A stretch of 64,000 nucleotides of DNA from Marivivens sp. (GTDB taxonomy: Bacteria > Pseudomonadota > Alphaproteobacteria > Rhodobacterales > Rhodobacteraceae), in NCBI GenBank assembly GCA_024642115.1, contig JAHEBU010000001.1, positions 1 to 64,000 on the forward strand, in the 5' to 3' direction. The position numbers and the translations under genes were made by a program. Shown here one piece after another: positions 1-64,000 of the stretch (positions within the stretch are counted from its first letter, which is position 1; each line of letters opens with the position of its first letter). A model generated the notes under the pieces. The model had not been told where the DNA came from, searched no databases, and saw nothing but the letters and a program-made list of their open reading frames with translations.

Positions 1-144
1 GATTCCAGGGTCGCCCACCACTCCCAACTTACATCGACAACCGTGACAGGAATTTGGGATATGGCATTATGCTGATCTCTACCAAGGGTGCTCGTGTCTG
101 TGTCAACATCCGACCAATCGTTCAGGCCCAAGAGCAATAGTCCT

Positions 145-351
145 TCAGGATCGCGCGCGCCTGATCACTGACGCGATCAGGATCGCAATGCAACCGATCA
201 GCAGCACAGCGGCTGATATCAACGGGCCGACGTGCGCCAGTTTCGTCATGGCCGTGACCACAAAGATCAGGCCGACGATTTGCAAGGCGAGGTTGCCATC
301 GTCAACAAACAGGCTCAGCAGTTCAGCAAGAATGGATTTGACAAGGCTCAT
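145..351 (-). CDS. Small two-helix membrane protein, last gene of the RND operon
   Basis: The 68-aa product has two clear hydrophobic segments (about residues 20-37 and 41-62) and ends in a basic RRARS tail, so it is probably an inner-membrane protein. Its ATG overlaps the stop codon of the preceding COG4280-like gene in an ATGA arrangement, which implies translational coupling and membership of the efflux operon. I do not recognise the family. It could be an accessory subunit of the neighbouring membrane protein, but that is inference from position only. The 144 bases to its left, up to the window edge, show nothing I can identify. Confidence 0.7.
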   Translation of the reverse strand: MSLVKSILAELLSLFVDDGNLALQIVGLIFVVTAMTKLAHVGPLISAAVLLIGCIAILIASVIRRARS

Positions 352-1097
352 GACGGACGTCCTGCCAAGGGGGCGGCCTTGCGCGCAAGCGACACGGCGA
401 TCGCCGATGTCATCCCGAGGATCGCCAGGATGCCCAGTAGGGCAAGGTCAGCCCCCGGCCACTCGGCCCCGATCCCTTCGCCCAGCCAGAACACACCAAA
501 CGAAGTCAGCATCAGCCCGACTGCAAATTTCAGCGCATTTTCCGGGATTTGCGTCAGTGGGCGATGCAAGGCGGCGCCTACGATCATGACCAAGACGACC
601 GCCGCCAACGCCCCCAGCCCGGCATACAGCGTCAACCCGCGGGCCGTGCCCACGGCGATCACGATGAACACGACCTCGACCCCTTCCAGCAACACGGCCT
701 TGAACGCGGCAAGTCCCGCCAGATAGTCGGCTTTGCGCTCGGCGGCCTGCCGGGCAAGCAGATCGGTTTCCTTGGCGAATTCCTGGGCTTCGTCGTGCAG
801 GGGGATGATCCCTGCCGACCTCAGGATCGCTTTGCGCAGCCACCGCATGCCAAACAGCAGCAACAGCACCCCAACGACGAATTGCATCAGGTGGATGGGG
901 ACAAGGGCGATCAGTGGGCCAAAGGCCAGGACCAGCACCACCAACAGCGCCAGCGCAAGCCCCGCGCCGATCAGCGCGGGCCGCCAACTGCGTGTAATCC
1001 CGACGGCCAGGACGATCGTGAACGCCTCGACCACTTCGACCAGTGACCCAAGAAAGGACGCCGATACTGTCGAGACAAGAGCTGTGGTCGTCGTCAT
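348..1097 (-). CDS. COG4280-like multispanning membrane protein
   Basis: This 249-aa polytopic protein has an internal two-fold repeat. The segment SLVEVVEAFTIVLAVG near residue 18 is echoed by VLLEGVEVVFIVIAVG near residue 135. Each half holds about three helices, and a charged stretch (about 100-125) links them. The paired acidic Glu-Val motifs inside helices suggest cation handling, as in other two-fold membrane families, but the COG4280 family has no established function that I know of. It overlaps the RND pump gene upstream by ATGA and the 68-aa gene downstream by ATGA, so it is the third gene of a four-gene coupled operon. Confidence 0.75.
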   Translation of the reverse strand: MTTTTALVSTVSASFLGSLVEVVEAFTIVLAVGITRSWRPALIGAGLALALLVVLVLAFGPLIALVPIHLMQFVVGVLLLLFGMRWLRKAILRSAGIIPLHDEAQEFAKETDLLARQAAERKADYLAGLAAFKAVLLEGVEVVFIVIAVGTARGLTLYAGLGALAAVVLVMIVGAALHRPLTQIPENALKFAVGLMLTSFGVFWLGEGIGAEWPGADLALLGILAILGMTSAIAVSLARKAAPLAGRPS

Positions 1098-4000
1098 GAA
1101 AGCCCCGTTTCCGGTTGATTGGCCCCGACCGTATGGGTCAGGAACCGCCGCGCCCGATCCTTGAGCCCGTTGATGACCGTAAACAGCGACGGGACAAAGA
1201 CAAGCGACAGCACCGTCGACAACAACAGCCCGCCAATCACGGCAACGGCCATAGGCGCACGGAATTCTCCGCCAGCCCCGATGGCAAGGGCCGAGGGCAT
1301 CATCCCGGCAGCCATGGCGATGGTCGTCATAACGATTGGCCGGGCGCGTTTGTGACCAGCCTCAAGCATTCCCTCGACCGGAGTATGTCCATGTTTCATC
1401 GATTCGACGCCGAATTCCACCAACATGATGGCGTTCTTGGTGACGATCCCCATGAGCATCAGAAACCCGATAAAGACCGACAGCCCAATGGCGTTGCCCG
1501 TAATGTAAAGCGCCAGAATAGCCCCACCAATCGACAGGGGCAGCGACAGCAGGATGGTAAAGGGGGTCACAAAGCTCCCGAACAGCAACACCAGCACAAC
1601 ATAGACCAGCATGATCCCCGCCCCCATGGCGAGACCAAAACTGGTGAAAACCTCGGCCATCACCTCGGCGTCACCCGACGCCTGAATGCGCGTCCCCTGC
1701 GGCATGGCCGTGGCCGTGGGCAGCGCGTTGATCTGTTGCAGCGCAGGTCCAAGGATCGCGCCAGGGGCCAGATCCGCCTCGAGCGTGATCCGCATCTGAC
1801 GGTCATAGCGTGCAATCGTGCTGGGTCCGGAGCCGAGCGAGATATCGGCCACCGTCGCCAGTGGCACCAACGTCCCGCTGGCCGTGGGTACACGCTGGTC
1901 CGCCAACAGTTCGAGATTGCGCCGCGTCCGTTCGGCCATCCGCACCACGACCGGAATCTGCCGTCCATCAACCGAGAATTTGGCGAGGTTGGCGTCGCTG
2001 TCCCCCAGCGTGGCAATCGAGATGGTCGAAGCCAGATCGCTGGCCGTGATCCCCAGTTGGGCGGCAATGTCGGGTTTCGGCGTCACCCGGATTTCGGGAC
2101 GTGACAGGGCAGCAGCATTAGAAATGTTGCGGATCGAGGGGACGCTGCGCATTTCCTCGGCCAACCGGCTGGCTGCGGCGGTCACGGCCAACTCGTCCTC
2201 GCCCAGAACGGCCAAGGTGATGTCGCGCGCGCCGTTACCGGCCAGAAAGTTGATCCGGGCATCGGGAATGTCGGTCAACAGCCCCCGCATGTCCTGCGCG
2301 ATTTCCTGCGATGACCGGGCGCGGGTGGATTTGTCGCCCAGCGTCACGGTGATGTTGGCGCTGGCAATATCCGATGTGCCCCCTTCGACAAAGACGTGCT
2401 GCACCTCGGGGATGACGGCAACGCGCTGGCCGATGTCATCGGTCAACGCCCGGGTATCGGACAGCGTCGAGCCGGGAGGCAATTCGACGCTGAGCGAGGT
2501 CCGCCCTTCGTCTGCGTCGGGGATAAAGGTGGTGGGAAGCAGCGTGGCCGAATAGATCGACCCGGCAAAAATCAACAGCCCCAGAAACAGGGTGATCCCG
2601 CGATTATGCAATGTCCAGTTCAACATCCGCATGTAGCCACGCATCAGCCAGCCATCGGGTTTGTCCGATGTATCGGCCTCGTCTTTGAGGAAATAGGCCG
2701 CGATCATGGGCGTGATCAGCCGCGCGGCCAGAAGCGAGAACAGGACCGCCACCGCAACCGTCAGGCCGAATTGCCGGAAATATTGCCCGGCGATCCCGGC
2801 CATGAAGCTGACAGGGGCAAAGACGGCGACGATAGTGAACGAAATGGCAATGACGGTCAGGCCGATTTCGGTCGCGGCCTCTTCGGTCGCCTCGAATGCA
2901 GGGCGGCCCATACGGATGTGGCGGACGATATTCTCGATCTCGACAATCGCGTCGTCCACCAGGATCCCCGTCACCAGCGTGATCCCCAGCAGGCTGACAG
3001 TGTTGAGCGAGAACCCCAGCAGGTCCATTACAAAGAACGTCGGGATGATCGAAAGCGGAAGGGCAACGGCGGTAATCAGTGTCGCCCGCCAGTTTCGCAG
3101 GAACAGGAACACGACGATGATGGCAAGAGCGGCCCCTTCGTACAGCGTCTCCATCGCGCTTTCGTAGTTGCCTTTGGTGTATTCGGTCGTGTCGTCGATC
3201 ACGGTGATGGACACGTCCGGATAATCCTTGGCAAAGGCGGCGAGCCTGGCCCGCACGCCTTCAGCCACACTCAGGTCCGAGGCGCCCGAGGCGCGGAATA
3301 CCCCAAAGGCCACGACAGGTTGTCCGTCGAGCGTGGCATAGCTGCGTGCCTCGGCCGGGCCGTCGATGACCTCGCCCAGATCGGACAGTTTGATTGTGCG
3401 CCCACCGGGCAACGACAATGGCGTGTTGGCCAGATCGGTGATCGTGGCCGCCTGCCCCAAGGCGCGGATATTGAACTCCTGCCCGCCGATGTCGCCGCGC
3501 CCGCCGCCCAGGTCGATGTTGGTCGCGCGGAGCTGGCGGCTGACGCTGGCTGCCGTAATGCCCAGCGCCAGCAGGCGGTCCGGGTCCAGTTCCACCTTGA
3601 TCTCGCGGTCGGCCCCGCCCAGACGACTGATCTTGCCCAGTCCCGCCACCCCCTGCAATTCGCGGGCCAGCGTGTCGTCGACGAAATAGGACAACTCTTC
3701 AATGCTGCGGGTCGGATCGGTGACGGCATAGGTCATGATCGGGATGCCGGTGATGTCGAGCCGCTGCACATCGGGGGCAGAGATCGAATCGGGCAGCGTG
3801 CCCCGCACCCGCGCCACCGCATCCTTGACGTCGTTCAACGCCCGATCGGAATTAGTGGACAGCTCGAATTCGACCGTTGTGGCCGACACGGAATCGGACA
3901 CCTGCGACGTGATGTGCTTGACCCCCGTGATCCCGGCGATGGCGTTCTCGATCGGTTTTGTGACCTGTGCCACCATTTCAGACGGGGCGGCACCGGCCTG

Positions 4001-4150
4001 CGCGACGGACACCGTCACGATAGGAATGTCGATGTTGGGAAACTGGGTGACGGGCAGGCGAAAGAACGACACCAGCCCCACCACGCAGAACACCAGAAAC
4101 ATCGCGATGGGCGGCACCGGGTTGCGGATGGACCAGGTCGACATGTTCAT
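1094..4150 (-). CDS. RND-family efflux pump, inner-membrane subunit (AcrB-like)
   Basis: This 1018-aa protein has the length and architecture of hydrophobe/amphiphile efflux RND transporters: an N-terminal helix, a large periplasmic porter domain, a block of helices from about residue 335, a second porter domain and a second helix block. The proton-relay motif GILVDDAIVEIENI is intact, with the Asp pair at about 399-400. Such pumps use the proton gradient to expel drugs, dyes or lipophilic compounds through a tripartite complex. The adaptor gene lies immediately upstream with an ATGA overlap. No outer-membrane channel gene is present in this cluster, so a TolC-like protein encoded elsewhere is presumably used. 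The substrate is unknown. Confidence 0.95.
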   Translation of the reverse strand: MNMSTWSIRNPVPPIAMFLVFCVVGLVSFFRLPVTQFPNIDIPIVTVSVAQAGAAPSEMVAQVTKPIENAIAGITGVKHITSQVSDSVSATTVEFELSTNSDRALNDVKDAVARVRGTLPDSISAPDVQRLDITGIPIMTYAVTDPTRSIEELSYFVDDTLARELQGVAGLGKISRLGGADREIKVELDPDRLLALGITAASVSRQLRATNIDLGGGRGDIGGQEFNIRALGQAATITDLANTPLSLPGGRTIKLSDLGEVIDGPAEARSYATLDGQPVVAFGVFRASGASDLSVAEGVRARLAAFAKDYPDVSITVIDDTTEYTKGNYESAMETLYEGAALAIIVVFLFLRNWRATLITAVALPLSIIPTFFVMDLLGFSLNTVSLLGITLVTGILVDDAIVEIENIVRHIRMGRPAFEATEEAATEIGLTVIAISFTIVAVFAPVSFMAGIAGQYFRQFGLTVAVAVLFSLLAARLITPMIAAYFLKDEADTSDKPDGWLMRGYMRMLNWTLHNRGITLFLGLLIFAGSIYSATLLPTTFIPDADEGRTSLSVELPPGSTLSDTRALTDDIGQRVAVIPEVQHVFVEGGTSDIASANITVTLGDKSTRARSSQEIAQDMRGLLTDIPDARINFLAGNGARDITLAVLGEDELAVTAAASRLAEEMRSVPSIRNISNAAALSRPEIRVTPKPDIAAQLGITASDLASTISIATLGDSDANLAKFSVDGRQIPVVVRMAERTRRNLELLADQRVPTASGTLVPLATVADISLGSGPSTIARYDRQMRITLEADLAPGAILGPALQQINALPTATAMPQGTRIQASGDAEVMAEVFTSFGLAMGAGIMLVYVVLVLLFGSFVTPFTILLSLPLSIGGAILALYITGNAIGLSVFIGFLMLMGIVTKNAIMLVEFGVESMKHGHTPVEGMLEAGHKRARPIVMTTIAMAAGMMPSALAIGAGGEFRAPMAVAVIGGLLLSTVLSLVFVPSLFTVINGLKDRARRFLTHTVGANQPETGLS

Positions 4151-5289
4151 GGGCGGACCTCGGCCTGAACCGGGGTCACTTTGTCGCCCGACCGGAAAAA
4201 GCTGCCGGCGCGTTCAATCACCACGTCGCCCTCGGCCAACCCCGACAGGATTTCCCGCTGGCCGTTTTGCAGGATGCCCGCGACCACAGGGACCTGTTCG
4301 ACTGTCCCGTCAGTGATGCGCTGAACATATTGTCCATCTGCCCCGGACAGAACCGCACTGGCCGGAACGGTCAGCGCGGTTCGCTGATCGGTGACCACGG
4401 TCGCCCGGGCAAACAGGCCCGTATGCAGCGGCGTGTCGTCGTCGATGGCGACGCGGATCAGCCCCAGCCGCGTGACCGGATCGACGACCGGTGAAATCAG
4501 GCGGACATGGCCGTTCAGGACACCCATGCCGGGCACATCAACTGTCGCCTTGTCGTCCTCGCTCAGGCTGGGCAGGTCGGTTTCGATCACCTCGGCCTCG
4601 ACCTCGATATCGCCGCCAGTGGCAAGGGTGAACAGCGCCTGCCCGCCTGCCGTGCTCAGCGCGCCGATGCGTGCCGTCCGCTCCAGAACTGTTCCCGACA
4701 CGGGCGCCTTTATCTCGGTCCATTCCAGATCCAGTTGCGCCAGCTCCAGCGCCGATTGAACCTGTTCTTTCCGGGCCTGAGCCGACGCGAGGGCCGCCTG
4801 CGCCGAACCCACCGCCGCCGCCGCACTGTCTGCCGTGGCCGTGGCCTGATCCAGCGCCGATTGCGCTGCATCCCCCCGTGTGCTGAGCGCGCGGGTCCGC
4901 TCCAGCGCCTGTCTGGCTTGCCGTTCTGTGGCCTCGGCCGACGTGAGCTGGCTTTGAGCCTGCGCGATCCCGGCATCTGCGCTGGCAAGGTTCGCCTGCG
5001 CCTGGGACAACTGCGCCTGCATCGCGGTCTTGTCGAGCCGGACAAGCACCTGCCCCTCTTCGACGTGGTCGCCGACATCCACCAGGATCTCGGTAATCTC
5101 GGGTCCGGATACCTTGGCATAGACCTGCGCCTGTTCACGCGCAATCAGCGTACCGGGGGCGGTGACGGTCAGGGTCAGGTCAGCAGACACGACCGTGGCG
5201 ACGGTGACTGGGGCGCCTGCCTCCTGTGCCAAGACGGCAGGAAGGGATGTGAATCCAAGGATCGTCGCGAGGGCAATACGTTTAAACAT
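4147..5289 (-). CDS. RND efflux periplasmic adaptor (membrane fusion protein)
   Basis: This is a 380-aa HlyD/AcrA-type adaptor. I place the start at MFKRIALATILGF because it opens a typical signal peptide (cleavage near VLAQ) and the upstream in-frame codons add nothing conserved. A biotinyl-lipoyl-like segment (around GDHVEEGQVLVRLD) is followed by a long Ala/Gln-rich alpha-hairpin (about residues 85-185), then the second lipoyl half, beta-barrel and membrane-proximal regions. It bridges the RND pump and an outer-membrane channel. It is the first gene of the four-gene operon. The promoter must lie in the short gap after the degP terminator. Confidence 0.93.
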   Translation of the reverse strand: MFKRIALATILGFTSLPAVLAQEAGAPVTVATVVSADLTLTVTAPGTLIAREQAQVYAKVSGPEITEILVDVGDHVEEGQVLVRLDKTAMQAQLSQAQANLASADAGIAQAQSQLTSAEATERQARQALERTRALSTRGDAAQSALDQATATADSAAAAVGSAQAALASAQARKEQVQSALELAQLDLEWTEIKAPVSGTVLERTARIGALSTAGGQALFTLATGGDIEVEAEVIETDLPSLSEDDKATVDVPGMGVLNGHVRLISPVVDPVTRLGLIRVAIDDDTPLHTGLFARATVVTDQRTALTVPASAVLSGADGQYVQRITDGTVEQVPVVAGILQNGQREILSGLAEGDVVIERAGSFFRSGDKVTPVQAEVRP

Positions 5290-5372
5290 GAGACTGGCCT
5301 GCTGGGTCGCAAAACACGGCGACAATCTAGGTCACATATCACGACCACAATGACAGTTCGACCGTGCCGACA

Positions 5373-5403
5373 AGAAAAAGCCCGGGCGACCACCGCCCGG
5401 GCT
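5373..5403 (-). terminator. Rho-independent terminator of the DegP gene
   Basis: Read on the minus strand, a perfect 10-bp G+C-rich stem (AGCCCGGGCG / CGCCCGGGCT) with a 5-base loop is followed directly by TTTTCTT. It sits 24 bp after the protease stop codon and just ahead of the efflux operon, so it insulates the two units. Confidence 0.9.
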
Positions 5404-5426
5404 GCTGACATGGGATTCGGGTGCGC

Positions 5427-6995
5427 TCAGACCTGACCGACCGGCACCCCGACAAAGATCTGGTTGCCGCCCCGGTCCACCAGCATCAGCACGGATTTCT
5501 TGCCCGCGTTGGTCGCTTCGGTCAGTGCCTTCTGCATGTCGTCCACGCTGCCGACCGGCTGGGTGTTGACCGACACGATCACGTCGCCCTGTTGCAATCC
5601 GCTGTCGGCAAGGTTCGACTGCGGATCGATGCCCATGATGACCAGCCCATTTTCGGTGTCCGGCAGGTTCAACTGCTGACGCAGTTCAGGGGTCAATTGC
5701 GACAGGTTCAGACCAAGGGCAGGGACATCGGTCCCCGACGGAGCTTGCGCGGCGACCGCAGGCTTGATCGCGTCGTCCGCGGGCAGCGAGGCAAGCGTCA
5801 CCGTCAGGTCAATCTCGGCCCCATCCCGCCAGACGCCCAACTTGCCCGATTTACCCGGATCAAGGTTCGCCACATCGCGGGACAGATCGCGCGAAGTGTC
5901 GATCTTGGTCCCGTCCAGCGAGACGATGACGTCCCCAACCTTGAGCCCTGCGGCCGCGGCCGGTGTCCCGTCATTAACCTGCGCCACCAGCGCCCCGTGC
6001 GGGCTGTCCAGCCCCACCGCGTTGGCGATGTCGGCGGTCACGTTCTGGATCTGCACACCTAGATAGCCACGCTCGACATGGCCATTGGCCTGAAGGTCGG
6101 CCACGATGGTCTTGGCCATGTCGGACGGAATTGCAAAGCCAACCCCGACGTTGCCGTCATTGGGCGAATAGATCGCGGCGTTGATCCCCACCACCTGGCC
6201 AGCGGTGTTGAACAGCGGACCACCCGAGTTGCCGTGGTTAATCGCCGCGTCGATTTGCAGAAAGTCGTCATAGGGTCCATTGTGCAGGTCACGGCCACGG
6301 GCCGACACGATCCCGGTCGTTACGGTTGTCCCGATTCCAAAGGGGTTACCGATGGCCAGAACTTGGTCACCCACCTGCGTCGCATTGGAATCGCCCCAGG
6401 CCACGGTCGGCAGGCCGGTCGCATCAATCTTGATCACGGCAAGGTCGGTCTTGGGGTCGGTGCCGACCAGCGTGCCGGGCAATTCACGCCCGTCATCCAG
6501 CGTGACCGTGATCTTGGTCGCCTGGTCGATGACGTGGTTATTGGTCACGATAAAGCCGTCCGGGCTGATGATGAAACCCGAACCCAGTGCCCGTGCGTCC
6601 TGTTGTGGTTGCTGCGGCACGCCCTGGGGACCCATCGGCCCCATCTGGCTACCCGGTCCACCGGGGCCAAAGAACTGGCGGAAGAACTGGTCAAAGGGCA
6701 TCTGCTGTGGGCCGCCCTGACCAAAATTCTGACCGAAATTCTGGTTGGGCGACATCGGTTCGCCCTTTGCCAGCTTGGGCGCACCCATTTCGGTCATGAT
6801 GGTGACAACCGCGGGCTTGGCCAACTTGACGATTTCCGAATACGATCCTTCGGCGGTCAGCAGGCTGTGCGGGGCGGCCATAGTCTGGGCATCGACCGCG
6901 CCTGGAAAGGGAATGACCGTGGCCGACACGGCCACTGCGGCGACACCGGCCAGCAACAGGGACCGGGCGCGGCGGGAGATGGGGGAGATCTGCAT
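5427..6995 (-). CDS. degP: DegP/HtrA-type periplasmic serine endoprotease
   Basis: This 522-aa Do-family protease has a signal peptide (MQISPISRRARSLLLAG..., predicted cleavage near VDAQT), a trypsin-like domain and two PDZ domains. The catalytic triad is visible as His154 (TNNHVID), Asp184 (KTDLAVIK) and Ser257 (GNSGGPL). A Gln/Met/Pro/Gly-rich loop (about 80-135), which contains the FGQNFGQ repeat, precedes the catalytic core and corresponds to the regulatory LA loop. The start codon is chosen for the signal peptide; an in-frame upstream ATG at 7133 would add 46 residues of low-complexity sequence. Its role is degradation and chaperoning of misfolded envelope proteins. It is followed by its own terminator. 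Confidence 0.95.
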   Translation of the reverse strand: MQISPISRRARSLLLAGVAAVAVSATVIPFPGAVDAQTMAAPHSLLTAEGSYSEIVKLAKPAVVTIMTEMGAPKLAKGEPMSPNQNFGQNFGQGGPQQMPFDQFFRQFFGPGGPGSQMGPMGPQGVPQQPQQDARALGSGFIISPDGFIVTNNHVIDQATKITVTLDDGRELPGTLVGTDPKTDLAVIKIDATGLPTVAWGDSNATQVGDQVLAIGNPFGIGTTVTTGIVSARGRDLHNGPYDDFLQIDAAINHGNSGGPLFNTAGQVVGINAAIYSPNDGNVGVGFAIPSDMAKTIVADLQANGHVERGYLGVQIQNVTADIANAVGLDSPHGALVAQVNDGTPAAAAGLKVGDVIVSLDGTKIDTSRDLSRDVANLDPGKSGKLGVWRDGAEIDLTVTLASLPADDAIKPAVAAQAPSGTDVPALGLNLSQLTPELRQQLNLPDTENGLVIMGIDPQSNLADSGLQQGDVIVSVNTQPVGSVDDMQKALTEATNAGKKSVLMLVDRGGNQIFVGVPVGQV

Positions 6996-7194
6996 GGCAT
7001 CATCCAACGAGACGGGTTCCTCTGAACCGCAGGGTGTGCGGTGGGCGTCTGCCTGCCCCGGTCTCGCATCGGAGCATGGACGCACTTGCTGAATATGTGA
7101 AACAGCGGGCTGCCCGTGAGGGGGTTGCAACAATCGTCACGCCCTTGTGCTGCACCCGTGAAGGCGCGTGTGCCGAATATCGCAAGATGTGGCT

Positions 7195-8316
7195 TTACGG
7201 TTCCTCGGCACCATTTAGCCAGCCGCTGAACGCCAGGTCGTCGTCCAGAACGATCAAGTCACTCGTCTGCCGCCCGACAAGGGTCGCAAGATCGTAGCGA
7301 CCGATCACCGCAGCCGGAACCGTGACCGCCATCCGTAGTGCTTGCTCGGGCGAAATACCCACTTGGCCGACCAGTCGCACGACCGACTGCGCCATGGTCA
7401 CATGCGCCCCGGCCAGCGCCCCCTCGTCATTTACCAGCTGTCCGGATTCGAGGTGAACATCGCGTCCATACAGCAAAAAACGATCCGGCCCTCCGACAGT
7501 GGGCATGGCGTCAGACACCAGAAACATACGGTCCGCCACGGGCCGCGCCCGGATTGCCAGCCCCACCATCTCGTCTGCCACATGGATGCCATCGCAGATG
7601 ATCCCGGCATACGCGCGTGAATTGATGGCGGCCCCCACCACCCCCGCGGCGCGTCCCTGCATAGGGGACATAGCATTGAAAAGATGGGTGAAACAGGTGA
7701 CCCCCGCCGCCAAAGCTGCCTGCACGTCGCTGGCTGTCGCATCGCTGTGGCCAATCGACACGACAGCCCCGGTTGCGGCCAACTCAGCAATCTGTGCCAC
7801 CGTCGCCGCCTCCGGGGCCAACGTGATCAGGACGGGGATATCGCGGGACCGAAGCCCCCTGACCAGCGCAAGGGTCTGCCCATCCATGGGGCGCACGAAC
7901 CGCTCTGCATGGGTGCCGCGCCGGACGGTGCTGATATGCGGCCCTTCGATATGCAGACCCAACAGGCCCGGCATCCCCCAAGCCCGCGACACGGCGGCGG
8001 CAGCCTCGGCCGCCACTTCGGGTGCGTCGGTGATGACGGTGGGCAGGATCCCACCTGTGCCAAAGGTCCGGTGCGCGGCAACGATGGTTGCGATCCCCTC
8101 GGGGGTCGGGTGGGCGTTGAACAACACGCCTCCGCCGCCATTGACCTGCACATCGACAAAACCGGGGCTGACGAGCCCGGCAACAGGTCGAACCTGCGCG
8201 CCCTCCGGTACCGCCCCCATAGCCACGACTCTCCCCATGTCCAGACACAGCGACTGCCCTAAGCGCAACGTTTGGCCGTCAAAGATCGCATCGGGCGTTA
8301 TCCACCGGGCAGTCAT
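7195..8316 (-). CDS. nagA: N-acetylglucosamine-6-phosphate deacetylase
   Basis: This 373-aa amidohydrolase removes acetate from GlcNAc-6-P in amino-sugar catabolism and cell-wall recycling. Family marks are visible in order: DVQVNGGGGVLFN, the metal-site segment LHIEGPHIS, GHSDATASDV, THLFNAMSPMQGR, DGIHV and the catalytic SDAMPTVGG. It overlaps nagK by four bases (ATGA), so kinase and deacetylase are made together: kinase makes GlcNAc-6-P and NagA deacetylates it. No nagB (deaminase) and no GlcNAc transporter is in this cluster, which favours a recycling role or completion of the pathway elsewhere. Confidence 0.94.
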   Translation of the reverse strand: MTARWITPDAIFDGQTLRLGQSLCLDMGRVVAMGAVPEGAQVRPVAGLVSPGFVDVQVNGGGGVLFNAHPTPEGIATIVAAHRTFGTGGILPTVITDAPEVAAEAAAAVSRAWGMPGLLGLHIEGPHISTVRRGTHAERFVRPMDGQTLALVRGLRSRDIPVLITLAPEAATVAQIAELAATGAVVSIGHSDATASDVQAALAAGVTCFTHLFNAMSPMQGRAAGVVGAAINSRAYAGIICDGIHVADEMVGLAIRARPVADRMFLVSDAMPTVGGPDRFLLYGRDVHLESGQLVNDEGALAGAHVTMAQSVVRLVGQVGISPEQALRMAVTVPAAVIGRYDLATLVGRQTSDLIVLDDDLAFSGWLNGAEEP

Positions 8317-9221
8317 CGGCGGGCCTCTTGAAGGGCTGCATAGGCCGCACCGCGGGCTCCGCTGGCCTCGCCCGCCTGCGCGAGCACGATCCGAGGAATC
8401 GAGAAGCCGTCCAGTTGTGCCCCCCTCAGGGCAACAGTCAGATCATCCGTAAGCCCAACAATCTGCGATAGCCCGCCGCCCAACACGATGACGGCAGGAT
8501 CGACTGTGCAGATCAGAGTCATCATCAGGTCGGCGACAACGGCGCACCAGACCTGCCACACCTCTTGGGCTGCGGGGTCGATATACCGGGCGGCCACAAG
8601 TTCGGGCACGGTCAGGGTGCGCCCCAGCATCGCCTCGCTCAGCCGGGACAGACCCGGACCGCTGATCAGCGTCTCATGACACCCCCTGCGCCCGCAGCCA
8701 CAGGCCACAACCGGAAGCCCGTGTTCGACGACAATATGAGCCGGGGCGGCCGAATGTCCTACCTCGCCGCCCACAGCCGACAGGCCACTCACCAACCGCC
8801 CGTCGATCACCACGCCCCCGCCCGTCCCGGTGCCCAGGATGATGCCGCAAGCCGGAGAGAATCCGCGGGCCGCGCCAAAGACGGACTCGGACAGGATGAA
8901 CGCCTTGGCATCATTGAGAAAGGTAATCGACCGTCCGGCCTGAACGGCCACATCTGCCGGAAACGGCTTTCCGGTGATCGGCAGATTGCCTGCAAGGGCC
9001 AGCCCGCTGGCCGGATTGATAAGGCCCGCCGACCCCAGGCCAATGGGCAGGCCGTCCCCGCCGACACTTTCGACCCAGCCGACCAGATCGGCAATCGCCC
9101 TGACCAGCCCGTCATAATCGCGCGGCGTTTCTGTCCGCCTGCGCGAGGCGACCTGCCAGTCGGCGCCAAACACCTGCGCCTCGATCTTGGTCCCGCCCAG
9201 GTCAATCCCTGCCGCAATCAT
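8313..9221 (-). CDS. nagK: ROK-family N-acetylglucosamine kinase
   Basis: This is a 302-aa ROK sugar kinase. The start at MIAAGIDLGGTKIEA places the phosphate-binding DLGGTK motif at the N-terminus as in relatives; the upstream in-frame ATG at 9248 adds only nine residues. It has the ROK zinc site (CGCGRRGCHE) and the GTGTGGGVV loop. It probably phosphorylates GlcNAc with ATP. The sugar assignment comes mainly from its translational coupling to nagA; glucokinase or ManNAc kinase activity cannot be excluded from motifs alone. Confidence 0.88.
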   Translation of the reverse strand: MIAAGIDLGGTKIEAQVFGADWQVASRRRTETPRDYDGLVRAIADLVGWVESVGGDGLPIGLGSAGLINPASGLALAGNLPITGKPFPADVAVQAGRSITFLNDAKAFILSESVFGAARGFSPACGIILGTGTGGGVVIDGRLVSGLSAVGGEVGHSAAPAHIVVEHGLPVVACGCGRRGCHETLISGPGLSRLSEAMLGRTLTVPELVAARYIDPAAQEVWQVWCAVVADLMMTLICTVDPAVIVLGGGLSQIVGLTDDLTVALRGAQLDGFSIPRIVLAQAGEASGARGAAYAALQEARR

Positions 9222-9322
9222 CCCGTCACCTGATTTGACCCCAGGCACTTGCGCCCGACGCCGATAGAGCCCGAAATGCGAGGAAGGGTAAAGTCGCCTG
9301 CACCCCGTCCGGCCTGCGGCAG

Positions 9323-9895
9323 TCAGTCATTGTCGGCCAATCCGGCCCCCGCACCGCTGACGCGGCTGGCCTCGGTCGGGGGGGCATAGGTGCGCCCGGC
9401 AAGGGTTGTGAGGGTGGCCAAACCTGCGTGTGACAACGTGGCCCGATGTGTGAGGGGCCGCGGTGGGGTTGCCGGGACCCCAAGGAACCGAACAACGACA
9501 GCGGACTGTGACCAGATCCATGACTCTGGCCAATTGACGACAGACAGATCGTCTTGGGTGGCAAGGGTCACGTCGCCCCGCGACACCCGACCTCCTCCCA
9601 GATCTGCCACGAAGGGCAACAGAAAAACGGGGGCGGCGACCGGTCCCAATTCCACCTCGGTTCCCGGGCGGATCCCGCCGCTCAGATCGACCAGCGCAGC
9701 CCCGACGGCAAACGGACAGCTGGCGGCGGGTTGGACATCGCACAGGTATTCTGCGAGCAGGTCTGCCGCGGGCCCCCCTCGACCCGACAGCCACCGGACA
9801 GCCCTCCCGATCTCTTCGGCCAGACCCCAATCATATCCTGCACCCCGGGCAGCCTTGCGGGCCAGCGCCTCGACCTCGCCCAGCGACCATGTCAT
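9323..9895 (-). CDS. DUF3726 family protein
   Basis: This 190-aa soluble protein begins MTWSLGEVEALARKAARG, the recognisable opening of DUF3726 proteins of Rhodobacterales and related bacteria. The family has no known activity. The middle is Gly/Val/Leu-rich and probably a beta structure. Its ATG overlaps the stop of the 557-aa gene (ATGA), and that gene in turn overlaps the M19 dipeptidase gene, so all three are translationally coupled. About 100 bp separate it from nagK downstream, so a joint transcript with nagKA is possible but not shown. Confidence 0.8.
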   Translation of the reverse strand: MTWSLGEVEALARKAARGAGYDWGLAEEIGRAVRWLSGRGGPAADLLAEYLCDVQPAASCPFAVGAALVDLSGGIRPGTEVELGPVAAPVFLLPFVADLGGGRVSRGDVTLATQDDLSVVNWPESWIWSQSAVVVRFLGVPATPPRPLTHRATLSHAGLATLTTLAGRTYAPPTEASRVSGAGAGLADND

Positions 9896-11565
9896 GCGGG
9901 ATAGGTCCAGTCGTCGGGGTCCATCTGCGCCAGTTCGTCCGGAAAGGGCGCGCCGCCGAACAAGGTGATGCGAACCCAGCGATCGGACCGGGGATCGAAA
10001 TGCTGAGCACCGAAAAAGGCCAGCTTGGCGCGCAAAAGATCAATCGGCAGCATGGCCGCGTCGATCGTGTTGTCGCGCAACTCGGCATAAGGATAGCGTG
10101 CCGCGACCTGAAGGCGGCGGACGGTATGACGATGTTCGGGATGGGCCTGCAAAAGGTCGGCCGTGGTGGCATCCTCGGGCTGGCCATCAAGGTCGGCAAA
10201 CAGACGCGCCGCCTCGCGGCCCGGCGATAACGGCTGTTCGTAAGCCGCCAAAGGCTCGGCAAAGCGGTCGCCCAGTCGCGGCTCCAGCTTTTCCGCCGAG
10301 GTATACCAGACACGGGCCTGTCTGGCAGGATCGGCCCAGTCGATGTCAATCGCCCAGCCGTAGACCTGCCGCAACGCCGCCCTGAGGGCGCCGATGGTCA
10401 TGTCGCCGTCAATCCGGAACGCACCGCCTTCGTCCGCCGACATACAGCAAGCCATGCCGTCGATCAGATCGCCATAGGGTTCCATCATGAGCGCCGCGAG
10501 CGCCTCCTGCCCCTCGACCGACAGCGCCCCTTCGGCCCAAAGCCAAAGGCGGTTCCACGGGGCGACCTGGTCAAGAGCGGCCTCTGACAGGTGGGTGACG
10601 AGCAGATCGAAATCGGCCCGCAACGCGCCGATGCGCGACACCTGAACCGGATGAGACGTGCGCCAAAGGTCCAGATTGTGCCGCGCCCGGTGAACAAGAC
10701 TGCGAAACCTGGCGACATCCTGCGGGGTCGCGTCCGGCAAACGCCGCACTCTTGCCAAAGCTTCTTCACGGGCACCAATCCAGTTGTTCAGCAGAACGGG
10801 GTGATTGATCAGGAATGGGGCCATCCCAAGGCCGGTCGAATTGCCGATCCCGAACCGCCGCCGCAACACAGGGTCTAGCCGGACCGCCGTCACCGACCGC
10901 GCGGCCGCCATATGCTCGACCAGATCCATGACAAACGTGCGGATCAGCCAGACGGTCAGCATCTCGATCTGAAAGGGCGGCAGGAATTCGGGGCGATCAC
11001 AGGTCACCTCGCGGTCCGCAGCACCCAGCTTGCCCGACCCGTAAACTGCTGTGGTGCGCATCAGGTAGCCGACCTCGGCCAACTTGGCCTCCTCAGGCTG
11101 TTCGCCTTTGGCCAGACAATCCACGACATGGTCCCACAACCGCACTGACCGGTTTGCCCGGCTGACCGACAGTTCCCGCTCGCCCACGCGCCCTGCTTCT
11201 TGCAGGGGGATGTTACGCGCCAGTCGGTCGATGTCGGCTGCGTCCGGGATTCCGTCGAACAGGGCAAATGTCGCGTCCCACGCGGTCGCGATCACCCGGT
11301 CAGACCGCTGGTCGGCGGGCAGGTCGTGGGAAAATGCCACCAGCGAATAGGCCCGGTCGGGGGTGTGCATGGTCAGAACTGCATGACCGACACCAGCTGT
11401 ATCGATTTCGAACACGCGCCGCTCATAGCGCCAGCGATCCGCCTTTGCCCGCCGCAGAAGGATGCGCAAAAAGGACAGCCGGTGCTGGTGGGATGCGCCC
11501 AGCCGCGCCAATCGCATGACAACGGCAGGGTCGCGCGGGGCAATCTCGGGGGGCAAATCCTTCAT
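9892..11565 (-). CDS. Uncharacterised 557-aa protein of the dipeptidase/DUF3726 module
   Basis: I recognise no catalytic domain in this long soluble protein. It has no signal peptide or membrane helices and is rich in Arg, Asp, Ala and Trp. A conserved-looking N-terminal region contains RAYSLVAFSHDLPADQRSD (about 79-97) and a central part contains FLPPFQIEMLTVWLIRTFVMDLVEHMA. The gene overlaps both neighbours by ATGA, which points to a complex or a shared pathway with the M19 dipeptidase and the DUF3726 protein. A catabolic or modifying role linked to glycine or N-methylated glycine metabolism is inference from the gcv genes upstream. Confidence 0.8.
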   Translation of the reverse strand: MKDLPPEIAPRDPAVVMRLARLGASHQHRLSFLRILLRRAKADRWRYERRVFEIDTAGVGHAVLTMHTPDRAYSLVAFSHDLPADQRSDRVIATAWDATFALFDGIPDAADIDRLARNIPLQEAGRVGERELSVSRANRSVRLWDHVVDCLAKGEQPEEAKLAEVGYLMRTTAVYGSGKLGAADREVTCDRPEFLPPFQIEMLTVWLIRTFVMDLVEHMAAARSVTAVRLDPVLRRRFGIGNSTGLGMAPFLINHPVLLNNWIGAREEALARVRRLPDATPQDVARFRSLVHRARHNLDLWRTSHPVQVSRIGALRADFDLLVTHLSEAALDQVAPWNRLWLWAEGALSVEGQEALAALMMEPYGDLIDGMACCMSADEGGAFRIDGDMTIGALRAALRQVYGWAIDIDWADPARQARVWYTSAEKLEPRLGDRFAEPLAAYEQPLSPGREAARLFADLDGQPEDATTADLLQAHPEHRHTVRRLQVAARYPYAELRDNTIDAAMLPIDLLRAKLAFFGAQHFDPRSDRWVRITLFGGAPFPDELAQMDPDDWTYPA

Positions 11566-12542
11566 GGGGCGGCTCCAAAACTGCTGTCATAGAACCGCAA
11601 CCAATTGTCGCCCATGATCCCGGCGACTTCGGTGTCAGACAGACCGGTTGCCCGTAACCCTTTGCCCAACCCCGGAAAGTCGGAGTTGTCGCGGAACCAA
11701 TCGGGCATCGGGGGAAAGCCGGGGGCGGCTGCGCTGCCCTCGCCATAGTCCCGCTCCTTGGTCCAGCGGCCCATGCGCATCCAGTCCACCACGCTGTCGG
11801 GCTGATCCTGACACAGGTCCGATCCGATCCCCAGATGGTCGGCCCCGACCTTGTCGGCAGTGCGGGCGATCATCTGACAGAACTCGTCCAGCGTGCAGGC
11901 CGATTTGCCCTTGAGGTGATGGGGGTAGAGCGAAAAGCCCAGCATCCCCCCCGCCGCCGCCAGTTCCCGGATCACCGTGTCGGACTTGTTGCGCAGCGCA
12001 GGCGCCCAAATGGCCGGATTAGCGTGGGTAATGGCGATGGGACGGGTGGAATGCTGGATCGCCTCCAGCGTCGAACGTTCCGCCGAATGGCTCATGTCGA
12101 TGACCATACCCACACGGTTCATCTCGGCCACCACCTGTTTGCCCATGCGGGTCAGGCCGGGGTCCTCGGCCTCGTAGCATCCTGTCGCAAGCAGGGATTG
12201 ATTGTTGTAGCTCAGCTGCATGAACCGCGCGCCAAGGCCGTGCAGGATTTCGACCAGACCGATATCATCCTCGATCGGACTGGGGTTCTGGAAACCGAAA
12301 AAGATGGCGGTGCGCCCCAACGCCTGCGCCCGCCGCACATCATCCCCGGTGCGCCCCAGAAAGATCAGATCGGAAAAGCGCGCGAACCGGTCATTCCACG
12401 CCTCGATATTGAGGACCGTTTCGCGGAACGTCTCGTGATAGGCGATGGTCACATGGACAGCATCCATGCCACCTGCCCGCATTTGGCGAAACACGGTTTC
12501 GGACCAGTTACAGTATTGCAGGTTGTCGATCAGGTATCCCAT
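11562..12542 (-). CDS. M19 (renal dipeptidase-type) metallopeptidase, glycine-module copy
   Basis: This 326-aa member of peptidase family M19 has the conserved blocks FFGFQN, ARFMQLSYNNQ, GCYEAEDPGLTRMGKQVV, MSHSAERST, ITHANP and HLGIGSDL. The FGFQN/GCYE signature resembles the pseudomonad M19 proteins that lie beside dimethylglycine-demethylation genes rather than the classical renal dipeptidase. That resemblance is from memory and was not computed. The usual N-terminal DGHND motif is replaced by LIDNLQYCNW, so metal ligation at that site may differ. It lies 42 bp behind gcvP and is coupled by ATGA to the 557-aa gene. Confidence 0.88.
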   Translation of the reverse strand: MGYLIDNLQYCNWSETVFRQMRAGGMDAVHVTIAYHETFRETVLNIEAWNDRFARFSDLIFLGRTGDDVRRAQALGRTAIFFGFQNPSPIEDDIGLVEILHGLGARFMQLSYNNQSLLATGCYEAEDPGLTRMGKQVVAEMNRVGMVIDMSHSAERSTLEAIQHSTRPIAITHANPAIWAPALRNKSDTVIRELAAAGGMLGFSLYPHHLKGKSACTLDEFCQMIARTADKVGADHLGIGSDLCQDQPDSVVDWMRMGRWTKERDYGEGSAAAPGFPPMPDWFRDNSDFPGLGKGLRATGLSDTEVAGIMGDNWLRFYDSSFGAAP

Positions 12543-12584
12543 GCCTCACCCTAGGCGGCGGGCGGGGCAGCCGACAATGCCCTT

Positions 12585-15434
12585 CTACTCTGCAGCGTCC
12601 ATATACTCCTCCAGCGGCGGGCATGTGCACACGAGGTTGCGGTCGCCATAGACGTTGTCCACCCGATTGACCGGAGCCCAGTATTTGTCCACCCGGAACG
12701 ATCCGGGCGGATGGCAGGCCTCTTTGCGGGAATAGGGATGGGGCCAGTCGCCCATCAGGTCCTCGACAGTGTGGGGGGCATTGTGCAGCGGGTTGTTGTC
12801 GCGCGGCCAGTCGCCTGCGGCCACCTTGTCGATCTCGGCCCGGATCGACAGCATGGCGTCGCAGAACCGGTCAAGCTCGGCCTTGGTTTCGGACTCGGTC
12901 GGTTCGATCATCAGGGTCCCCGCCACAGGCCAGCTCATCGTCGGGGCGTGGAACCCGTTGTCAATCAGGCGCTTGGCGATGTCGTCAACGGTAACTCCCG
13001 CAGTTTCCTCGAACTGGCGAGGGTCGAGGATACATTCGTGGGCGACCCGGCCCTTGCCCCCTTTGAACAGGACCGGAAATGCCTCCTCCAGCCGCTTGGC
13101 GATATAGTTGGCGTTCAGGATGGCCACCTTTGTCGCCTGCGTCAGGCCCTTGCCGCCCATCATCAGGACATAGGCCCAGGAAATCAGCAGGATCGACGCG
13201 GACCCCCAAGGGGCGGCCGACACCGGCCCCGTCACCCCGCCCGTCATCGGATGGCCGGGCAGGTAGGGGGCCAGATGCGCCTTGACCCCGATCGGGCCCA
13301 TGCCGGGGCCGCCGCCACCGTGCGGAATGGCAAAGGTCTTGTGCAGGTTCAGGTGGCTGACATCGCCACCGATCTCGCCCGGTTTCACAAGGCCCACCAT
13401 GGCGTTCATGTTGGCCCCGTCAATGTAGACCTGCCCGCCGTGGTCATGGGTGATCTGGGCGACCTCGCGCACGGTCTCTTCGAACACGCCGTGGGTGGAC
13501 GGATAGGTTATCATGCAGGCGGCCAGCCGGTCGCCCGCCGCCTGCGCCTTGGCCCGGAAATCGGCCACGTCGATATCGCCGTTGGCGGCGGATTTGACGA
13601 CGACCACCTCCATCCCGCACATCTGGGCGCTGGCGGGGTTGGTGCCGTGGGCGCTGACGGGGATCAGGCAGACCTTGCGATCATGGTCACCCCGGGCCGC
13701 ATGATACGCCATGATGGTCAACAGACCCGCGTATTCGCCCTGCGCGCCCGAATTGGGCTGCATCGACAGGGCATCATAGCCGGTGATGGTGCACAGCTTC
13801 TGGCTCAGGTCGGCGATCATCTCCTGATAGCCGGCCGCCTGATCGACGGGGGCAAAGGGATGCATCATCGAAAACTCGGGCCAGGTGATCGGCATCATCT
13901 CGACCGCCGCGTTCAGCTTCATCGTGCAAGAGCCCAGCGGGATCATCGCCCGGTCCAGCGCCAGATCCCGGTCCGACAGGCGGCGCATGTAGCGCATCAT
14001 CTCGGTCTCGGCCCGGTTGAGGTGAAAGATCGGATGGGTGAGGTACTCGGTCGTGCGGCTAAGCGGCTCGGGAATGCGGTATCGGTGGGTCAGATCGTCA
14101 TCCTTCTGATCCAGACCAAAGGCCCGCCAGACCGCCTCAATGGTGCTGCGGCGGGTACGTTCGTCCAGGCTGATGCCAACCTTGGTCGCCCCGACCTTGC
14201 GCAGGTTGATCCCGTTTTCCACGGCCAGTTGCATGACGGCACCCTGCATCGGGCCGACATCGACGGTGATCGTGTCAAAGAACACATCCGGTTCCACGGT
14301 GAACCCTGCCTGTTCCAGCCCACGGGCCAGACGGACGGTCTTGCGATGGATGCGCTGTGCAATGGCTTTCAGGCCAACAGGCCCATGAAATACAGCATAC
14401 ATCGACGCCATGACAGCCAGCAGGGCCTGCGCGGTGCAGACGTTCGACGTCGCCTTTTCGCGGCGGATATGTTGTTCGCGGGTCTGTAGCGACAGGCGCA
14501 GGGCACGGTGGCCGTGACTGTCCACGCTGACGCCCACGATCCGGCCGGGCATTGACCGTTTATAGGCGTCCTTGCAGGCGAAATAGGCGGCATGCGGCCC
14601 ACCGTATCCCAAGGGCACGCCAAAGCGCTGGGTCGATCCCACGGCGATGTCGGCCCCCATTGCACCGGGTTCCTTGAGCAGGGTCAGGGCCAGAGGATCG
14701 GCGGCAACAATACCGATGGCGTTGGCCGCATGAAGGGCCGCGATATGGTTGGTAAAATCGGTCACATGGCCGTAGGTGCCGGGATACTGAAAGATCGCCC
14801 CGAACACCGCGCCCGCGTCCATCTCGGCCGGATCGCCCACGATCACCTCGATCCCCAAGGGGGCGGCGCGGGTCTGCATCACGGCGATGGTCTGGGGATG
14901 GCAATGGTGATCGACAAAGAACGCCGTCGCTTTGGACTTGGCCACGCGCTGTGCCATCGTCATTGCTTCGGCGGCGGCGGTGGATTCGTCCAAGAGGGAT
15001 GCGTTGGCAATCTCCAACCCCGTGAGGTCACAGATCATCGTCTGGTAATTCAGCAAGGCCTCCAGCCGGCCTTGCGAAATCTCAGGCTGATAGGGGGTAT
15101 AGGCGGTGTACCAGGCCGGGTTTTCGAGGATATTGCGCTGAATCGCTGGCGGCGTGACCGTGCCGTAAAACCCCTGCCCGATCAGGCTGTCCATGACCCT
15201 GTTCTTCTTGGCGACCTGTCCCAGAAAATACAAAAGTTCGCCTTCAGACTTGGGCTTGCCGAAATCCAGCGGCTCTGCCTGCCGCAGGTTCGCGGGGATG
15301 GTCTGGGCAATCAGATCGTCCAGACTGGCCGCGCCGACCACCGCCAGCATCTCGTCCATCTCGGCGGGCGAGGGGCCGATGTGGCGACGATTGGCAAAGT
15401 CGTAAGGCAGATAATCGGTTGGCGTGAACGGCAT
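12585..15434 (-). CDS. gcvP: Glycine dehydrogenase (decarboxylating), P-protein
   Basis: This is the 949-aa homodimeric-type P-protein of the glycine cleavage system. It decarboxylates glycine using PLP and passes the aminomethyl group to lipoylated GcvH. The N-terminal and C-terminal halves are both present. The PLP lysine is Lys699 in [19 protein letters not shown], with the Gly-rich loop intact. The start at [20 protein letters not shown] matches the family N-terminus and has a GGGAGA ribosome site nine or so bases upstream; the ATG at 15473 would add 13 unlikely residues. It is the third gene of gcvTHP and probably shares the riboswitch transcript. Confidence 0.97.
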
Positions 15435-15474
15435 CTCTCGTTCTCCCCTTGGTCGGTCGGGCGCAACACCCAAG

Positions 15475-15512
15475 CTTCACTTCACAATAACAACTCCCGC
15501 CGGAGGCTCGCC
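15475..15512 (+). repeat. Dispersed intergenic repeat, copy A (gcvH-gcvP gap)
   Basis: The block reads TTCACTTCACAATAACAA followed by CTCCCGCCGGAGGCTC. The same core CAATAACAACTC with a G+C-rich tail recurs near 39.1, 39.3 and 43.5 kb, and in diverged form at 47.76 kb. It lies inside the gcv operon between gcvH and gcvP, so it is transcribed within that mRNA. Confidence 0.7.
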
Positions 15513-15542
15513 GCCAGGCGAAACCCCGGTCCGGAATGAAGA

Positions 15543-15902
15543 TCAGCCGATGTATTTCTTGTAGGCGGCCTCATCCATCATGTCGTCGAGAACGGACATA
15601 TCCTCGATCTTCATCTTGAAGAACCAGCCGTCCCCGGTCGGGTCGTCATTCACCATGGCCGGGTTGTCGGCCAGCACGTCGTTGACCTCGACAATCTCGC
15701 CGTCCAGCGGCGCGAGGATATCGGACGCCGCCTTGACGCTTTCAATGACGACCACCTCGTCATCCTTGCTGACGGTCATCCCCTCTTCGGGCAGTTCGAC
15801 AAACACGATGTCGCCCAGCTGTTCGCTGGCATGTTCGGTGATGCCCACGACCACCACATCGCCTTCGACGCGCAGCCATTCGTGTTCTTCGGTGAATTTC
15901 AT
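15543..15902 (-). CDS. gcvH: Glycine cleavage system H protein
   Basis: This 119-aa lipoyl carrier shuttles the aminomethyl intermediate between GcvP, GcvT and lipoamide dehydrogenase. The lipoylation lysine is Lys57 in [12 protein letters not shown]. The start is placed at [15 protein letters not shown], the standard N-terminus; a GGAGACC ribosome site precedes it. The longer open frame upstream overlaps gcvT and is not credible. It lies 16 bp after the gcvT stop. Confidence 0.97.
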
Positions 15903-15918
15903 AAGGGTCTCCTTAGCA

Positions 15919-17052
15919 TTAGCGTTTGAAAGTGGCCTGCCGGAATGGCAGGGCGGTGACAGTGGCGGGCAATCTTTTGCCCCGGACTTCGCCCCAGATC
16001 GGGGTGCCCGGCGTTGCCAACGGGGCTGAAACATAACCCATCGACATCGGGGCCTCGATCGTCGGGCCAAACGCACCAGAGGTGACATGGCCAATGGCCG
16101 ACCCGCCGGTTTCGGCGTCGAACAGGGCTGTCCCCGCCCGCATCGGTGCGCGTCCTTCGGGGCGCAGCCCGATCCGTAGACGGTCCGGCCCGTCTGCCAA
16201 TTGGCGCAAAACTACATCCGCACCCGGAAATCCGCCCGCCCTGTCACCACCTGCCCGCCTTGCCTTCTGGATGGCCCAGGTCAGTGCCGCCTCGACCGGG
16301 GTCGTGGCCGGGTCAAGGTCCGATCCATACAGGCACAGCCCCGCTTCGAGCCGCAGGCTGTCGCGGGCCCCCAGCCCGATGGGAGCCACGTCGGCATGGG
16401 TCAACAACGCCCGCGCCAAAGCTTCGGCCTGATCAGACAGGACCGAGATTTCAAATCCGTCCTCGCCCGTATAGCCCGACCGCGATACCCAAAGCGGGCC
16501 AAAGATGGTGTCGGTGATGATCACGTCCATAAAGCGCATCGCGGCCACATCTGGCGCGATCCCGACCAGTGCGGCCTCGGCCGCCGGGCCCTGCAGGGCC
16601 AATAGGGCGCGGTCGGTCACTTCGACCACCTCGCATCCGTCAGGCAGATGTTTTCTCAAATGGGCCAGATCGGCGGCTTTGCAGGCGGCGTTGACCACCA
16701 CAAACAGGTGATCCCCGCGGTTAGCGATCATCAGGTCATCCAGTATCCCGCCCGCATCATTGGTGAAAAAGCCATAGCGTTGACGACCCGGCGCAAGCCC
16801 CAGCAGATCAACCGGCACCAAAGTCTCGAGCGCCAGTGCGGCATCCGCAACGTCGCCCGATTTCGGACGAAGGATGACCTGACCCATATGCGATACGTCG
16901 AACAACCCGGCCTTTTCCCGGGTCCACAAATGTTCTTGCATCACGCCCATCGGATACTGCACGGGCATCTCGTAACCCGCGAACGGAACCATCCGCGCGC
17001 CCAGTTCCACGTGCAGATCGTACAGCACCGTCCTGTCCAAACCGTCCGTCAT
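15919..17052 (-). CDS. gcvT: Glycine cleavage system aminomethyltransferase, T protein
   Basis: This 377-aa folate-dependent T protein releases ammonia and transfers the one-carbon unit to tetrahydrofolate. Typical segments are [37 protein letters not shown] and [18 protein letters not shown], the last two around the folate site. It is the first gene of gcvTHP and lies 82 bp behind a tandem glycine riboswitch, so glycine should switch the operon on. The GGAGGC ribosome site just before its ATG is a plausible target of the expression platform. Confidence 0.96.
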
Positions 17053-17134
17053 GCCGCCTCCTTCAGGGCCGGGCGGAGTGCGATTGACCGATGGTCACAT
17101 GGCATCCGCGCAGGCCGAACCCGCCACCAGATGC

Positions 17135-17292
17135 CCCCTCTGTCCTTGCCCGCAATTGGGCGCCTGAGATCGTTATCCCTTCGGCAGGCCATGCGGCCAT
17201 TCTCCAGAGTGTTCGGTGCAGTGACGGTCCTTGGGCCTGAGAGTTTACCGGGGCGGTTGCTCCTTCGGCACTGGCGAACCAGTTCTCCCGTC
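17135..17292 (-). ncRNA. Tandem glycine riboswitch (two gcvT-type aptamers)
   Basis: On the minus strand, aptamer 1 (about 17292-17223) runs from GACGGGAGAAC through GCCGAAGGAGCAACCGCC and AACTCTCAGGC to GGACCGTC, closing a P1 stem GACGG/CCGTC. Aptamer 2 (about 17210-17137) runs from CTCTGGAGAA through GCCGAAGGGATAACGATC and TCTCAGGCGCC to GGACAGAG, closing CTCTG/CAGAG. These are the conserved bulges of the glycine riboswitch class, and the short linker between them is typical of the cooperative tandem form. gcvT begins 82 bp downstream. The rest of the 310-bp gap holds the promoter side (17293-17362) and the expression platform (17053-17134). I see no clear T-tract terminator, so translational control is more likely. 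Confidence 0.95.
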
Positions 17293-17362
17293 ATGCGAGG
17301 CCTTGGTAGGCGAGGGTCCGGGATCGGTAAAGGGGGAATCTGCATGCGACGGTCTACCTTTG

Positions 17363-18427
17363 TCAGAACCACGTCCGATCCAGCAGACCGATCCAGTTGT
17401 CGCAGGCGATCTTGCGCAAGAGCCGCGCGTCATAACCATGCTCGTGCAGGGCGTCGATCAGGCGGGGTAACCCGGCCGCATCCCCAATCCCCTCTGGCAC
17501 CATCGCCCCGTCAAAGTCCGAACCGAACCCGACATGATCCTCGCCCAAGATGCCGATCAGATGATCCATGTGGCGCAACACCGGGTCCCAGCCCATCTCG
17601 GCCGATTTGCGGCCATCAGGGCGCAGGAACACGGTGGCAAAGTTCAACCCCACCATCCCGCCGCTGTCACGGATCACGCCCAGTTGACGGTCGGTCAGGT
17701 TGCGGCTCGACGGGGTCACCGCATGGGCATTGGAATGGGTGGCCACTAATGGGCGCGTGCTGATCCGGGCCACGTCGTTGAACCCGGCCTCGTTCAGATG
17801 CGACAGGTCGAGCATGATCCCAAGCGTGTTGCACTCGGCCACCAGCGCCTTGCCCGCCTCGGTCAGACCCGGCCCGGTATCGGGCGAGGACGGAAAGGCA
17901 AACGGCACGCCGTGGCCAAAGGCGGTCGGCCTGCTCCAGACCGGCCCCAGCGACCGCAGCCCCGCGGCGTGCCAGACATGCAGCGCGTCCAGATCCGGGC
18001 CGATTGCCTCGGCCCCCTCCATGTGCATGATCCCCGCCACGACGCCCAGCGCAAGGCAGGCGCGGACTTCGGCCACGGTCCGGCAGATCTTGAACTTGCC
18101 CCCGCTCGCGCGTTCCATCCACATCAGATGCCCTGCCATGGCCAGTGCCATCTGTTGCGCCGCGCCCAGCGTAATCGGGTTGGGAAGCGGCAGCGCATAG
18201 GGCGGGGCGTCCATCAACGCGTCATAATCGGTGACCCCCGCGTCCAACGGGCTGGGAATATAGATGGCAAAGAAGCCGCCGGCGAAGCCGCCTGCCTGCA
18301 TCCGTGGCAGGTCCAGGTGCCCCCCGCCCAGCGACCCGTCCCAGATCGCTGCCCGGTCCTGCGGATGGTTGAACAACCGCAGCAGCAGATCGTTGTGACC
18401 GTCAAAGACGGGGAAGATGGCGGACAT
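17363..18427 (-). CDS. M19 dipeptidase (renal dipeptidase family), classical copy
   Basis: This 354-aa family M19 metallodipeptidase has a canonical N-terminal metal motif, FDGHNDLLLRL. Other blocks include MHMEGAEAIG, the central LDLSHLNEAGF, ATHSNAHAV and HVGFGSDFDGAM. It should hydrolyse small dipeptides such as X-Gly or D-amino-acid dipeptides. The start at MSAIFPVFDGHND is favoured by a GGGAGCG ribosome site; the ATG at 18472 would add 15 residues. It lies just upstream of the glycine riboswitch, so it is upstream of and outside the riboswitch-controlled part. A paralogue of a different subgroup lies behind gcvP. Confidence 0.92.
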   Translation of the reverse strand: MSAIFPVFDGHNDLLLRLFNHPQDRAAIWDGSLGGGHLDLPRMQAGGFAGGFFAIYIPSPLDAGVTDYDALMDAPPYALPLPNPITLGAAQQMALAMAGHLMWMERASGGKFKICRTVAEVRACLALGVVAGIMHMEGAEAIGPDLDALHVWHAAGLRSLGPVWSRPTAFGHGVPFAFPSSPDTGPGLTEAGKALVAECNTLGIMLDLSHLNEAGFNDVARISTRPLVATHSNAHAVTPSSRNLTDRQLGVIRDSGGMVGLNFATVFLRPDGRKSAEMGWDPVLRHMDHLIGILGEDHVGFGSDFDGAMVPEGIGDAAGLPRLIDALHEHGYDARLLRKIACDNWIGLLDRTWF

Positions 18428-18452
18428 GAAACGCTCCCTGTTTGCACAGACG

Positions 18453-20084
18453 TTAGCGGCTTTGTCCGCCATCGCAATCAGGATTCGCGGGGGTCAGCCA
18501 GCCGGTATAATGCACGATGGCCCCCTGCCGTAGCGGCGCTTCCAGCCGGACATCGAACCGAAACCGCCCGTCGTCGTCAACGGTTTCAGAGGCAATGCTG
18601 TCCGGCAACGCAAAGCGGGGGATGGGCAGCCCCATAAACCGGCCGGACCGCACCGGGAAATGCAGCACGCCGTCGATCACCTGCAGGTCAAGGTCAAAGG
18701 TCATCGCCCCAAACCGTTCGGTGAACCCCTCCGCCGACTGCGCCAGATGCGAGGTAAAGGTCTGCCCGGCAAACGTCCGATCCCAGACCTCGCCCCCGTC
18801 ATGCGGCGTGATCCTGACCATCAGCGGCACGTCCTCCCCCGCATTGGGAAAGCGGAATATCGTGGCGATCAGGCGGGGCAATAGACCCGTCCCTCGCGTG
18901 ATCCGGGCTGTACCGGACCAAAGGGCGGGGCCGACAGGTTGGTGCAAGGCCTGCACGGCTTTGGGCAGCGTCCCAAAGGATTTGCCCAGAAATGTTGGGA
19001 ACAGGGGGCGACATCGCCCCTCTTGCCTGTCCGTCTCGACCGCGAGGTCCGTCATAGCCCCCGTCATCAAATCGAGTGGCAGTTCGGACAAAGCCGGGCG
19101 GGCGCCAGGCGGGATGCGGCCGACATGGCGCAGGATCGCACGGGCGGCGATAGCGGGGATGAATGGCCCCTCGCCATCGCGGACCCGCAGGCGCCATGCG
19201 CGCCTCAGGGCGACACCGTCGCAGGTCCCGGCCACCGTCACGATCATGCCACCCGCGTCCGATCCCAGCCGCTCCATCCTGTCGGCCGCCCAGTGGACCA
19301 GCCGCACCAGCCCCCCCGGCATTCCCGCCCCCGTTCGCGCCCGCAGCCAACTCAGACCGGCAAGTCCGTAGTTCATCACGCCCAGTTCCATCCCAGCGCG
19401 GAACATCACGGTCCGCGCGCCAAAGTGGCCCGGGAACAGATCCAGATCCGGCACCCGAATCGCCCACCCCTGCCGGACCATCCCCGCGCCAAGGTCAAAA
19501 AGGCGAGGATCAGACCAACTGCGCAGCGTCTTCCTGGCCCCGCCCGCCGTGGCCGCAATCGGGGTGCCGACTTGATGCAGGATGCTTTCGACTACCGATT
19601 TGCCCCGTGGCGCCCGGTTCCCGGGAAGAATAGCCATGTCGATGCTGTCGATCTGCATACCCTGCCCCAGCGCCGACACCACCGCTGACGACAAGGCGGG
19701 GACGCTGGACACACCGGAAAGGGCAAACACGCCCGCCTGCCGTGCCTCGGCATCAAGGGTCGAAATCCCCGCACAGAAATCCGCATCATCGGCCAGATCG
19801 AGGTAATGCAGACCGTGGTCGATGCAAAACCGGACCAGCCGATACGGCTCTGCCCCATAGGCATGAAACGGCCCGGCCGCATCGACAATGACCTCTACCC
19901 CGCTCAGGGGGGACAGGTCGCCGCCGCGATCCAGAACAAGGGCGGTCGCACCGATCTGTGCCGCCTTGCGTCGCAACGCATCAGGACTGCGCCCCGCAAT
20001 CGTCACCTCATGGCCATCCCGGATCAGCAAAAGGGCAAGGCGCGACCCGAACACGCCCGCCCCGCCAAGGACAGTTACCCTCAT
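18453..20084 (-). CDS. Saccharopine dehydrogenase-like protein with DUF4166 C-terminal domain
   Basis: The N-terminal 130 residues form a Rossmann NADP-binding domain (MRVTVLGGAGVFGSRLALLL) of the saccharopine-dehydrogenase-like group. The C-terminal 200 or so residues match the DUF4166 architecture, ending in a beta-rich segment (FPVRSGRFMGLPIPRFALP). The 543-aa protein is probably a reductase of unknown substrate and not a lysine enzyme, since no aminoadipate-pathway genes are near. The start at MRVTVLG overlaps the DCC-family gene by ATGA; the TTG/ATG extension to 20126 is rejected for lack of similarity. The dipeptidase begins 25 bp downstream. Confidence 0.87.
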   Translation of the reverse strand: MRVTVLGGAGVFGSRLALLLIRDGHEVTIAGRSPDALRRKAAQIGATALVLDRGGDLSPLSGVEVIVDAAGPFHAYGAEPYRLVRFCIDHGLHYLDLADDADFCAGISTLDAEARQAGVFALSGVSSVPALSSAVVSALGQGMQIDSIDMAILPGNRAPRGKSVVESILHQVGTPIAATAGGARKTLRSWSDPRLFDLGAGMVRQGWAIRVPDLDLFPGHFGARTVMFRAGMELGVMNYGLAGLSWLRARTGAGMPGGLVRLVHWAADRMERLGSDAGGMIVTVAGTCDGVALRRAWRLRVRDGEGPFIPAIAARAILRHVGRIPPGARPALSELPLDLMTGAMTDLAVETDRQEGRCRPLFPTFLGKSFGTLPKAVQALHQPVGPALWSGTARITRGTGLLPRLIATIFRFPNAGEDVPLMVRITPHDGGEVWDRTFAGQTFTSHLAQSAEGFTERFGAMTFDLDLQVIDGVLHFPVRSGRFMGLPIPRFALPDSIASETVDDDGRFRFDVRLEAPLRQGAIVHYTGWLTPANPDCDGGQSR

Positions 20085-20509
20085 CCGATAAGCCGCGCCC
20101 GTAACGCGGGGTCTGGCAAGGCACACAGATCACCCCGCCCGAACAGGGCATAGCGGTTGCGGGCAAGGCGGCGATACAGCCAATCACGCAGCGGTTTGGG
20201 GATCAGCCTGAGCAGGGCAAACACGCGGCCCCAGCCACCTGATCGCTGGCCGACACGGATCAAGGCATCAAAGTCGGTCCAGACGCGGTCGCCTTCCAGA
20301 AACAACCAGCTTTCGGGGTCATCAGGATCAAGGCCATGCCGCACCAACAGCGACCGACCCAAAGGGGTCTGGATCGGACAGATGCGAACTTCGCCACTGT
20401 GGTCCAGCCGGTGGATCATCCGCGCGCCCCAGGAACAAACAGCACAGGTGGCGTCCATCACCGCAACCGGGGCGTCGGACAAGCCGTGGTCGTCATCATG
20501 CGCGGACAT
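20081..20509 (-). CDS. DCC-family thiol-disulfide oxidoreductase-like protein (DUF393)
   Basis: This 142-aa protein of the DCC/DUF393 family is named for its N-terminal D-x-x-C-x-x-C, here MDATCAVCSWGARMI. Further family features are the R-I-C-P-I-Q-T segment, DPDDPESWLFLEGDRVWTD and the basic LRDWLYRRLARNRYALFG. The thioredoxin-like fold is predicted to act in redox chemistry; the substrate is unknown. The gene is coupled by ATGA to the saccharopine-dehydrogenase-like gene, suggesting a two-protein redox unit. The start at MSAHDDDHG is preferred over the upstream ATG at 20566. Confidence 0.87.
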   Translation of the reverse strand: MSAHDDDHGLSDAPVAVMDATCAVCSWGARMIHRLDHSGEVRICPIQTPLGRSLLVRHGLDPDDPESWLFLEGDRVWTDFDALIRVGQRSGGWGRVFALLRLIPKPLRDWLYRRLARNRYALFGRGDLCALPDPALRARLIG

Positions 20510-20578
20510 GGGCAGTCCTTTCCGGCCCGGTCTGGCACATGATCCCGGCAATGTCACCGGGACCAACTGGCGCAGGGA

Positions 20579-22471
20579 TCAGGCGGCCCATTCCCACGGA
20601 CGTGTGTAGGCCCCCAGCGCCTTCACAACATCTTCGTCACTGACGGTTCCGGTACGGACCATCCGGGCGACCAAACCGCGTTTCTTGTCCTCGACCACGT
20701 CGGTCACTTCGGCGGCTACATCGGCATTGGCAAGGGCGGCATTATAGACGCGGGCAATCGCCTCTTTGCGCAGATCAGGTTTAAAGATCTTGCCCACGGC
20801 GGTCTTGGGCAACTCCGGCATGATCTTGAGGAATTTGGGATGGGCGGCGCGTTCGTGGATATGCTCCTTGGCATAGTCCATCAACTCGGCCTCGGTCACC
20901 GTGGCATCCTTGACCAGTTCGACATACACACACGGGACTTCGCCGGCATGGGCGTCGGGCTGGCCAATTGCGCCAGCAAAGGCGATGGCAGGATGACCGG
21001 CCAGCGCCTCTTCGATTTCGGCAGGGTCGATGTTGTGACCGCCACGAATGATCAGGTCCTTGGCGCGGCCGGTGATCCACAGATACCCGTCAGCATCCAG
21101 ACGACCCAGATCGCCCGTGCGCAGATACCAGTCGTCATCTTCGGGCCAGTGATAGAACAGATCCTTGTTCTTGTCGGCCTCGGTATAGGTGTCACCCTTG
21201 GACACGCCGGGGGACGAGATGCAGATCTCTCCCACATGTTCGGCTTCGCAATCGGTCTGGGTGGCAACGTCAATGATGCGGACCTTGGTATAGGGAAAGG
21301 GCAGACCGATCGAGCCGATCTTTTTCTCGCCATCGGGGGGGTTGATCGACACCAGACAGGTCGCCTCGGTCAGGCCATACCCTTCGCAAATGGTTACCCC
21401 CGCCGCCTGCTCGAACCGCTTGTAAAGCTCGACCGGCAAGGGGGCCGACCCGCTGAATGCCAGCTTCATCGTGGAAATATCGGCGTTGACCGGGCGCTGC
21501 ATGAGGGCGGACATCGCCGTGGGCACCGTGATCAGAAACGTGACCTTGTAGCGTTCGATCAGTTTCCAGAAATTGTCGAAAACGCCCTCGCCGCGATAGC
21601 CCTGCGGGGTGGGGAACACCACATGGGCGCCCGAGGCCAGCGAAGCGCCCATCACCACGATCGCCGCAAAGACGTGGAACATCGGCAGCGGGCACATCAT
21701 GACATCGGTTTCGGTGAACAACAGGCGCTGGCCCAACCAACCGTTGTAGATGATCCCTGAATAGCTGTGCTGGGCCACCTTGGGCATCCCCGTCGTCCCG
21801 CCGGTATGGAAATAGGCGGCCACCCGGTCGCCTGTGCTGTCGGCAAAGCTCAGGGTCCTGGGCTGGCGCGCGACGCTGGCGCCAAAGTCGATGACTTTGG
21901 CCTTGTGGGTGACGGGATTCTTGGGACGGATCAGCGGGACGATCAGCTTTTTGACACCGGTCAGATAGCGGACCAGATCAACCTCGACCACATGGGCGAC
22001 ATTGGGGGCCATCGCGACCGCCTTTGCCGCCTTTTGCGCCACGTCGGTCTTTGGAAACGCCTTGAGCGTAACCAGGACCTTGGCCCCGGTTTCCCGCAGG
22101 ATCGAAGCGATCTGATCAGCATCCAGCAACGGGTTGATCGGATTGACGATCCCGGCCACCTGCCCCGCCACATAGGTCAGGACGGTTTCGTTACAGTTGG
22201 GCAGCAGATAGGCTACGACATCGGTCTCGCCCACGCCCAGTGACCGGAACAGATTGGCGGTTTGGGTGACCTTGTCCTTGAACTCGGCCCAGCTCAGCGT
22301 TTCCTTTTTCGATGCCGGGTCAGACAGCAACTGATAGCTGACGGCGGGGCGATTGGGAAACTGCCCGGCGGTCCGGCTCAGCAGGGCATAAGTGGTCTTG
22401 GGCTGGTTGCGCTCGGCCCAGGTCTTTTCCTGCTCGATGGCATTGCGGTCATCTATGGTCGCGTATGGCAT
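20579..22471 (-). CDS. AMP-forming acyl-CoA synthetase (630 aa)
   Basis: This adenylate-forming ligase activates a carboxylic acid with ATP and CoA. The phosphate loop is visible as HTGGTTGMPKVAQHS, and later motifs include CEGYGLTEAT, WYLRTGDLGRLD, GRAKDLIIRGGHNIDP and the C-terminal lysine region PKTAVGKIFKPDLR. The length of 630 aa is longer than most fatty-acyl ligases because of a C-terminal extension (about 590-630). It resembles the acyl-CoA synthetase group found beside acyl-CoA metabolism genes in many proteobacteria. Substrate chain length cannot be read from the sequence. It is apparently monocistronic with its own 120-bp upstream gap. Confidence 0.92.
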   Translation of the reverse strand: MPYATIDDRNAIEQEKTWAERNQPKTTYALLSRTAGQFPNRPAVSYQLLSDPASKKETLSWAEFKDKVTQTANLFRSLGVGETDVVAYLLPNCNETVLTYVAGQVAGIVNPINPLLDADQIASILRETGAKVLVTLKAFPKTDVAQKAAKAVAMAPNVAHVVEVDLVRYLTGVKKLIVPLIRPKNPVTHKAKVIDFGASVARQPRTLSFADSTGDRVAAYFHTGGTTGMPKVAQHSYSGIIYNGWLGQRLLFTETDVMMCPLPMFHVFAAIVVMGASLASGAHVVFPTPQGYRGEGVFDNFWKLIERYKVTFLITVPTAMSALMQRPVNADISTMKLAFSGSAPLPVELYKRFEQAAGVTICEGYGLTEATCLVSINPPDGEKKIGSIGLPFPYTKVRIIDVATQTDCEAEHVGEICISSPGVSKGDTYTEADKNKDLFYHWPEDDDWYLRTGDLGRLDADGYLWITGRAKDLIIRGGHNIDPAEIEEALAGHPAIAFAGAIGQPDAHAGEVPCVYVELVKDATVTEAELMDYAKEHIHERAAHPKFLKIMPELPKTAVGKIFKPDLRKEAIARVYNAALANADVAAEVTDVVEDKKRGLVARMVRTGTVSDEDVVKALGAYTRPWEWAA

Positions 22472-22595
22472 GGTGTCCTCCCCGTTCTCATTCTTGACCG
22501 GCCCCTCCCCGGGCCGGCGATCTGTCCGGACTAGCTAAGGGACCGGGACCGCCGCCCGCAAGTCTGACGCTGCGAAACCGGTCCCTTTGGGACGG

Positions 22596-23246
22596 TCAGA
22601 CCACGCTGGGCCGGTCAGGCCGGATGACCATCATCGCATCCGCCGCCCGCAACTTGTCCGCGAGGTGGTCCATGCCGAACTGCGCGGCAAACTGCTGTTC
22701 TGCATCGGTAATGGCGGTGACGACCATCAGGGCCACCTGACCGGATGGCAGCGCGAACGACGCGGGTATCCCTTCAGGCGGGCACAGCATAAGCGTTTTG
22801 AGCAGGCAACGGTCGTTGCCGTTGATCGGAAACTTGCCCGGCAACTGGTCGAAAAACGCCAGCGGCCCATCGCCGCCCAACTGCCCCGACGATTGCAGCA
22901 TATCAAGCGCAAGGACGCTTTGCAGCCGGACCACGGACCAATCGGTCTGCTTGTCCGTCTGCATGACAAATTCCGCCCCTGCGCCGCTTTCGCCTTCGGG
23001 ATCAAAGGTGGCCGAGTCCACGCCATATGGGGTCGAATACCCCGAAGTGACATAAAGCCAGGTGGGCCGGGCGTCGGTCGGGGCGAATTCCATGACCCCG
23101 GCCTTGAGCCAGTTGGGATCGACTGTGACATCGCCGAACGCTTTGAACACTTCGGCCTGCATGGCGATCATGCCGCGGCCCTGCGCGCCGAACAATTCCG
23201 GATAGACCACCGTTTCCCGGTGATCGGCAATTTCGGTCAAATCCAT
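22596..23246 (-). CDS. Suppressor-of-fused (SUFU) domain protein
   Basis: The 216-aa protein fits the bacterial SUFU domain family: WLYVTSGYSTPYG, an acidic strand ending GAEFVMQTDKQTDW, DMLQSSG, FFDQLPGKFPING and the late VALMVVTAITDAEQQF. In animals the domain binds Gli transcription factors; in bacteria its role is unknown, and a link to polymorphic toxin immunity has been proposed for the superfamily. No toxin gene is seen beside it. The start at MDLTEIADHRE follows a GGAGACC ribosome site; the ATG at 23315 is rejected. Confidence 0.75.
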   Translation of the reverse strand: MDLTEIADHRETVVYPELFGAQGRGMIAMQAEVFKAFGDVTVDPNWLKAGVMEFAPTDARPTWLYVTSGYSTPYGVDSATFDPEGESGAGAEFVMQTDKQTDWSVVRLQSVLALDMLQSSGQLGGDGPLAFFDQLPGKFPINGNDRCLLKTLMLCPPEGIPASFALPSGQVALMVVTAITDAEQQFAAQFGMDHLADKLRAADAMMVIRPDRPSVV

Positions 23247-23326
23247 GTTGGTCTCCAATCGGGGTGTGTGCAATGACACACCCAGCCTCACCGCAAACCG
23301 CGTTTGGTTCAACACCGATATTCGGA

Positions 23327-25123
23327 TTATTCCGCGGCAAGCCCTTCGGTGAACTGCAACCGGGCCAGGCGGGCATAAAGACCACCCTCGGCAACCAGTT
23401 GGTCATGGGTGCCCTGCGCCACAATCTTGCCCGCCTCGAACACCAGAATCCGGTCGGCCTTTTTGACGGTGGCCAGACGGTGCGCCACGATCAGGGTCGT
23501 GCGGCCCTTGGCCAACCCTTCGACTGCCTGCTGCACCGCGCGTTCGCTTTCGGCGTCCAGCGCCGAGGTCGCCTCGTCCAGCAGCAGGACCGGAGCGTCG
23601 CGCAAGATCGCGCGGGCGATAGCGATGCGCTGTTTCTGACCGCCCGACAGCATCACGCCCCGCTCGCCGACATAACTGTCATAGCCGTCAGGCAAGGCGG
23701 TCAGGAAATCATGGGCGGCAGCGGCCTTGGCGGCGGCCTCAACCTCGGCATCGGTCGCATCAGGGCGACCAAATCGGATGTTTTCGCGGGCTGTATCGCC
23801 AAAGATGACGGGGTCCTGCGGCACCACGGCCATGTGCCTGCGAAAATCGGCGCGGTTGAGGTCACGCAGGTCTATACCGTCCAGCCGGATCACGCCCGAG
23901 GTCGGATCGTAGAACCGGAGCAACAACTGGATGATGGTCGTCTTGCCCGCGCCCGACGGGCCGACAAGGGCGATGGTTTCGCCGGGGGCCACATGCAGGC
24001 TGATGCCGTTCAGGGCGGCCACGCTGGGGCGGGCGGGGTAATGGAACACAACGTTATCAAAGTCGATCTGGCCGCGCCGCAGATCGGGCGCGGCGGCAGG
24101 CGACACAGGATCAACCACGGTGTCGTCAGCCTCCAGCAGTTCGACCAGACGTTCAGTGGCGCCAGCGGCGCGCTGCAATTCGCCCCAGACCTCGGTCAAT
24201 GCCCCGACACCGCCGGCCACCATGACCGAATAGATCAGGAACTGAACCAGTTGGCCCACGCTCATCACGCCGCTGCGCACATCGTTGGCACCGATCCACA
24301 GCACACCCACGACACCCGCAAAGATCAGAAATATGACGATCGCGGTCATGACGGCACGGGTGCCGATCCGCTTGCGGGCGGACACAAAGCTCTTCTCGGT
24401 CATATCCCAGAATTTGGCCCGGCTCTTGGCCTCGTGGGTAAAGGACTGGACCGCCTGCACCGACAACAGCGCTTCGGACGCGTTGCCCGACGACTGGGCG
24501 ATCCAGTCCTGATTTTCCCGGCTGAGCGTCCGCAGTCTGCGGCCCATCACGACGATGGGGACGATAACCAACGGAACCAGCAACAACACCAGCCCCGTCA
24601 GCTTGGCCGAAGTAAAGAACATCAACGCCAGACCGCCGATCAGAATGAGCACGTTGCGCAGCGCGACCGACACGGATGACCCGATGACGGACAGGATCAG
24701 GGTGGTATCCGTGGTGATCCGGCTCAACACCTCGCCGGTCATGATCTTTTCAAAGAATTCGGGGCTCATCCCGATCATCCGGTCAAACGTCGCCGTGCGG
24801 ATGTCAGCCACAACCCTCTCACCCAACCGGGTCACCAGATAATACCGCAATGCCGTCCCAACGGCGAGCAGACCGGCGATGACCAGCGCGGCGGCAAAAT
24901 AGCGGTCCAGCAACAGGCTGCTTTCCAGATCAAAGCTGTCCACGACGCGGCGCACAGCGATCGGCAGGATCAGCGAAATGACCGCCGTCAGAACCAGCGC
25001 AAAACCGGCCGCAATCATCATCCGCTTGTATGGGGCAACGAACGGCCAAAGTGCCGCCAAGGCACCGATCCGTTTTGACTTCGGGCGATCCTCGTCAGAG
25101 ATGGGTTTGGGGGCGTCGGCCAT
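23327..25123 (-). CDS. ABC exporter, fused permease-ATPase (MsbA/multidrug type)
   Basis: This 598-aa half-transporter has six transmembrane helices (about residues 25-310) followed by a nucleotide-binding domain. Walker A is GPSGAGKTTI, the signature is LSGGQKQRIAIARA and Walker B is VLLLDEATSALD, and the D-loop and H-loop (IVAHRL) are intact, so it should be an active ATPase as a homodimer. Candidate substrates are lipids or drugs; sequence alone does not decide. The start MADAPKPISDEDRP is used because the preceding 24 in-frame codons run towards the tRNA gene. It precedes the SUFU gene in the same direction. Confidence 0.93.
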   Translation of the reverse strand: MADAPKPISDEDRPKSKRIGALAALWPFVAPYKRMMIAAGFALVLTAVISLILPIAVRRVVDSFDLESSLLLDRYFAAALVIAGLLAVGTALRYYLVTRLGERVVADIRTATFDRMIGMSPEFFEKIMTGEVLSRITTDTTLILSVIGSSVSVALRNVLILIGGLALMFFTSAKLTGLVLLLVPLVIVPIVVMGRRLRTLSRENQDWIAQSSGNASEALLSVQAVQSFTHEAKSRAKFWDMTEKSFVSARKRIGTRAVMTAIVIFLIFAGVVGVLWIGANDVRSGVMSVGQLVQFLIYSVMVAGGVGALTEVWGELQRAAGATERLVELLEADDTVVDPVSPAAAPDLRRGQIDFDNVVFHYPARPSVAALNGISLHVAPGETIALVGPSGAGKTTIIQLLLRFYDPTSGVIRLDGIDLRDLNRADFRRHMAVVPQDPVIFGDTARENIRFGRPDATDAEVEAAAKAAAAHDFLTALPDGYDSYVGERGVMLSGGQKQRIAIARAILRDAPVLLLDEATSALDAESERAVQQAVEGLAKGRTTLIVAHRLATVKKADRILVFEAGKIVAQGTHDQLVAEGGLYARLARLQFTEGLAAE

Positions 25124-25217
25124 GCGATGGCTCCTGTCTGCGTTGCCCTCACATAAAGTCAGAGCATCCCGTTCACAAGCGACGGGTTGTCTCAATCCTG
25201 AATAGGTGGAATTTCGG

Positions 25218-25291
25218 TGGAGCGGGCGGCGGGAATCGAACCCGCGTCTTTAGCTTGGAAGGCTAAGGTCTTACCATTACACAACGCCCGC
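25218..25291 (-). tRNA. tRNA-Gly (anticodon UCC)
   Basis: The minus strand folds as a complete tRNA. The acceptor stem is GCGGGCG/CGCCCGC with discriminator U and an encoded CCA. The D-arm contains AATGGTAAGA, the anticodon stem TTAGC/GCTAA encloses loop CTTCCAA (anticodon TCC), and the T-arm GCGGGTTCGATTCCCGC is perfect. Confidence 0.98.
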
Positions 25292-25363
25292 TCAACGGTT
25301 GATGACGTATTTCATACGCTTTCCGGGGTCAAGGTGAGACCAGCAAGATGACAGGAGAAGACG

Positions 25364-26059
25364 ATGAGTAAACCAAATGCCGTGATAATCGGCGTCGGTG
25401 ATGGGCTGTCGGCGGCCTTGGCGCGGGAACTCGCGACGGATCACGATTTGACCCTCGCCGCGCGGACCGCCGACAAAATGCACGCGGTCGCAAAAGAGAC
25501 TGGCGGCCGAACGGTCCTGCTGGATGCCACAGACGAAGGCGCTGTCGCGTCCCTTTTCGACAGCTTGCCGTCGGCGCCCAGGGTCGTCATCTACAACCCC
25601 TCCGCCCGTGTGCGCGGATCTATCGCGGAACTGTCGGTCGATGACGTCCGCAATGCGATCGAGGTCACGGCAATTGGCGCCTTTCTTGCCGGCAAACATG
25701 CGGCGCGCCGGATGCTGGAGGCTGATCCGATCAATGGGACCCGCGGAACGATCCTCTTCACCGGCGCCTCCGCCGGGGTGAAAGGCTTCCCTCTGTCGGC
25801 CCCCTTTGCCATGGGCAAGTTCGCCCAGCGCGGCTTGGCAGAGAGCATGTCCCGCGAACTTCATCCCAAGGGGATCCACGTTGTGTGGGTGAACATCGAC
25901 GGCGCGATCCTAAATCCGGGCCGGAGTGAACCAGCAGATGCACCCGGATCCATGCTCCGCCCCGACGCCATCGCCCGCACCTACCGACACCTCATCGAAC
26001 AGGACCGCAGCGCCTGGTCAAACGAGATTGCGGTCCGGCCGTGGGTGGAAAGGTTCTGA
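25364..26059 (+). CDS. Short-chain dehydrogenase-like protein with atypical active site
   Basis: This 231-aa SDR-fold protein has a Rossmann start (AVIIGVGDGLSAALARELA), an NPSA motif in place of NNAG, and ILFTGASAG holding the usual Ser. At the catalytic YxxxK position it reads FAMGK: Phe replaces Tyr while Lys is kept, and the following FAQRGLAESMSRELHPKGIHV is family-like. The Tyr is normally the acid/base, so classical dehydrogenase activity is doubtful, although this FAMxK variant seems to be a subfamily trait rather than a mutation. A good GGAGA ribosome site precedes the ATG. It stands alone between the tRNA and an insertion remnant. Confidence 0.88.
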   Translation: MSKPNAVIIGVGDGLSAALARELATDHDLTLAARTADKMHAVAKETGGRTVLLDATDEGAVASLFDSLPSAPRVVIYNPSARVRGSIAELSVDDVRNAIEVTAIGAFLAGKHAARRMLEADPINGTRGTILFTGASAGVKGFPLSAPFAMGKFAQRGLAESMSRELHPKGIHVVWVNIDGAILNPGRSEPADAPGSMLRPDAIARTYRHLIEQDRSAWSNEIAVRPWVERF

Positions 26060-26103
26060 CTGACCAAGTTAGGCTAAAGAGGTAGCACCGGGATTGTCCA
26101 CAG

Positions 26104-26350
26104 TGAGGTGACCCCAGAAAACTGAACACTGACGCAAGCTCCGACTTGCTGTTTTCTGACCTTCACCGCGAAGAAAATCGAAGATATCGAAACGAAAGCA
26201 ACACGCTCCTGACTTCAAGGCGAAGGTGGCGCTTGACGCTCTGAAAGGCGAGGCGACTGTTTCTGAACTGGCGAACCGGTTCGGCATGCACCGACGATGA
26301 TCAACCAATGAAACCGCCCGCTGCTGGATGGCGCGTCCGGTGGGTCAAGA
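26104..26350 (+). pseudogene. IS3-family insertion remnant with broken orfA
   Basis: From about 26190 the plus strand encodes KRKQHAPDFKAKVALDALKG, then EATVSELANRFGMH, the N-terminal helix-turn-helix region of IS3-type OrfA. The start codon is lost, a single base is missing after the GMH codons so that the following MINQ falls into another frame, and the Trp codon after it is now TGA. The bases before it (TGAGGTGACCCCAGAAAACTGAAC) resemble an IS3-type left end when read in two parts. No orfB or right end remains. The whole 313-bp gap from 26060 to 26372 holds only this relic. Confidence 0.8.
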
Positions 26351-26372
26351 CGGCCCATCAGACGTCAATCGG

Positions 26373-27779
26373 TCACAGCCGGTAAGCCTGTTTCGCCAGC
26401 CGGTACGCCAGATCAAGCGCGACCTCTGGGGCCTCGTCCGCATCCAGGCGACCGGTGGCCACCAGTTGGGCCAGAAACCCGCAATCTACCCGGCGGGCGA
26501 CATCATGTCTGGCCGGGATCGAACAGAACGCCCGCGTGTCGTCATTAAAGCCGACTGTGTTGTAGAACCCAGCAGTTTCCGTCGTCATCTCGCGGAACCG
26601 CATCATCCCTTCATAACTGTCGTGAAACCACCACGGTGGCCCGAGCTTGAGCGCGGGATAGACACCCGCCAACGGGGCCAGTTCGCGGGAATAGGCCGTT
26701 TCGTCCAGTGTAAACAGGATGATCGTCAGGCCCGGCTCGCCCCCAACCGCGTTCAGCAACGGTCGCAAGGCGCGGACATAATCAGTGCGGGTTGGAATAT
26801 CGAACCCCTTGTCGCGGCCGAACCGGGCCATCACATCGACCGAATGGTTCCGCCACGACCCCGGATGGATTTGCAGGACCAACCCGTCGTCCAAACTCAT
26901 CCGCGCTATTTCAGTCAGCATATGCCCGCGGAACGCGTCCGCCTCATCTGGTGAACAGGCACCGTGGAGGGCCCTGGCGAACAGGGCCGCGGCATCCTCC
27001 TGCGACAAATCCTCGGTCCGGGCGGTGGGATGGCCATGATCGGATGATGTCGCGCCAAGGCTCTTGAACACCTGCCGCCGCGCCCGATGCGCGGCCAGAT
27101 AGCCCGCCCAGGTGGTCGTATCCTCTCCGGTCATCTGGCCCAGCGTTTGGATGTTGGCAGCAAACCCATCGAACTCCGGATCGACCACGGCATCGGGCCT
27201 GTAGGCTGTCACAACCTTGCCGCCCCACCCGCTAACACGGATCATCCTGTGCCATTTCAGATCATCTATGGCGCTTTCAGTGGTTGAAATAGCCTCGATA
27301 TTGAACTTTTCGAACAAGGCACGGGGACGAAAGGCGTCCTGCGTCAGACACTCGGCAATCCGGTCATAGGTGGCATCGGCGGTTTGGGCTGAAAGCCGGT
27401 CAGTGACGCCGAACACATTCTGCAAGGCGTGATCGACCCAGATGCGCGATGGGGTGCCGCGGAACAGATGATAGTTCTGGGCGAACAGGCGCCAGATCTT
27501 GCGCGGGTCCTGTTCCGTCTCGCCCCCGTCCGCCCGTGGCACGCCCAGCGCCTCCAGCGGGATGCCCTGACTATGCAGCATCCGAAAGACATAGTGGTCG
27601 GGCGTGACGAACAGCCGGGCCGGATCGGGAAAAGGCTCATTCTCGGCGAACCAGCGCGGATCGGTGTGGCCGTGCGGACTGATGATCGGCAGATCGCGCA
27701 CCCCGTCATAAAGACCGCGGGCGATGGAACGGACGGCGGGGTCGGTCGGAAACAGGCGGTCCTTGTCCAGCATTGTCAT
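26373..27779 (-). CDS. uxaC: Glucuronate isomerase (uronate isomerase)
   Basis: This 468-aa amidohydrolase-superfamily isomerase converts D-glucuronate to D-fructuronate and D-galacturonate to D-tagaturonate. Family features are DLPIISPHGHTDP near the N-terminus with the metal-site His pair, VFRMLHSQG, the central IEAISTTESAIDDL, LQIHPGSWRNHS and the C-terminal GFNDDTRAFCSIPARHD. The start is placed at MTMLDKDRLFP, close behind a GGGGGAGGA ribosome site; an alternative is the ATG two codons later. Other hexuronate genes (uxuB, uxaB, transporter) are not adjacent. A palindrome 47 bp upstream is a possible operator. Confidence 0.95.
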   Translation of the reverse strand: MTMLDKDRLFPTDPAVRSIARGLYDGVRDLPIISPHGHTDPRWFAENEPFPDPARLFVTPDHYVFRMLHSQGIPLEALGVPRADGGETEQDPRKIWRLFAQNYHLFRGTPSRIWVDHALQNVFGVTDRLSAQTADATYDRIAECLTQDAFRPRALFEKFNIEAISTTESAIDDLKWHRMIRVSGWGGKVVTAYRPDAVVDPEFDGFAANIQTLGQMTGEDTTTWAGYLAAHRARRQVFKSLGATSSDHGHPTARTEDLSQEDAAALFARALHGACSPDEADAFRGHMLTEIARMSLDDGLVLQIHPGSWRNHSVDVMARFGRDKGFDIPTRTDYVRALRPLLNAVGGEPGLTIILFTLDETAYSRELAPLAGVYPALKLGPPWWFHDSYEGMMRFREMTTETAGFYNTVGFNDDTRAFCSIPARHDVARRVDCGFLAQLVATGRLDADEAPEVALDLAYRLAKQAYRL

Positions 27780-27825
27780 GTCTCCTCCCCCTTTTGGACA
27801 GGCGCTTCGCCCGCTTTCGTTCAAC

Positions 27826-27843
27826 TGATATGCTAGAATATCA
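27826..27843. promoter_or_regulatory. Candidate operator upstream of uxaC
   Basis: A perfect inverted repeat TGATAT-GCTAGA-ATATCA lies 47 bp before the uxaC start in an A+T-rich pocket of otherwise G+C-rich DNA. The symmetry and position suit a repressor such as a GntR- or LacI-type uronate regulator. No matching regulator gene is in the window. Confidence 0.45.
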
Positions 27844-27865
27844 AAATTGTGAGGTCAACGCCCAC

Positions 27866-28531
27866 CTACGCCGCGACCGGTTCAATCAGGCCGGGTCCGC
27901 GCGCCCGATTGGAATTCACCTCTGTCCCGACCCGGACGAAATTCAGGGTTTCGTCGCCCGTTGCGGTCATCAGGGTCGCCGCCCCCTTGCCCGCCTCGCC
28001 CAGCCAGAGCGGCCAGTCGGCGGGTTCGAGGATGACCGGCAAACGGTCGTGGATGCGGCCCATGGCCGCGTTGGCCCCGGTGGTGACGATGGCGCAGGTG
28101 AGCAGGGATTGGCCGTCCCGTTCCCACGCCTGCCAGATCCCGCCGAAAACGATGGGCTGCCCGTCGGTTCGGGTGACGTACCACGGCAGCGGAGTCTGAC
28201 CCTCGTGTCGCTCCCATTCATAAAATCCGTCGGCGGCGATCAGACAGCGACGTTCGCGGCAGGCGGTTCGAAAGGCGGGCTTTTCGGCGATGGTTTCGGA
28301 CCGGGCATTGATCAGAAGCGGGCCGTCAGTCGGCTCTTTATACCAGTGCGGAATAAAGCCCCACCGCATCGAGCGGAGCCTGCGGCCCCCCTCGCCTTCT
28401 ATGCAGACGGCCAAGGAATTGGTCGGGCAGACGTTGTAATTCGGTCCCTCAGGCAGGTCGTTATCGGGGGTCGCGGCAAAGAGTTGCGCCATCGCATCGT
28501 GGGGCAAGGTGATCGCCATGCGTCCGCACAT
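27866..28531 (-). CDS. SRAP (YedK/HMCES) abasic-site processing protein
   Basis: This 221-aa SOS-response-associated peptidase family protein crosslinks to abasic sites in single-stranded DNA through Cys2. MCGRMA supplies the cysteine exposed after removal of Met1. NARSET carries the conserved Asn, ADGFYEW the catalytic Glu, and MGRIHDRLPVIL the His. All key residues are present. It is divergent from nothing and appears single-gene; its upstream region contains an inverted repeat GTTCA-AACG-TGAAC at 28586-28599, which is not the alphaproteobacterial LexA direct repeat. Confidence 0.94.
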   Translation of the reverse strand: MCGRMAITLPHDAMAQLFAATPDNDLPEGPNYNVCPTNSLAVCIEGEGGRRLRSMRWGFIPHWYKEPTDGPLLINARSETIAEKPAFRTACRERRCLIAADGFYEWERHEGQTPLPWYVTRTDGQPIVFGGIWQAWERDGQSLLTCAIVTTGANAAMGRIHDRLPVILEPADWPLWLGEAGKGAATLMTATGDETLNFVRVGTEVNSNRARGPGLIEPVAA

Positions 28532-28681
28532 CGGGTCGCTCCTTTCCGAGCAGGGGTGCCTGAAAAGAGCTTATGTCAGGATGGCGTTCAAACGTGAACA
28601 CTTTCGCAAGTCCTTGCCGTGCAATGATTTCTCCATTCCTGTTTACCTGATCTTAACCACCGATCGAACGCGTCAGAACGG

Positions 28682-28705
28682 GCCGGGGGCGAAGGCACCC
28701 CCGGC
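28682..28705 (-). terminator. Hairpin behind the L,D-transpeptidase gene
   Basis: The minus strand has a perfect 8-bp stem GCCGGGGG/CCCCCGGC with an 8-base loop eight bases after the stop codon. No T-tract follows, so it may only protect the mRNA end or work with another factor. The rest of the 28532-28713 gap shows the SRAP promoter side and no gene. Confidence 0.45.
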
Positions 28706-28713
28706 TACGACCT

Positions 28714-29403
28714 TCAATACAGGGTTGAAAGGGGCGGACCCTTGAGGCTGGGCAGCACGATCACCCGCGCCCCGTGCCGCACCCGCTGGTCAAGGTCAAT
28801 GACGTCCTGATCCAGCAGGCGGATGCAGCCCGACGACACCGCCTTGCCCAGATAGGCCGGCTCGCACGCGCCGTGCAGTCGGTAGAGCGTATCGACGCCG
28901 TTCTCAAACAGATAGAGCGCCCGCGCCCCCAGCGGATTGCCCGGTCCCGGCGCCATGCCGCCATTGGCGACCGAATAGGGCTCGAACTCGGGCCTGCGGG
29001 CGACCATTGTGTCGGGGGCTTTCCAGCGGGGCCAGCTGCGACGAAACTGCACCACAGCCTCGCCAGACCAGCCAAATCCGGCAGCCCCGACGCTGACTCC
29101 GTATCGCATGGCGGTCCCGCCCGGCTGCACCAGATGCAAAAAGGCGGCGTCGGGATCAACGATGACCGTGCCGGGGGCCGCGTCGCGGAACGGATTGGCG
29201 ACCTCTTGCCGCCAAAGGTCGGGGGCGACCACGCCGGGCGGAATGGCGGGAACGGGATAGGGTTCACCTATGACCGCGCCATAATGGGCGGGCATCGGCG
29301 ACGGTGGCGGTTCGGGGATGGGCATGGGCGCGGGATCTGGCCGGGCGCAGGCAGACAGGGGGGCGGCCGCAGCCGCGCCCAGAAAATGGCGACGTGTCAT
29401 CAT
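28714..29403 (-). CDS. L,D-transpeptidase (YkuD domain), lipoprotein- or Tat-like signal
   Basis: This 229-aa envelope protein starts MMTRRHFLGAAAAAPLSACARP. The twin Arg plus LSAC suggests Tat export and possible lipid attachment at Cys. A Pro-rich linker (PIPEPPPSPMP) precedes a YkuD domain whose active site HGACEPAYLGKAVSSGCIRL retains the His and catalytic Cys. It should form 3-3 crosslinks or anchor proteins to peptidoglycan. The long in-frame extension upstream to 30030 is rejected because it crosses the 115-aa gene and lacks any signal. A GGAAAG ribosome site is plausible. Confidence 0.92.
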   Translation of the reverse strand: MMTRRHFLGAAAAAPLSACARPDPAPMPIPEPPPSPMPAHYGAVIGEPYPVPAIPPGVVAPDLWRQEVANPFRDAAPGTVIVDPDAAFLHLVQPGGTAMRYGVSVGAAGFGWSGEAVVQFRRSWPRWKAPDTMVARRPEFEPYSVANGGMAPGPGNPLGARALYLFENGVDTLYRLHGACEPAYLGKAVSSGCIRLLDQDVIDLDQRVRHGARVIVLPSLKGPPLSTLY

Positions 29404-29459
29404 GTCGGTAGCTTTCCAGAAAAGGGAGATCGTGCAGCGCCACGGCGCTGCGGCGGCGA

Positions 29460-29807
29460 TCAGCCCTGTCTGGGGGGTTTGGGATCCGGGGCGGTCAATC
29501 GACCGGGCAGCACTGAAACCTGGGTCATGACAAGGCGCAAGGCCGCAAGGGGCGGCATCGGCAGCGCCGCTGTCTGGGGCAGAACGCGATCCGGCGCGCA
29601 GATCGTCCCGCCCAGCGCGGGACCGTGGCACGGCAGGGGTGTGGCTGAGGCGGTCAAACTGGCGGCAGGCTGTAAAATCGGGTCGTTTGGTGTCACCGCA
29701 ACCCCTGTGGAAAAGCCCGGCGCGGGCGTGGCGAGCGTGGCATAAGCGCTCCACGGCAAAAGCGCCACGACCAGTAGCGCCACAAAGACATATCGCAAAC
29801 CTCGCAT
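29460..29807 (-). CDS. Secreted protein of unknown function (115 aa)
   Basis: A clear signal peptide (MRGLRYVFVALLVVALLPWSAYA) opens the product, followed by a low-complexity Ala/Pro/Thr-rich chain with two Cys (LPCHGPALGGTICAPDRV). It ends in a Pro-rich tail. The L,D-transpeptidase follows 56 bp downstream in the same direction, so both may act at the envelope. I do not recognise the family. The layout (signal, two Cys, Pro-rich tail) recalls the 113-aa CPDC protein at 47.9 kb, but no real homology is visible. Confidence 0.6.
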   Translation of the reverse strand: MRGLRYVFVALLVVALLPWSAYATLATPAPGFSTGVAVTPNDPILQPAASLTASATPLPCHGPALGGTICAPDRVLPQTAALPMPPLAALRLVMTQVSVLPGRLTAPDPKPPRQG

Positions 29808-29904
29808 GGGTCATGGGTCGCAAGAAAACGAGCGTCTGTCCAGCAGCAGGGGCCAAGGCAACTCTGACAATTGCGTGACGTGTTCCACAGCGACCTGGGC
29901 CAAT

Positions 29905-29936
29905 GAAAAACCCCGAAGGCATGCCTTCGGGGTTTG
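29905..29936 (-). terminator. Rho-independent terminator of the 5'-nucleotidase gene
   Basis: Minus-strand AAACCCCGAAGGCATGCCTT and CGGGGTTTTT form a near-perfect self-complementary stem centred on GGCATGCC and run into a T5 tract. It starts 30 bp after the stop codon. The region from 29808 to 29904 otherwise shows nothing recognisable. Confidence 0.9.
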
Positions 29937-29965
29937 GACAGTTTCGGTAGCAGGGCGGTTTGGGC

Positions 29966-31483
29966 TTACTGACCCAGAACCTTGATCCGGCCTTCGACCG
30001 TGATGGTGACGCCGCCGTTGGCCGTGACATAGTTCATGACGTCATTGGCCATCAGCACACCGTTGCCTTTGTCGATCACGACCTTGCCGCCGCCCAGCGC
30101 GGTAAAGCCGTCGCCGCCGCCCAGCATGTAGTCGTTGGTGGCGACCTTATAGACCTTGTCCATCTCGAGCGGCGCACCGTCCACCATGACGTCGGACACG
30201 CGCGACCCCGCAGCGGCGGTCGGATCATAGACAAAGGTCACGCCCGACACCTGCGGGAAACGGCCTGCGCCCTCTTCCACCTTGGACACGCCGTTTTCCA
30301 GCGCCGCCAGAACCTGGCTGCCGGGCAGTTCCGTCATCACCGTGACGTTGCCAAAGGGCAGTTCGGTCAGGATGTCGCGCCGGGTCAGCACGGTCCCTGC
30401 GTCATAGGTCCGGTCGGCCCGGATGCCGCCGCCGTTGGTGATGGCAAGATCGGCCCCGGTCGAGGCCCGCATCGCGTCGGCGATCAGGTTGCCCATCGCC
30501 GATTCCTCGCCCCGGACCACGTTGCGGCGGCTGTCGAGTTCGCCGGTGGTGGCCCCGATTTCCACGTTCAGACTTTCGTCAAGCTGGGCGGTGAACGCGT
30601 CCACCATCGCCTGACTGTCAGGGTCGGGCGTCACGTTTGCCGTGTCGATAAAGCGGAAATTCGGCGTCCAGCTGATCGTGCGGGTGCCGTCATCCTTGGC
30701 CCCGACTTCGACGGTCACATCGAGCGGCGACAGGAACCGTCCGTCAATCGAGGTTTCCACATAGGCCGTCCGCCCGTCATAGGAGGTGGCATACTGGTGA
30801 TCGTCCCCCGACATGATGATATCGAACGCCCCGCTGCCGATCAGTTGACGGTCGTTGGTCATGTTGGTCTGCACGACCCCCACGACCAGATCCGCGCCCG
30901 CCTCGCGGGCCGCTTTGGCCGCGGCAATGCCGGTGTCAACGGTGGGCAGGAATTTCAGATCGCCGGTGGTCGCCACCTCGGGCGAGGTGTCTTGTGCCAC
31001 GGGGACCAGCGCGACCATGACGCCGCCCACATCCTTCATCATCGTGCCACCCAGACCTTCGATGGGCGATCCGTCGGCGTTGGTGATGTTCACGGCCCCC
31101 CACGGATATTTGGACGCCGCCATCTTTTCCATAAAGTTTTCGGGGCCAAAGTCGAATTCGTGGTTCCCCGGCACCGCCAGATCAAAGGGGACGAGGTTGG
31201 TCAGGTCGATCGTGTTCCGCCCCTTGTCAAAGCCCGACAGCAGCGAAGGCGACAGCATGTCCCCGTCCATCACGTAGATCGTGTTGGGGTTGTTCGCCTT
31301 TTCGGCCAATGCAACGGCATTCATGCGGGCAAAGCCGCCGCGGGTGCCGTCGCCGGCGAAATCATAGATGTCCCCTACGCCAAGAATCGTGATGTTGACG
31401 GTTTCGGCAAGCGCGGGCAAAGCCGCACTCCCCAGAGCGGTGCCGAGCAGAAGGGCGGCAATGCGGGTGCTGGAACGTGTCAT
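29966..31483 (-). CDS. Periplasmic 5'-nucleotidase / metallophosphatase
   Basis: This 505-aa exported protein has a signal peptide (MTRSSTRIAALLLGTALGSA..., cleavage near ALAET), an N-terminal metallophosphoesterase domain and a C-terminal 5'-nucleotidase domain (TNGGGIRADRTYDAG, ELPFGN, VATNDYMLGGGDGF). Metal motifs DGDMLSPS and PGNHEFDFG are intact, but the first motif, normally Asp-x-His, reads GVGDIYDF, so a Tyr stands where His is usual. It should release phosphate and nucleosides from nucleotides outside the cell. The start follows a GGAGATTTCC ribosome site. The open frame continuing upstream to 31960 is not coding. Confidence 0.92.
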   Translation of the reverse strand: MTRSSTRIAALLLGTALGSAALPALAETVNITILGVGDIYDFAGDGTRGGFARMNAVALAEKANNPNTIYVMDGDMLSPSLLSGFDKGRNTIDLTNLVPFDLAVPGNHEFDFGPENFMEKMAASKYPWGAVNITNADGSPIEGLGGTMMKDVGGVMVALVPVAQDTSPEVATTGDLKFLPTVDTGIAAAKAAREAGADLVVGVVQTNMTNDRQLIGSGAFDIIMSGDDHQYATSYDGRTAYVETSIDGRFLSPLDVTVEVGAKDDGTRTISWTPNFRFIDTANVTPDPDSQAMVDAFTAQLDESLNVEIGATTGELDSRRNVVRGEESAMGNLIADAMRASTGADLAITNGGGIRADRTYDAGTVLTRRDILTELPFGNVTVMTELPGSQVLAALENGVSKVEEGAGRFPQVSGVTFVYDPTAAAGSRVSDVMVDGAPLEMDKVYKVATNDYMLGGGDGFTALGGGKVVIDKGNGVLMANDVMNYVTANGGVTITVEGRIKVLGQ

Positions 31484-31645
31484 CTGGAAATCTCCGTTTT
31501 CGGTTGGATGGGCTATCGTTGCCCTGATCGGGGTCAGAGTCAAAGACCGATCGACCCGCACCCTGTCCGTGGTTGGTGACAGGCGGACAACGTTGCTGCC
31601 CCTGCCCCCATTGACCGCGAAATGGCCAAGGGGCATGAGAGGCTC

Positions 31646-31981
31646 ATGCTGATCTACAAGATATTCCGGGCCGACGAGTGGGCCGCGTTGCAGGCGCAGG
31701 GCGAAACGGCTGGTGCGCCGGTCGACGTGGCCGATGGTTATGTCCATTTCTCGACCGCTGAACAGGCCGCCGAGACCGCTGCCAAGTGGTTTGCCGGGGT
31801 GCAGGGGCTGATGGTGCTGGCCTGTGATGCCGACGCGATGGGCGCGGATCTGAAGTGGGAGCCGTCGCGCGGTGGCGCGCTGTTTCCCCATTTGTATCGT
31901 CCCTTGCGCATGACGGATGTTCTCTGGTCGGTGCCGCTGCCGATTGTCGATGGCGTCCACCAGTTCCCGGCCCTGCCATGA
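31646..31981 (+). CDS. DUF952 family protein
   Basis: This 111-aa DUF952 protein starts [15 protein letters not shown] and contains the hallmark [15 protein letters not shown] and the C-terminal FPHLYRPL. It is common beside pyrD in alphaproteobacteria. The family fold relates to small ADP-ribosyl or glutathione-S-transferase-unrelated domains, and the function is unknown. The TGA stop overlaps the pyrD ATG, so the two are translationally coupled. The start at 31646 is chosen over 31622 for its GAGAGG ribosome site and family N-terminus. Confidence 0.9.
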
Positions 31982-33030
31982 GTCTGATCGAATCCGCAGG
32001 CCTTGCCCTGCTGCACCGCTTTGACCCGGAAACCGGCCATGGCCTGGCGATGCGGGCGTTGCAGGCGGGTCTTGGTCCCCGGTCGGGGCCGGTCACGTCG
32101 GATCGGTTGCGCACGACCATTGCGGGGATGAGCCTGCCCAATCCGGTGGGTCTTGCCGCAGGGTTCGACAAGAACGCGACCGTCCTGCATCCGTTGTCCC
32201 GCACCGGCTTCGGGTTTCTCGAGGTGGGGGCGGCCACCCCCCGCCCTCAGCCCGGCAACCCCAAGCCCCGCCTGTTCCGGCTGAGCGAGGACCGGGCGGC
32301 GATCAACCGGTTTGGGTTCAACAATGACGGGGCCGTGGCGATTGCGGGACGGTTGGCGCAGCGGCCCGCGGGAGCGGTGATCGGCCTCAATCTGGGGGCC
32401 AACAAGGACAGCGCCGACCGGGCCGCCGATTTCGCGTCCGTGCTGACCACCTGCGGCGGGCATCTGGATTTCGCGACAGTGAACGTGAGCAGCCCCAACA
32501 CCGAAAAACTGCGCGATTTGCAGGGCAAAGCGGCGCTGTCGGCGTTGCTTGCGGGGGTGATGGCGGCCAACGACAAACTGGCGCGACCATTGCCGATCTT
32601 CCTCAAGATAGCACCCGATCTGACCGAGGCCGAACTCGAGGACGTGGCCGAAGTTGCCACCTTGTCGGGTCTGGCGGGGATCATCGCCACCAACACAACG
32701 CTGGCGCGGGATGGTTTGAAAAGTGCGCATCGGGACGAAAAGGGCGGGCTTTCGGGTGCGCCCTTGTTCGAAAAGTCCACGCGGGTTCTGGCGCGGCTGT
32801 CCACGCTGACCCCCCTGCCGCTGATCGGAGTGGGCGGGATTGCGACAGCCGAGGACGCCTATGCCAAGATCAGGGCGGGCGCATCGGCAGTGCAGCTATA
32901 TACGGCACTGGTCTATGGCGGGATCAGGCTTGCTGCGGAGATCGCGCTGGGGCTGGACCGTTTGCTGGCGCGGGACGGGTTCGCTTCGGTTGCAGAGGCT
33001 GTGGGAACCGGGCGCGACGGCTGGCTCTAG
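31978..33030 (+). CDS. pyrD: Dihydroorotate dehydrogenase (quinone)
   Basis: This 350-aa class 2 enzyme oxidises dihydroorotate to orotate with FMN and passes electrons to the quinone pool. Features: an amphipathic N-terminus for membrane association ([19 protein letters not shown]), [21 protein letters not shown], the catalytic-Ser segment [26 protein letters not shown] and the FMN phosphate loop LIGVGGI. The protein overlaps the DUF952 gene by four bases. A convergent MATE gene ends 47 bp downstream. Confidence 0.96.
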
Positions 33031-33045
33031 GGCCGGATTTTGCAC

Positions 33046-33076
33046 AAAAACCGCCGCGATTTCCGCGCGGAAATCG
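33046..33076 (-). terminator. Hairpin terminator for the MATE gene
   Basis: A 20-bp perfect palindrome CGATTTCCGCGCGGAAATCG (33057-33076) directly follows the MATE stop codon, and minus-strand reading continues CGGCGGTTTTT, giving a T5 tract. It lies in the convergent gap with pyrD and may serve both strands. Confidence 0.65.
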
Positions 33077-34393
33077 TCACCCCGCCGTGGCGGCGCGCTC
33101 CAATGCCGGGTAGCGCAGCCAGAGCGTGACGCCCCGACAGATATTCAGAACCATAAGCGCCGCCCAAAGCCCGTGGTTTCCGAAAGCCGGGACCAACACC
33201 AACAACGCCACGACATAGACCGCCACCGACAGGATCATCGCATTGCGCATGTCGCGGGTCCGGGTCGCCCCGATAAAGATACCGTCGAACATCCAGCTGG
33301 CGATGCCGATCACCGGGGCCAGTGCTGCCCAGAACAGGTAATGCCGCGCCGCCTCGCGCACTTCGGGGGCTGTGGACATCAGGTCAATCAGCCACGGCCC
33401 GCCCAGCAGAAATGCCGTTCCCAACACAAACGCCCCGCCTACCCCCCACTGGCTGGTGAGGATCGCCGCCCGCCGCACCCGGTCGCCCCGTCCAGCCCCG
33501 TAAGCCTGCCCCACCAGCGATTCGGCGGCAAAGGCGAACCCGTCCAGCCCATAGGCGGTGATCTCGAGGAATTGCAGCAGCACCTGATTTGCCGCCAGCG
33601 TCACGTCCCCCTGACGCGCCCCCAAAAACAGAAAGGTGGTAAAGCTGAGTTGCAGGACGACCGACCGCAGCATGATGTCCGTGTTGACAGCCAGCATCCG
33701 CCGAAGCCGTGCAGGGTCGAACACCCGCGCCCAGTCGCGCCACTGCGCCCCGGAAAACGCCGAGCGGCAAAGCCAAAGGCCAAGGCCAAGCCCGGTCCAT
33801 TCCGCCACCAGCGTGGCCGCCGCCACGCCACCCACGCCATAGCCCAGGCCCAGCACGAACCACAGGTCAAGGCAGACGTTCAGCCCGTTCATCCAGACCT
33901 GCAACACCAGAACCGACCGCGTCCGTTCGAGCGCGATCAGCCAGCCGGTGACGGCATAAAGAGAAATCGTCGCGGGCGCCCCCCAGATGCGGATCGACAG
34001 GTATTGCCGCGCCAGCCCCTCGACCTCGGCCGAGGCGGGGGCGAGGGCAAAGGCTCCGGCAAAAATCGCCGTCTGGAACACGACAAAGGTCAGCCCCGCC
34101 GCCAAGCCTATCATCAGGGCGCGGGTCAGCAGCGCCCCGGTTTCGGCCACGTCGCCTGCCCCGTGTGCCTGCGCCACCATGCCCGACGTCCCCATCCGCA
34201 GAAAGCCGAACACCCAGTAGATCGTCGCAAGGATCACCGCGCCGATCCCCACGGCACCGATGGGCGCTGCCTGCCCCAATTGCCCCACCACCCCCGTGTC
34301 CACCGCCCCCAGGATCGGCACCGTGGCGTTGGACAGCACGATGGGCAGCGCGATGCGCAGGACGCGGCGATGCGTTAGGAGGGGTTCAGCCAT
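33077..34393 (-). CDS. MATE-family (DinF-like) efflux transporter
   Basis: This 438-aa, twelve-helix protein has two homologous halves of the multidrug-and-toxin-extrusion family. The first half starts RIALPIVLSNATVPILGAVDTGVVGQLG, typical of the DinF-like branch. It should export organic cations or other small molecules using a proton or sodium gradient. The gene overlaps the end of the downstream-coupled thioesterase gene by eight bases, so two thioesterases and the exporter form a minus-strand operon. Confidence 0.93.
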   Translation of the reverse strand: MAEPLLTHRRVLRIALPIVLSNATVPILGAVDTGVVGQLGQAAPIGAVGIGAVILATIYWVFGFLRMGTSGMVAQAHGAGDVAETGALLTRALMIGLAAGLTFVVFQTAIFAGAFALAPASAEVEGLARQYLSIRIWGAPATISLYAVTGWLIALERTRSVLVLQVWMNGLNVCLDLWFVLGLGYGVGGVAAATLVAEWTGLGLGLWLCRSAFSGAQWRDWARVFDPARLRRMLAVNTDIMLRSVVLQLSFTTFLFLGARQGDVTLAANQVLLQFLEITAYGLDGFAFAAESLVGQAYGAGRGDRVRRAAILTSQWGVGGAFVLGTAFLLGGPWLIDLMSTAPEVREAARHYLFWAALAPVIGIASWMFDGIFIGATRTRDMRNAMILSVAVYVVALLVLVPAFGNHGLWAALMVLNICRGVTLWLRYPALERAATAG

Positions 34394-34910
34394 CGCGGGC
34401 AGGCGACCGTCTGTCGGGCATCAGGAAATGCCCGGTCGCCTGTATGAACAATTTGGACCGGTTGTCCTGCCACCCCTCGACATGGACCGAGGCATAGCGC
34501 CGCCCGGACCGGTTCACCCGCGCCCGGGCATAGGCGTCGCGCGGCAGGCCAGAGCGCAGATAATCCACGGTAAAGTCAATGGTTTTGGGCAGACGCAGGG
34601 GGCTGGCATCGGTGGCCACGCCGCTCTCCATATCCTCCCACAGCATGGCCCATCCCAGTTCGATGATCGCCGTCACCTCAAGGAACGCCGCCGTTGCCCC
34701 CCCGTGCAAGGCGGGCAGGACCGGGTTGCCGATCAGCTTGTCCGCAAAGGGCAGGATGGCTGTGAGCTCGTCGCCGCGCCGGTCGAACTGGATACCCAGA
34801 AACTGGATATAGGGAACGCCGCCCACCAGCCGTTGCAGGGCCGCATCGCGCCGTTGCTTGACCACCTGAACCGGTTCGGGGCGGGTGCGCGGGGGGCGGG
34901 GATCGGTCAT
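34386..34910 (-). CDS. PaaI-type hotdog-fold thioesterase (first of pair, distal)
   Basis: This 174-aa acyl-CoA thioesterase-like protein has a hotdog fold. The helix motif [14 protein letters not shown] contains the conserved His-Gly-Gly; [12 protein letters not shown] is the matching strand region. It probably hydrolyses an aromatic or medium-chain acyl-CoA. It overlaps a second, shorter PaaI-type gene by ATGA and the MATE gene on the other side. The tandem pair suggests heteromer formation or duplicated specificity, both inferred. Confidence 0.9.
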
Positions 34911-35353
34911 AGGGGCACCTCGGTCCGTTCGACGGTAAAGGCGGCGGTCGCGGTGGCCACGGGCCGGGTCGGATCGCCGTCAGTCGCCACAGCGCGAACA
35001 AAGGCCACCGACCGGGTGATCTGGTAGCATTCGGCGGTTGCCATGATCGTCTGCCCAGGCGTGGCCGGGCGCATGTAGTCGATGCGCAGGTCCAGCGTGG
35101 CCGTCCCGTGCGGATGCGACGGATGCGCCATCACCGCCGCCCCGCAACAGGTGTCCATCAGCGCCGACACCGCCCCGCCGTGGATCACCCCGGTTTCCGG
35201 GTCGCCGATCAGCCGGGGGTCGTAGGGCATGATCAGGACGGCGCGCCCGTCGCTGATCTCGGTCATCTGCATCCCCAGCTCGCGGGCGTGCGGAAGGGCC
35301 GCGATAAACTGCCGGGCCAGCCGGTCCTGCCGGGATTTGGGGTCGTCGGACAT
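34907..35353 (-). CDS. PaaI-type hotdog-fold thioesterase (second of pair, proximal)
   Basis: This 148-aa paralogue has the classic [17 protein letters not shown] helix and [16 protein letters not shown] strand, a closer match to PaaI-type enzymes than its neighbour. The start at [16 protein letters not shown] is preferred; the in-frame ATG at 35554 would run through the promoter region of the divergent MerR gene. It is first in the thioesterase-thioesterase-MATE operon. The MerR regulator 140 bp away and divergent could control it. Confidence 0.91.
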
Positions 35354-35492
35354 GGGGCCTCCGAATGCGTCGGTCGCAGCCAAAGTGGCATCTGCGTCAG
35401 CCGCCGCAAGGGCAAATTGGCAGATCAGGGGCAGGTCAATCCGATTGCCCCAGCGCGCTCTGGCGGCTAGTCTTGGCGCAGGGAGGATTGCG

Positions 35493-35861
35493 ATGGCCGA
35501 TCCGCGACTGTCGTTCAAGGAAATGTGCGCCCGGTTCGACGTGACCCCGCGCACCTTGCGCTATTACGAATACATCGAACTGCTGTCCCCCGAAAAGGAG
35601 GGCCGAGCCCGGTTCTATGGCCCGCGCGAACTGGCCCGGATGACGCTGATCCTGCGGGGCCGCCGGTTCGGCTTCAGCCTCGAAGACATCCGCCAGTGGC
35701 TGCTGGTCTATGAAAAGGACGGCACAAAGGCGCAGATGCGCAAGTGGATCGAACTGGCCGACCGGCAGATGGTCGAACTGACCGAACAGAAACGCCAGCT
35801 GGACGAGACGATGGCCGAATTGCAGGCCCTCAGAGACGAGACGGCCAGGTCACTCGGCTGA
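35493..35861 (+). CDS. MerR-family transcriptional regulator 1
   Basis: This 122-aa regulator has an N-terminal winged helix-turn-helix ([20 protein letters not shown]) and a dimerising coiled coil (about 85-118). There are no cysteine ligands, so it is not of the metal-sensing type. It is closely similar to the second MerR at 36.6 kb (shared FDVTPRTLR and LILRGxRFGFSLE). It is divergent from the thioesterase/MATE operon and convergent with the acetyltransferase gene, overlapping its end by 12 bp. A GGGAGGA ribosome site supports the start. Confidence 0.9.
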
Positions 35862-36335
35862 TCCATCCCTGGAAAGCGGGCTGAGGTCAAAATGCAGCAC
35901 CTCTTCGCGTGCGCCCAACTTGTCATAAAGTGCGATAGCGGGCGGGTCGGTCAGGTCGGCCTGCACGAACACGACCCACGCCCCCAACTGGTCCGCGATC
36001 TGCCGCAGCCGCTCGATCAGGGCCGTGGCAACCCCCTGACGGCGGAACGGCGCAGCAACGGCCAGATCATAGAGGTAGATTTCGCTCCGGTCCGCCTCGA
36101 GCTTGGGCAGGTCATAGGCGACCAGTCCGCCTATCACCTGATCGTCCCGTTCGGCCACCAGCACGATGACCGGGGCCATGGCCAACCGTCGCAACAGGAT
36201 ATGGTCGGGGGGCATGTCGGGCTGGTAGGTCTGCGGATCATCAAAGGCCTGTCCGAACACTGCGTTCAGCGCGCGCATCCGCGCCATCCCGCCCGGCCCC
36301 AATCGCGTAATCGTGACGGTGGTCTGGTCGATCAT
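35850..36335 (-). CDS. GNAT acetyltransferase resembling aminoglycoside AAC(3)-I
   Basis: This 161-aa GNAT protein matches the AAC(3)-I (gentamicin 3-N-acetyltransferase) family along its whole length: SEIYLYDLAV (about 84-93), the acetyl-CoA loop RRQGVATALI (98-107), WVVFVQADLTDPPAIALYDKLG and EEVLHFDLS. These blocks correspond position by position to what I remember of AacC1. The gene sits in an ordinary chromosomal setting without integron or transposon signals, so it looks like a resident homologue. Whether it acts on aminoglycosides or another amine is unknown. Confidence 0.87.
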   Translation of the reverse strand: MIDQTTVTITRLGPGGMARMRALNAVFGQAFDDPQTYQPDMPPDHILLRRLAMAPVIVLVAERDDQVIGGLVAYDLPKLEADRSEIYLYDLAVAAPFRRQGVATALIERLRQIADQLGAWVVFVQADLTDPPAIALYDKLGAREEVLHFDLSPLSRDGSAE

Positions 36336-36544
36336 GTTCGCCTCCTCCCGTCCCCGGATCGATCATGGGCCTTTACGCGGCATCTGCCAACCCATCGCGC
36401 AACGCGCAGGCCAAAGCGGCCGAATCCGGGGAAAACATGAGAAAACACGTCATTTTTGCAAAGGTGCGGTTTTGCGAAAATTGCGCGGGACCGGGCCTGG
36501 GAATTGCTGACCTTTCGTCACCCCCGAAATGACGCGGCGTTACA

Positions 36545-36573
36545 TTTACGTTAACGTCACCTTTGCTTGTAAG
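36545..36573 (+). promoter_or_regulatory. Candidate MerR-type operator/promoter of the beta-oxidation operon
   Basis: TTTACGTTAACGTCAC contains the perfect palindrome ACGTTAACGT at 36548-36557. With TTTACG as a -35-like and TGTAAG as a -10-like element, the spacing is 17 bp, and the palindrome lies inside the spacer side, as MerR-family operators do. It is 59-87 bp before the MerR start. ACGT-based palindromes of this kind are reported for LiuR-type MerR regulators of acyl-CoA catabolism. The rest of the 36336-36631 gap shows no gene. Confidence 0.55.
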
Positions 36574-36631
36574 GTGTAGCCAGACTCCGCAAGTGCAGGA
36601 TCCTCAACCACCTGTACCAATGGAAAAGACG

Positions 36632-37030
36632 ATGACCGAACAGACCATGTCTATCCGCGAAATGTGCGAGGCGTTCGACGTGACGCCCCGCACCCTGCGG
36701 TTCTACGAAGCCAAGGAACTGATCTTTCCGATCCGGGAAGGCCAGAAACGGCTGTTCACGAAACGCGACCGCGCCCGGCTCAAGCTGATCCTGCGCGGCA
36801 AGCGGTTCGGCTTCAGCCTCGAGGAAATCCGGCAGTTGCTGGACCTGTACCACATGGGCGACAGCCAGCAGACCCAACTGGCCAAGACGCTGGATCTGGC
36901 ACGGACCCATCTGACCGACATGGAAGCCCAGAAAGCTGAACTTGACGAAGCGATTGCCGAACTCAAGGCCCAGATGGCCTGGGGCGAGGACAAGCTCGCC
37001 CAACTGAACAAAGGACAGACGGCCGCCTGA
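36632..37030 (+). CDS. MerR-family transcriptional regulator 2 (LiuR-like)
   Basis: This 132-aa regulator has winged helix-turn-helix [20 protein letters not shown], a long coiled coil (about 80-125) and no metal-binding cysteines. It is the first gene of the fatty-acid oxidation operon and probably controls it in response to an acyl-CoA, as LiuR-type MerR proteins do. The start MTEQTMSIREM is preferred for its GGAAAAG ribosome site, with an alternative ATG four codons upstream at 36620. The acyl-CoA dehydrogenase starts 36 bp after its stop. Confidence 0.9.
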   Translation: MTEQTMSIREMCEAFDVTPRTLRFYEAKELIFPIREGQKRLFTKRDRARLKLILRGKRFGFSLEEIRQLLDLYHMGDSQQTQLAKTLDLARTHLTDMEAQKAELDEAIAELKAQMAWGEDKLAQLNKGQTAA

Positions 37031-37066
37031 GGCCGCCGCCCGAACCCCGAACCAAAGAGGACGCAC

Positions 37067-38845
37067 ATGCCCAGCTTTACCGCCCCGATCAAGGACCTCC
37101 AATTCGTCCTTCACGACCTGCTCAAGGTCAGCGAACAGGATATCCCCGGCTATGCCGACCTTGACCGTGATTTCACCAGCGCGGTGCTGGAAGAAGCGGG
37201 CAAGGTGGCCTCTGAGGTGCTGCATCCGCTCAACGCCGTGGGCGACCGCGAAGGGTGCGTTCTGGAAAACGGCATCGTCCGCACCCCGACCGGGTTCAAG
37301 GCGGCCTTTGATGCAGTGCGCGAGGGCGGCTGGACCGGCATGGACTGCCCCGAGGAATTTGGCGGACAGGGCCTGCCGTATGTCATGCACACGGCGGCAC
37401 AGGAACCAATGGTGTCGGCCAACATGGCCTTCAACATGTATCAAGGGCTGACCCACGGGGCCGTGTCGGCGATCCTGTTCCACGGATCGGACGCACAAAA
37501 GGCCACCTATCTGCCCAAATTGGTGTCCTGCGAATGGACCGGAACGATGAACCTGACCGAACCCCATTGCGGGACCGATCTGGGCATGATGCGGACCAAG
37601 GCCGTGCCCAACGGCGACGGGTCCTTTGCGATCACCGGGCAGAAGATTTTCATCAGCGCCGGCGAACACGACATGGCCGACAACATCATCCATCTGGTGC
37701 TGGCTAAAATCCAGGGCGGCCCCGAAGGGATCAAGGGCGTATCGCTGTTCATCGTGCCCAAATACATGGTCAACGAGGACGGCAGCATGGGCGCCCGCAA
37801 CGGCGTCTCGGTCGGCAAGATCGAGGAAAAGATGGGCATCCACGGCAATGCCACCTGTGTGATGAACTACGACGGGGCGACCGGGTTTCTCGTGGGCGAG
37901 GAACACAAGGGCATGCGCGCCATGTTCACCATGATGAACGAGGCCCGGCTGGGCGTGGGCCTGCAAGGCTATGCGCAGGCCGAGGCCGCCTATCAGAACG
38001 CCGTGGCCTATGCCAACGACCGGCTTCAGGGCCGGGCCGTCACCGGGGCCATGTATCCCGAAAAGGCCGCCGACCCGATCATCGTCCACCCCGATATCCG
38101 GCGCAACCTGATGGACCAGAAGTCGTTTGTCGAAGGGGCGCGGGCGCTGACCCTCTGGGGGGCCTACCTGATCGACCGGGCGCACAAGAACAAGGACGCC
38201 GCCGCAGACGGCCTGATTTCCCTCCTGACGCCGGTCATCAAGGGCTTCCAGACCGACAAGGGGTTCGAATATGCCACCGCCGCCCAGCAGGTCTATGGCG
38301 GGCACGGGTATATCGAGGAATGGGGGATGTCCCAATACGCCCGCGACGCCCGGATCGCCATGATCTACGAAGGGGCCAACGGCATTCAGGCGCTTGATCT
38401 GGTGGGGCGCAAGCTGGCGCAGGATGGTGGCAAGCATGTCATGGCCTTCTTTGATCTGGTGAAGTCGTTCATCAAGGACAACGAAGGGAACGCGGCGCTC
38501 AAGTCCGGCTTCCTCGACCCGCTCAAGGCAGCGTCCAAGGATTTGCAGGCGGCGGGAATGTATTTCATGCAGAACGGCATGAAGACCCCCAACAACGCGC
38601 TGGCCGGGTCCTATGACTTTATGCACATGATGGGGCATGTTTGTCTGGGTCTGATGTGGGCGCAGATGGCCAAGGCCGCGATGGAGGCGCTGGACGCAGG
38701 GACCGAAGACAAGGCGTTCTACGAAACCAAGATCGCAACGGGGCGCTACTACATGACCCGGCAACTGCCCGCCACCGCGATGCACCTTGCCCGGATCAAT
38801 ACCGGGGCCGAGACGGTGATGGCGCTGGAAGCGGCGAACTTCTGA
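37067..38845 (+). CDS. Acyl-CoA dehydrogenase (592 aa, DmdC-type)
   Basis: This is a long acyl-CoA dehydrogenase with the extra C-terminal domain characteristic of the 590-aa group that includes 3-methylmercaptopropionyl-CoA dehydrogenase DmdC. It starts [20 protein letters not shown]. Flavin and substrate motifs are [45 protein letters not shown] and [13 protein letters not shown]. It introduces the 2,3 double bond of an acyl-CoA. Operon partners complete the beta-oxidation spiral, so general fatty-acid oxidation is at least as likely as DMSP degradation. GAGGACGC precedes the start. Confidence 0.93.
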
Positions 38846-38847
38846 AG

Positions 38848-38875
38848 GCAGGGTGGGTTGAAACCCACCTTACAG
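38848..38875. repeat. REP-like palindrome between acyl-CoA dehydrogenase and 70-aa gene
   Basis: GGGTGGGTTGAAACCCACCT is an imperfect palindrome (GGTGGGTT / AACCCACC). It belongs to the same family as the palindromes at 47.72, 47.85 and 55.7-56.1 kb. It sits in a 41-bp gap inside the operon and would form a hairpin in the mRNA. Confidence 0.7.
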
Positions 38876-38886
38876 AAAGGTCCCAG

Positions 38887-39099
38887 ATGCCAAAACGCCT
38901 GCGCCTGACCCGCCGCTTTCCGGTCGCCATGACCGAGGACGGCTATCGCCGCCTGAAACGGTTCGCCACTGAGGCGGGTCTGGACGAAGGCGAGGCGCTG
39001 TCGTTCCTGTTCGAGAACTTCGATTCTATTCTGGACAAGGACAAGTTCGGACACCGGCTTCGCCTGTTCAATGCGGAACTGGAGGATCGCAAGAAGTGA
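38887..39099 (+). CDS. Small ribbon-helix-helix-like protein in the beta-oxidation operon
   Basis: This 70-aa basic protein reads MPKRLRLTRRFPVAMTEDGY, then a helix (RRLKRFATEAG), then EGEALSFLFENFDSILDKDK. The pattern of one strand followed by two helices is what ribbon-helix-helix DNA-binding proteins show, though I cannot confirm it. An AAAGG ribosome site precedes the ATG. It lies between the acyl-CoA dehydrogenase and a repeat-rich gap, in frame and strand with the operon. A regulatory function is inference. Confidence 0.7.
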   Translation: MPKRLRLTRRFPVAMTEDGYRRLKRFATEAGLDEGEALSFLFENFDSILDKDKFGHRLRLFNAELEDRKK

Positions 39100-39122
39100 C
39101 CACACCGCAAGGTGAACGTGAG

Positions 39123-39156
39123 GAGCCTCCGGCGGGAGTTGTTATTGCAAGGTGAA
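39123..39156 (-). repeat. Dispersed intergenic repeat, copy B
   Basis: Read on the minus strand the block starts TTCACCTTGCAATAACAA and continues CTCCCGCCGGAGGCTC, nearly identical to copy A. It is inverted relative to copy D, 140 bp further on. Partial echoes, GCAAGGTGAAC at 39107 and TTCACCTTGCA at 39210, flank it. Confidence 0.75.
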
Positions 39157-39296
39157 CGAAATGGGATCCGCCCCGATCCGGAAGGCCTGCAGTCCGACGG
39201 GACCGGGGGTTCACCTTGCAGGGCCCTGGGTTCTCCAACCTGTACCTTGGGGCTGAAATTGATGCGTTAAGGTTAATACCGGGTGAATCCTTTCGG

Positions 39297-39348
39297 TTCA
39301 CCTTGCAATAACAACTCCCGGGGGGTCCGGGGGTCGGAAAACCCCCGG
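39297..39348 (+). repeat. Dispersed intergenic repeat, copy D, with hairpin tail
   Basis: The same TTCACCTTGCAATAACAA core is followed by CTCCCGGGGGGTCCGGGGG and a CCGGGGG/CCCCCGG hairpin. Copy E at 43495 matches it over about 37 of 38 bases. With copy B it brackets a 287-bp gap (39100-39386) that carries repeats and, at 39261-39282, the A+T-richer GATGCGTTAAGGTTAATACC, which may include a promoter for the GST-thiolase genes; no gene is visible in it. Confidence 0.75.
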
Positions 39349-39386
39349 CGCGTGATGCCGGGCGGAACGGTCGGGAGGATCAGACC

Positions 39387-40022
39387 ATGACGATCAAACT
39401 CTATTGCTTTGGCGAAAGCGGCAACGCCTACAAGGCGGCGCTGACACTCGCGCTCAGCGATACCGAGTGGGAACCGGTCTATGTCGATTTCTTCAACGGC
39501 GAAACCCGCAGCCCGGACTTCCGCAAGATCAACGTCATGGGCGAGGTGCCCGTCATGATCGACGGCGATCTGGTCCTCACCCAGTCCGGCGTCATGCAGG
39601 ACTATATCAGCTCCAAATCCGGCAAGCTCGGTGGCCGCTCAGCCGATGCCCGCCGCGAGGTCCTTCGCTGGATGTTCTTTGACAACCACAAGGTCAGCGG
39701 CGTGGCCGGCCCCCTGCGATTCAACATGAACTTTCTTCCCGAGGCCAAGCGCAATGCCGATGTGAACGCATTCCTGTCGATGCGCCTCGCCTCGGCCCTC
39801 AAGGTGATGGAGACGCATCTGACGGGCCGTCAGTGGCTGGCGGGCGAGGACATCACCATCGCTGATCTCGCCTGCTGCGGCTACCTTTATTACCCCGAAC
39901 CATTCACGTTCGACCGCAAGGATTACCCCAATATCGACGCCTGGCTGGACCGCATCGCCGCCCAACCCGGCTGGAAAGCCCCCTATGATCTGATGCCGGG
40001 TTCGCCCGCCGATCGCGCCTGA
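39387..40022 (+). CDS. Glutathione S-transferase family protein
   Basis: This 211-aa protein has an N-terminal thioredoxin-like domain (IKLYCFGESGNAYKAALTLAL, then GEVPVMIDGDLVLTQSGVMQDYI with the cis-Pro and glutathione-binding Ser) and a helical C-terminal domain (WLAGEDITIADLACCGYLYY). It lies within the beta-oxidation operon, 12 bp before the thiolase. A role in handling reactive acyl or sulfur intermediates is possible but not shown. A GGGAGGATC ribosome site is present. Confidence 0.92.
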   Translation: MTIKLYCFGESGNAYKAALTLALSDTEWEPVYVDFFNGETRSPDFRKINVMGEVPVMIDGDLVLTQSGVMQDYISSKSGKLGGRSADARREVLRWMFFDNHKVSGVAGPLRFNMNFLPEAKRNADVNAFLSMRLASALKVMETHLTGRQWLAGEDITIADLACCGYLYYPEPFTFDRKDYPNIDAWLDRIAAQPGWKAPYDLMPGSPADRA

Positions 40023-40033
40023 AGGAGAATATG

Positions 40034-41245
40034 ATGACCGAAGCCTATATCTATGACGCCGTCCGCACACCGCGTGGCAAGGGCCGCGCTGACGGGTCGC
40101 TGCACGAGGTAACCAGCGTGCGCCTCTCCGCCCAGGTTCTCAACGCCCTCAAAGAGCGCAACGGCCTTGAAGGCCACGCGGTCGAGGATGTCATCTGGGG
40201 CAACGTGACCCAGGTCGGCGAACAGGGCGGCTGTCTGGCCCGCACCGCCGTTCTGGCCAGCGACCTTGACCAGTCGATCCCCGGTCTGGCCATCAACCGC
40301 TTTTGTGCTTCGGGCATGGAGGCCGTCAATCTGGCCGCCAATCAGGTCAAGGGCGGCGCCGGACAGGCCTATATCGCCGGCGGAGTCGAGATGATGGGCC
40401 GCGTTGCCATGGGCAGCGATGGTGCCGCCATTGCTGTCGATCCGTCCGTCGCGATGGACACCTATTTCGTCCCCCAGGGGATCAGCGCCGACATCATCGC
40501 CACCGAATACGGCTTTACCCGCGATCAGGCCGACGCGCTGGCCATGGAATCCCAGCGCCGGGCCAAGGCCGCCTGGGACGACAACCGCTTTGCCAAATCC
40601 GTCATCACCGTGCGCGATGTAAACGGCCTGCCAATCCTGGCCCATGACGAATACATGCGCCCCGGCACCGACATGCAGACCCTTGGCGCGCTCAACCCTG
40701 CCTTTCAGGCGATGGGCGAGGTAATGCCCGGTTTCGACAAGATCGCCCTGATGAAATATCCGCACCTTGAGCGGATCAACCACATCCACCACGCAGGCAA
40801 TTCGTCGGGCATCGTGGATGGCTCTGCCGGCATCCTGATCGGGTCCAAGGAATTCGGGGTGGCCCACGGCCTCAAACCCCGCGCCGTCATCCGCGCCACG
40901 GCCAAGATCGGCACGGACCCGACCATCATGCTGACCGGCCCGGTTCCCGTGACCGAAAAGATCCTGCGCGACAGCGGCATGGCGATCAAGGATATCGACC
41001 TGTTCGAGGTGAACGAGGCGTTCGCCTCGGTCGTCCTGCGCTTCATGCAGGCGTTCGATGTGGACCCCGATCTGGTCAACGTCAACGGCGGCTCCATCGC
41101 CATGGGTCACCCCCTGGGCGCCACCGGGGCCATTATCATCGGAACCCTGCTGGACGAGTTGGAGCGGACGGGCAAGTCCACCGGCCTTGCCACCTTGTGC
41201 ATTGCATCCGGCATGGGTGCAGCCACCATCATCGAACGCGTGTAA
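40034..41245 (+). CDS. Acetyl-CoA acyltransferase (thiolase)
   Basis: This 403-aa thiolase cleaves 3-ketoacyl-CoA to acetyl-CoA and a shortened acyl-CoA. The nucleophile is Cys91 in INRFCASGMEAVN; the NVNGGSIAMGHPLGATGA loop holds the His, and CIASGMGAAT holds the second Cys. The start is given at the second of two adjacent ATG codons (40031 and 40034), since it is better spaced from AAGGAG and matches relatives. It lies 11 bp before the bifunctional FadJ-like gene, giving the usual A-B pair of the beta-oxidation complex. Confidence 0.94.
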   Translation: MTEAYIYDAVRTPRGKGRADGSLHEVTSVRLSAQVLNALKERNGLEGHAVEDVIWGNVTQVGEQGGCLARTAVLASDLDQSIPGLAINRFCASGMEAVNLAANQVKGGAGQAYIAGGVEMMGRVAMGSDGAAIAVDPSVAMDTYFVPQGISADIIATEYGFTRDQADALAMESQRRAKAAWDDNRFAKSVITVRDVNGLPILAHDEYMRPGTDMQTLGALNPAFQAMGEVMPGFDKIALMKYPHLERINHIHHAGNSSGIVDGSAGILIGSKEFGVAHGLKPRAVIRATAKIGTDPTIMLTGPVPVTEKILRDSGMAIKDIDLFEVNEAFASVVLRFMQAFDVDPDLVNVNGGSIAMGHPLGATGAIIIGTLLDELERTGKSTGLATLCIASGMGAATIIERV

Positions 41246-41256
41246 GGACCCATATC

Positions 41257-43452
41257 ATGACCGATTTCACCATGACCACCGACGCCGACGGCGTGGCCCT
41301 GATCACCTGGGACACGGTCGGCAAATCCATGAACGTCATGAGCCGCGAGGCGATGGCCCTGCTCAACGATCTGATGGACGCCGCCCTGGCCGACAAGGCC
41401 GTCAAAGGGATCGTCCTGACCTCGGGCAAGGATACCTTTGCCGGCGGGATGGACCTCAACGTGCTGGCCCGCCTGCGGGATGAAAACCCCGACAATCCGG
41501 CGCAGGCCCTGTTCGACTTCACGATGGCCGGGCACACCATGATGCGCAAGATCGAACGCGCGGGCATGGACCCCAAGACCAACAAGGGGGGCAAGCCCAT
41601 CGCCGCCGCCCTGCCCGGTACTGCCCTCGGCATCGGTCTGGAACTGCCGCTGGCCTGCCACCGCATCTTTGCCGCCGACAATCCCAAGGCCAAGATCGGC
41701 CTGCCCGAGATCATGGTCGGTATTTTCCCCGGCGGCGGCGGCACGACCCGCCTTGTGCGCAAGATGGGCGCGATGGCGGCCTCCCCCCTGCTGCTCGAGG
41801 GTAAGCTGAACGATCCGCAGGCGGCCAAACGCCTTGGCGTGATTGACGAGGTTGTCCCTGCGGACGAATTGATCTCGGCAGCAAAGGCCTGGGTCCTGTC
41901 CGGCCCGCAGATCGTCAAGCCCTGGGACGAAAAGGGCTATAAAATGCCCGGCGGCACCCCCTACCACCCCGCTGGTTTCATGACCTTTGTCGGCGCGTCC
42001 GCGATGGTCAACGGTAACACTTGGGGCGTCTATCCGGCGGCCAAGGCTCTGCTGTCGGCGGTCTACGAAGGGGCGCTGGTCCCCTTTGACACCGCTCTCA
42101 AGATCGAGGCGCGCTGGTTCACCAACGTCCTGATGAACCCGTCGTCCAGTGCCATGATCCGCAGTCTGTTCATCAACAAAGAGGCGCTGGACAAAGGCGC
42201 CAACCGCCCTGCCGTCCCCGATCAAAAGGTCAAAAAGGTCGGCATCCTTGGCGCAGGCATGATGGGGGCCGGCATCGCCTATGTTTCGGCCAATGCCGGG
42301 ATCGAGGTCGTGCTGATCGACGCCAAACAAGAGGCGGCGGACAAGGGCAAATCCTATGCCGAAGGCATCCTCGACAAGGGGATGCAGCGCAAAAAGGTCA
42401 CAGCGGAAAAGAAGGCCCAGGTTCTGGGCCGGATCAATGCCACCACCGACTATGCCGCGCTGGCAGGCTGCGACCTGATCGTCGAAGCCGTGTTCGAGGT
42501 TGTCGCGGTCAAGGCCGACGTCACCAAAAAGGTACTGGCAGTTGTGGGCAAGGACGCGATCTTTGCCACCAACACATCGACCCTGCCGATCACCGAACTG
42601 GCCAAGGCGTCCGATTACCCGGACGAATTCATCGGCATCCACTTCTTTTCCCCGGTGGACAAGATGAACCTGGTCGAGATCATCAAGGGCAAGGCGACAG
42701 GCGACGTGGCCGTGGCCAAGGCGCTGGATTACGTGCGTCAAATCCGCAAGACACCGATCGTGGTCAATGACGCGCGGTTCTTCTACGCCAACCGCTGCAT
42801 CATCCCCTATATCAACGAAGGCATCCGCATGGTCGCCGAAGGGGTATCGCCCGCGTTGATCGAACATGCGGCCAAACTGGTCGGCATGCCGCTGGGCCCG
42901 TTGCAACTGGTGGACGAGACCAGCATCGACCTCGGCGTCAAGATCGCCAAGGCGACGAAGGCCGCGATGGGGGCCGATTACCCCGATGGGGCCGTGGACG
43001 AGGTGCTGTTCTGGATGGCCGACCAAGGGCGGATGGGGCGCAAGTCCAACGCGGGCTTCTATGCCTACGACGACGCTGGCAAACGGCTGGGCTTTTGGGA
43101 TGGGCTGGCCGGGAAATACCCGGTGGCCGACAGCCAGCCGGACCTGATCACCGTGCAGCACCGGCTGCTGTTCGTGCAGGTCCTCGAGGCGGTTCGCGCG
43201 TTGCAGGACGGCGTTCTGATGGACATCCGCGAAGGCGACGTGGGGGCAATCCTTGGCTGGGGCTTTGCGCCGTGGTCGGGCGGCCCGTTCAGCTGGCTTG
43301 ATATGCTGGGGGCGCCCTATGCCGCGCAACGCTGCGACGAACTGACCGACGAATTCGGCCTCCGTTTCGCCACCCCCGCGCTCCTGCGCGAAATGGCGGA
43401 CAAGGGACAAGAGTTCTACAAACGCTTCGGCCCCACGGCCAAGGCCGCCTGA
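41257..43452 (+). CDS. Bifunctional enoyl-CoA hydratase / 3-hydroxyacyl-CoA dehydrogenase (FadJ/FadB-like)
   Basis: This 731-aa multifunctional beta-oxidation subunit has a crotonase domain at residues 1-200 with the catalytic Glu pair (LELPLACH near 129 and LPEIMVG at 151). The NAD-binding dehydrogenase domain starts at GILGAGMMGAGIA (about 329-341), and the substrate region FIGIHFFSPVDKMNLVEII and a duplicated C-terminal domain follow. It catalyses hydration and oxidation of enoyl-CoA. It is the last gene of the operon. A GGGCGCG/CGCGCCC hairpin at 43461-43486 follows the stop but lacks a T-tract. Confidence 0.95.
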   Translation: MTDFTMTTDADGVALITWDTVGKSMNVMSREAMALLNDLMDAALADKAVKGIVLTSGKDTFAGGMDLNVLARLRDENPDNPAQALFDFTMAGHTMMRKIERAGMDPKTNKGGKPIAAALPGTALGIGLELPLACHRIFAADNPKAKIGLPEIMVGIFPGGGGTTRLVRKMGAMAASPLLLEGKLNDPQAAKRLGVIDEVVPADELISAAKAWVLSGPQIVKPWDEKGYKMPGGTPYHPAGFMTFVGASAMVNGNTWGVYPAAKALLSAVYEGALVPFDTALKIEARWFTNVLMNPSSSAMIRSLFINKEALDKGANRPAVPDQKVKKVGILGAGMMGAGIAYVSANAGIEVVLIDAKQEAADKGKSYAEGILDKGMQRKKVTAEKKAQVLGRINATTDYAALAGCDLIVEAVFEVVAVKADVTKKVLAVVGKDAIFATNTSTLPITELAKASDYPDEFIGIHFFSPVDKMNLVEIIKGKATGDVAVAKALDYVRQIRKTPIVVNDARFFYANRCIIPYINEGIRMVAEGVSPALIEHAAKLVGMPLGPLQLVDETSIDLGVKIAKATKAAMGADYPDGAVDEVLFWMADQGRMGRKSNAGFYAYDDAGKRLGFWDGLAGKYPVADSQPDLITVQHRLLFVQVLEAVRALQDGVLMDIREGDVGAILGWGFAPWSGGPFSWLDMLGAPYAAQRCDELTDEFGLRFATPALLREMADKGQEFYKRFGPTAKAA

Positions 43453-43494
43453 ACGCCACAGGGCGCGTCCAACACCGGGCGCGCCCCAATTCCG

Positions 43495-43549
43495 TTCACC
43501 TTGCAATAACAACTCTCGGGGGGTCCGGGGGGCAGACAGCCCCCCGGCC
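43495..43549 (+). repeat. Dispersed intergenic repeat, copy E, with hairpin tail
   Basis: TTCACCTTGCAATAACAA then CTCTCGGGGGGTCCGGGGGG, ending in a CCGGGGGG/CCCCCCGG hairpin. It is almost the same as copy D at 39297. It lies between the convergent ends of the fadJ-like gene and the Hint-domain gene. Confidence 0.75.
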
Positions 43550-43556
43550 ATCTGCG

Positions 43557-44219
43557 TCAGGCGGCTACGCCAAAGGCAGCGGCGGCGCGACGGACCGGGA
43601 CATGGCCCTGATCCTCGATTTCCAGAAAACCCACCAGAAGATCGGCCTTTTCGATCGACAACACGCTGTAGGGCGACAGTGCGGGGGCGGCAAAGATCTC
43701 GTCCATCAGGTCCACGGCGCGGGGGCAAAGGAACAGCGCGCCGATATTGGCGAACACGATCTCGTCCTGTGCGAACTGCAACGTGATGACCTCGATCCGG
43801 TCGGCAGGAACGCAACGGCTGATGCCCCGGAACCCGTCAAGGGCGGCGGCGGGGATCATGGCAAAGGGGTCACCGAACACCTGCTCGGCGGTGTCGCTTT
43901 CCACCAGTACGGATTGGTGGGGCATGATCCGCATCTCTTCGCGGTTGCCCAGCGCACCTGCCGGCACCAAAAGCGGCCACAGATCATGATCCATCGCAGC
44001 CCCGTCCGACCACACGACCAGCCGGCGCACTGACACCACGCGCTGAAGGCCACCGTCAAACGTCAGAACGTCGTCGCCCGCGGCAATTGCTTCGACCGGA
44101 CGCCAGCCCAGCCGGGTGGCAACCTTTGTCCCGGCAATCATGCCCGTGGTTTGCTCTGACAGGTGAACATCGCCCCGACGGGCGGTCTTTGTCCAGGTCG
44201 CTTCATTCCAGTGGCGCAT
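43557..44219 (-). CDS. Stand-alone Hint-domain protein
   Basis: This 220-aa protein carries a Hedgehog/intein (Hint) domain of the type frequent in Rhodobacterales: GMIAGTKVATRLGWRPVEAI (residues about 27-46), GDDVLTFDGGLQRVVSV, MRIMPHQSVLVES and FANIGALFLCPRAVDL. The usual Hint nucleophile Cys is replaced in the segment MIAGTKV, so autoprocessing is uncertain. Most roseobacter relatives hang the domain on secreted repeat proteins; here it is nearly the whole protein and has no signal peptide. The start at MRHWNEATW is preferred over 44345 for its GGGAAG ribosome site. Function unknown. Confidence 0.83.
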   Translation of the reverse strand: MRHWNEATWTKTARRGDVHLSEQTTGMIAGTKVATRLGWRPVEAIAAGDDVLTFDGGLQRVVSVRRLVVWSDGAAMDHDLWPLLVPAGALGNREEMRIMPHQSVLVESDTAEQVFGDPFAMIPAAALDGFRGISRCVPADRIEVITLQFAQDEIVFANIGALFLCPRAVDLMDEIFAAPALSPYSVLSIEKADLLVGFLEIEDQGHVPVRRAAAAFGVAA

Positions 44220-44394
44220 CTTCCCAGTCCCCTTTTTCGCGGAAGGTCGATTACGACTGCCTTCCGTCTGCAAGGACCAGATGGATCGATTCGCGCGTCG
44301 CAGATTGGGGCAAAAAGGGGCATGATTGGGGCATTGGCGCGGCAAATGCCCTAAATTTCCGGGATCCCGCCAACTTTGCTAAAACTAGAAACAA

Positions 44395-45063
44395 TTACGC
44401 GGGATATGCCGACGGCGGGTCAAAACGATAGCCGAACCGGGCGATATCCCCCGCGCACAACCGCCCAATCAGGGCTGCATCGGCGTCGGAATAGAACCCC
44501 CGCCAATCCCGCTCGCGGTCGGATGCGTTGGTATGCGGCAGATCGGGGACAAAGCCCAGGTGGCGGCAGACAGGGGCCAAATCCTCGGCCAGATGTTCCA
44601 GCCTGACAAACACGGCCGGCCGCTCGATCCCCGTCCGATCGACAAGGTAGCTGCCATAGGGATGGGTGGCGATGCTGCGGCCCACGGCGGGATCGTTCAG
44701 AAATCCCGAAAAACTGAGAGTTTTCGCAAGCCCCACGGCCGGATGATCAAAGCTCTGGGTTTGCAGCCAGTGGAAATAGCTGACCATCCGGTCCCACGGA
44801 TTGCGCACCAGCGCAAAAATCAGGAACCGGTCCAGTTCCTCCACCCCGACCAGACCGTCGATATCGGCGAGGGTGGAATGTTTCCACAGCCGCCCCGCCG
44901 TGATGACCCCCTTGATCCGCCCGCGCCGCCGCACCGCCTTGGGCGTGTCGCCGATCAGGATGTCGTCCGCCGCCGCCCGCGCCTCGAGTGCCAGCGCCAT
45001 CGCTGTCCCCCCGGTCTTGGGGATATGGACAAAGACATAGGACCGGGCGCGGCTGATGATCAT
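44395..45063 (-). CDS. Sulfotransferase family protein
   Basis: This 222-aa protein has both PAPS-binding signatures of sulfotransferases: FVHIPKTGGTAM (5'-phosphosulfate loop, about 11-22) and LVRNPWDRMVSYFHW (3'-phosphate site, about 85-99). It probably transfers sulfate from PAPS to a carbohydrate or small molecule, as in capsule or Nod-factor-like sulfation. The ATG overlaps the stop of the EamA transporter gene (ATGA), so the two are co-translated. The substrate is unknown. Confidence 0.88.
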   Translation of the reverse strand: MIISRARSYVFVHIPKTGGTAMALALEARAAADDILIGDTPKAVRRRGRIKGVITAGRLWKHSTLADIDGLVGVEELDRFLIFALVRNPWDRMVSYFHWLQTQSFDHPAVGLAKTLSFSGFLNDPAVGRSIATHPYGSYLVDRTGIERPAVFVRLEHLAEDLAPVCRHLGFVPDLPHTNASDRERDWRGFYSDADAALIGRLCAGDIARFGYRFDPPSAYPA

Positions 45064-46022
45064 TCCGAAAGGGTAGCAGCCCGAAACGGCTGGGGCGAGT
45101 CGGTGCGCAGCGCGATGATGACCCCCGCCACGGCGATCAGCCCCAGCCCCACAAGGCCCAGCGCATCCGGCACCTCGCCCCACAGGATGATCGCCCAGAC
45201 GGTGGCAAAGATCAGCAGCGTGTTTTCAAACACGGCGACCATGGTGCTGTCGGCCATCTGGTAGGCCCGGATCGACAGGCCCACGCCCACCAGTGACCCC
45301 AGCGCCTGCGCCACCGTCACTGCCCAGAACACCGGGCCAGGCGTGACCCAGCCACGCTGCACGAACCCGTCCGGCCCATCCGGCACCGGCAAAGGATGAA
45401 CTGCCAGACCGATCAGCCCCAGCGCGCCCCACACCATCATCAGGCCAAAGAACCAGCCCAACAACGTCAGCGTCCCTTCTTCGGCGCAATAGCGGCGGGT
45501 CACCATGTTGCCCAGCGCGTAGGTGGCCCCCGACACGACCGGCAGGATCGACAGCCATGTAAACGACCCTGTCTCGGGGCGCAGGGCCAGGATGATGCCG
45601 ACAAATCCCAGGATCACGGCAAAGATCCGGCGCGGCCCCACCCTTTCACCGAACAGACCCACCGAAAAGATCACCACCCAGATCGGGGCGGTGAACAGGC
45701 CCGCGACCGCTTGGGCGATGGGCATCAGACCCAGACAGCCGAAATAGATCACCATCGTCCCGGAATTGAGCAGGCTGCGCCCGATCACCCTGCCCCAATG
45801 CTTTGGCCGCACCGAAATTCCCCGCAGGGCGGCAAACGGGATCAGGACAGCCAGCGCCACCACCGCCCGCAGGAAATGGAACTCCCACAACCCGTGATCA
45901 ACGGCAATCAGCCGGATGAAGTTGTCGATCAGGCCAAACAGGCCCATCGCCCCCAGCACCAGAATGGCAGCCTTGGTGTTCGCGGATACCGGCACGTTGG
46001 CCCCTTCCCTCGTTTTGACCAT
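45060..46022 (-). CDS. EamA/DMT-superfamily transporter
   Basis: This 320-aa, ten-helix drug/metabolite transporter has two EamA repeats (about residues 15-145 and 165-300). The start at MVKTREGANVPVS is chosen because the in-frame region upstream overlaps the promoter and start of the divergent acyl-CoA synthetase. Substrates of such proteins range from amino acids to nucleotide sugars. It is coupled to the sulfotransferase, so it might export a sulfated product or import its precursor, which is inference. Confidence 0.9.
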   Translation of the reverse strand: MVKTREGANVPVSANTKAAILVLGAMGLFGLIDNFIRLIAVDHGLWEFHFLRAVVALAVLIPFAALRGISVRPKHWGRVIGRSLLNSGTMVIYFGCLGLMPIAQAVAGLFTAPIWVVIFSVGLFGERVGPRRIFAVILGFVGIILALRPETGSFTWLSILPVVSGATYALGNMVTRRYCAEEGTLTLLGWFFGLMMVWGALGLIGLAVHPLPVPDGPDGFVQRGWVTPGPVFWAVTVAQALGSLVGVGLSIRAYQMADSTMVAVFENTLLIFATVWAIILWGEVPDALGLVGLGLIAVAGVIIALRTDSPQPFRAATLSE

Positions 46023-46086
46023 TGTATGCGCCGGATTGGCGGCGCTACTCTGGTCCGGCAGCGACATTTGGCGGGGGGAGACTGAC

Positions 46087-47727
46087 ATGGGATGGCTGGC
46101 AGACGAGACCGGGCTGGACAAGGGACCTGCCAATTATGTGCCGCTGACCCCGCTCAGCTTTCTGGATCGGGCGGCAGGCGTATTCGCAGATCACCCCGCA
46201 CTGGTCTATGGCGACATCAGCCGCACCTATGCCCAGCACCACGAACGGGTCAGCCGCCTGGCCTCTGCGCTTGCCCGGGCCGGGATCAAACCGGGCGATG
46301 TGGTGGCGACGCTGCTGCCCAATGTCCCCGCCCAGGCCGAGGCGCATTTCGGCATCCCCGCGTGCGGGGCCGTGATCGGCACGATCAATATCCGGCTGGA
46401 TGCAGGGACAGTGACCTATATCCTCGACCACGGACAGACCAAGGCGGTTCTGGTCGACAGCGCCTTTGTCCCTCTGGCCGAGGCGGCCATCGCCGCGATG
46501 GAGGGGCCAAAGCCATTGGTGATCGAGGTGGCCGACCCGGTGGCGGGCGTGGCCGCAACGGGTAAGCACACGGAATACGAGGATTTTCTGGCAGGGGGTG
46601 ACCCAGCGGCGCCGTGGATCATGCCGCAGGACGAATGGGAAAGCCTCGCTCTGAACTACACATCGGGGACCACGGGACGGCCCAAAGGGGTCGTTTATCA
46701 TCACCGGGGGGCGTATCTGAATTGCATGGGGCAGGTCATCAGCTGGCGGATGGTCATGCACCCGCGATACCTGTGCATCGTGCCGCAGTTCCACTGCAAC
46801 GGATGGTGCCATGTGTGGATGATGCCCGCTGTGGGCGGAACGCTTTTTTGTGTGCGCGACGTCAGCGCCAAGGCGATCTTTGATGCCATTGCCGATCACA
46901 AGATCACCCATTTCGGCGGCGCGCCCATCGTCATGAACATGATCGTCAATGCGCCCGATACGGTCCGCCGACCCTTTGACCACATCGTTGATGCCTATTG
47001 CGCGGGGGCGCCGCCGGCGGCGGCGACTTTAGCCCGGATCGAACCGATGGGGTTCAACATCACGCAGGTGTACGGGATGACCGAAACCTATGGCCCCTCG
47101 GTCGAAAGCCTGTGGCTGGCGCGCTGGGATCATCTGGTGGGTGACGAACGGGCAGCGATCAAGTCACGCCAGGGGGTCGCCATGCCCTTCATGGAGCCGA
47201 TCGGCGTGGTAGACGGCTCCCTCGCCCCGGTGCCAAAGGATGCCAACCATCAGGGCGAAATCGTGTTTCGCGGCAACGGCGTGATGAAGGGCTATTACCG
47301 CAACCCCAAGGCGACGGCAGAGGCGTTCGGCGGCGGCTGGCTGCATTCCGGCGACATCGCCGTGCATCACCCCGACGGACATATCCAGATCGCCGACCGG
47401 GCCAAGGACATCATCATTTCAGGCGGTGAGAACATCAGCTCGGTCGAAGTCGAGGGGACATTGATGCGGCATCCGGCCGTAAGCCTATGCGCGATTGTGG
47501 CAATGCCGGATGAAAAATGGGGCGAGGTCCCCTGCGCCTTTGTCGAATTGCGTGACGGGCAAGAGGCGACCGAAGCCGACCTGATCGCCTTTGTCCGAAC
47601 CCATCTGGCCGGGTTCAAGACACCCAAAAAGGTCGTCTTTCAGGAGTTGCCCAAAACCTCGACCGGCAAGATCCAGAAATATGAACTTCGCACCGTCGCC
47701 CGGAATATGGCAGCCACGGTGGATTGA
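46087..47727 (+). CDS. AMP-forming acyl-CoA synthetase (546 aa, DmdB-like group)
   Basis: This adenylate-forming ligase has the phosphate loop LNYTSGTTGRPKGVVYHH, the QVYGMTETYGPS motif, WLHSGDIAVHHPDGHIQIADR, KDIIISGGENISS and the C-terminal lysine ELPKTSTGKIQKYELR. Its length and pattern fit the short/medium-chain acyl-CoA ligases that include methylmercaptopropionate-CoA ligase DmdB. DMSP-derived or branched acids are candidate substrates. It is divergent from the EamA gene with only 64 bp between. It starts at MGWLADETG behind GGGGGAGAC. Confidence 0.92.
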   Translation: MGWLADETGLDKGPANYVPLTPLSFLDRAAGVFADHPALVYGDISRTYAQHHERVSRLASALARAGIKPGDVVATLLPNVPAQAEAHFGIPACGAVIGTINIRLDAGTVTYILDHGQTKAVLVDSAFVPLAEAAIAAMEGPKPLVIEVADPVAGVAATGKHTEYEDFLAGGDPAAPWIMPQDEWESLALNYTSGTTGRPKGVVYHHRGAYLNCMGQVISWRMVMHPRYLCIVPQFHCNGWCHVWMMPAVGGTLFCVRDVSAKAIFDAIADHKITHFGGAPIVMNMIVNAPDTVRRPFDHIVDAYCAGAPPAAATLARIEPMGFNITQVYGMTETYGPSVESLWLARWDHLVGDERAAIKSRQGVAMPFMEPIGVVDGSLAPVPKDANHQGEIVFRGNGVMKGYYRNPKATAEAFGGGWLHSGDIAVHHPDGHIQIADRAKDIIISGGENISSVEVEGTLMRHPAVSLCAIVAMPDEKWGEVPCAFVELRDGQEATEADLIAFVRTHLAGFKTPKKVVFQELPKTSTGKIQKYELRTVARNMAATVD

Positions 47728-47875
47728 AACCCACCGATGCAGGGACCCTTGCCCTTCACTTCACGATGACAACTCCGGCCGGAGGCTCCTGAACCCACTG
47801 CCGGGAGCCTCCGGCGGCGGTGTTTTCAGCACCGAAAAGCTGGGGCCTACTGTAAGGTGGGTCTTGACCCACCGC
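47714..47875. repeat. Repeat cluster: REP-like palindromes flanking dispersed repeat copy F
   Basis: Three elements lie in the 209-bp gap behind the acyl-CoA synthetase. First, ACGGTGGATTGAAACCCACC overlaps the end of the gene. Second, at 47754-47814, CTTCACTTCACGATGACAAC continues into a long inverted repeat GCCGGAGGCTCC / GGGAGCCTCCGGC, a diverged copy of the A/B repeat with a strong hairpin. Third, TAAGGTGGGTCTTGACCCACC at about 47852-47873 is a REP-like palindrome. No gene is seen here. Confidence 0.7.
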
Positions 47876-47936
47876 CCCCTGTCACCGCGACGGTCTGTCC
47901 CTTCCGCGGCGTCCCGCAGCGTGATAGGCGGACACC

Positions 47937-48278
47937 ATGCGCCGTCTGATCTCTCTTTGTGCCGTTCTTTTACTGGTCCTGACCGCCCAGCAGATGGCCA
48001 TGGCCCGGGGTCAGACCACTGACGTCACCGGGCAGGTCATCCTGTGCACCGGAAACGGGATCGTCACAGTCACGCTCGACGCGCAGGGAAAACCTGCCGG
48101 GCCCGCACATATCTGTCCCGACTGCGCCTTGTCGTTTGTGCTGGCGGTAGCCAACCCCGACCTGCCCGTTCACACGGACCTTGCCCGCCGCCTGACCTTT
48201 CCCTTTGCGCAGGTCAGCCTGCCTGCCGACCCTGTCGTCCCCGGCCCCGCTGCCCGCGACCCGCCTGTCGCTGTCTGA
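47937..48278 (+). CDS. Secreted CPDC-motif protein, probably copper-related
   Basis: This 113-aa exported protein has a signal peptide (MRRLISLCAVLLLVLTAQQMAMA) and two features seen in DUF2946-like or copper-associated proteins: an ILCTGNGIVTV segment and a CPDC motif (HICPDCALSFV). The downstream gene, 38 bp away, is a PCu(A)C copper chaperone, so a role in copper or cytochrome oxidase assembly is likely but inferred. The C-terminus is Pro/Ala-rich. Confidence 0.7.
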   Translation: MRRLISLCAVLLLVLTAQQMAMARGQTTDVTGQVILCTGNGIVTVTLDAQGKPAGPAHICPDCALSFVLAVANPDLPVHTDLARRLTFPFAQVSLPADPVVPGPAARDPPVAV

Positions 48279-48316
48279 ACCGACCCCATCAGACCTACCA
48301 ACGGACGGAGATAGTC

Positions 48317-48814
48317 ATGTCCTTCAAATCGCTCATGCTTGCGGCCATTGCTGCGCTTTTCACCACCTTTGGCCTTGCCCTGTCCGCCCATGCGGCACCC
48401 GGGATCGAGGTGCAAGAACCCTACGCCCTGCCCACCTTGGCCGGTCAATCCAGCGGGGCGGCCTTTATGGTCATCCGCAACACCGGCACCGCACCCGACC
48501 GCCTGCTGGATGTGCGCTCCGATGCGGCTGATCTGGTCCAGTTGCACACCCACAGCATGGACGCCAACGGCGTCATGAAGATGAGCCAGGTCAAGGACGG
48601 GTTCGACCTGCCCCCCGGCGGAGAACTGATCCTGCAACGCGGGGGCAACCACGTCATGATGATGGGCCTGCATGCGCCCCTTGCCCTTGGGCAGGACATC
48701 ACCGTCACACTGGTCTTTGAACTCGCGGGCGAGGTGACGGTCACCGTCCCCGTCGCCGAGAGCGGGATCGACGCCCCGATGGGCGGAACCGGCGTGGCGA
48801 TGCCTGCCAACTGA
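48317..48814 (+). CDS. PCu(A)C-type periplasmic copper chaperone
   Basis: This 165-aa exported protein has a signal peptide ending near SAHAAPGI. Its metal-binding residues follow the PCu(A)C pattern: LHTHSM (77-81), MKM (87-89) and NHVMMMG (111-117). It delivers Cu(I) to the CuA or CuB site of cytochrome oxidases. GGAGATAG precedes the start. It forms a pair with the CPDC protein upstream. Confidence 0.9.
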   Translation: MSFKSLMLAAIAALFTTFGLALSAHAAPGIEVQEPYALPTLAGQSSGAAFMVIRNTGTAPDRLLDVRSDAADLVQLHTHSMDANGVMKMSQVKDGFDLPPGGELILQRGGNHVMMMGLHAPLALGQDITVTLVFELAGEVTVTVPVAESGIDAPMGGTGVAMPAN

Positions 48815-48877
48815 CGGCTTGCGCTTGGGGGCGGGGATGGGCATCACCGGGGCGAAATCCCCAATCGGACCCCGCCC

Positions 48878-50035
48878 ATGACCGCCCTGCCCACGCCCAC
48901 CCGGCGCCTGCGCACACCCTTTGCCGCGGTGGCCGCCCTGTTCTTTTTCAACGGGGCGCTCTTTGGGGTGTGGGCCAGCCGCATCCCTGCGTTCACCGAA
49001 CGGCTGGGGATGTCGCCGGGCCTGCTGGGGACGGTCCTGCTGGCGATGGCGGTGGGGGCGATCCTGGCCTTTCCGGTGTCGGGGCGGATGACCGATGCAC
49101 GCGGTGCCGCCCCCTCCTCCGTGATCTTTGCGGGCGTGAACCTGATAGCCTTTCTCGCCCTGCCCTTTGCCGACAGCACGCTGATCCTTGCAGCGATCCT
49201 GTGCGCCTTTGGGGCCAGCCACGGAGCGATGGACGTGGCGATGAACGCCTTCGCGGCCGAAGTCGAACGCCATCTGGCCCGCCCGGTCATGTCGCTGTTT
49301 CACGCGGTCTGGAGCCTTGGGGCCGGGACCGGGGCGATGTCCGGGTATCTGGCGCTCAGGGCCGGGCTGGATCCGTTGGCCCATTTCTGGCTGGCCGCCC
49401 TTCTTCTGGTCGGGGGCGCCCTGCCTTTGGCCGTGTTGCCCTGGACCTCGCCCCGGACGATCACCGCAAAACGACCGGTCTTTGCGGTCCCGCACGGGGC
49501 GCTGTTGCTGGTGGGGCTGCTGGCCATTTCGTCCTCTATCGGCGAAGGGGCAATGGCCGACTGGTCGGCCCTGTTCCTGCGCGAGGCGGCAAAGGTGACC
49601 GAGGCGCGGGCGGCACTGGGCTATACCGTATTTGCGGTGGCCATGGTGGGAACACGACTGTTGGGGCACCGGATCGTGGGTGCGCTGGGGCCAGTGGGGG
49701 CCGCCCGGTTCAGCGGGACCTGCGCGCTGATCGGCGTGCTGACGGTGACGCTGGGGACTGGGTTGGCGGTCAAACTGCTGGGTTTTCTGGCATTCGGCCT
49801 TGGCTATGCTCTGATCGTGCCACTGGCCTTTTCACGGGCGGCCAATGACCCGGACACACCACAGGGACAGGCCATCGCGGCGGTCGCCACGCTCAGCTAC
49901 GGGGGCATCCTGATCGGGCCGCCGATGATCGGGTTCCTGGCCGAAGCGATCGGGCTGCGCGGGGCGTTCGGAATTCTGGGCATATTGGCGCTGGCCACGA
50001 TCAGCCTTGCCGGGCATCTGCGCCCGCCACGCTAG
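48878..50035 (+). CDS. MFS transporter (YbjJ-like)
   Basis: This 385-aa, twelve-helix major facilitator has the N-terminal motif FFFNGALFGVWASRIPAFTERL, the loop GRMTDARGAAP as motif A, and FGASHGAMDVAMNAFAAEVE, typical of the YbjJ-like branch of uncharacterised exporters. The second half starts at about residue 200. The substrate is unknown. It runs in the same direction as the copper pair, 63 bp behind it, and is convergent with the small lipoprotein gene. Confidence 0.9.
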   Translation: MTALPTPTRRLRTPFAAVAALFFFNGALFGVWASRIPAFTERLGMSPGLLGTVLLAMAVGAILAFPVSGRMTDARGAAPSSVIFAGVNLIAFLALPFADSTLILAAILCAFGASHGAMDVAMNAFAAEVERHLARPVMSLFHAVWSLGAGTGAMSGYLALRAGLDPLAHFWLAALLLVGGALPLAVLPWTSPRTITAKRPVFAVPHGALLLVGLLAISSSIGEGAMADWSALFLREAAKVTEARAALGYTVFAVAMVGTRLLGHRIVGALGPVGAARFSGTCALIGVLTVTLGTGLAVKLLGFLAFGLGYALIVPLAFSRAANDPDTPQGQAIAAVATLSYGGILIGPPMIGFLAEAIGLRGAFGILGILALATISLAGHLRPPR

Positions 50036-50038
50036 GGC

Positions 50039-50344
50039 TTAACTGCACATCAGTTCGGCACGGGCGGTAAAATCCTTGTAGCGGCGCCAGAACGCCTCGG
50101 AACTGGGGTTGTCGGACTGGCGCGTGTCCTGCGCCTTTTGCGGATCCTCGAAAAAGGCAGAGGCGCGGCGCTGGTCACTGGCGCTCAGCGACTGATTGGC
50201 GGCTTGCTGGACGCAGGAACACAACGACGGATTGGCGGCCGACCGACCGGCGGCCATGCAGGCCTTGCCTATATCGCCCGACACCCGCGCCCCGCCACAG
50301 GCAGCAAGGATGAACAAACCCGCGATTGCGAAAAACTTGCGCAT
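50039..50344 (-). CDS. Small lipoprotein, unknown function
   Basis: This 101-aa product has a lipoprotein signal MRKFFAIAGLFILAACGGA with the lipobox LAAC. The mature part has a conserved-looking CMAAGRSAANPSLCSCVQQAA with three Cys, FFEDPQKAQD and a terminal ELMCS. Homologues in Rhodobacterales are sometimes labelled arginine transporter, but nothing in the sequence supports that. It is a single gene, convergent with the MFS gene by three bases. Confidence 0.8.
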   Translation of the reverse strand: MRKFFAIAGLFILAACGGARVSGDIGKACMAAGRSAANPSLCSCVQQAANQSLSASDQRRASAFFEDPQKAQDTRQSDNPSSEAFWRRYKDFTARAELMCS

Positions 50345-50584
50345 GATGACTGCCCCGACCCTGTCCCGTACTTTACGCGGACCCCGGTTGTTCCGGTCTG
50401 CGGCCCGTTCTTGCCTTGCCCCGCACTATGCCCCAGCCCGGCCCGGCTGCGCAACCGGCGAGTGGCCGATCACGGGACTGTCAGGAAAGACCGGGATATC
50501 TTTGCACCCAATCAGGCAGGCCACCTTGCGGGGCGGGACCGGGCGCTTTACCTCAACCTGACCCGACCCAAGGCTGGTGCGCAC

Positions 50585-51208
50585 ATGCTTGATCTCCTCT
50601 CGTCCGAAAGCATGGCGGCCTTCTTTTCGGTCGTCATGATCGACTTGACGCTTGCGGGCGACAATGCGGTGGTGATCGGGCTTGCGGCGGCAGGGCTGCC
50701 TGCGGCGCAACGGACCAAAGCGATCCTGATCGGCATCGCGGCGGCGACAGTCCTGCGGATCGGGTTCGCCTCGGTCGCGGTCGAACTTTTGAACATCGTG
50801 GGCCTGCTGCTGGCGGGGGGCGTCCTGCTCCTCTGGGTGGCGTGGAAGATGTGGCAGGAACTGCGCGAACCGCCCGCCGATCTGGACGGCGACGGCGTGG
50901 CCGACAACGCGCCCAAGACGCTGCGACAGGCCGTGACGCAGATTGTCATAGCGGACGTGTCGATGTCGCTGGACAACGTGCTGGCGGTGGCCGGGGCGGC
51001 GCACGAACACCCCATCGTGCTGGTGTTCGGGCTTGCGCTGTCGATCTTCCTCATGGGGCTTTTGTCCGGGCTGATCGCCAAACTGCTGCACAAACATCGG
51101 TGGATCGCCTATATCGGCCTGCTCATCATCCTGATCGTCGCCCTGCGGATGGTGTGGGAGGGCGCCTGGGACGTGATCGACAACGTCCCCGACGGGGTGC
51201 TCGGGTAG
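50585..51208 (+). CDS. TerC-family integral membrane protein (YjbE type)
   Basis: This 207-aa protein has about seven helices and the two signature acidic segments DLTLAGDNAVVIGLAA (near 22) and VIADVSMSLDNVLAVAG (near 125). TerC-family proteins are linked to tellurite resistance and to manganese export. A charged loop (about 88-113) joins the two halves. The 240-bp region upstream contains no gene; I looked there for a yybP-ykoY manganese riboswitch and did not find its conserved sequence. Confidence 0.92.
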   Translation: MLDLLSSESMAAFFSVVMIDLTLAGDNAVVIGLAAAGLPAAQRTKAILIGIAAATVLRIGFASVAVELLNIVGLLLAGGVLLLWVAWKMWQELREPPADLDGDGVADNAPKTLRQAVTQIVIADVSMSLDNVLAVAGAAHEHPIVLVFGLALSIFLMGLLSGLIAKLLHKHRWIAYIGLLIILIVALRMVWEGAWDVIDNVPDGVLG

Positions 51209-51346
51209 GGGCGGTCAGGCGCGCCGAACAGATGTTCTGTTGGATGCCATAGGTCCCGGCGAGGGCAGAAAATGGTCTCGGTTTGGCCCGACCCCTGCCG
51301 GATTTGAACGACAACCTTGGGTAGAACTTTAGCCAAGGTGACTGTC

Positions 51347-52912
51347 ATGCGCATCTTTTTCATCATTGCCCTTTTTTGTGTCATTTCTTTGCCGGCGCAT
51401 GCTGCGATCAACCCCACAGCCCTGCGCGACCTCGCCTATGCTCATGATATCGACGGGGCCGAGGCCGCGATGGCCGAGGCGCAGGCCGAGACGATGGACG
51501 GCCAGCTCAGCGTCACCGATCTGCGGGCCCTCGTCACGGTCCTGAACGTCTCCCATCCGGACGTGGTGGATTTCGTCAATGACTGGCTGACAGCCTATCC
51601 GGCCTCGCCCTATGCCCAGACGATCCGGGCCCGCCAGATGTCCCGCGCGGCCTGGATGGTGCGGGGCAACGGGTCTGTCAGGCAAACTCATCCCTTGGCG
51701 ATCTCGACGTTTCATCAGACCATGGATGACGCGATGACGCTTGCCTTGCAGGCCTATGGAACGGACCCCGATTTCGTTCCGGCAAGCGACGCGATCTTTC
51801 GTCTGCAATTTGCCACCAATACGCTGTCGATTGAAGAGTATCTGGCGATCGTCGACCATGTCATGGCTGTCCGTCCAAGCCGTGAAACGATCAAAGAGGC
51901 CCTGAACGAGGCGATGCCGAAATGGGGCGGCATGGGCAGACCGTTGATCAACTACATTTGCGGGGCTCATGCCGACCAAGTCCCCAGCCTCGTTCGCTAT
52001 ACGCCCGACATCTGCATCGCTGAAAACATCGTGCGCTATCTCGATATTTCCGTTGATCCCGACTTTGTGGATCGGGTGCTGGACACCAGCAACCATCCCG
52101 CCCTCGACGAAGCGCGACGCGAACGCGCCCTGCGGCGCAAGACGGATGACGACCGGGCACTGCTTGCCGCCTACCTGTCGGACCCCGCCGTGCTGGATTA
52201 CGAGGTGGCAGATCGGGCCGCCCGCGCCGTGGGCCTTGGGCCCCAAACGGCCGAAATTCTCGACGCCCTCGACGCCCGCCTTCAGGCCGATGCCGAGGCG
52301 CGGTTGCTCGACGACCCCTTCAACCCAGACATCATCCTCGTGCTGACCCACAAATACCCGCCGATTTCGTCCTACACACAAAATTACGATGACCGGTATC
52401 GCCTGCTGTTGCGGCGGCTTGTCGTGGTCGAACCCTTCAACCCGGCGGCGTGGAAGTCGGTAACTTATGCTCTTCTGCCCGAGCGTTCGCCCCAAGATGT
52501 GGCCGACTTCGACCCCTATTTTGAAAATGCGATCTACTACGACAACCATTCCTTCAGTACGTTGTCCTACCTCCTGCTGGTCAAACTGGCGTATTACCGC
52601 GACTTCAACGAACTCTGGGACGGACCTGTCGCCGCATCCGACCTGCCGATGGGCGACGCCCAGTTGCAGGCCGACGTCGTCTGCCCCATCGCCCGCCTCT
52701 CGCGCCTGATCGCGCTGCGCTGCGAAGCGACAGGCACCGCCGAGGATTGCGCCGCACCGGTTGATGGCTTTGACTTCTACACCGACCTGCTGTCGCAGAT
52801 CGATATCCAGCGGATCTGCCCGATGATTAGCGCCGCCAACACCGAGGACCTGCTCTACAGCCCCGTCCCCATTGATCCCGGCCCGCTGACCATCGGGATG
52901 GCCAACCGCTGA
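51347..52912 (+). CDS. Large secreted protein of unknown function (521 aa)
   Basis: The protein has a signal peptide ([20 protein letters not shown]) and a long mature chain of helical character, with repeated Leu/Ala heptads and regions such as [23 protein letters not shown] that recall TPR or DUF4034-like repeats. Four Cys are found in the final third. I do not recognise the family. The start at the ATG at 51347 is chosen for the signal peptide; the in-frame TTG at 51317 would mask it. It is in the same direction as lepA, 88 bp upstream of it, with no evident functional tie. Confidence 0.75.
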
Positions 52913-53000
52913 GGGGCCGAAGGACGCCCCCACCCCCCTTGCAAAAACCCTCGTTTCCCGCCATTGCAGGCCACTGATCCCCGCATCACAGGCCGCCCGC

Positions 53001-54800
<1,800 letters not shown>

Positions 54801-55523
54801 ATGTCTGAGAAAGGATCACTCGACAATTTTTTCGATGCTGTTCGGCATAATCTAAGCGCACCGTCAAATACTGTTCCCGCATTTGTTCGCGTTTACGATA
54901 GAAGCCTTGATATCTTTTGCGATAATCTATCTAATCCAAAATATCTGGATGCCACAAAGTTATTGCTACAGAGCTTTGGTGGCTTAAGGTCAGCCCTGCT
55001 GTTGGCTCAGGCCGGAGCGACCAATTCTGTAAATGCTGTTTTGCGACAGGCAGTTGAGTCGGCTATGTACGCATATCTTTGTCGATTTGACGACAAGTTT
55101 CATTCGGCATTTTGCGCCACTGATCCAAGTGCAAAGCAGAAATCACTTCTGCGTTCATGGAAAGGTCGTCTTCGCGATAATCTCCAAGCTAAAGATCGCA
55201 AACTTTGGGAACTTTTCGAAGGAAATTACAATGATTGGATCGAGCTTGGTGCTCATCCCAGTCTCCTCTCTATTGAGAGCTTGATCAATTATATATTTGA
55301 AGATGGAACCAATGATGGTGAGTTGCGACTAAGTATCCTGACCGGCCAAGAGGAGCGAAATTACGCATATTTTTCCTATGGGAATGCGGCAATCATCTTT
55401 GGGCAGGTATTTCAATATATTTGGCCGAATCGTTATTTGTTGTTGAACGGATCTGGGAAAATGCAGGAAGCGGCTCTTTACTTTAATCATTGGATGGCTA
55501 GCGCCGATCTCTACAAGAAATAG
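54801..55523 (+). CDS. A+T-rich orphan gene abutting lepA, probably acquired
   Basis: This 240-aa predicted protein is helical with no signal peptide. Region LLLQSFGGLRSALLLAQAGA (about 55-74) followed by VNAVLRQAVESAMYAYLCRF resembles the helical cores of DUF5677/AbiV-like proteins, but that is impression only. Base composition is strikingly lower in G+C (about 40-45% by eye) than both neighbours, codons end in A/T, and A+T-rich DNA continues to about 55600. The ATG touches the lepA stop, so expression could be by reinitiation. Horizontal acquisition is the simplest reading. Function unknown. Confidence 0.75.
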   Translation: MSEKGSLDNFFDAVRHNLSAPSNTVPAFVRVYDRSLDIFCDNLSNPKYLDATKLLLQSFGGLRSALLLAQAGATNSVNAVLRQAVESAMYAYLCRFDDKFHSAFCATDPSAKQKSLLRSWKGRLRDNLQAKDRKLWELFEGNYNDWIELGAHPSLLSIESLINYIFEDGTNDGELRLSILTGQEERNYAYFSYGNAAIIFGQVFQYIWPNRYLLLNGSGKMQEAALYFNHWMASADLYKK

Positions 55524-55607
55524 TATTTTCCGGACATTTTATTAGTGTAAATAATTGCGATTGAGAAAAAAGGGCACATGTACGATTCAACGGTTTTGAC
55601 CTCGCCC

Positions 55608-55724
55608 TTACATCAAACTCCGCTTCCCCCGCAGCCAGTCCTCCAGCGACTGCTCCTGCCGCTTCCTCCACGGCGGGACGTGCCAAGTCATCAGCTTTTC
55701 CAGCGGTTTGAACCAGGAGCGAGC
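55608..55724 (-). pseudogene. Gene 3' fragment cut off by REP-like array
   Basis: The minus strand has an open stretch ending at a TAA (55608-55610) that reads WFKPLEKLMTWHVPPW then RKRQEQSLEDWLRGKRSL. Composition and residue pattern look like a real C-terminus, but its 5' part runs straight into the first palindrome of the array, so the gene is broken or its start lost. I do not recognise the family. Confidence 0.4.
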
Positions 55725-55725
55725 C

Positions 55726-56115
55726 GTAGGGTGGGGTTCCACCCCACCGTCCCCGCCCCGTCCGGCCACGCATCGGTGGGGTAAAACCCCACCCTACGCC
55801 GCCGCATCTCGAAGGCCCGACGATGTTTCCAATCTTCGGGCCGTACCATCAACCCGTGCTTGATTGACTTGCCCTTGCCAGCCGTAGGGTGGGGTTCCAC
55901 CCCACCACCTCCACAGTATCCGACCACGCATCGGTGGGGTAAAACCCCACCCTACGCCTCCGCATCTCGAAGACCCGACAACATTTCCAATCTTCGGGCC
56001 GCGCCACCAGACCGTGCTTCAATGACTTGCCGCAGCAACCCGTAGGGTGGGGTTCCACCCCACCGATCCCGCCCTTTCAAACTGCGACCGCCCTGGCGGG
56101 GTAAAACCGCGCCTT
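55726..56115. repeat. Tandem array of REP-like palindromes with RAYT-like spacers (158-bp period)
   Basis: GTAGGGTGGGGTTCCACCCC begins at 55726, 55884 and 56042, a spacing of 158 bp each time. Each is followed some 35 bp later by the inverted mate GGTGGGGTAAAACCCCACCC (decayed in the third unit). Units 1 and 2 end in a nearly identical 70-bp spacer that on the minus strand reads GKS(I/L)KHGL(M/V)xRPEDWK, resembling the VKHGLVxxPxDW signature near the C-terminus of REP-associated tyrosine transposases. The 813-bp stretch 55524-56336 contains this array, the gene fragment before it, and from 56116 to 56336 only a GTTCA/TGAAC inverted repeat at 56218. Confidence 0.8.
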
Positions 56116-56336
56116 ACGTCCTCTTGGGTTTCACCTTCGGTCCTGTGACCAAAGCCCCCAAACCTTTCCCAATCCTTAACTTTCTGAAACCCATTTAAAA
56201 TCAGCATATTACAGCCCGTTCAAACGTGAACGTCTCTTCCGGGGCCCCAAAACAACCCCGTTGACGCCCCCGCCCCAATTATGAGATTCTGAAACCACGC
56301 AGCATCCCGCTGCGGAAAACCACAAAGGACCATAAC

Positions 56337-56492
56337 ATGGCAGCCAACCCTGATCAGAAAAAGCTCCGCGAGATGACCAAGCGTATCGCCGAGCTGCGGG
56401 CAGAAATCGGACCCAAGCAGACCGAACTCAAATCCCTCATGACCGAACGCAAGGCGCTCAAGGCGTCGATGCCGGCCAAAGCCGAGGCCTGA
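56337..56492 (+). CDS. 51-aa coiled-coil protein
   Basis: ATG at 56337 opens a 51-aa frame that reads MAANPDQKKLREMTKRIAEL and on to ALKASMPAKAEA. It is highly charged with Leu/Ile/Met spaced as in a coiled coil (KKLREMTKRIAELRAEIG, TELKSLMTERKALKAS). A ribosome-site-like AAAGGAC lies seven bases before the ATG. G+C-rich codon use matches the chromosome, unlike the patch before it. A hairpin at 56503-56532 follows the stop. I do not recognise the family; length alone makes it uncertain. Confidence 0.65.
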   Translation: MAANPDQKKLREMTKRIAELRAEIGPKQTELKSLMTERKALKASMPAKAEA

Positions 56493-56587
56493 TCGCCTCA
56501 CCTCGCGGGGCGGCTTTACCGCCTCCCCGCGACGGAACCGGGCGACCCCCGCGTAGAACCTTCGAACCCGATCCGAAGGACCCTACG

Positions 56588-56710
56588 ATGCGCCCCCTGC
56601 CCCTCCTCTTTCTCGCCCTGATCGCCTGCCTCAGCCTCGCCACGCTGGCGACCTCGCGCACCCTGTGGGACGATCACGTCATCCCCGCCGTGCAGATCGC
56701 AGAAAACTAG
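56588..56710 (+). CDS. 40-aa single-helix membrane peptide
   Basis: The frame starts MRPLPLLFLALIACLSLATL and ends PAVQIAEN, giving one hydrophobic segment and a short polar tail. AAGGA lies eight bases before the ATG. Its last four bases overlap the end of the convergent hydrolase gene. No family is recognised, and translation is not certain, but the organised start and composition favour a real gene. Confidence 0.5.
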   Translation: MRPLPLLFLALIACLSLATLATSRTLWDDHVIPAVQIAEN

Positions 56711-57447
56711 GTCAGGAACACCCTGACGGTCGCCTCGAACTCGCGCGGCTTTTCCGCATGCAGCCAGTGACCCGCCCCCGGAATTTTCGCGAACCGCGCC
56801 TTGGGGAACAGATCCTTGATCCGGTCACGATGGTCGGGCTGCACGTAGGCCGAATTTGCCCCGGTCAGGAACAAGGTCGGCCCGTCGAACCGGCCCTGAA
56901 CCGGCGGAAAAGACAGGATGGCGTCCATGTTCGCCTCAAGCGCGTCGAGGTTGAGCCGCCAGCGCCGTTCCTTCAGATCAAGGCTTTGCAGGAAAAACTC
57001 GGCCAGCCCGTCCTCCAGCCCGGTCAGTTGCGCCGCAGCCTCGGCCCGGTTCGCCACCCCCCCCAGATCCACCCGCCGGAGTGCGTCGATATTGCCCTGC
57101 TGGGTGTGCCCATAGGCGACCGGCGCGATGTCGGCCACGATCAGGCGGCGCACCTTTTCGGGGTGGTTCAGCGCCAGCACCATCGCCGCCTTGCCCCCCA
57201 TCGAATGACCCAGCACATCGGCCTGCCCGTCGATAAGTTCGGCCAGATCGGCCGCCATTTCGGGATAAGTGTGAGAAGCAAACCACGGACTGGACCCGTG
57301 ATTGCGAATGTCAGCCACGATCACCTGCCGTTCATCCGAAAGCCGCTTGGCGATCACGCCCCAGTTTCGCGCTGACCCGAACAGCCCATGGGCAATCAAC
57401 AGGGGCGGTCGGTCGGTGGGTTGGCCGTGGACGATCGTGTTCAACAT
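56707..57447 (-). CDS. Alpha/beta-fold hydrolase (YbfF-like esterase)
   Basis: This 246-aa hydrolase has the oxyanion region LIAHGLFGSARNWG (about 16-29), the nucleophile elbow GHSMGGKAAMV with catalytic Ser, and a C-terminal IPGAGHWLHAEKP holding the His. It resembles the YbfF-type acyl-CoA/ester hydrolases. The substrate is not readable. The gene is convergent with the 40-aa gene and divergent from the small membrane protein gene to its right. Confidence 0.9.
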   Translation of the reverse strand: MLNTIVHGQPTDRPPLLIAHGLFGSARNWGVIAKRLSDERQVIVADIRNHGSSPWFASHTYPEMAADLAELIDGQADVLGHSMGGKAAMVLALNHPEKVRRLIVADIAPVAYGHTQQGNIDALRRVDLGGVANRAEAAAQLTGLEDGLAEFFLQSLDLKERRWRLNLDALEANMDAILSFPPVQGRFDGPTLFLTGANSAYVQPDHRDRIKDLFPKARFAKIPGAGHWLHAEKPREFEATVRVFLT

Positions 57448-57516
57448 GCATCTACCCTATCAACTTTGATCGCGGCTCTGCCAGCCCCATTGAGGGTCCT
57501 CTTTGGCAGGTCTAGT

Positions 57517-57897
57517 ATGCAATCCATGGATTACACGTCGCTTGCACAACATGTGGATGACATCCGCGCCCAGATCGAGGCACGGCTGGGCATTCGGGGC
57601 CGTGACCTGGATCACCAGTTGCACAAGGCCGGCCGACTGCTGCCCAAATCCATCCAGCGCGAGGCGCATTATCTGGCCCAGGCGCGGATGCTGAGCCAGA
57701 ATCCGAAATTGGCCCGGATGATCGACCTGAACAAGGCAGAAAAGGCCGTGGCGACCGTCACCGCCCATCTTGCCACGATCAAGGCAGGCGAGCGGATCAA
57801 GAACCGCATGCTGGGCATCGCCGGGGTTCTGGCGTTCAATTTCCTGCTGATCGCCGCCGCCCTGATCGCATATCTGCGCTGGCGCGGGATCGTCTGA
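57517..57897 (+). CDS. Small protein with C-terminal membrane anchor
   Basis: This 126-aa protein has a soluble N-terminal part (AQHVDDIRAQIEARLGIRGR, REAHYLAQARMLSQNPKLARM) and a final hydrophobic helix GIAGVLAFNFLLIAAALIAYL followed by RWRGIV. It is probably tail-anchored in the inner membrane. GCAGGT precedes the ATG at 57517; a second ATG at 57526 is possible. The family is not one I can name, though similar proteins occur in roseobacters. Confidence 0.75.
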   Translation: MQSMDYTSLAQHVDDIRAQIEARLGIRGRDLDHQLHKAGRLLPKSIQREAHYLAQARMLSQNPKLARMIDLNKAEKAVATVTAHLATIKAGERIKNRMLGIAGVLAFNFLLIAAALIAYLRWRGIV

Positions 57898-57900
57898 CCC

Positions 57901-58362
57901 TTACGAGCCGATAAACTGGGTTCGTATGGTCGCCGCAAGCACCGGTCCGCAGCGCGGATGCCGGTCGATGCGGGGAAAGATGTCGCGCATCATGACCCGA
58001 ATGTGATTGTTCAGGCTGCCGATGATCCAGTTGTGCGTTCCGTCATACAACAGACCATTCTGCGAGACATTGCCCCGGATCGGGCTGACGCAGTTGTCCT
58101 GTGTTCCGCCTCGGTGTCGCTGGTGGGCGCGAATGACTGCGTCCAGATCGGGTCCGAAGGGGCCTGAAACCTGCAACGCCTGAAGTTCTGTTTGCAGTGC
58201 CGCCCGCAATTCCGCGGTCGCCCCAATAGATCCTTCTCGCACTGCGAAATATCCCAAACGCACCAGTTCGACATCTTCCATCCGGTTGGCTTGGCCGGTG
58301 CCGACCATCGCAGAAAGATTGAAATAGAAAAGGGAGCCATTACCCGTCAGCATCTGAACCAT
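57901..58362 (-). CDS. Hypothetical protein, 153 aa
   Basis: The frame reads MVQMLTGNGSLFYFNLSAMV with later VREGSIGATAELRAALQTEL and a C-terminal HIRVMMRDIFPRIDRHPRC. No signal peptide, helix or known motif is seen. It lies downstream of glyA beyond the glyA terminator and so needs its own promoter. Codon use looks ordinary. It could be a small conserved protein or a spurious frame; I lean to a real gene because it is the longest frame in the gap and begins near an AGGTG-like site. Confidence 0.5.
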   Translation of the reverse strand: MVQMLTGNGSLFYFNLSAMVGTGQANRMEDVELVRLGYFAVREGSIGATAELRAALQTELQALQVSGPFGPDLDAVIRAHQRHRGGTQDNCVSPIRGNVSQNGLLYDGTHNWIIGSLNNHIRVMMRDIFPRIDRHPRCGPVLAATIRTQFIGS

Positions 58363-58386
58363 AATTGCACCTGAAAATAAGGGTCG

Positions 58387-58420
58387 GAAAAAGAGAATGG
58401 GCAGACGCTAAGTCTGCCCA
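58387..58420 (-). terminator. Rho-independent terminator of glyA
   Basis: On the minus strand TGGGCAGAC-TTAGC-GTCTGCCCA forms a perfect 9-bp stem with a 5-base loop, followed by TTCTCTTTTTCC. It starts 29 bp after the glyA stop codon. Confidence 0.92.
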
Positions 58421-58448
58421 CCCGAGTCGGTCAAGAGTGAGAATTCAA

Positions 58449-59744
58449 TCAGAGGTTGGGGTAGATCGGGAACTTTTCGCACAGCGCCTCGACCTCGGCA
58501 CGCACTGCGGCCTCGACTTCGGCATTACCGTCTTCGCCGTTGGCGGCCAGCCCATCAACCACCCGAACGATCCAGTCGCCGATCTGGCGGAACTCAACTT
58601 CGGTAAAGCCGCGGGTCGTGCCTGCGGGGGTGCCAAGGCGAACGCCCGAGGTCACGGTCGGCTTTTCAGGGTCAAAGGGGATGCCGTTCTTGTTGCAGGT
58701 GATGTGGGCACGGCCCAGCGCCTTTTCGGTGGCGTTGCCTTTGACGTTCTTGGGCCGCAGATCGACCAGCATCAGGTGCGTGTCGGTGCCGCCGGTAACG
58801 ATGTCCAGCCCGCCCTTCATCAACTGATCGGCCAGCGCCTGCGCGTTCTTGACCACCTGTTTCTGGTAGTCCTTGAATTCGGGGCGCAGCGCCTCGCCAA
58901 ACGCGACAGCCTTGGCCGCGATGACGTGCATCAGCGGGCCGCCCTGAATGCCGGGGAAAATGGCCGAGTTGACCTTTTTGGCAATGGTTTCGTCGTTCGT
59001 CAGGATCATCCCGCCGCGCGGGCCGCGCAGGGTCTTGTGCGTGGTCGTCGTGGCCACATGCGCATGGGGGAAGGGCGAGGGGTAGAGCCCCGCCGCGACC
59101 AGCCCCGCAAAGTGGGCCATGTCCACCAACAGGATCGCCCCCACGCTGTCGGCAATCGCCCGCATCTTGGGAAAGTCGATGATGCGCGGAATGGCCGAAC
59201 CGCCCGCGATGATCATCTTGGGGTTATGTTCGGTCGCCAGCGCCTGCACCTGATCGTAGTCCAGTTCACTGTCCTGCTGGCGCACGCCGTACTGGATGGC
59301 GTTGAACCATTTGCCCGACTGGTTGGGTTTGGCCCCATGGGTGAGGTGACCCCCTGCGTCCAGCGACATGCCAAGGATCGTGTCGCCCGGTTGCAGCAAC
59401 GCCTGAAACACGCCCTGATTGGCCTGCGATCCCGAATTGGGCTGCACGTTGGCATAGCTGCACCCAAACAGCTGGCAAGCCCGTTCGATGGCCAGATTTT
59501 CGGCCACATCCACGAACTGGCACCCGCCATAATACCGCTTGCCCGCATAGCCTTCGGCGTACTTGTTGGTCATCACGCCGCCCTGGGCCTCCATCACGGC
59601 GGCAGAGACGATGTTTTCCGACGCGATCAGCTCGATCTCGTGCCGCTGGCGGCCCAGTTCGTTCTGCATGGCCGCATGCAGTGCGGGGTCGCGGGTTTCC
59701 AGTTTCTCGGTGAAAAAGCCGGTGTCACGGGTCGGGGCATTCAT
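58449..59744 (-). CDS. glyA: Serine hydroxymethyltransferase
   Basis: This 431-aa enzyme interconverts serine and glycine with tetrahydrofolate and PLP. The PLP lysine is Lys237 in [24 protein letters not shown] and [14 protein letters not shown] near the N-terminus are typical. The start is set at [15 protein letters not shown]; the in-frame region upstream to 60080 overlaps the divergent NAD kinase gene. With gcvTHP at 12-17 kb the window holds the main glycine/one-carbon enzymes. It has its own terminator. Confidence 0.97.
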
Positions 59745-59924
59745 GGGCAGCGTCCTTGATCTGAGGCGGGAGGTTGCCCGGATACATAGGCCGAAGTTTC
59801 CTATCGGAAAACCCAAAATACGACGTCCCCCGTCGGATTGCCGCCTTCCCCGTTCCCGATGCGCGCCTTGCGTTTCCTTTCGGGGCGGGCCAACACTGGG
59901 CCGACACCCAAATGGACGGCCGGA

Positions 59925-60689
59925 ATGACATCGCCCAAGATTGCCTTTCTGGCCAGCGAGGCCCCGATTGCCCAGCAGGCCCGCGCCGAACTGGCCGCCC
60001 GGTATGGTGATGTGGCCCCGGCGGAGGCCGATCTGATCGTCGCACTTGGGGGTGACGGGTTCATGTTGCAGACGCTGCACGCGACGCAGGCCTATGCCGT
60101 GCCCGTCTACGGGATGAACCGGGGAACGGTGGGGTTTTTGATGAACGAATACCGCGCCGATGATCTGCCCGCCCGACTGGCCACGGCCGAGGTCGCCGCG
60201 ATCAATCCTTTGTCGTCAACCGCTGTGACCGTGGACGGGACGATCCATCATTCCCTTGCCATCAACGAGGTCAGCCTGCTGCGCGCGGGGCCGCAGGCTG
60301 CCAAGCTGCGCATTCTGGTCGATGGCAAACTGCGGATGGACGAATTGGTCTGTGACGGGGCGCTGGTGGCCACCCCCGCCGGATCGACCGCTTATAACTA
60401 TTCTGCTCACGGCCCGATCCTGCCAATCGGGTCGGACGTTCTGGCCCTGACCGCCGTGGCGGCCTTTCGTCCCCGTCGCTGGCGCGGTGCCTTGCTGCCC
60501 AAATCCGCCGTGGTTCGGTTCGAGGTCAACGACCCGGTCCGCCGCCCGGTGATGTCAGATGCCGACGGCAAATCTGTCCGCGATGTGGCCAGCGTTGAAA
60601 TCCGGTCCGAACCCAGCGTCACCCACCACATCCTGTTCGACCCCGGTCACGGGCTTGAGGAGCGGTTGATTCAGGAACAGTTCGCCTGA
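59925..60689 (+). CDS. nadK: NAD kinase
   Basis: This 254-aa short-form NAD kinase (alphaproteobacterial type) has the GGDG motif at 42-45 ([12 protein letters not shown]), [11 protein letters not shown], the [10 protein letters not shown] region and the conserved [22 protein letters not shown] nucleotide loop, here read in two parts because of its length. It phosphorylates NAD to NADP. It is divergent from glyA (180-bp gap with no recognised regulatory motif) and convergent with the PuuB-type gene. Confidence 0.95.
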
Positions 60690-60696
60690 CGGGCCA

Positions 60697-62007
60697 TCAG
60701 ACGCCCAGCCGGTCGCGCATCGCGTAATACCACGATCCCAGCATCGAATAGGGAACCCGGAACATCCGCCCGCCGGGGAAGGGATACCACGGCACCTTTG
60801 CAAAGACGTCGAACCGGGTCCGGTCTCCATCGATCGCCTGCGCCAGTATCTTGCCAAAGGTATGCGACCCGGTGATGCCGTGCCCCGAATACCCGTGCGA
60901 GAAATAGGTGCTGGGTCCTAGTCGCCCCAGTTGCGGAACCCGGCTGAAGGACAGCGCGAAATTACCGCTCCAGGCAAAGTCGATCTTGACCCCTTTGAGG
61001 CTGGGAAACACCTTTTCCATCGACGGCCGCAGCTTGGCCACCACATCGGCCGGGTCGGTGCCGCCATAGACCGTGCCGCCCCCGAAAATCAGCCGCTTGT
61101 CAGCCGAAAGCCGAAAATAATCGAGGATATAGCGAACGTCCTCGACGCATTTGTCGGTAGGCAACAGCGCGTTGGCCCGGTCCTCGCCCAACGGGACGGT
61201 CGCCATCATCTGCGTGGATACCGGCATGACCCGGGCTGTCAGTGCGGGGACGACATGCCCCAGATAGGCGTTGCCGCACAGCAGCAGCGTGTTGCAGGTC
61301 ATGGTGCCCTGCGCTGTCTTGACCACGGGTTTCGCCGCCTCTGTGTCCGCATGGATGACGGGGGACTGTTCGTAGATGACGCCGCCGTTGGTCTCGAACG
61401 CGGCCGCTTCACCCAGGCACAGGTTCAACGGATGCATATGGCCGCCCGTGTGGTCGATCATGCCCCCGGCGTAGGTGTCCGACCCGATGTGGTCGCGCAA
61501 CTCGGCCTTGGTCAGCATGTCCTGATTGTGCAGCCCGTAGCTGGCCCACAGGGCGCGCCGCGCCTCAAGCTCGGTCATGTGCGCTGCTGTCAGACCGGTA
61601 AAGATATTGCCCGGTTTCAGATCGCATTGAATGTCGTAGGTTTTCACCCGCTCGCGGATGATCTCGCCGCCTTCCTGCACAAGGCCCGCCACAAAGTTGG
61701 CCGTATCCTTGCCATATCGCTTTTCGATGGTTTGCAGCGAGGCGTTCAGCCCGTTCACGATCTGCCCGCCATTGCGCCCAGACGCCCCCCAGCCGACCTG
61801 CGCCCCTTCGAGAATGGCGACCTTGTATCCCTTTTCGGCCAGATGCAGCCCCGCGGACAATCCGCTATAGCCCGCGCCCAAGATGCAGATGTCGATCTGC
61901 TGGTCACCCTTGAGAGGCGGCCGTGCCGGAGAGGGGTTTGCGCTGGCCGCATAATAGCTGGTCGTGTGTTGGGTAGGGCCGCCGCGAGCAAAGGTTTCGA
62001 TAGCCAA
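60697..62007 (-). CDS. puuB: Gamma-glutamylputrescine oxidase-like FAD oxidoreductase
   Basis: This 436-aa FAD-dependent amine oxidase has the dinucleotide site ICILGAGYSGLSAGLHLAEK (residues about 40-59), WGASGRNGGQIVNGLN and a C-terminal FSHGYSGHGITGSHTFGKI. These match the PuuB group, which oxidises gamma-glutamylputrescine, but many relatives act on other N-substituted amines. No puuA, puuC or puuD is adjacent, so the symbol is a family label rather than a proved function. It starts at MAIETFARGGPTQH behind GGACACC. Confidence 0.82.
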   Translation of the reverse strand: MAIETFARGGPTQHTTSYYAASANPSPARPPLKGDQQIDICILGAGYSGLSAGLHLAEKGYKVAILEGAQVGWGASGRNGGQIVNGLNASLQTIEKRYGKDTANFVAGLVQEGGEIIRERVKTYDIQCDLKPGNIFTGLTAAHMTELEARRALWASYGLHNQDMLTKAELRDHIGSDTYAGGMIDHTGGHMHPLNLCLGEAAAFETNGGVIYEQSPVIHADTEAAKPVVKTAQGTMTCNTLLLCGNAYLGHVVPALTARVMPVSTQMMATVPLGEDRANALLPTDKCVEDVRYILDYFRLSADKRLIFGGGTVYGGTDPADVVAKLRPSMEKVFPSLKGVKIDFAWSGNFALSFSRVPQLGRLGPSTYFSHGYSGHGITGSHTFGKILAQAIDGDRTRFDVFAKVPWYPFPGGRMFRVPYSMLGSWYYAMRDRLGV

Positions 62008-62073
62008 GGTGGGGTGTCCTCCGGACGGGATTGAGGCACGAGCGCACAGGCCAAGTTGGTGGCAGGTCCGCTG

Positions 62074-62087
62074 CCGCTTGCAAGCGG
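62074..62087. promoter_or_regulatory. Perfect palindrome upstream of puuB-like gene
   Basis: CCGCTTGCAAGCGG is a 14-bp perfect palindrome in the 122-bp gap between prpE and the puuB-like gene, 67 bp before its start. It has no T-tract on either side, so it is more likely a protein-binding site than a terminator. No regulator is known. Confidence 0.35.
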
Positions 62088-62129
62088 AATCGGTCGCCGC
62101 AATCGATAACGTTTTCCGGCGCCGGATCG

Positions 62130-64000
62130 CTAGCTTTGGACCCGTGCATACCCCAGTGGCTGCAACGCCAGACGGATTTCATCGAGGATCGCCGGGTCGT
62201 CGATCGTCGCAGGCATCTTGAAGTCCTGATTGTCGGCAATCTTGACCATCGTCGCCCGCAGGATCTTGCCTGAACGGGTTTTCGGCAAACGGTCCACCAC
62301 CACGGCCAGTTTAAAGGCAGCCACCGGCCCGATCTGGTCGCGGACCAGTTTGACGACCTCGCGTACAATCTCGTCATGCGGACGATTGCAGCCCTTGTTC
62401 AGGCAAAGAAACCCCAGCGGCAGTTGTCCCTTGAGTTCGTCCCCCACACCGATCACCGCGCATTCGGCGACATCCTCGTGCCCGGCCAGAACCTCTTCCA
62501 TAGCGCCCGTGGACAGGCGATGCCCGGCCACGTTGATGACGTCGTCGGTGCGGGCCATGATGTAAAGATAGCCGTCCTCGTCGATCATGCCCGCATCCCC
62601 GGTTTCGTAATAGCCGGGAAAAGTGGTCAGGTAGCTCTTGCGATACCGCGCCTCGGCGTTCCAGAGCGTTGGCAGGGTGCCGGGGGGCAGGGGCAGCTTG
62701 ATCGCGATGGCGCCCAGCGTGTTGGGCGGCAACTCATGCCCCGCCTCGTCCAGCACATGAATGTCATAACCGGGCAACGCCACCGAAGGCGACCCGATCT
62801 TGACCGGCAATTGTTCGATCCCCAGCGGGTTGGCGACCATCGGATAGCCGCTTTCGGTTTGCCACCAATGGTCGATGACGGGCACCTTCATGACGCGCTG
62901 CGCCCACAGGATCGTGTCGGGGTCCGCCCGTTCGCCCGCCAGATAGAGCGCGCGAAGGCACGAGATATCGTAATCCTTGATCAATTCGCCCTTGGGATCA
63001 TCCCGCTTGATCGCCCGGAACGCGGTAGGGGCGGTGAAAAAACTGCGGACGTTGTGTTCCTGAATGACCCGCCAGAACGTGCCTGCGTCAGGGGTGCCGA
63101 CGGGTTTTCCCTCGAACACGATGGTCGTGTTGCCATGCACCAAGGGTCCATAGGTGATATAGCTGTGGCCCACGACCCAGCCCACGTCGGACGCGGCCCA
63201 GAACACCTCGCCGGGGTTGACGCCATAGATGTTCTTCATCGTCCAGTGCAGGGCCACCAGATGCCCGCCGGTCGGGCGCACGACGCCCTTGGGCGCCCCC
63301 GTGGTGCCAGAGGTATAAAGGATATAGGCGGGGTGGTTGCCTTCGACCGGGACGCAGTGGGCAGGGGTAACGCCCTGCTGGACCTCGTTCCAGTCGTGGT
63401 CGCGGCCGGGGGTCATGTCGGCCCGCAACTGGTCGCGCTGAAAGATGATGCAGAAATCCGGTTTGTGCGTGGCCTGCGCGATGGCCCCGTCCACCAGCGG
63501 TTTGTAGGGCACGATCCGCCCCGGTTCGACCCCGCAGGACCCGGCGATGATCGCCTTTGGCGTGGCATCGTCGATCCGCACGGCCAGCTCGTGCGCGGCA
63601 AATCCGCCAAAGACGACCGAGTGGATTGCGCCAAGCCGGGCGCAGGCGAGCATGGCGACCAGGGCTTCGGGGACCATCGGCATGTAGATGATGACGCGGT
63701 CGCCCTTTTCGATCCCCTTGGCCCGCAGCGCCCCGGCAAGGCTGGCCACCTTGACCAGAAGTTCGGCATAGGTGGTTTCGGACTTTGCCCCAGTGATGGG
63801 GCTGTCATAGATGATGGCAACCTGATCGCCCCGGCCCCGTTCGACGTGCCGGTCGACTGCGTTATAACAGCCGTTGACCATGCCATCGACGTACCATTCG
63901 TAGATCGGGGCATTTTCGGCGCTGAGCGCCTTGGAGGGAAAGACGTCCCAGTCGATGGCCTTGGCCGCCTCCATCCAGAACCCCTCGGGGTCGGATTGCC
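62130..64000 (-). CDS. prpE: Propionyl-CoA synthetase, 5' end cut by window edge
   Basis: At least 623 codons of an acetyl/propionyl-CoA synthetase are present. The frame stays open past the internal Met at 63974 to the window edge (QSDPEGFW precedes it), so the true start lies beyond 64000. Motifs are YILYTSGTTGAPKGVVRPTG, IDHWWQTESG, GYYETGDAGMIDEDGYL and the acetylation/catalytic Lys in LPKTRSGKILR. The NGCYNAVDRHVERGRGDQVA opening is typical of PrpE. It activates propionate, for instance from odd-chain or DMSP catabolism. Confidence 0.93.
   Translation of the reverse strand, partial: QSDPEGFWMEAAKAIDWDVFPSKALSAENAPIYEWYVDGMVNGCYNAVDRHVERGRGDQVAIIYDSPITGAKSETTYAELLVKVASLAGALRAKGIEKGDRVIIYMPMVPEALVAMLACARLGAIHSVVFGGFAAHELAVRIDDATPKAIIAGSCGVEPGRIVPYKPLVDGAIAQATHKPDFCIIFQRDQLRADMTPGRDHDWNEVQQGVTPAHCVPVEGNHPAYILYTSGTTGAPKGVVRPTGGHLVALHWTMKNIYGVNPGEVFWAASDVGWVVGHSYITYGPLVHGNTTIVFEGKPVGTPDAGTFWRVIQEHNVRSFFTAPTAFRAIKRDDPKGELIKDYDISCLRALYLAGERADPDTILWAQRVMKVPVIDHWWQTESGYPMVANPLGIEQLPVKIGSPSVALPGYDIHVLDEAGHELPPNTLGAIAIKLPLPPGTLPTLWNAEARYRKSYLTTFPGYYETGDAGMIDEDGYLYIMARTDDVINVAGHRLSTGAMEEVLAGHEDVAECAVIGVGDELKGQLPLGFLCLNKGCNRPHDEIVREVVKLVRDQIGPVAAFKLAVVVDRLPKTRSGKILRATMVKIADNQDFKMPATIDDPAILDEIRLALQPLGYARVQS

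Follow-up and report, generated by a model that had tools for sequence, protein, structure and literature searches.

Three overlapping genes behind gcvP in a Marivivens genome: a conserved set with a probable role in betaine catabolism

The locus

The window analysed here is a stretch of 64,000 nucleotides from Marivivens sp. (Rhodobacteraceae; contig JAHEBU010000001.1, positions 1 to 64,000), in which three genes, hereafter the trio, follow the glycine cleavage gene gcvP on the same strand. The relevant features are:

9323..9895, minus strand: gene for the DUF3726 protein, 190 aa (ORF call and Pfam)
9892..11565, minus strand: gene for the 557-aa protein (ORF call)
11562..12542, minus strand: gene for the M19-like protein, 326 aa (ORF call and Pfam)
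12543..12584, minus strand: gap of 42 nt between gcvP and the M19-like gene (sequence)
12585..15473, minus strand: gcvP ORF, context (its TTG start was set mechanically, and the homologue in Limimaricola has a later one)
15919..17052, minus strand: gcvT ORF, context (assigned only by clustering with L031 and L050 and by position)
17215..17300, minus strand: glycine riboswitch aptamer, one, context (56.5 bits, cut-off 32)
17363..18472, minus strand: second M19 gene, canonical, DGHND present, upstream of the riboswitch

Both junctions within the trio, M19-like/557 and 557/DUF3726, are ATGA overlaps read from the sequence, and 42 nt separate the M19-like gene from the gcvP ORF, whose end is at 12585; this layout, described in an earlier note on this DNA, was confirmed from the ORFs and the sequence. 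The overlaps exceed chance, given that Limimaricola L031 has the same gene order, also with ATGA overlaps. The earlier note had named a strong promoter or terminator between gcvP and the M19-like gene as evidence that would refute its proposal, and a consensus scan of positions 9000-17500 detected no promoter-like or terminator-like site in the 42-nt gap; the whole scanned region contained 0 promoter-like sites (of the sigma-70 type, the only one covered) and 5 terminator-like sites, compared with a mean of 5.1 in shuffled sequence. The empty gap is compatible with co-transcription of gcvP and the trio, which is plausible, without showing it.

The three proteins

The M19-like protein matches Peptidase_M19 (PF01244) with 243 bits (cut-off 26) over residues 14-317 and, as the earlier note had recognised, has no N-terminal DGHND motif, the sequence at that place being LIDNLQY. 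In M19 dipeptidases, the HxD of DGHND provides metal ligands. Three of the five metal ligands of the canonical enzymes, namely the HxD pair and the bridging glutamate, are gone: by eye, the HxD pair is replaced by L8 and Y10, and the bridging glutamate by Gln85, which lies opposite Glu152 of the canonical M19 protein of the window. Q85 is invariant in 19 aligned rows, the ID-x-LQ motif is kept across the aligned relatives, and two metal histidines, H152 and H173, are retained. The nearest solved structure, 2i5g, a Pseudomonas aeruginosa amidohydrolase, has FGFQN, GCYE and the missing HxD in common with the M19-like protein. Action of the latter as a dipeptidase on glycyl dipeptides was considered and set aside, the metal site being missing and a canonical M19 gene being already present upstream of the riboswitch.

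For the 557-aa protein, there is no Pfam match above the cut-off and sequence searches returned no NCBIfam or PDB relative; NCBIfam lists no family for any of the three proteins, and no Pfam family was found in more than three of 38 members of the 557-aa family. The AlphaFold2 model, folded as a whole chain, has a pLDDT of 87.8 and many polar residues are invariant. No fold match was obtained for this model (best Foldseek E 0.62; best VIA-align Z 4.2 over 121 residues); such a weak or missing match is not proof of a new fold. To our knowledge, the protein carries no known cofactor motif, which we count against the pathway discussed below.

The DUF3726 protein matches the Pfam family of that name with 54 bits, and our literature search found no paper on it. 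Its predicted structure is a shortened version of the Ldh_2 fold of the type-2 malate/lactate dehydrogenases: the model matched 15 PDB entries of Ldh_2 (PF02615) with Z of 9.3-11.5 over 145-170 residues, the next match having Z 3.2. The Ldh_2 family, which includes malate/lactate, ureidoglycolate and delta1-piperideine-2-carboxylate dehydrogenases, has proteins of about 335-350 aa, compared with 190 aa here; identity is 6-17% and approximately half of the Ldh_2 target is skipped. In the alignment with 4fjs_A, 163 residues of the model are spread across chain range 1-337, which is not a full-length match with the nucleotide-binding part. Foldseek alone yielded no match for the model with E below 0.001. 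By HHalign, the DUF3726 protein aligned with the Ldh of the operon over 42 columns (probability 52%, E 1.4e-4) and with its haloarchaeal counterpart with a probability of 6%; that counterpart scored 36.2 bits against PF02615, under the cut-off of 38.8. In many operons, a full Ldh_2 gene lies downstream of the DUF3726 gene. The predicted Ldh_2-fold identity of DUF3726, the lack of a fold match for the 557-aa protein and the loss of metal ligands in the M19-like protein are new in this analysis.

Gene neighbourhoods in relatives

The 557 gene is present in 33 of 101 relatives and in 53 of 385 genomes of the class. We compared 128 loci with this gene (129 were given; L179, without a 557 match, was excluded), taking neighbours within 10.5 kb from a gene caller based on codon usage. 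The usual partners of the 557 gene are the M19-like gene (109/128) and the DUF3726 gene (84/128), so the trio is a real conserved gene set. A frequent order is LysR / aldehyde dehydrogenase / M19-like / [BCCT or glycine-betaine ABC transporter] / 557 / DUF3726 / [Ldh_2 reductase]. By NCBIfam names, BCCT transporters occur in 30 and ProX-type ones in 11 of the 128 loci; RidA is found in eight, and purU is present in the Shinella locus. Among 16 annotated plasmid loci with the 557 gene, Ldh is directly downstream in nine; against the PDB, the Ldh profile scored best with delta1-piperideine-2-carboxylate reductase (279 bits; next 213). A dedicated aldehyde dehydrogenase (at least 60% identity) was detected in 11 of 101 genomes and adjoins the 557 gene in all 11; no aldehyde dehydrogenase lies within 10.5 kb in 68 of the 128 loci.

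A tetramer resembling sarcosine oxidase is near in 7 of the 128 loci, which include two near-identical ones from Phaeobacter. Six of the seven alpha subunits group with the synteny-defined (gmaS/mgs-linked) N-methylglutamate dehydrogenases (Mgd) L220 and L221, apart from the sarcosine-oxidase reference L223; that of L146, one of the seven, falls outside the tighter Mgd clade. Among genomes at least 90% complete (five less complete ones were excluded), Mgd-type genes are present in 25 of 27 with the 557 gene versus 16 of 29 without it (Fisher P 0.002, a value that ignores descent), the control, genes of the sarcosine-oxidase type, giving 26 of 27 and 28 of 29, respectively. Mgd-type genes also occur in 18 of 32 genomes of the family that have no 557 gene. 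As a neighbour, Mgd is less common than a DMGDH-like enzyme, which 12 of the 128 loci have nearby. GbdR is a glycine-betaine regulator, and the AraC regulator beside Mgd had its best score with it (203 bits, cut-off 480).

In the 557 tree, for which 123 of the 128 rows were kept (those below 450 aa or with stops were dropped), Limimaricola L031 is the sister of the window. Where the window has the 42-nt gap, L031 has an aldehyde dehydrogenase gene; the position of the trio behind gcvP is a local arrangement common to the window and Limimaricola. A search of the window genome found no close aldehyde dehydrogenase (best 37%), Ldh (40%) or LysR (31%), and its Mgd-type operon is on contig C4, not adjacent to the trio. 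With neither the dedicated aldehyde dehydrogenase nor the LysR regulator nor a close Ldh_2 detected in its genome, the organism has a shortened set, and the trio there is either completed by other enzymes or reduced in function.

A candidate pathway and its alternatives

In the reading that we consider somewhat better than even, the trio forms the centre of a module that imports and breaks down a betaine, likeliest homarine (N-methylpicolinate), and supplies N-methylglutamate to Mgd. In favour of it are the gene order in the 128 loci and the plasmid loci, the dedicated aldehyde dehydrogenase beside the 557 gene, the betaine transporters, the grouping and co-occurrence of the Mgd-type genes, the Ldh profile match, RidA, and purU in Shinella. 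Beyond the observed gene set, its order, the Mgd-type linkage in some relatives and the folds, every chemical step and the substrate are what we infer. The substrate would be imported via a betaine transporter of the BCCT or ProXWV type, and opening of its ring would fall to the 557-aa protein, partnered by the DUF3726 protein, a role assigned by elimination, these being the members of the module without a known enzymatic role. The resulting aldehyde might then be oxidised by the aldehyde dehydrogenase, which is nearest to 2,5-dioxovalerate dehydrogenases; the M19-like protein, in the absence of the two-metal site typical of its family, could take off an N-formyl group or attack some other amide or imine; the Ldh_2 reductase would convert an N-methyl imine to N-methylglutamate; and Mgd would yield glutamate. 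We count against this pathway that the M19-like protein does not have the metal site that a hydrolase should possess, that Mgd is near in so few loci while Mgd-type genes also occur in genomes lacking the 557 gene, that many loci have no aldehyde dehydrogenase nearby, that the DMGDH-like enzyme is commoner and the AraC regulator GbdR-like, and that the window genome has no close aldehyde dehydrogenase, Ldh or LysR and a DUF3726 protein less typical than that of Limimaricola. Conceivably, and this is a more tentative proposal, the 557-aa and DUF3726 proteins make up a ring-opening enzyme that has a new fold and acts on N-methylated pyridinium carboxylates or related cyclic ones. Its second subunit would derive from an Ldh_2 reductase minus the nucleotide-binding part, and the same pair would serve with other transporters and enzymes on related substrates in rhizobia and haloarchaea.

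The substrate of the same module might instead be a different N-methylated ring compound, chiefly proline betaine / N-methylproline or else a hydroxyproline betaine, which seems rather unlikely. Ring opening of N-methylproline would give N-methylglutamate semialdehyde, which the aldehyde dehydrogenase would convert to N-methylglutamate for Mgd, and such a route is consistent with the BCCT and ProXWV-type transporters, with an aldehyde dehydrogenase of the oxoglutarate-semialdehyde type, with a proline-racemase-like gene (recognised by eye) in seven Roseovarius-type loci, in four of them within the same gene run, and with a Rieske oxygenase gene in the regions of L213, L215 and L175. However, the Ldh_2-type imine reductase and RidA would be superfluous in it, and the Rieske genes occur in few loci, with other genes in between. 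It is likewise unlikely that the trio of the window lineage is a remnant, useless now that the aldehyde dehydrogenase and the regulator have gone, and in the process of being lost. Apart from the missing partners, this would agree with the faster change of the window DUF3726 protein, which is less similar to the other rows than that of Limimaricola in 35 of 35 comparisons and has a dN/dS between the two genomes of 0.33, versus 0.15 and 0.17 for its trio neighbours; yet all these values, with dS near saturation, are well under 1, all three frames are open, and an Mgd-type operon is present. Moreover, positions invariant in the other 37 (557) or 36 (DUF3726) rows are unchanged in the window, and the M19-like protein has two changes at such positions (counted without L176).

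The earlier note had proposed that the three genes feed the cleavage system by releasing or handling glycine or N-methylated glycine. The 42-nt distance to gcvP, the upstream riboswitch, the recurrence of the gcvP linkage in L031 and L050, the DMGDH-like enzyme and the GbdR-like regulator near some loci all speak for this view. Nevertheless, the neighbourhood survey did not bear out the linkage to gcv, and the check that the note had set for its proposal went against it: only 3 of the 128 loci (window, Limimaricola and Marivivens) have gcvP within 10.5 kb of the 557 gene, and the number is again 3 among the 84 loci flanked by 9 kb or more on each side. The tetramer linked to the trio clusters with Mgd and away from the sarcosine-oxidase reference, and the presence of sarcosine-oxidase-type genes does not follow that of the 557 gene. 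In L031, what sits at gcv is a betaine-type operon, inasmuch as the specific aldehyde dehydrogenase is inside its gcv-linked run. The trio are thus probably not glycine genes, and the proposal as a whole appears very improbable; the part that survives in the betaine reading is the handling of an N-methylated compound.

If the betaine reading is correct, the unannotated 557-aa family acquires a role and DUF3726 a structural identity. The case also illustrates that reasoning from the neighbours in one genome, here gcv, can mislead, as the 128 loci point to a betaine. Should the pathway be that of homarine, genes of marine bacteria annotated as 'membrane dipeptidase', 'hypothetical protein' or 'DUF3726' could serve as markers for the turnover of a nitrogen compound common in the sea, and direct tests of ring opening would become possible.

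Among known systems, trigonelline degradation (tgnABCDE) combines an N-methylpyridinium carboxylate substrate with ring opening, an aldehyde dehydrogenase and deformylation, and these steps served as the model for those proposed here; its ring opening, however, is by a flavin monooxygenase pair, and none is constant in the 557 loci. The homarine operon is reportedly named homABCDER, with N-methylglutamate as the product, and our literature search found no paper pairing 'homABC' with homarine. Six genes, one a regulator, would fit LysR plus aldehyde dehydrogenase, M19-like, 557, DUF3726 and Ldh, a likeness by gene number; in contrast to the six-gene operon, the window contains no more of the set than the trio, placed behind gcvP. 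It is doubtful that this is an undescribed system, as the earlier note had suggested, because a homarine catabolic pathway of environmental bacteria was published in 2026 (Nat Microbiol 11:1531-1546, as cited in an excerpt of PMC13390433). According to the same excerpt, Mgd participates in homarine catabolism, as it would in the module proposed here.

The trio and its genomic surroundings

The gene arrangement described in the earlier note was confirmed as written: the three genes overlap by ATGA at each neighbouring pair, encode proteins of 326 aa (M19-like), 557 aa and 190 aa (DUF3726), and begin 42 nt behind the stop codon of gcvP; gcvT is preceded upstream by a glycine riboswitch.

12542 down to 9323, minus strand: M19-like, 557-aa and DUF3726 genes, in that order

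A single glycine aptamer (17215-17300, minus strand) scores above the Rfam cut-off; the tandem arrangement is frequent among glycine riboswitches. Directly upstream of the riboswitch and gcvTHP lies a canonical M19 dipeptidase gene with the DGHND motif (17363-18472, minus strand), with a homologue in the same place in the Limimaricola locus L031. ROK-family kinase and N-acetylglucosamine-6-phosphate deacetylase-like genes (7195-9248, minus strand) stand between DUF3726 and a Do-type protease gene; in L031, the protease homologue comes after DUF3726 without them.

We surveyed 128 loci containing the gene of the 557-aa protein (557 gene), with flanks of unequal length (9 kb or more on each side in 84), for markers within 10.5 kb, using tblastn with identity thresholds of our own setting. 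The M19-like gene was detected in 109 loci and DUF3726 in 84, the latter an undercount because this family diverges fast; the other markers were aldehyde dehydrogenase (60), LysR (45), BCCT (30), Ldh_2 (28), DMGDH-like (12), ProX-type (11), RidA (8), the sarcosine-oxidase-like alpha subunit (7), an AraC regulator (6) and purU (1). The usual order is LysR, aldehyde dehydrogenase, M19-like, 557, DUF3726, with BCCT before the 557 gene and Ldh and a glycine-betaine ABC transporter after DUF3726 in some loci, and the dedicated aldehyde dehydrogenase (at least 60% identity), present in 11 of 101 relatives, is always beside the 557 gene. The marker counts, the gene order and this dedicated enzyme together indicate that the trio is part of an operon for betaine catabolism. 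By the same search, gcvP is near the 557 gene in 3 of the 128 loci, so that linkage to gcv is an exception, and the earlier proposal that the trio handles glycine or N-methylated glycine for the glycine cleavage system is unlikely.

Of 101 relatives, 33 carry the 557 gene, and a search of 385 genomes from the class found it in 53. It was also found at 71 loci of the genome-contig collection (limited to close relatives), and 168 plasmid records have it, including those of Phaeobacter, Sinorhizobium, Aminobacter, Shinella, one Pseudomonas sp. and the haloarchaeon Natrinema. In Natrinema versiforme (L174, 5032-13282), the gene set comprises aldehyde dehydrogenase, 557, an Ldh_2-like 317-aa protein and BCCT, with no M19 gene; the core thus crosses domains. 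Among MAGs named Acidimicrobiales (Actinomycetota), eight contigs (L065, L070, L073, L076, L079, L080, L081, L088) carry 557 and M19-like genes that form one tight group. The more distant 557 homologues (~30% identity) have different gene surroundings. On Sinorhizobium meliloti pSymA (L176, 7941-16851 and beyond), such a homologue is accompanied by a hypothetical protein, an M19 protein, a four-gene ABC transporter, an aminotransferase and a succinate-semialdehyde dehydrogenase; our guess is that this is the same module serving another substrate, possibly trigonelline. In L149 the neighbour of the distant homologue is a histidinol-dehydrogenase-like gene and in L142 it is an alpha/beta hydrolase gene, both named by eye from sequence; these loci would be further substrate variants.

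The window's version of the operon

In the 557 tree, the sister of the window's sequence is that of L031 (support 100), where gcvT, gcvH, gcvP, aldehyde dehydrogenase, M19-like, 557 and DUF3726 form a single run. The aldehyde dehydrogenase is missing from the window at this position, and a search of the window's genome, 99.99% complete by tool estimate, found no aldehyde dehydrogenase closer than 37%, no Ldh closer than 40% and no LysR closer than 31%. The simplest account is loss of the aldehyde dehydrogenase in the lineage of the window.

The trio of the window is nonetheless under constraint. Between the window and L031, dN/dS is 0.15, 0.17 and 0.33 for the trio and 0.12 for gcvP, with dS near saturation. 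Where all other rows are invariant, the window's 557-aa and DUF3726 proteins have no changes and its M19-like protein has two. DUF3726 is the least conserved of the trio, and its family resemblance is lower in the window than in L031 in 35 of 35 comparisons.

N-methylglutamate dehydrogenase and the probable substrate

A sarcosine-oxidase-like tetramer is encoded near the operon in L177, L180, L181, L213, L215 and L086, and ~8.6 kb from it in L146; by itself, it may be either sarcosine oxidase or N-methylglutamate dehydrogenase (Mgd). In a midpoint-rooted tree of 17 alpha subunits, six of the seven operon-linked sequences form a well supported group (100/98) with four further rows and the Mgd references, which are defined by neighbouring gmaS and mgs (Aminobacter L220, Rhizobium leguminosarum L221); the L146 sequence joins only in the next larger group (100/99). 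The copy on contig C4 of the window's genome falls inside the Mgd group, and the copy on contig C10 falls outside it, as does the sarcosine-oxidase reference from Paraburkholderia (L223; neighbours serine ammonia-lyase, dihydroneopterin aldolase and formaldehyde dehydrogenase). Among 61 family genomes, Mgd-type genes occur in 25 of 29 with the 557 gene versus 18 of 32 without it (P 0.013, kinship ignored), and among those at least 90% complete in 25/27 versus 16/29 (P 0.002, kinship ignored). For the sarcosine-oxidase type, the two sets of genomes do not differ in this way (28/29 versus 28/32, and 26/27 versus 28/29 in the at least 90% complete genomes).

The trio is likely to be a betaine-to-N-methylglutamate module, with homarine (N-methylpicolinate) as the best, and in our estimate moderately probable, guess at its substrate. 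The homarine catabolic operon is reportedly named homABCDER, with N-methylglutamate a product, and a set of one LysR gene and five catabolic genes would match this name. A role for Mgd in the breakdown of homarine is stated in PMC13390433, and fast homarine drawdown by Ruegeria pomeroyi is described in PMC12817926. The 557-aa protein, with DUF3726, would be the candidate ring opener.

Proteins of the operon

For the 557-aa protein, no fold match was found with the model (pLDDT 87.8) and no relative in Pfam and PDB sequence searches; its invariant stretches, which include RSDRVIA, SRANRS, GNSTGLG, EKLEPR-like and FDPRSDRW, suggest an active site. The DUF3726 model (pLDDT 87) aligns to 15 Ldh_2-family PDB entries (Z 9.3-11.5; next entry 3.2), the same 15 that the operon's own Ldh profile finds by sequence. 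Foldseek with this model returned no E below 0.001, and HHalign of DUF3726 against the operon Ldh gave 42 columns at 52% probability, a thin sequence support. The haloarchaeal protein in DUF3726's place matches PF02615 at 36.2 bits, just below the cut-off, and aligns poorly to the DUF3726 profile. The closest PDB enzyme to the operon Ldh is delta1-piperideine-2-carboxylate reductase, a type that also reduces N-methyl imines. In the M19-like protein, three of the five residues that act as metal ligands in M19 enzymes are replaced (H by L8 and D by Y10, by eye; E by Q85, by alignment) and the two ligand histidines are kept. The structure 2i5g shares these features, and the M19-like protein therefore belongs to an old subfamily.
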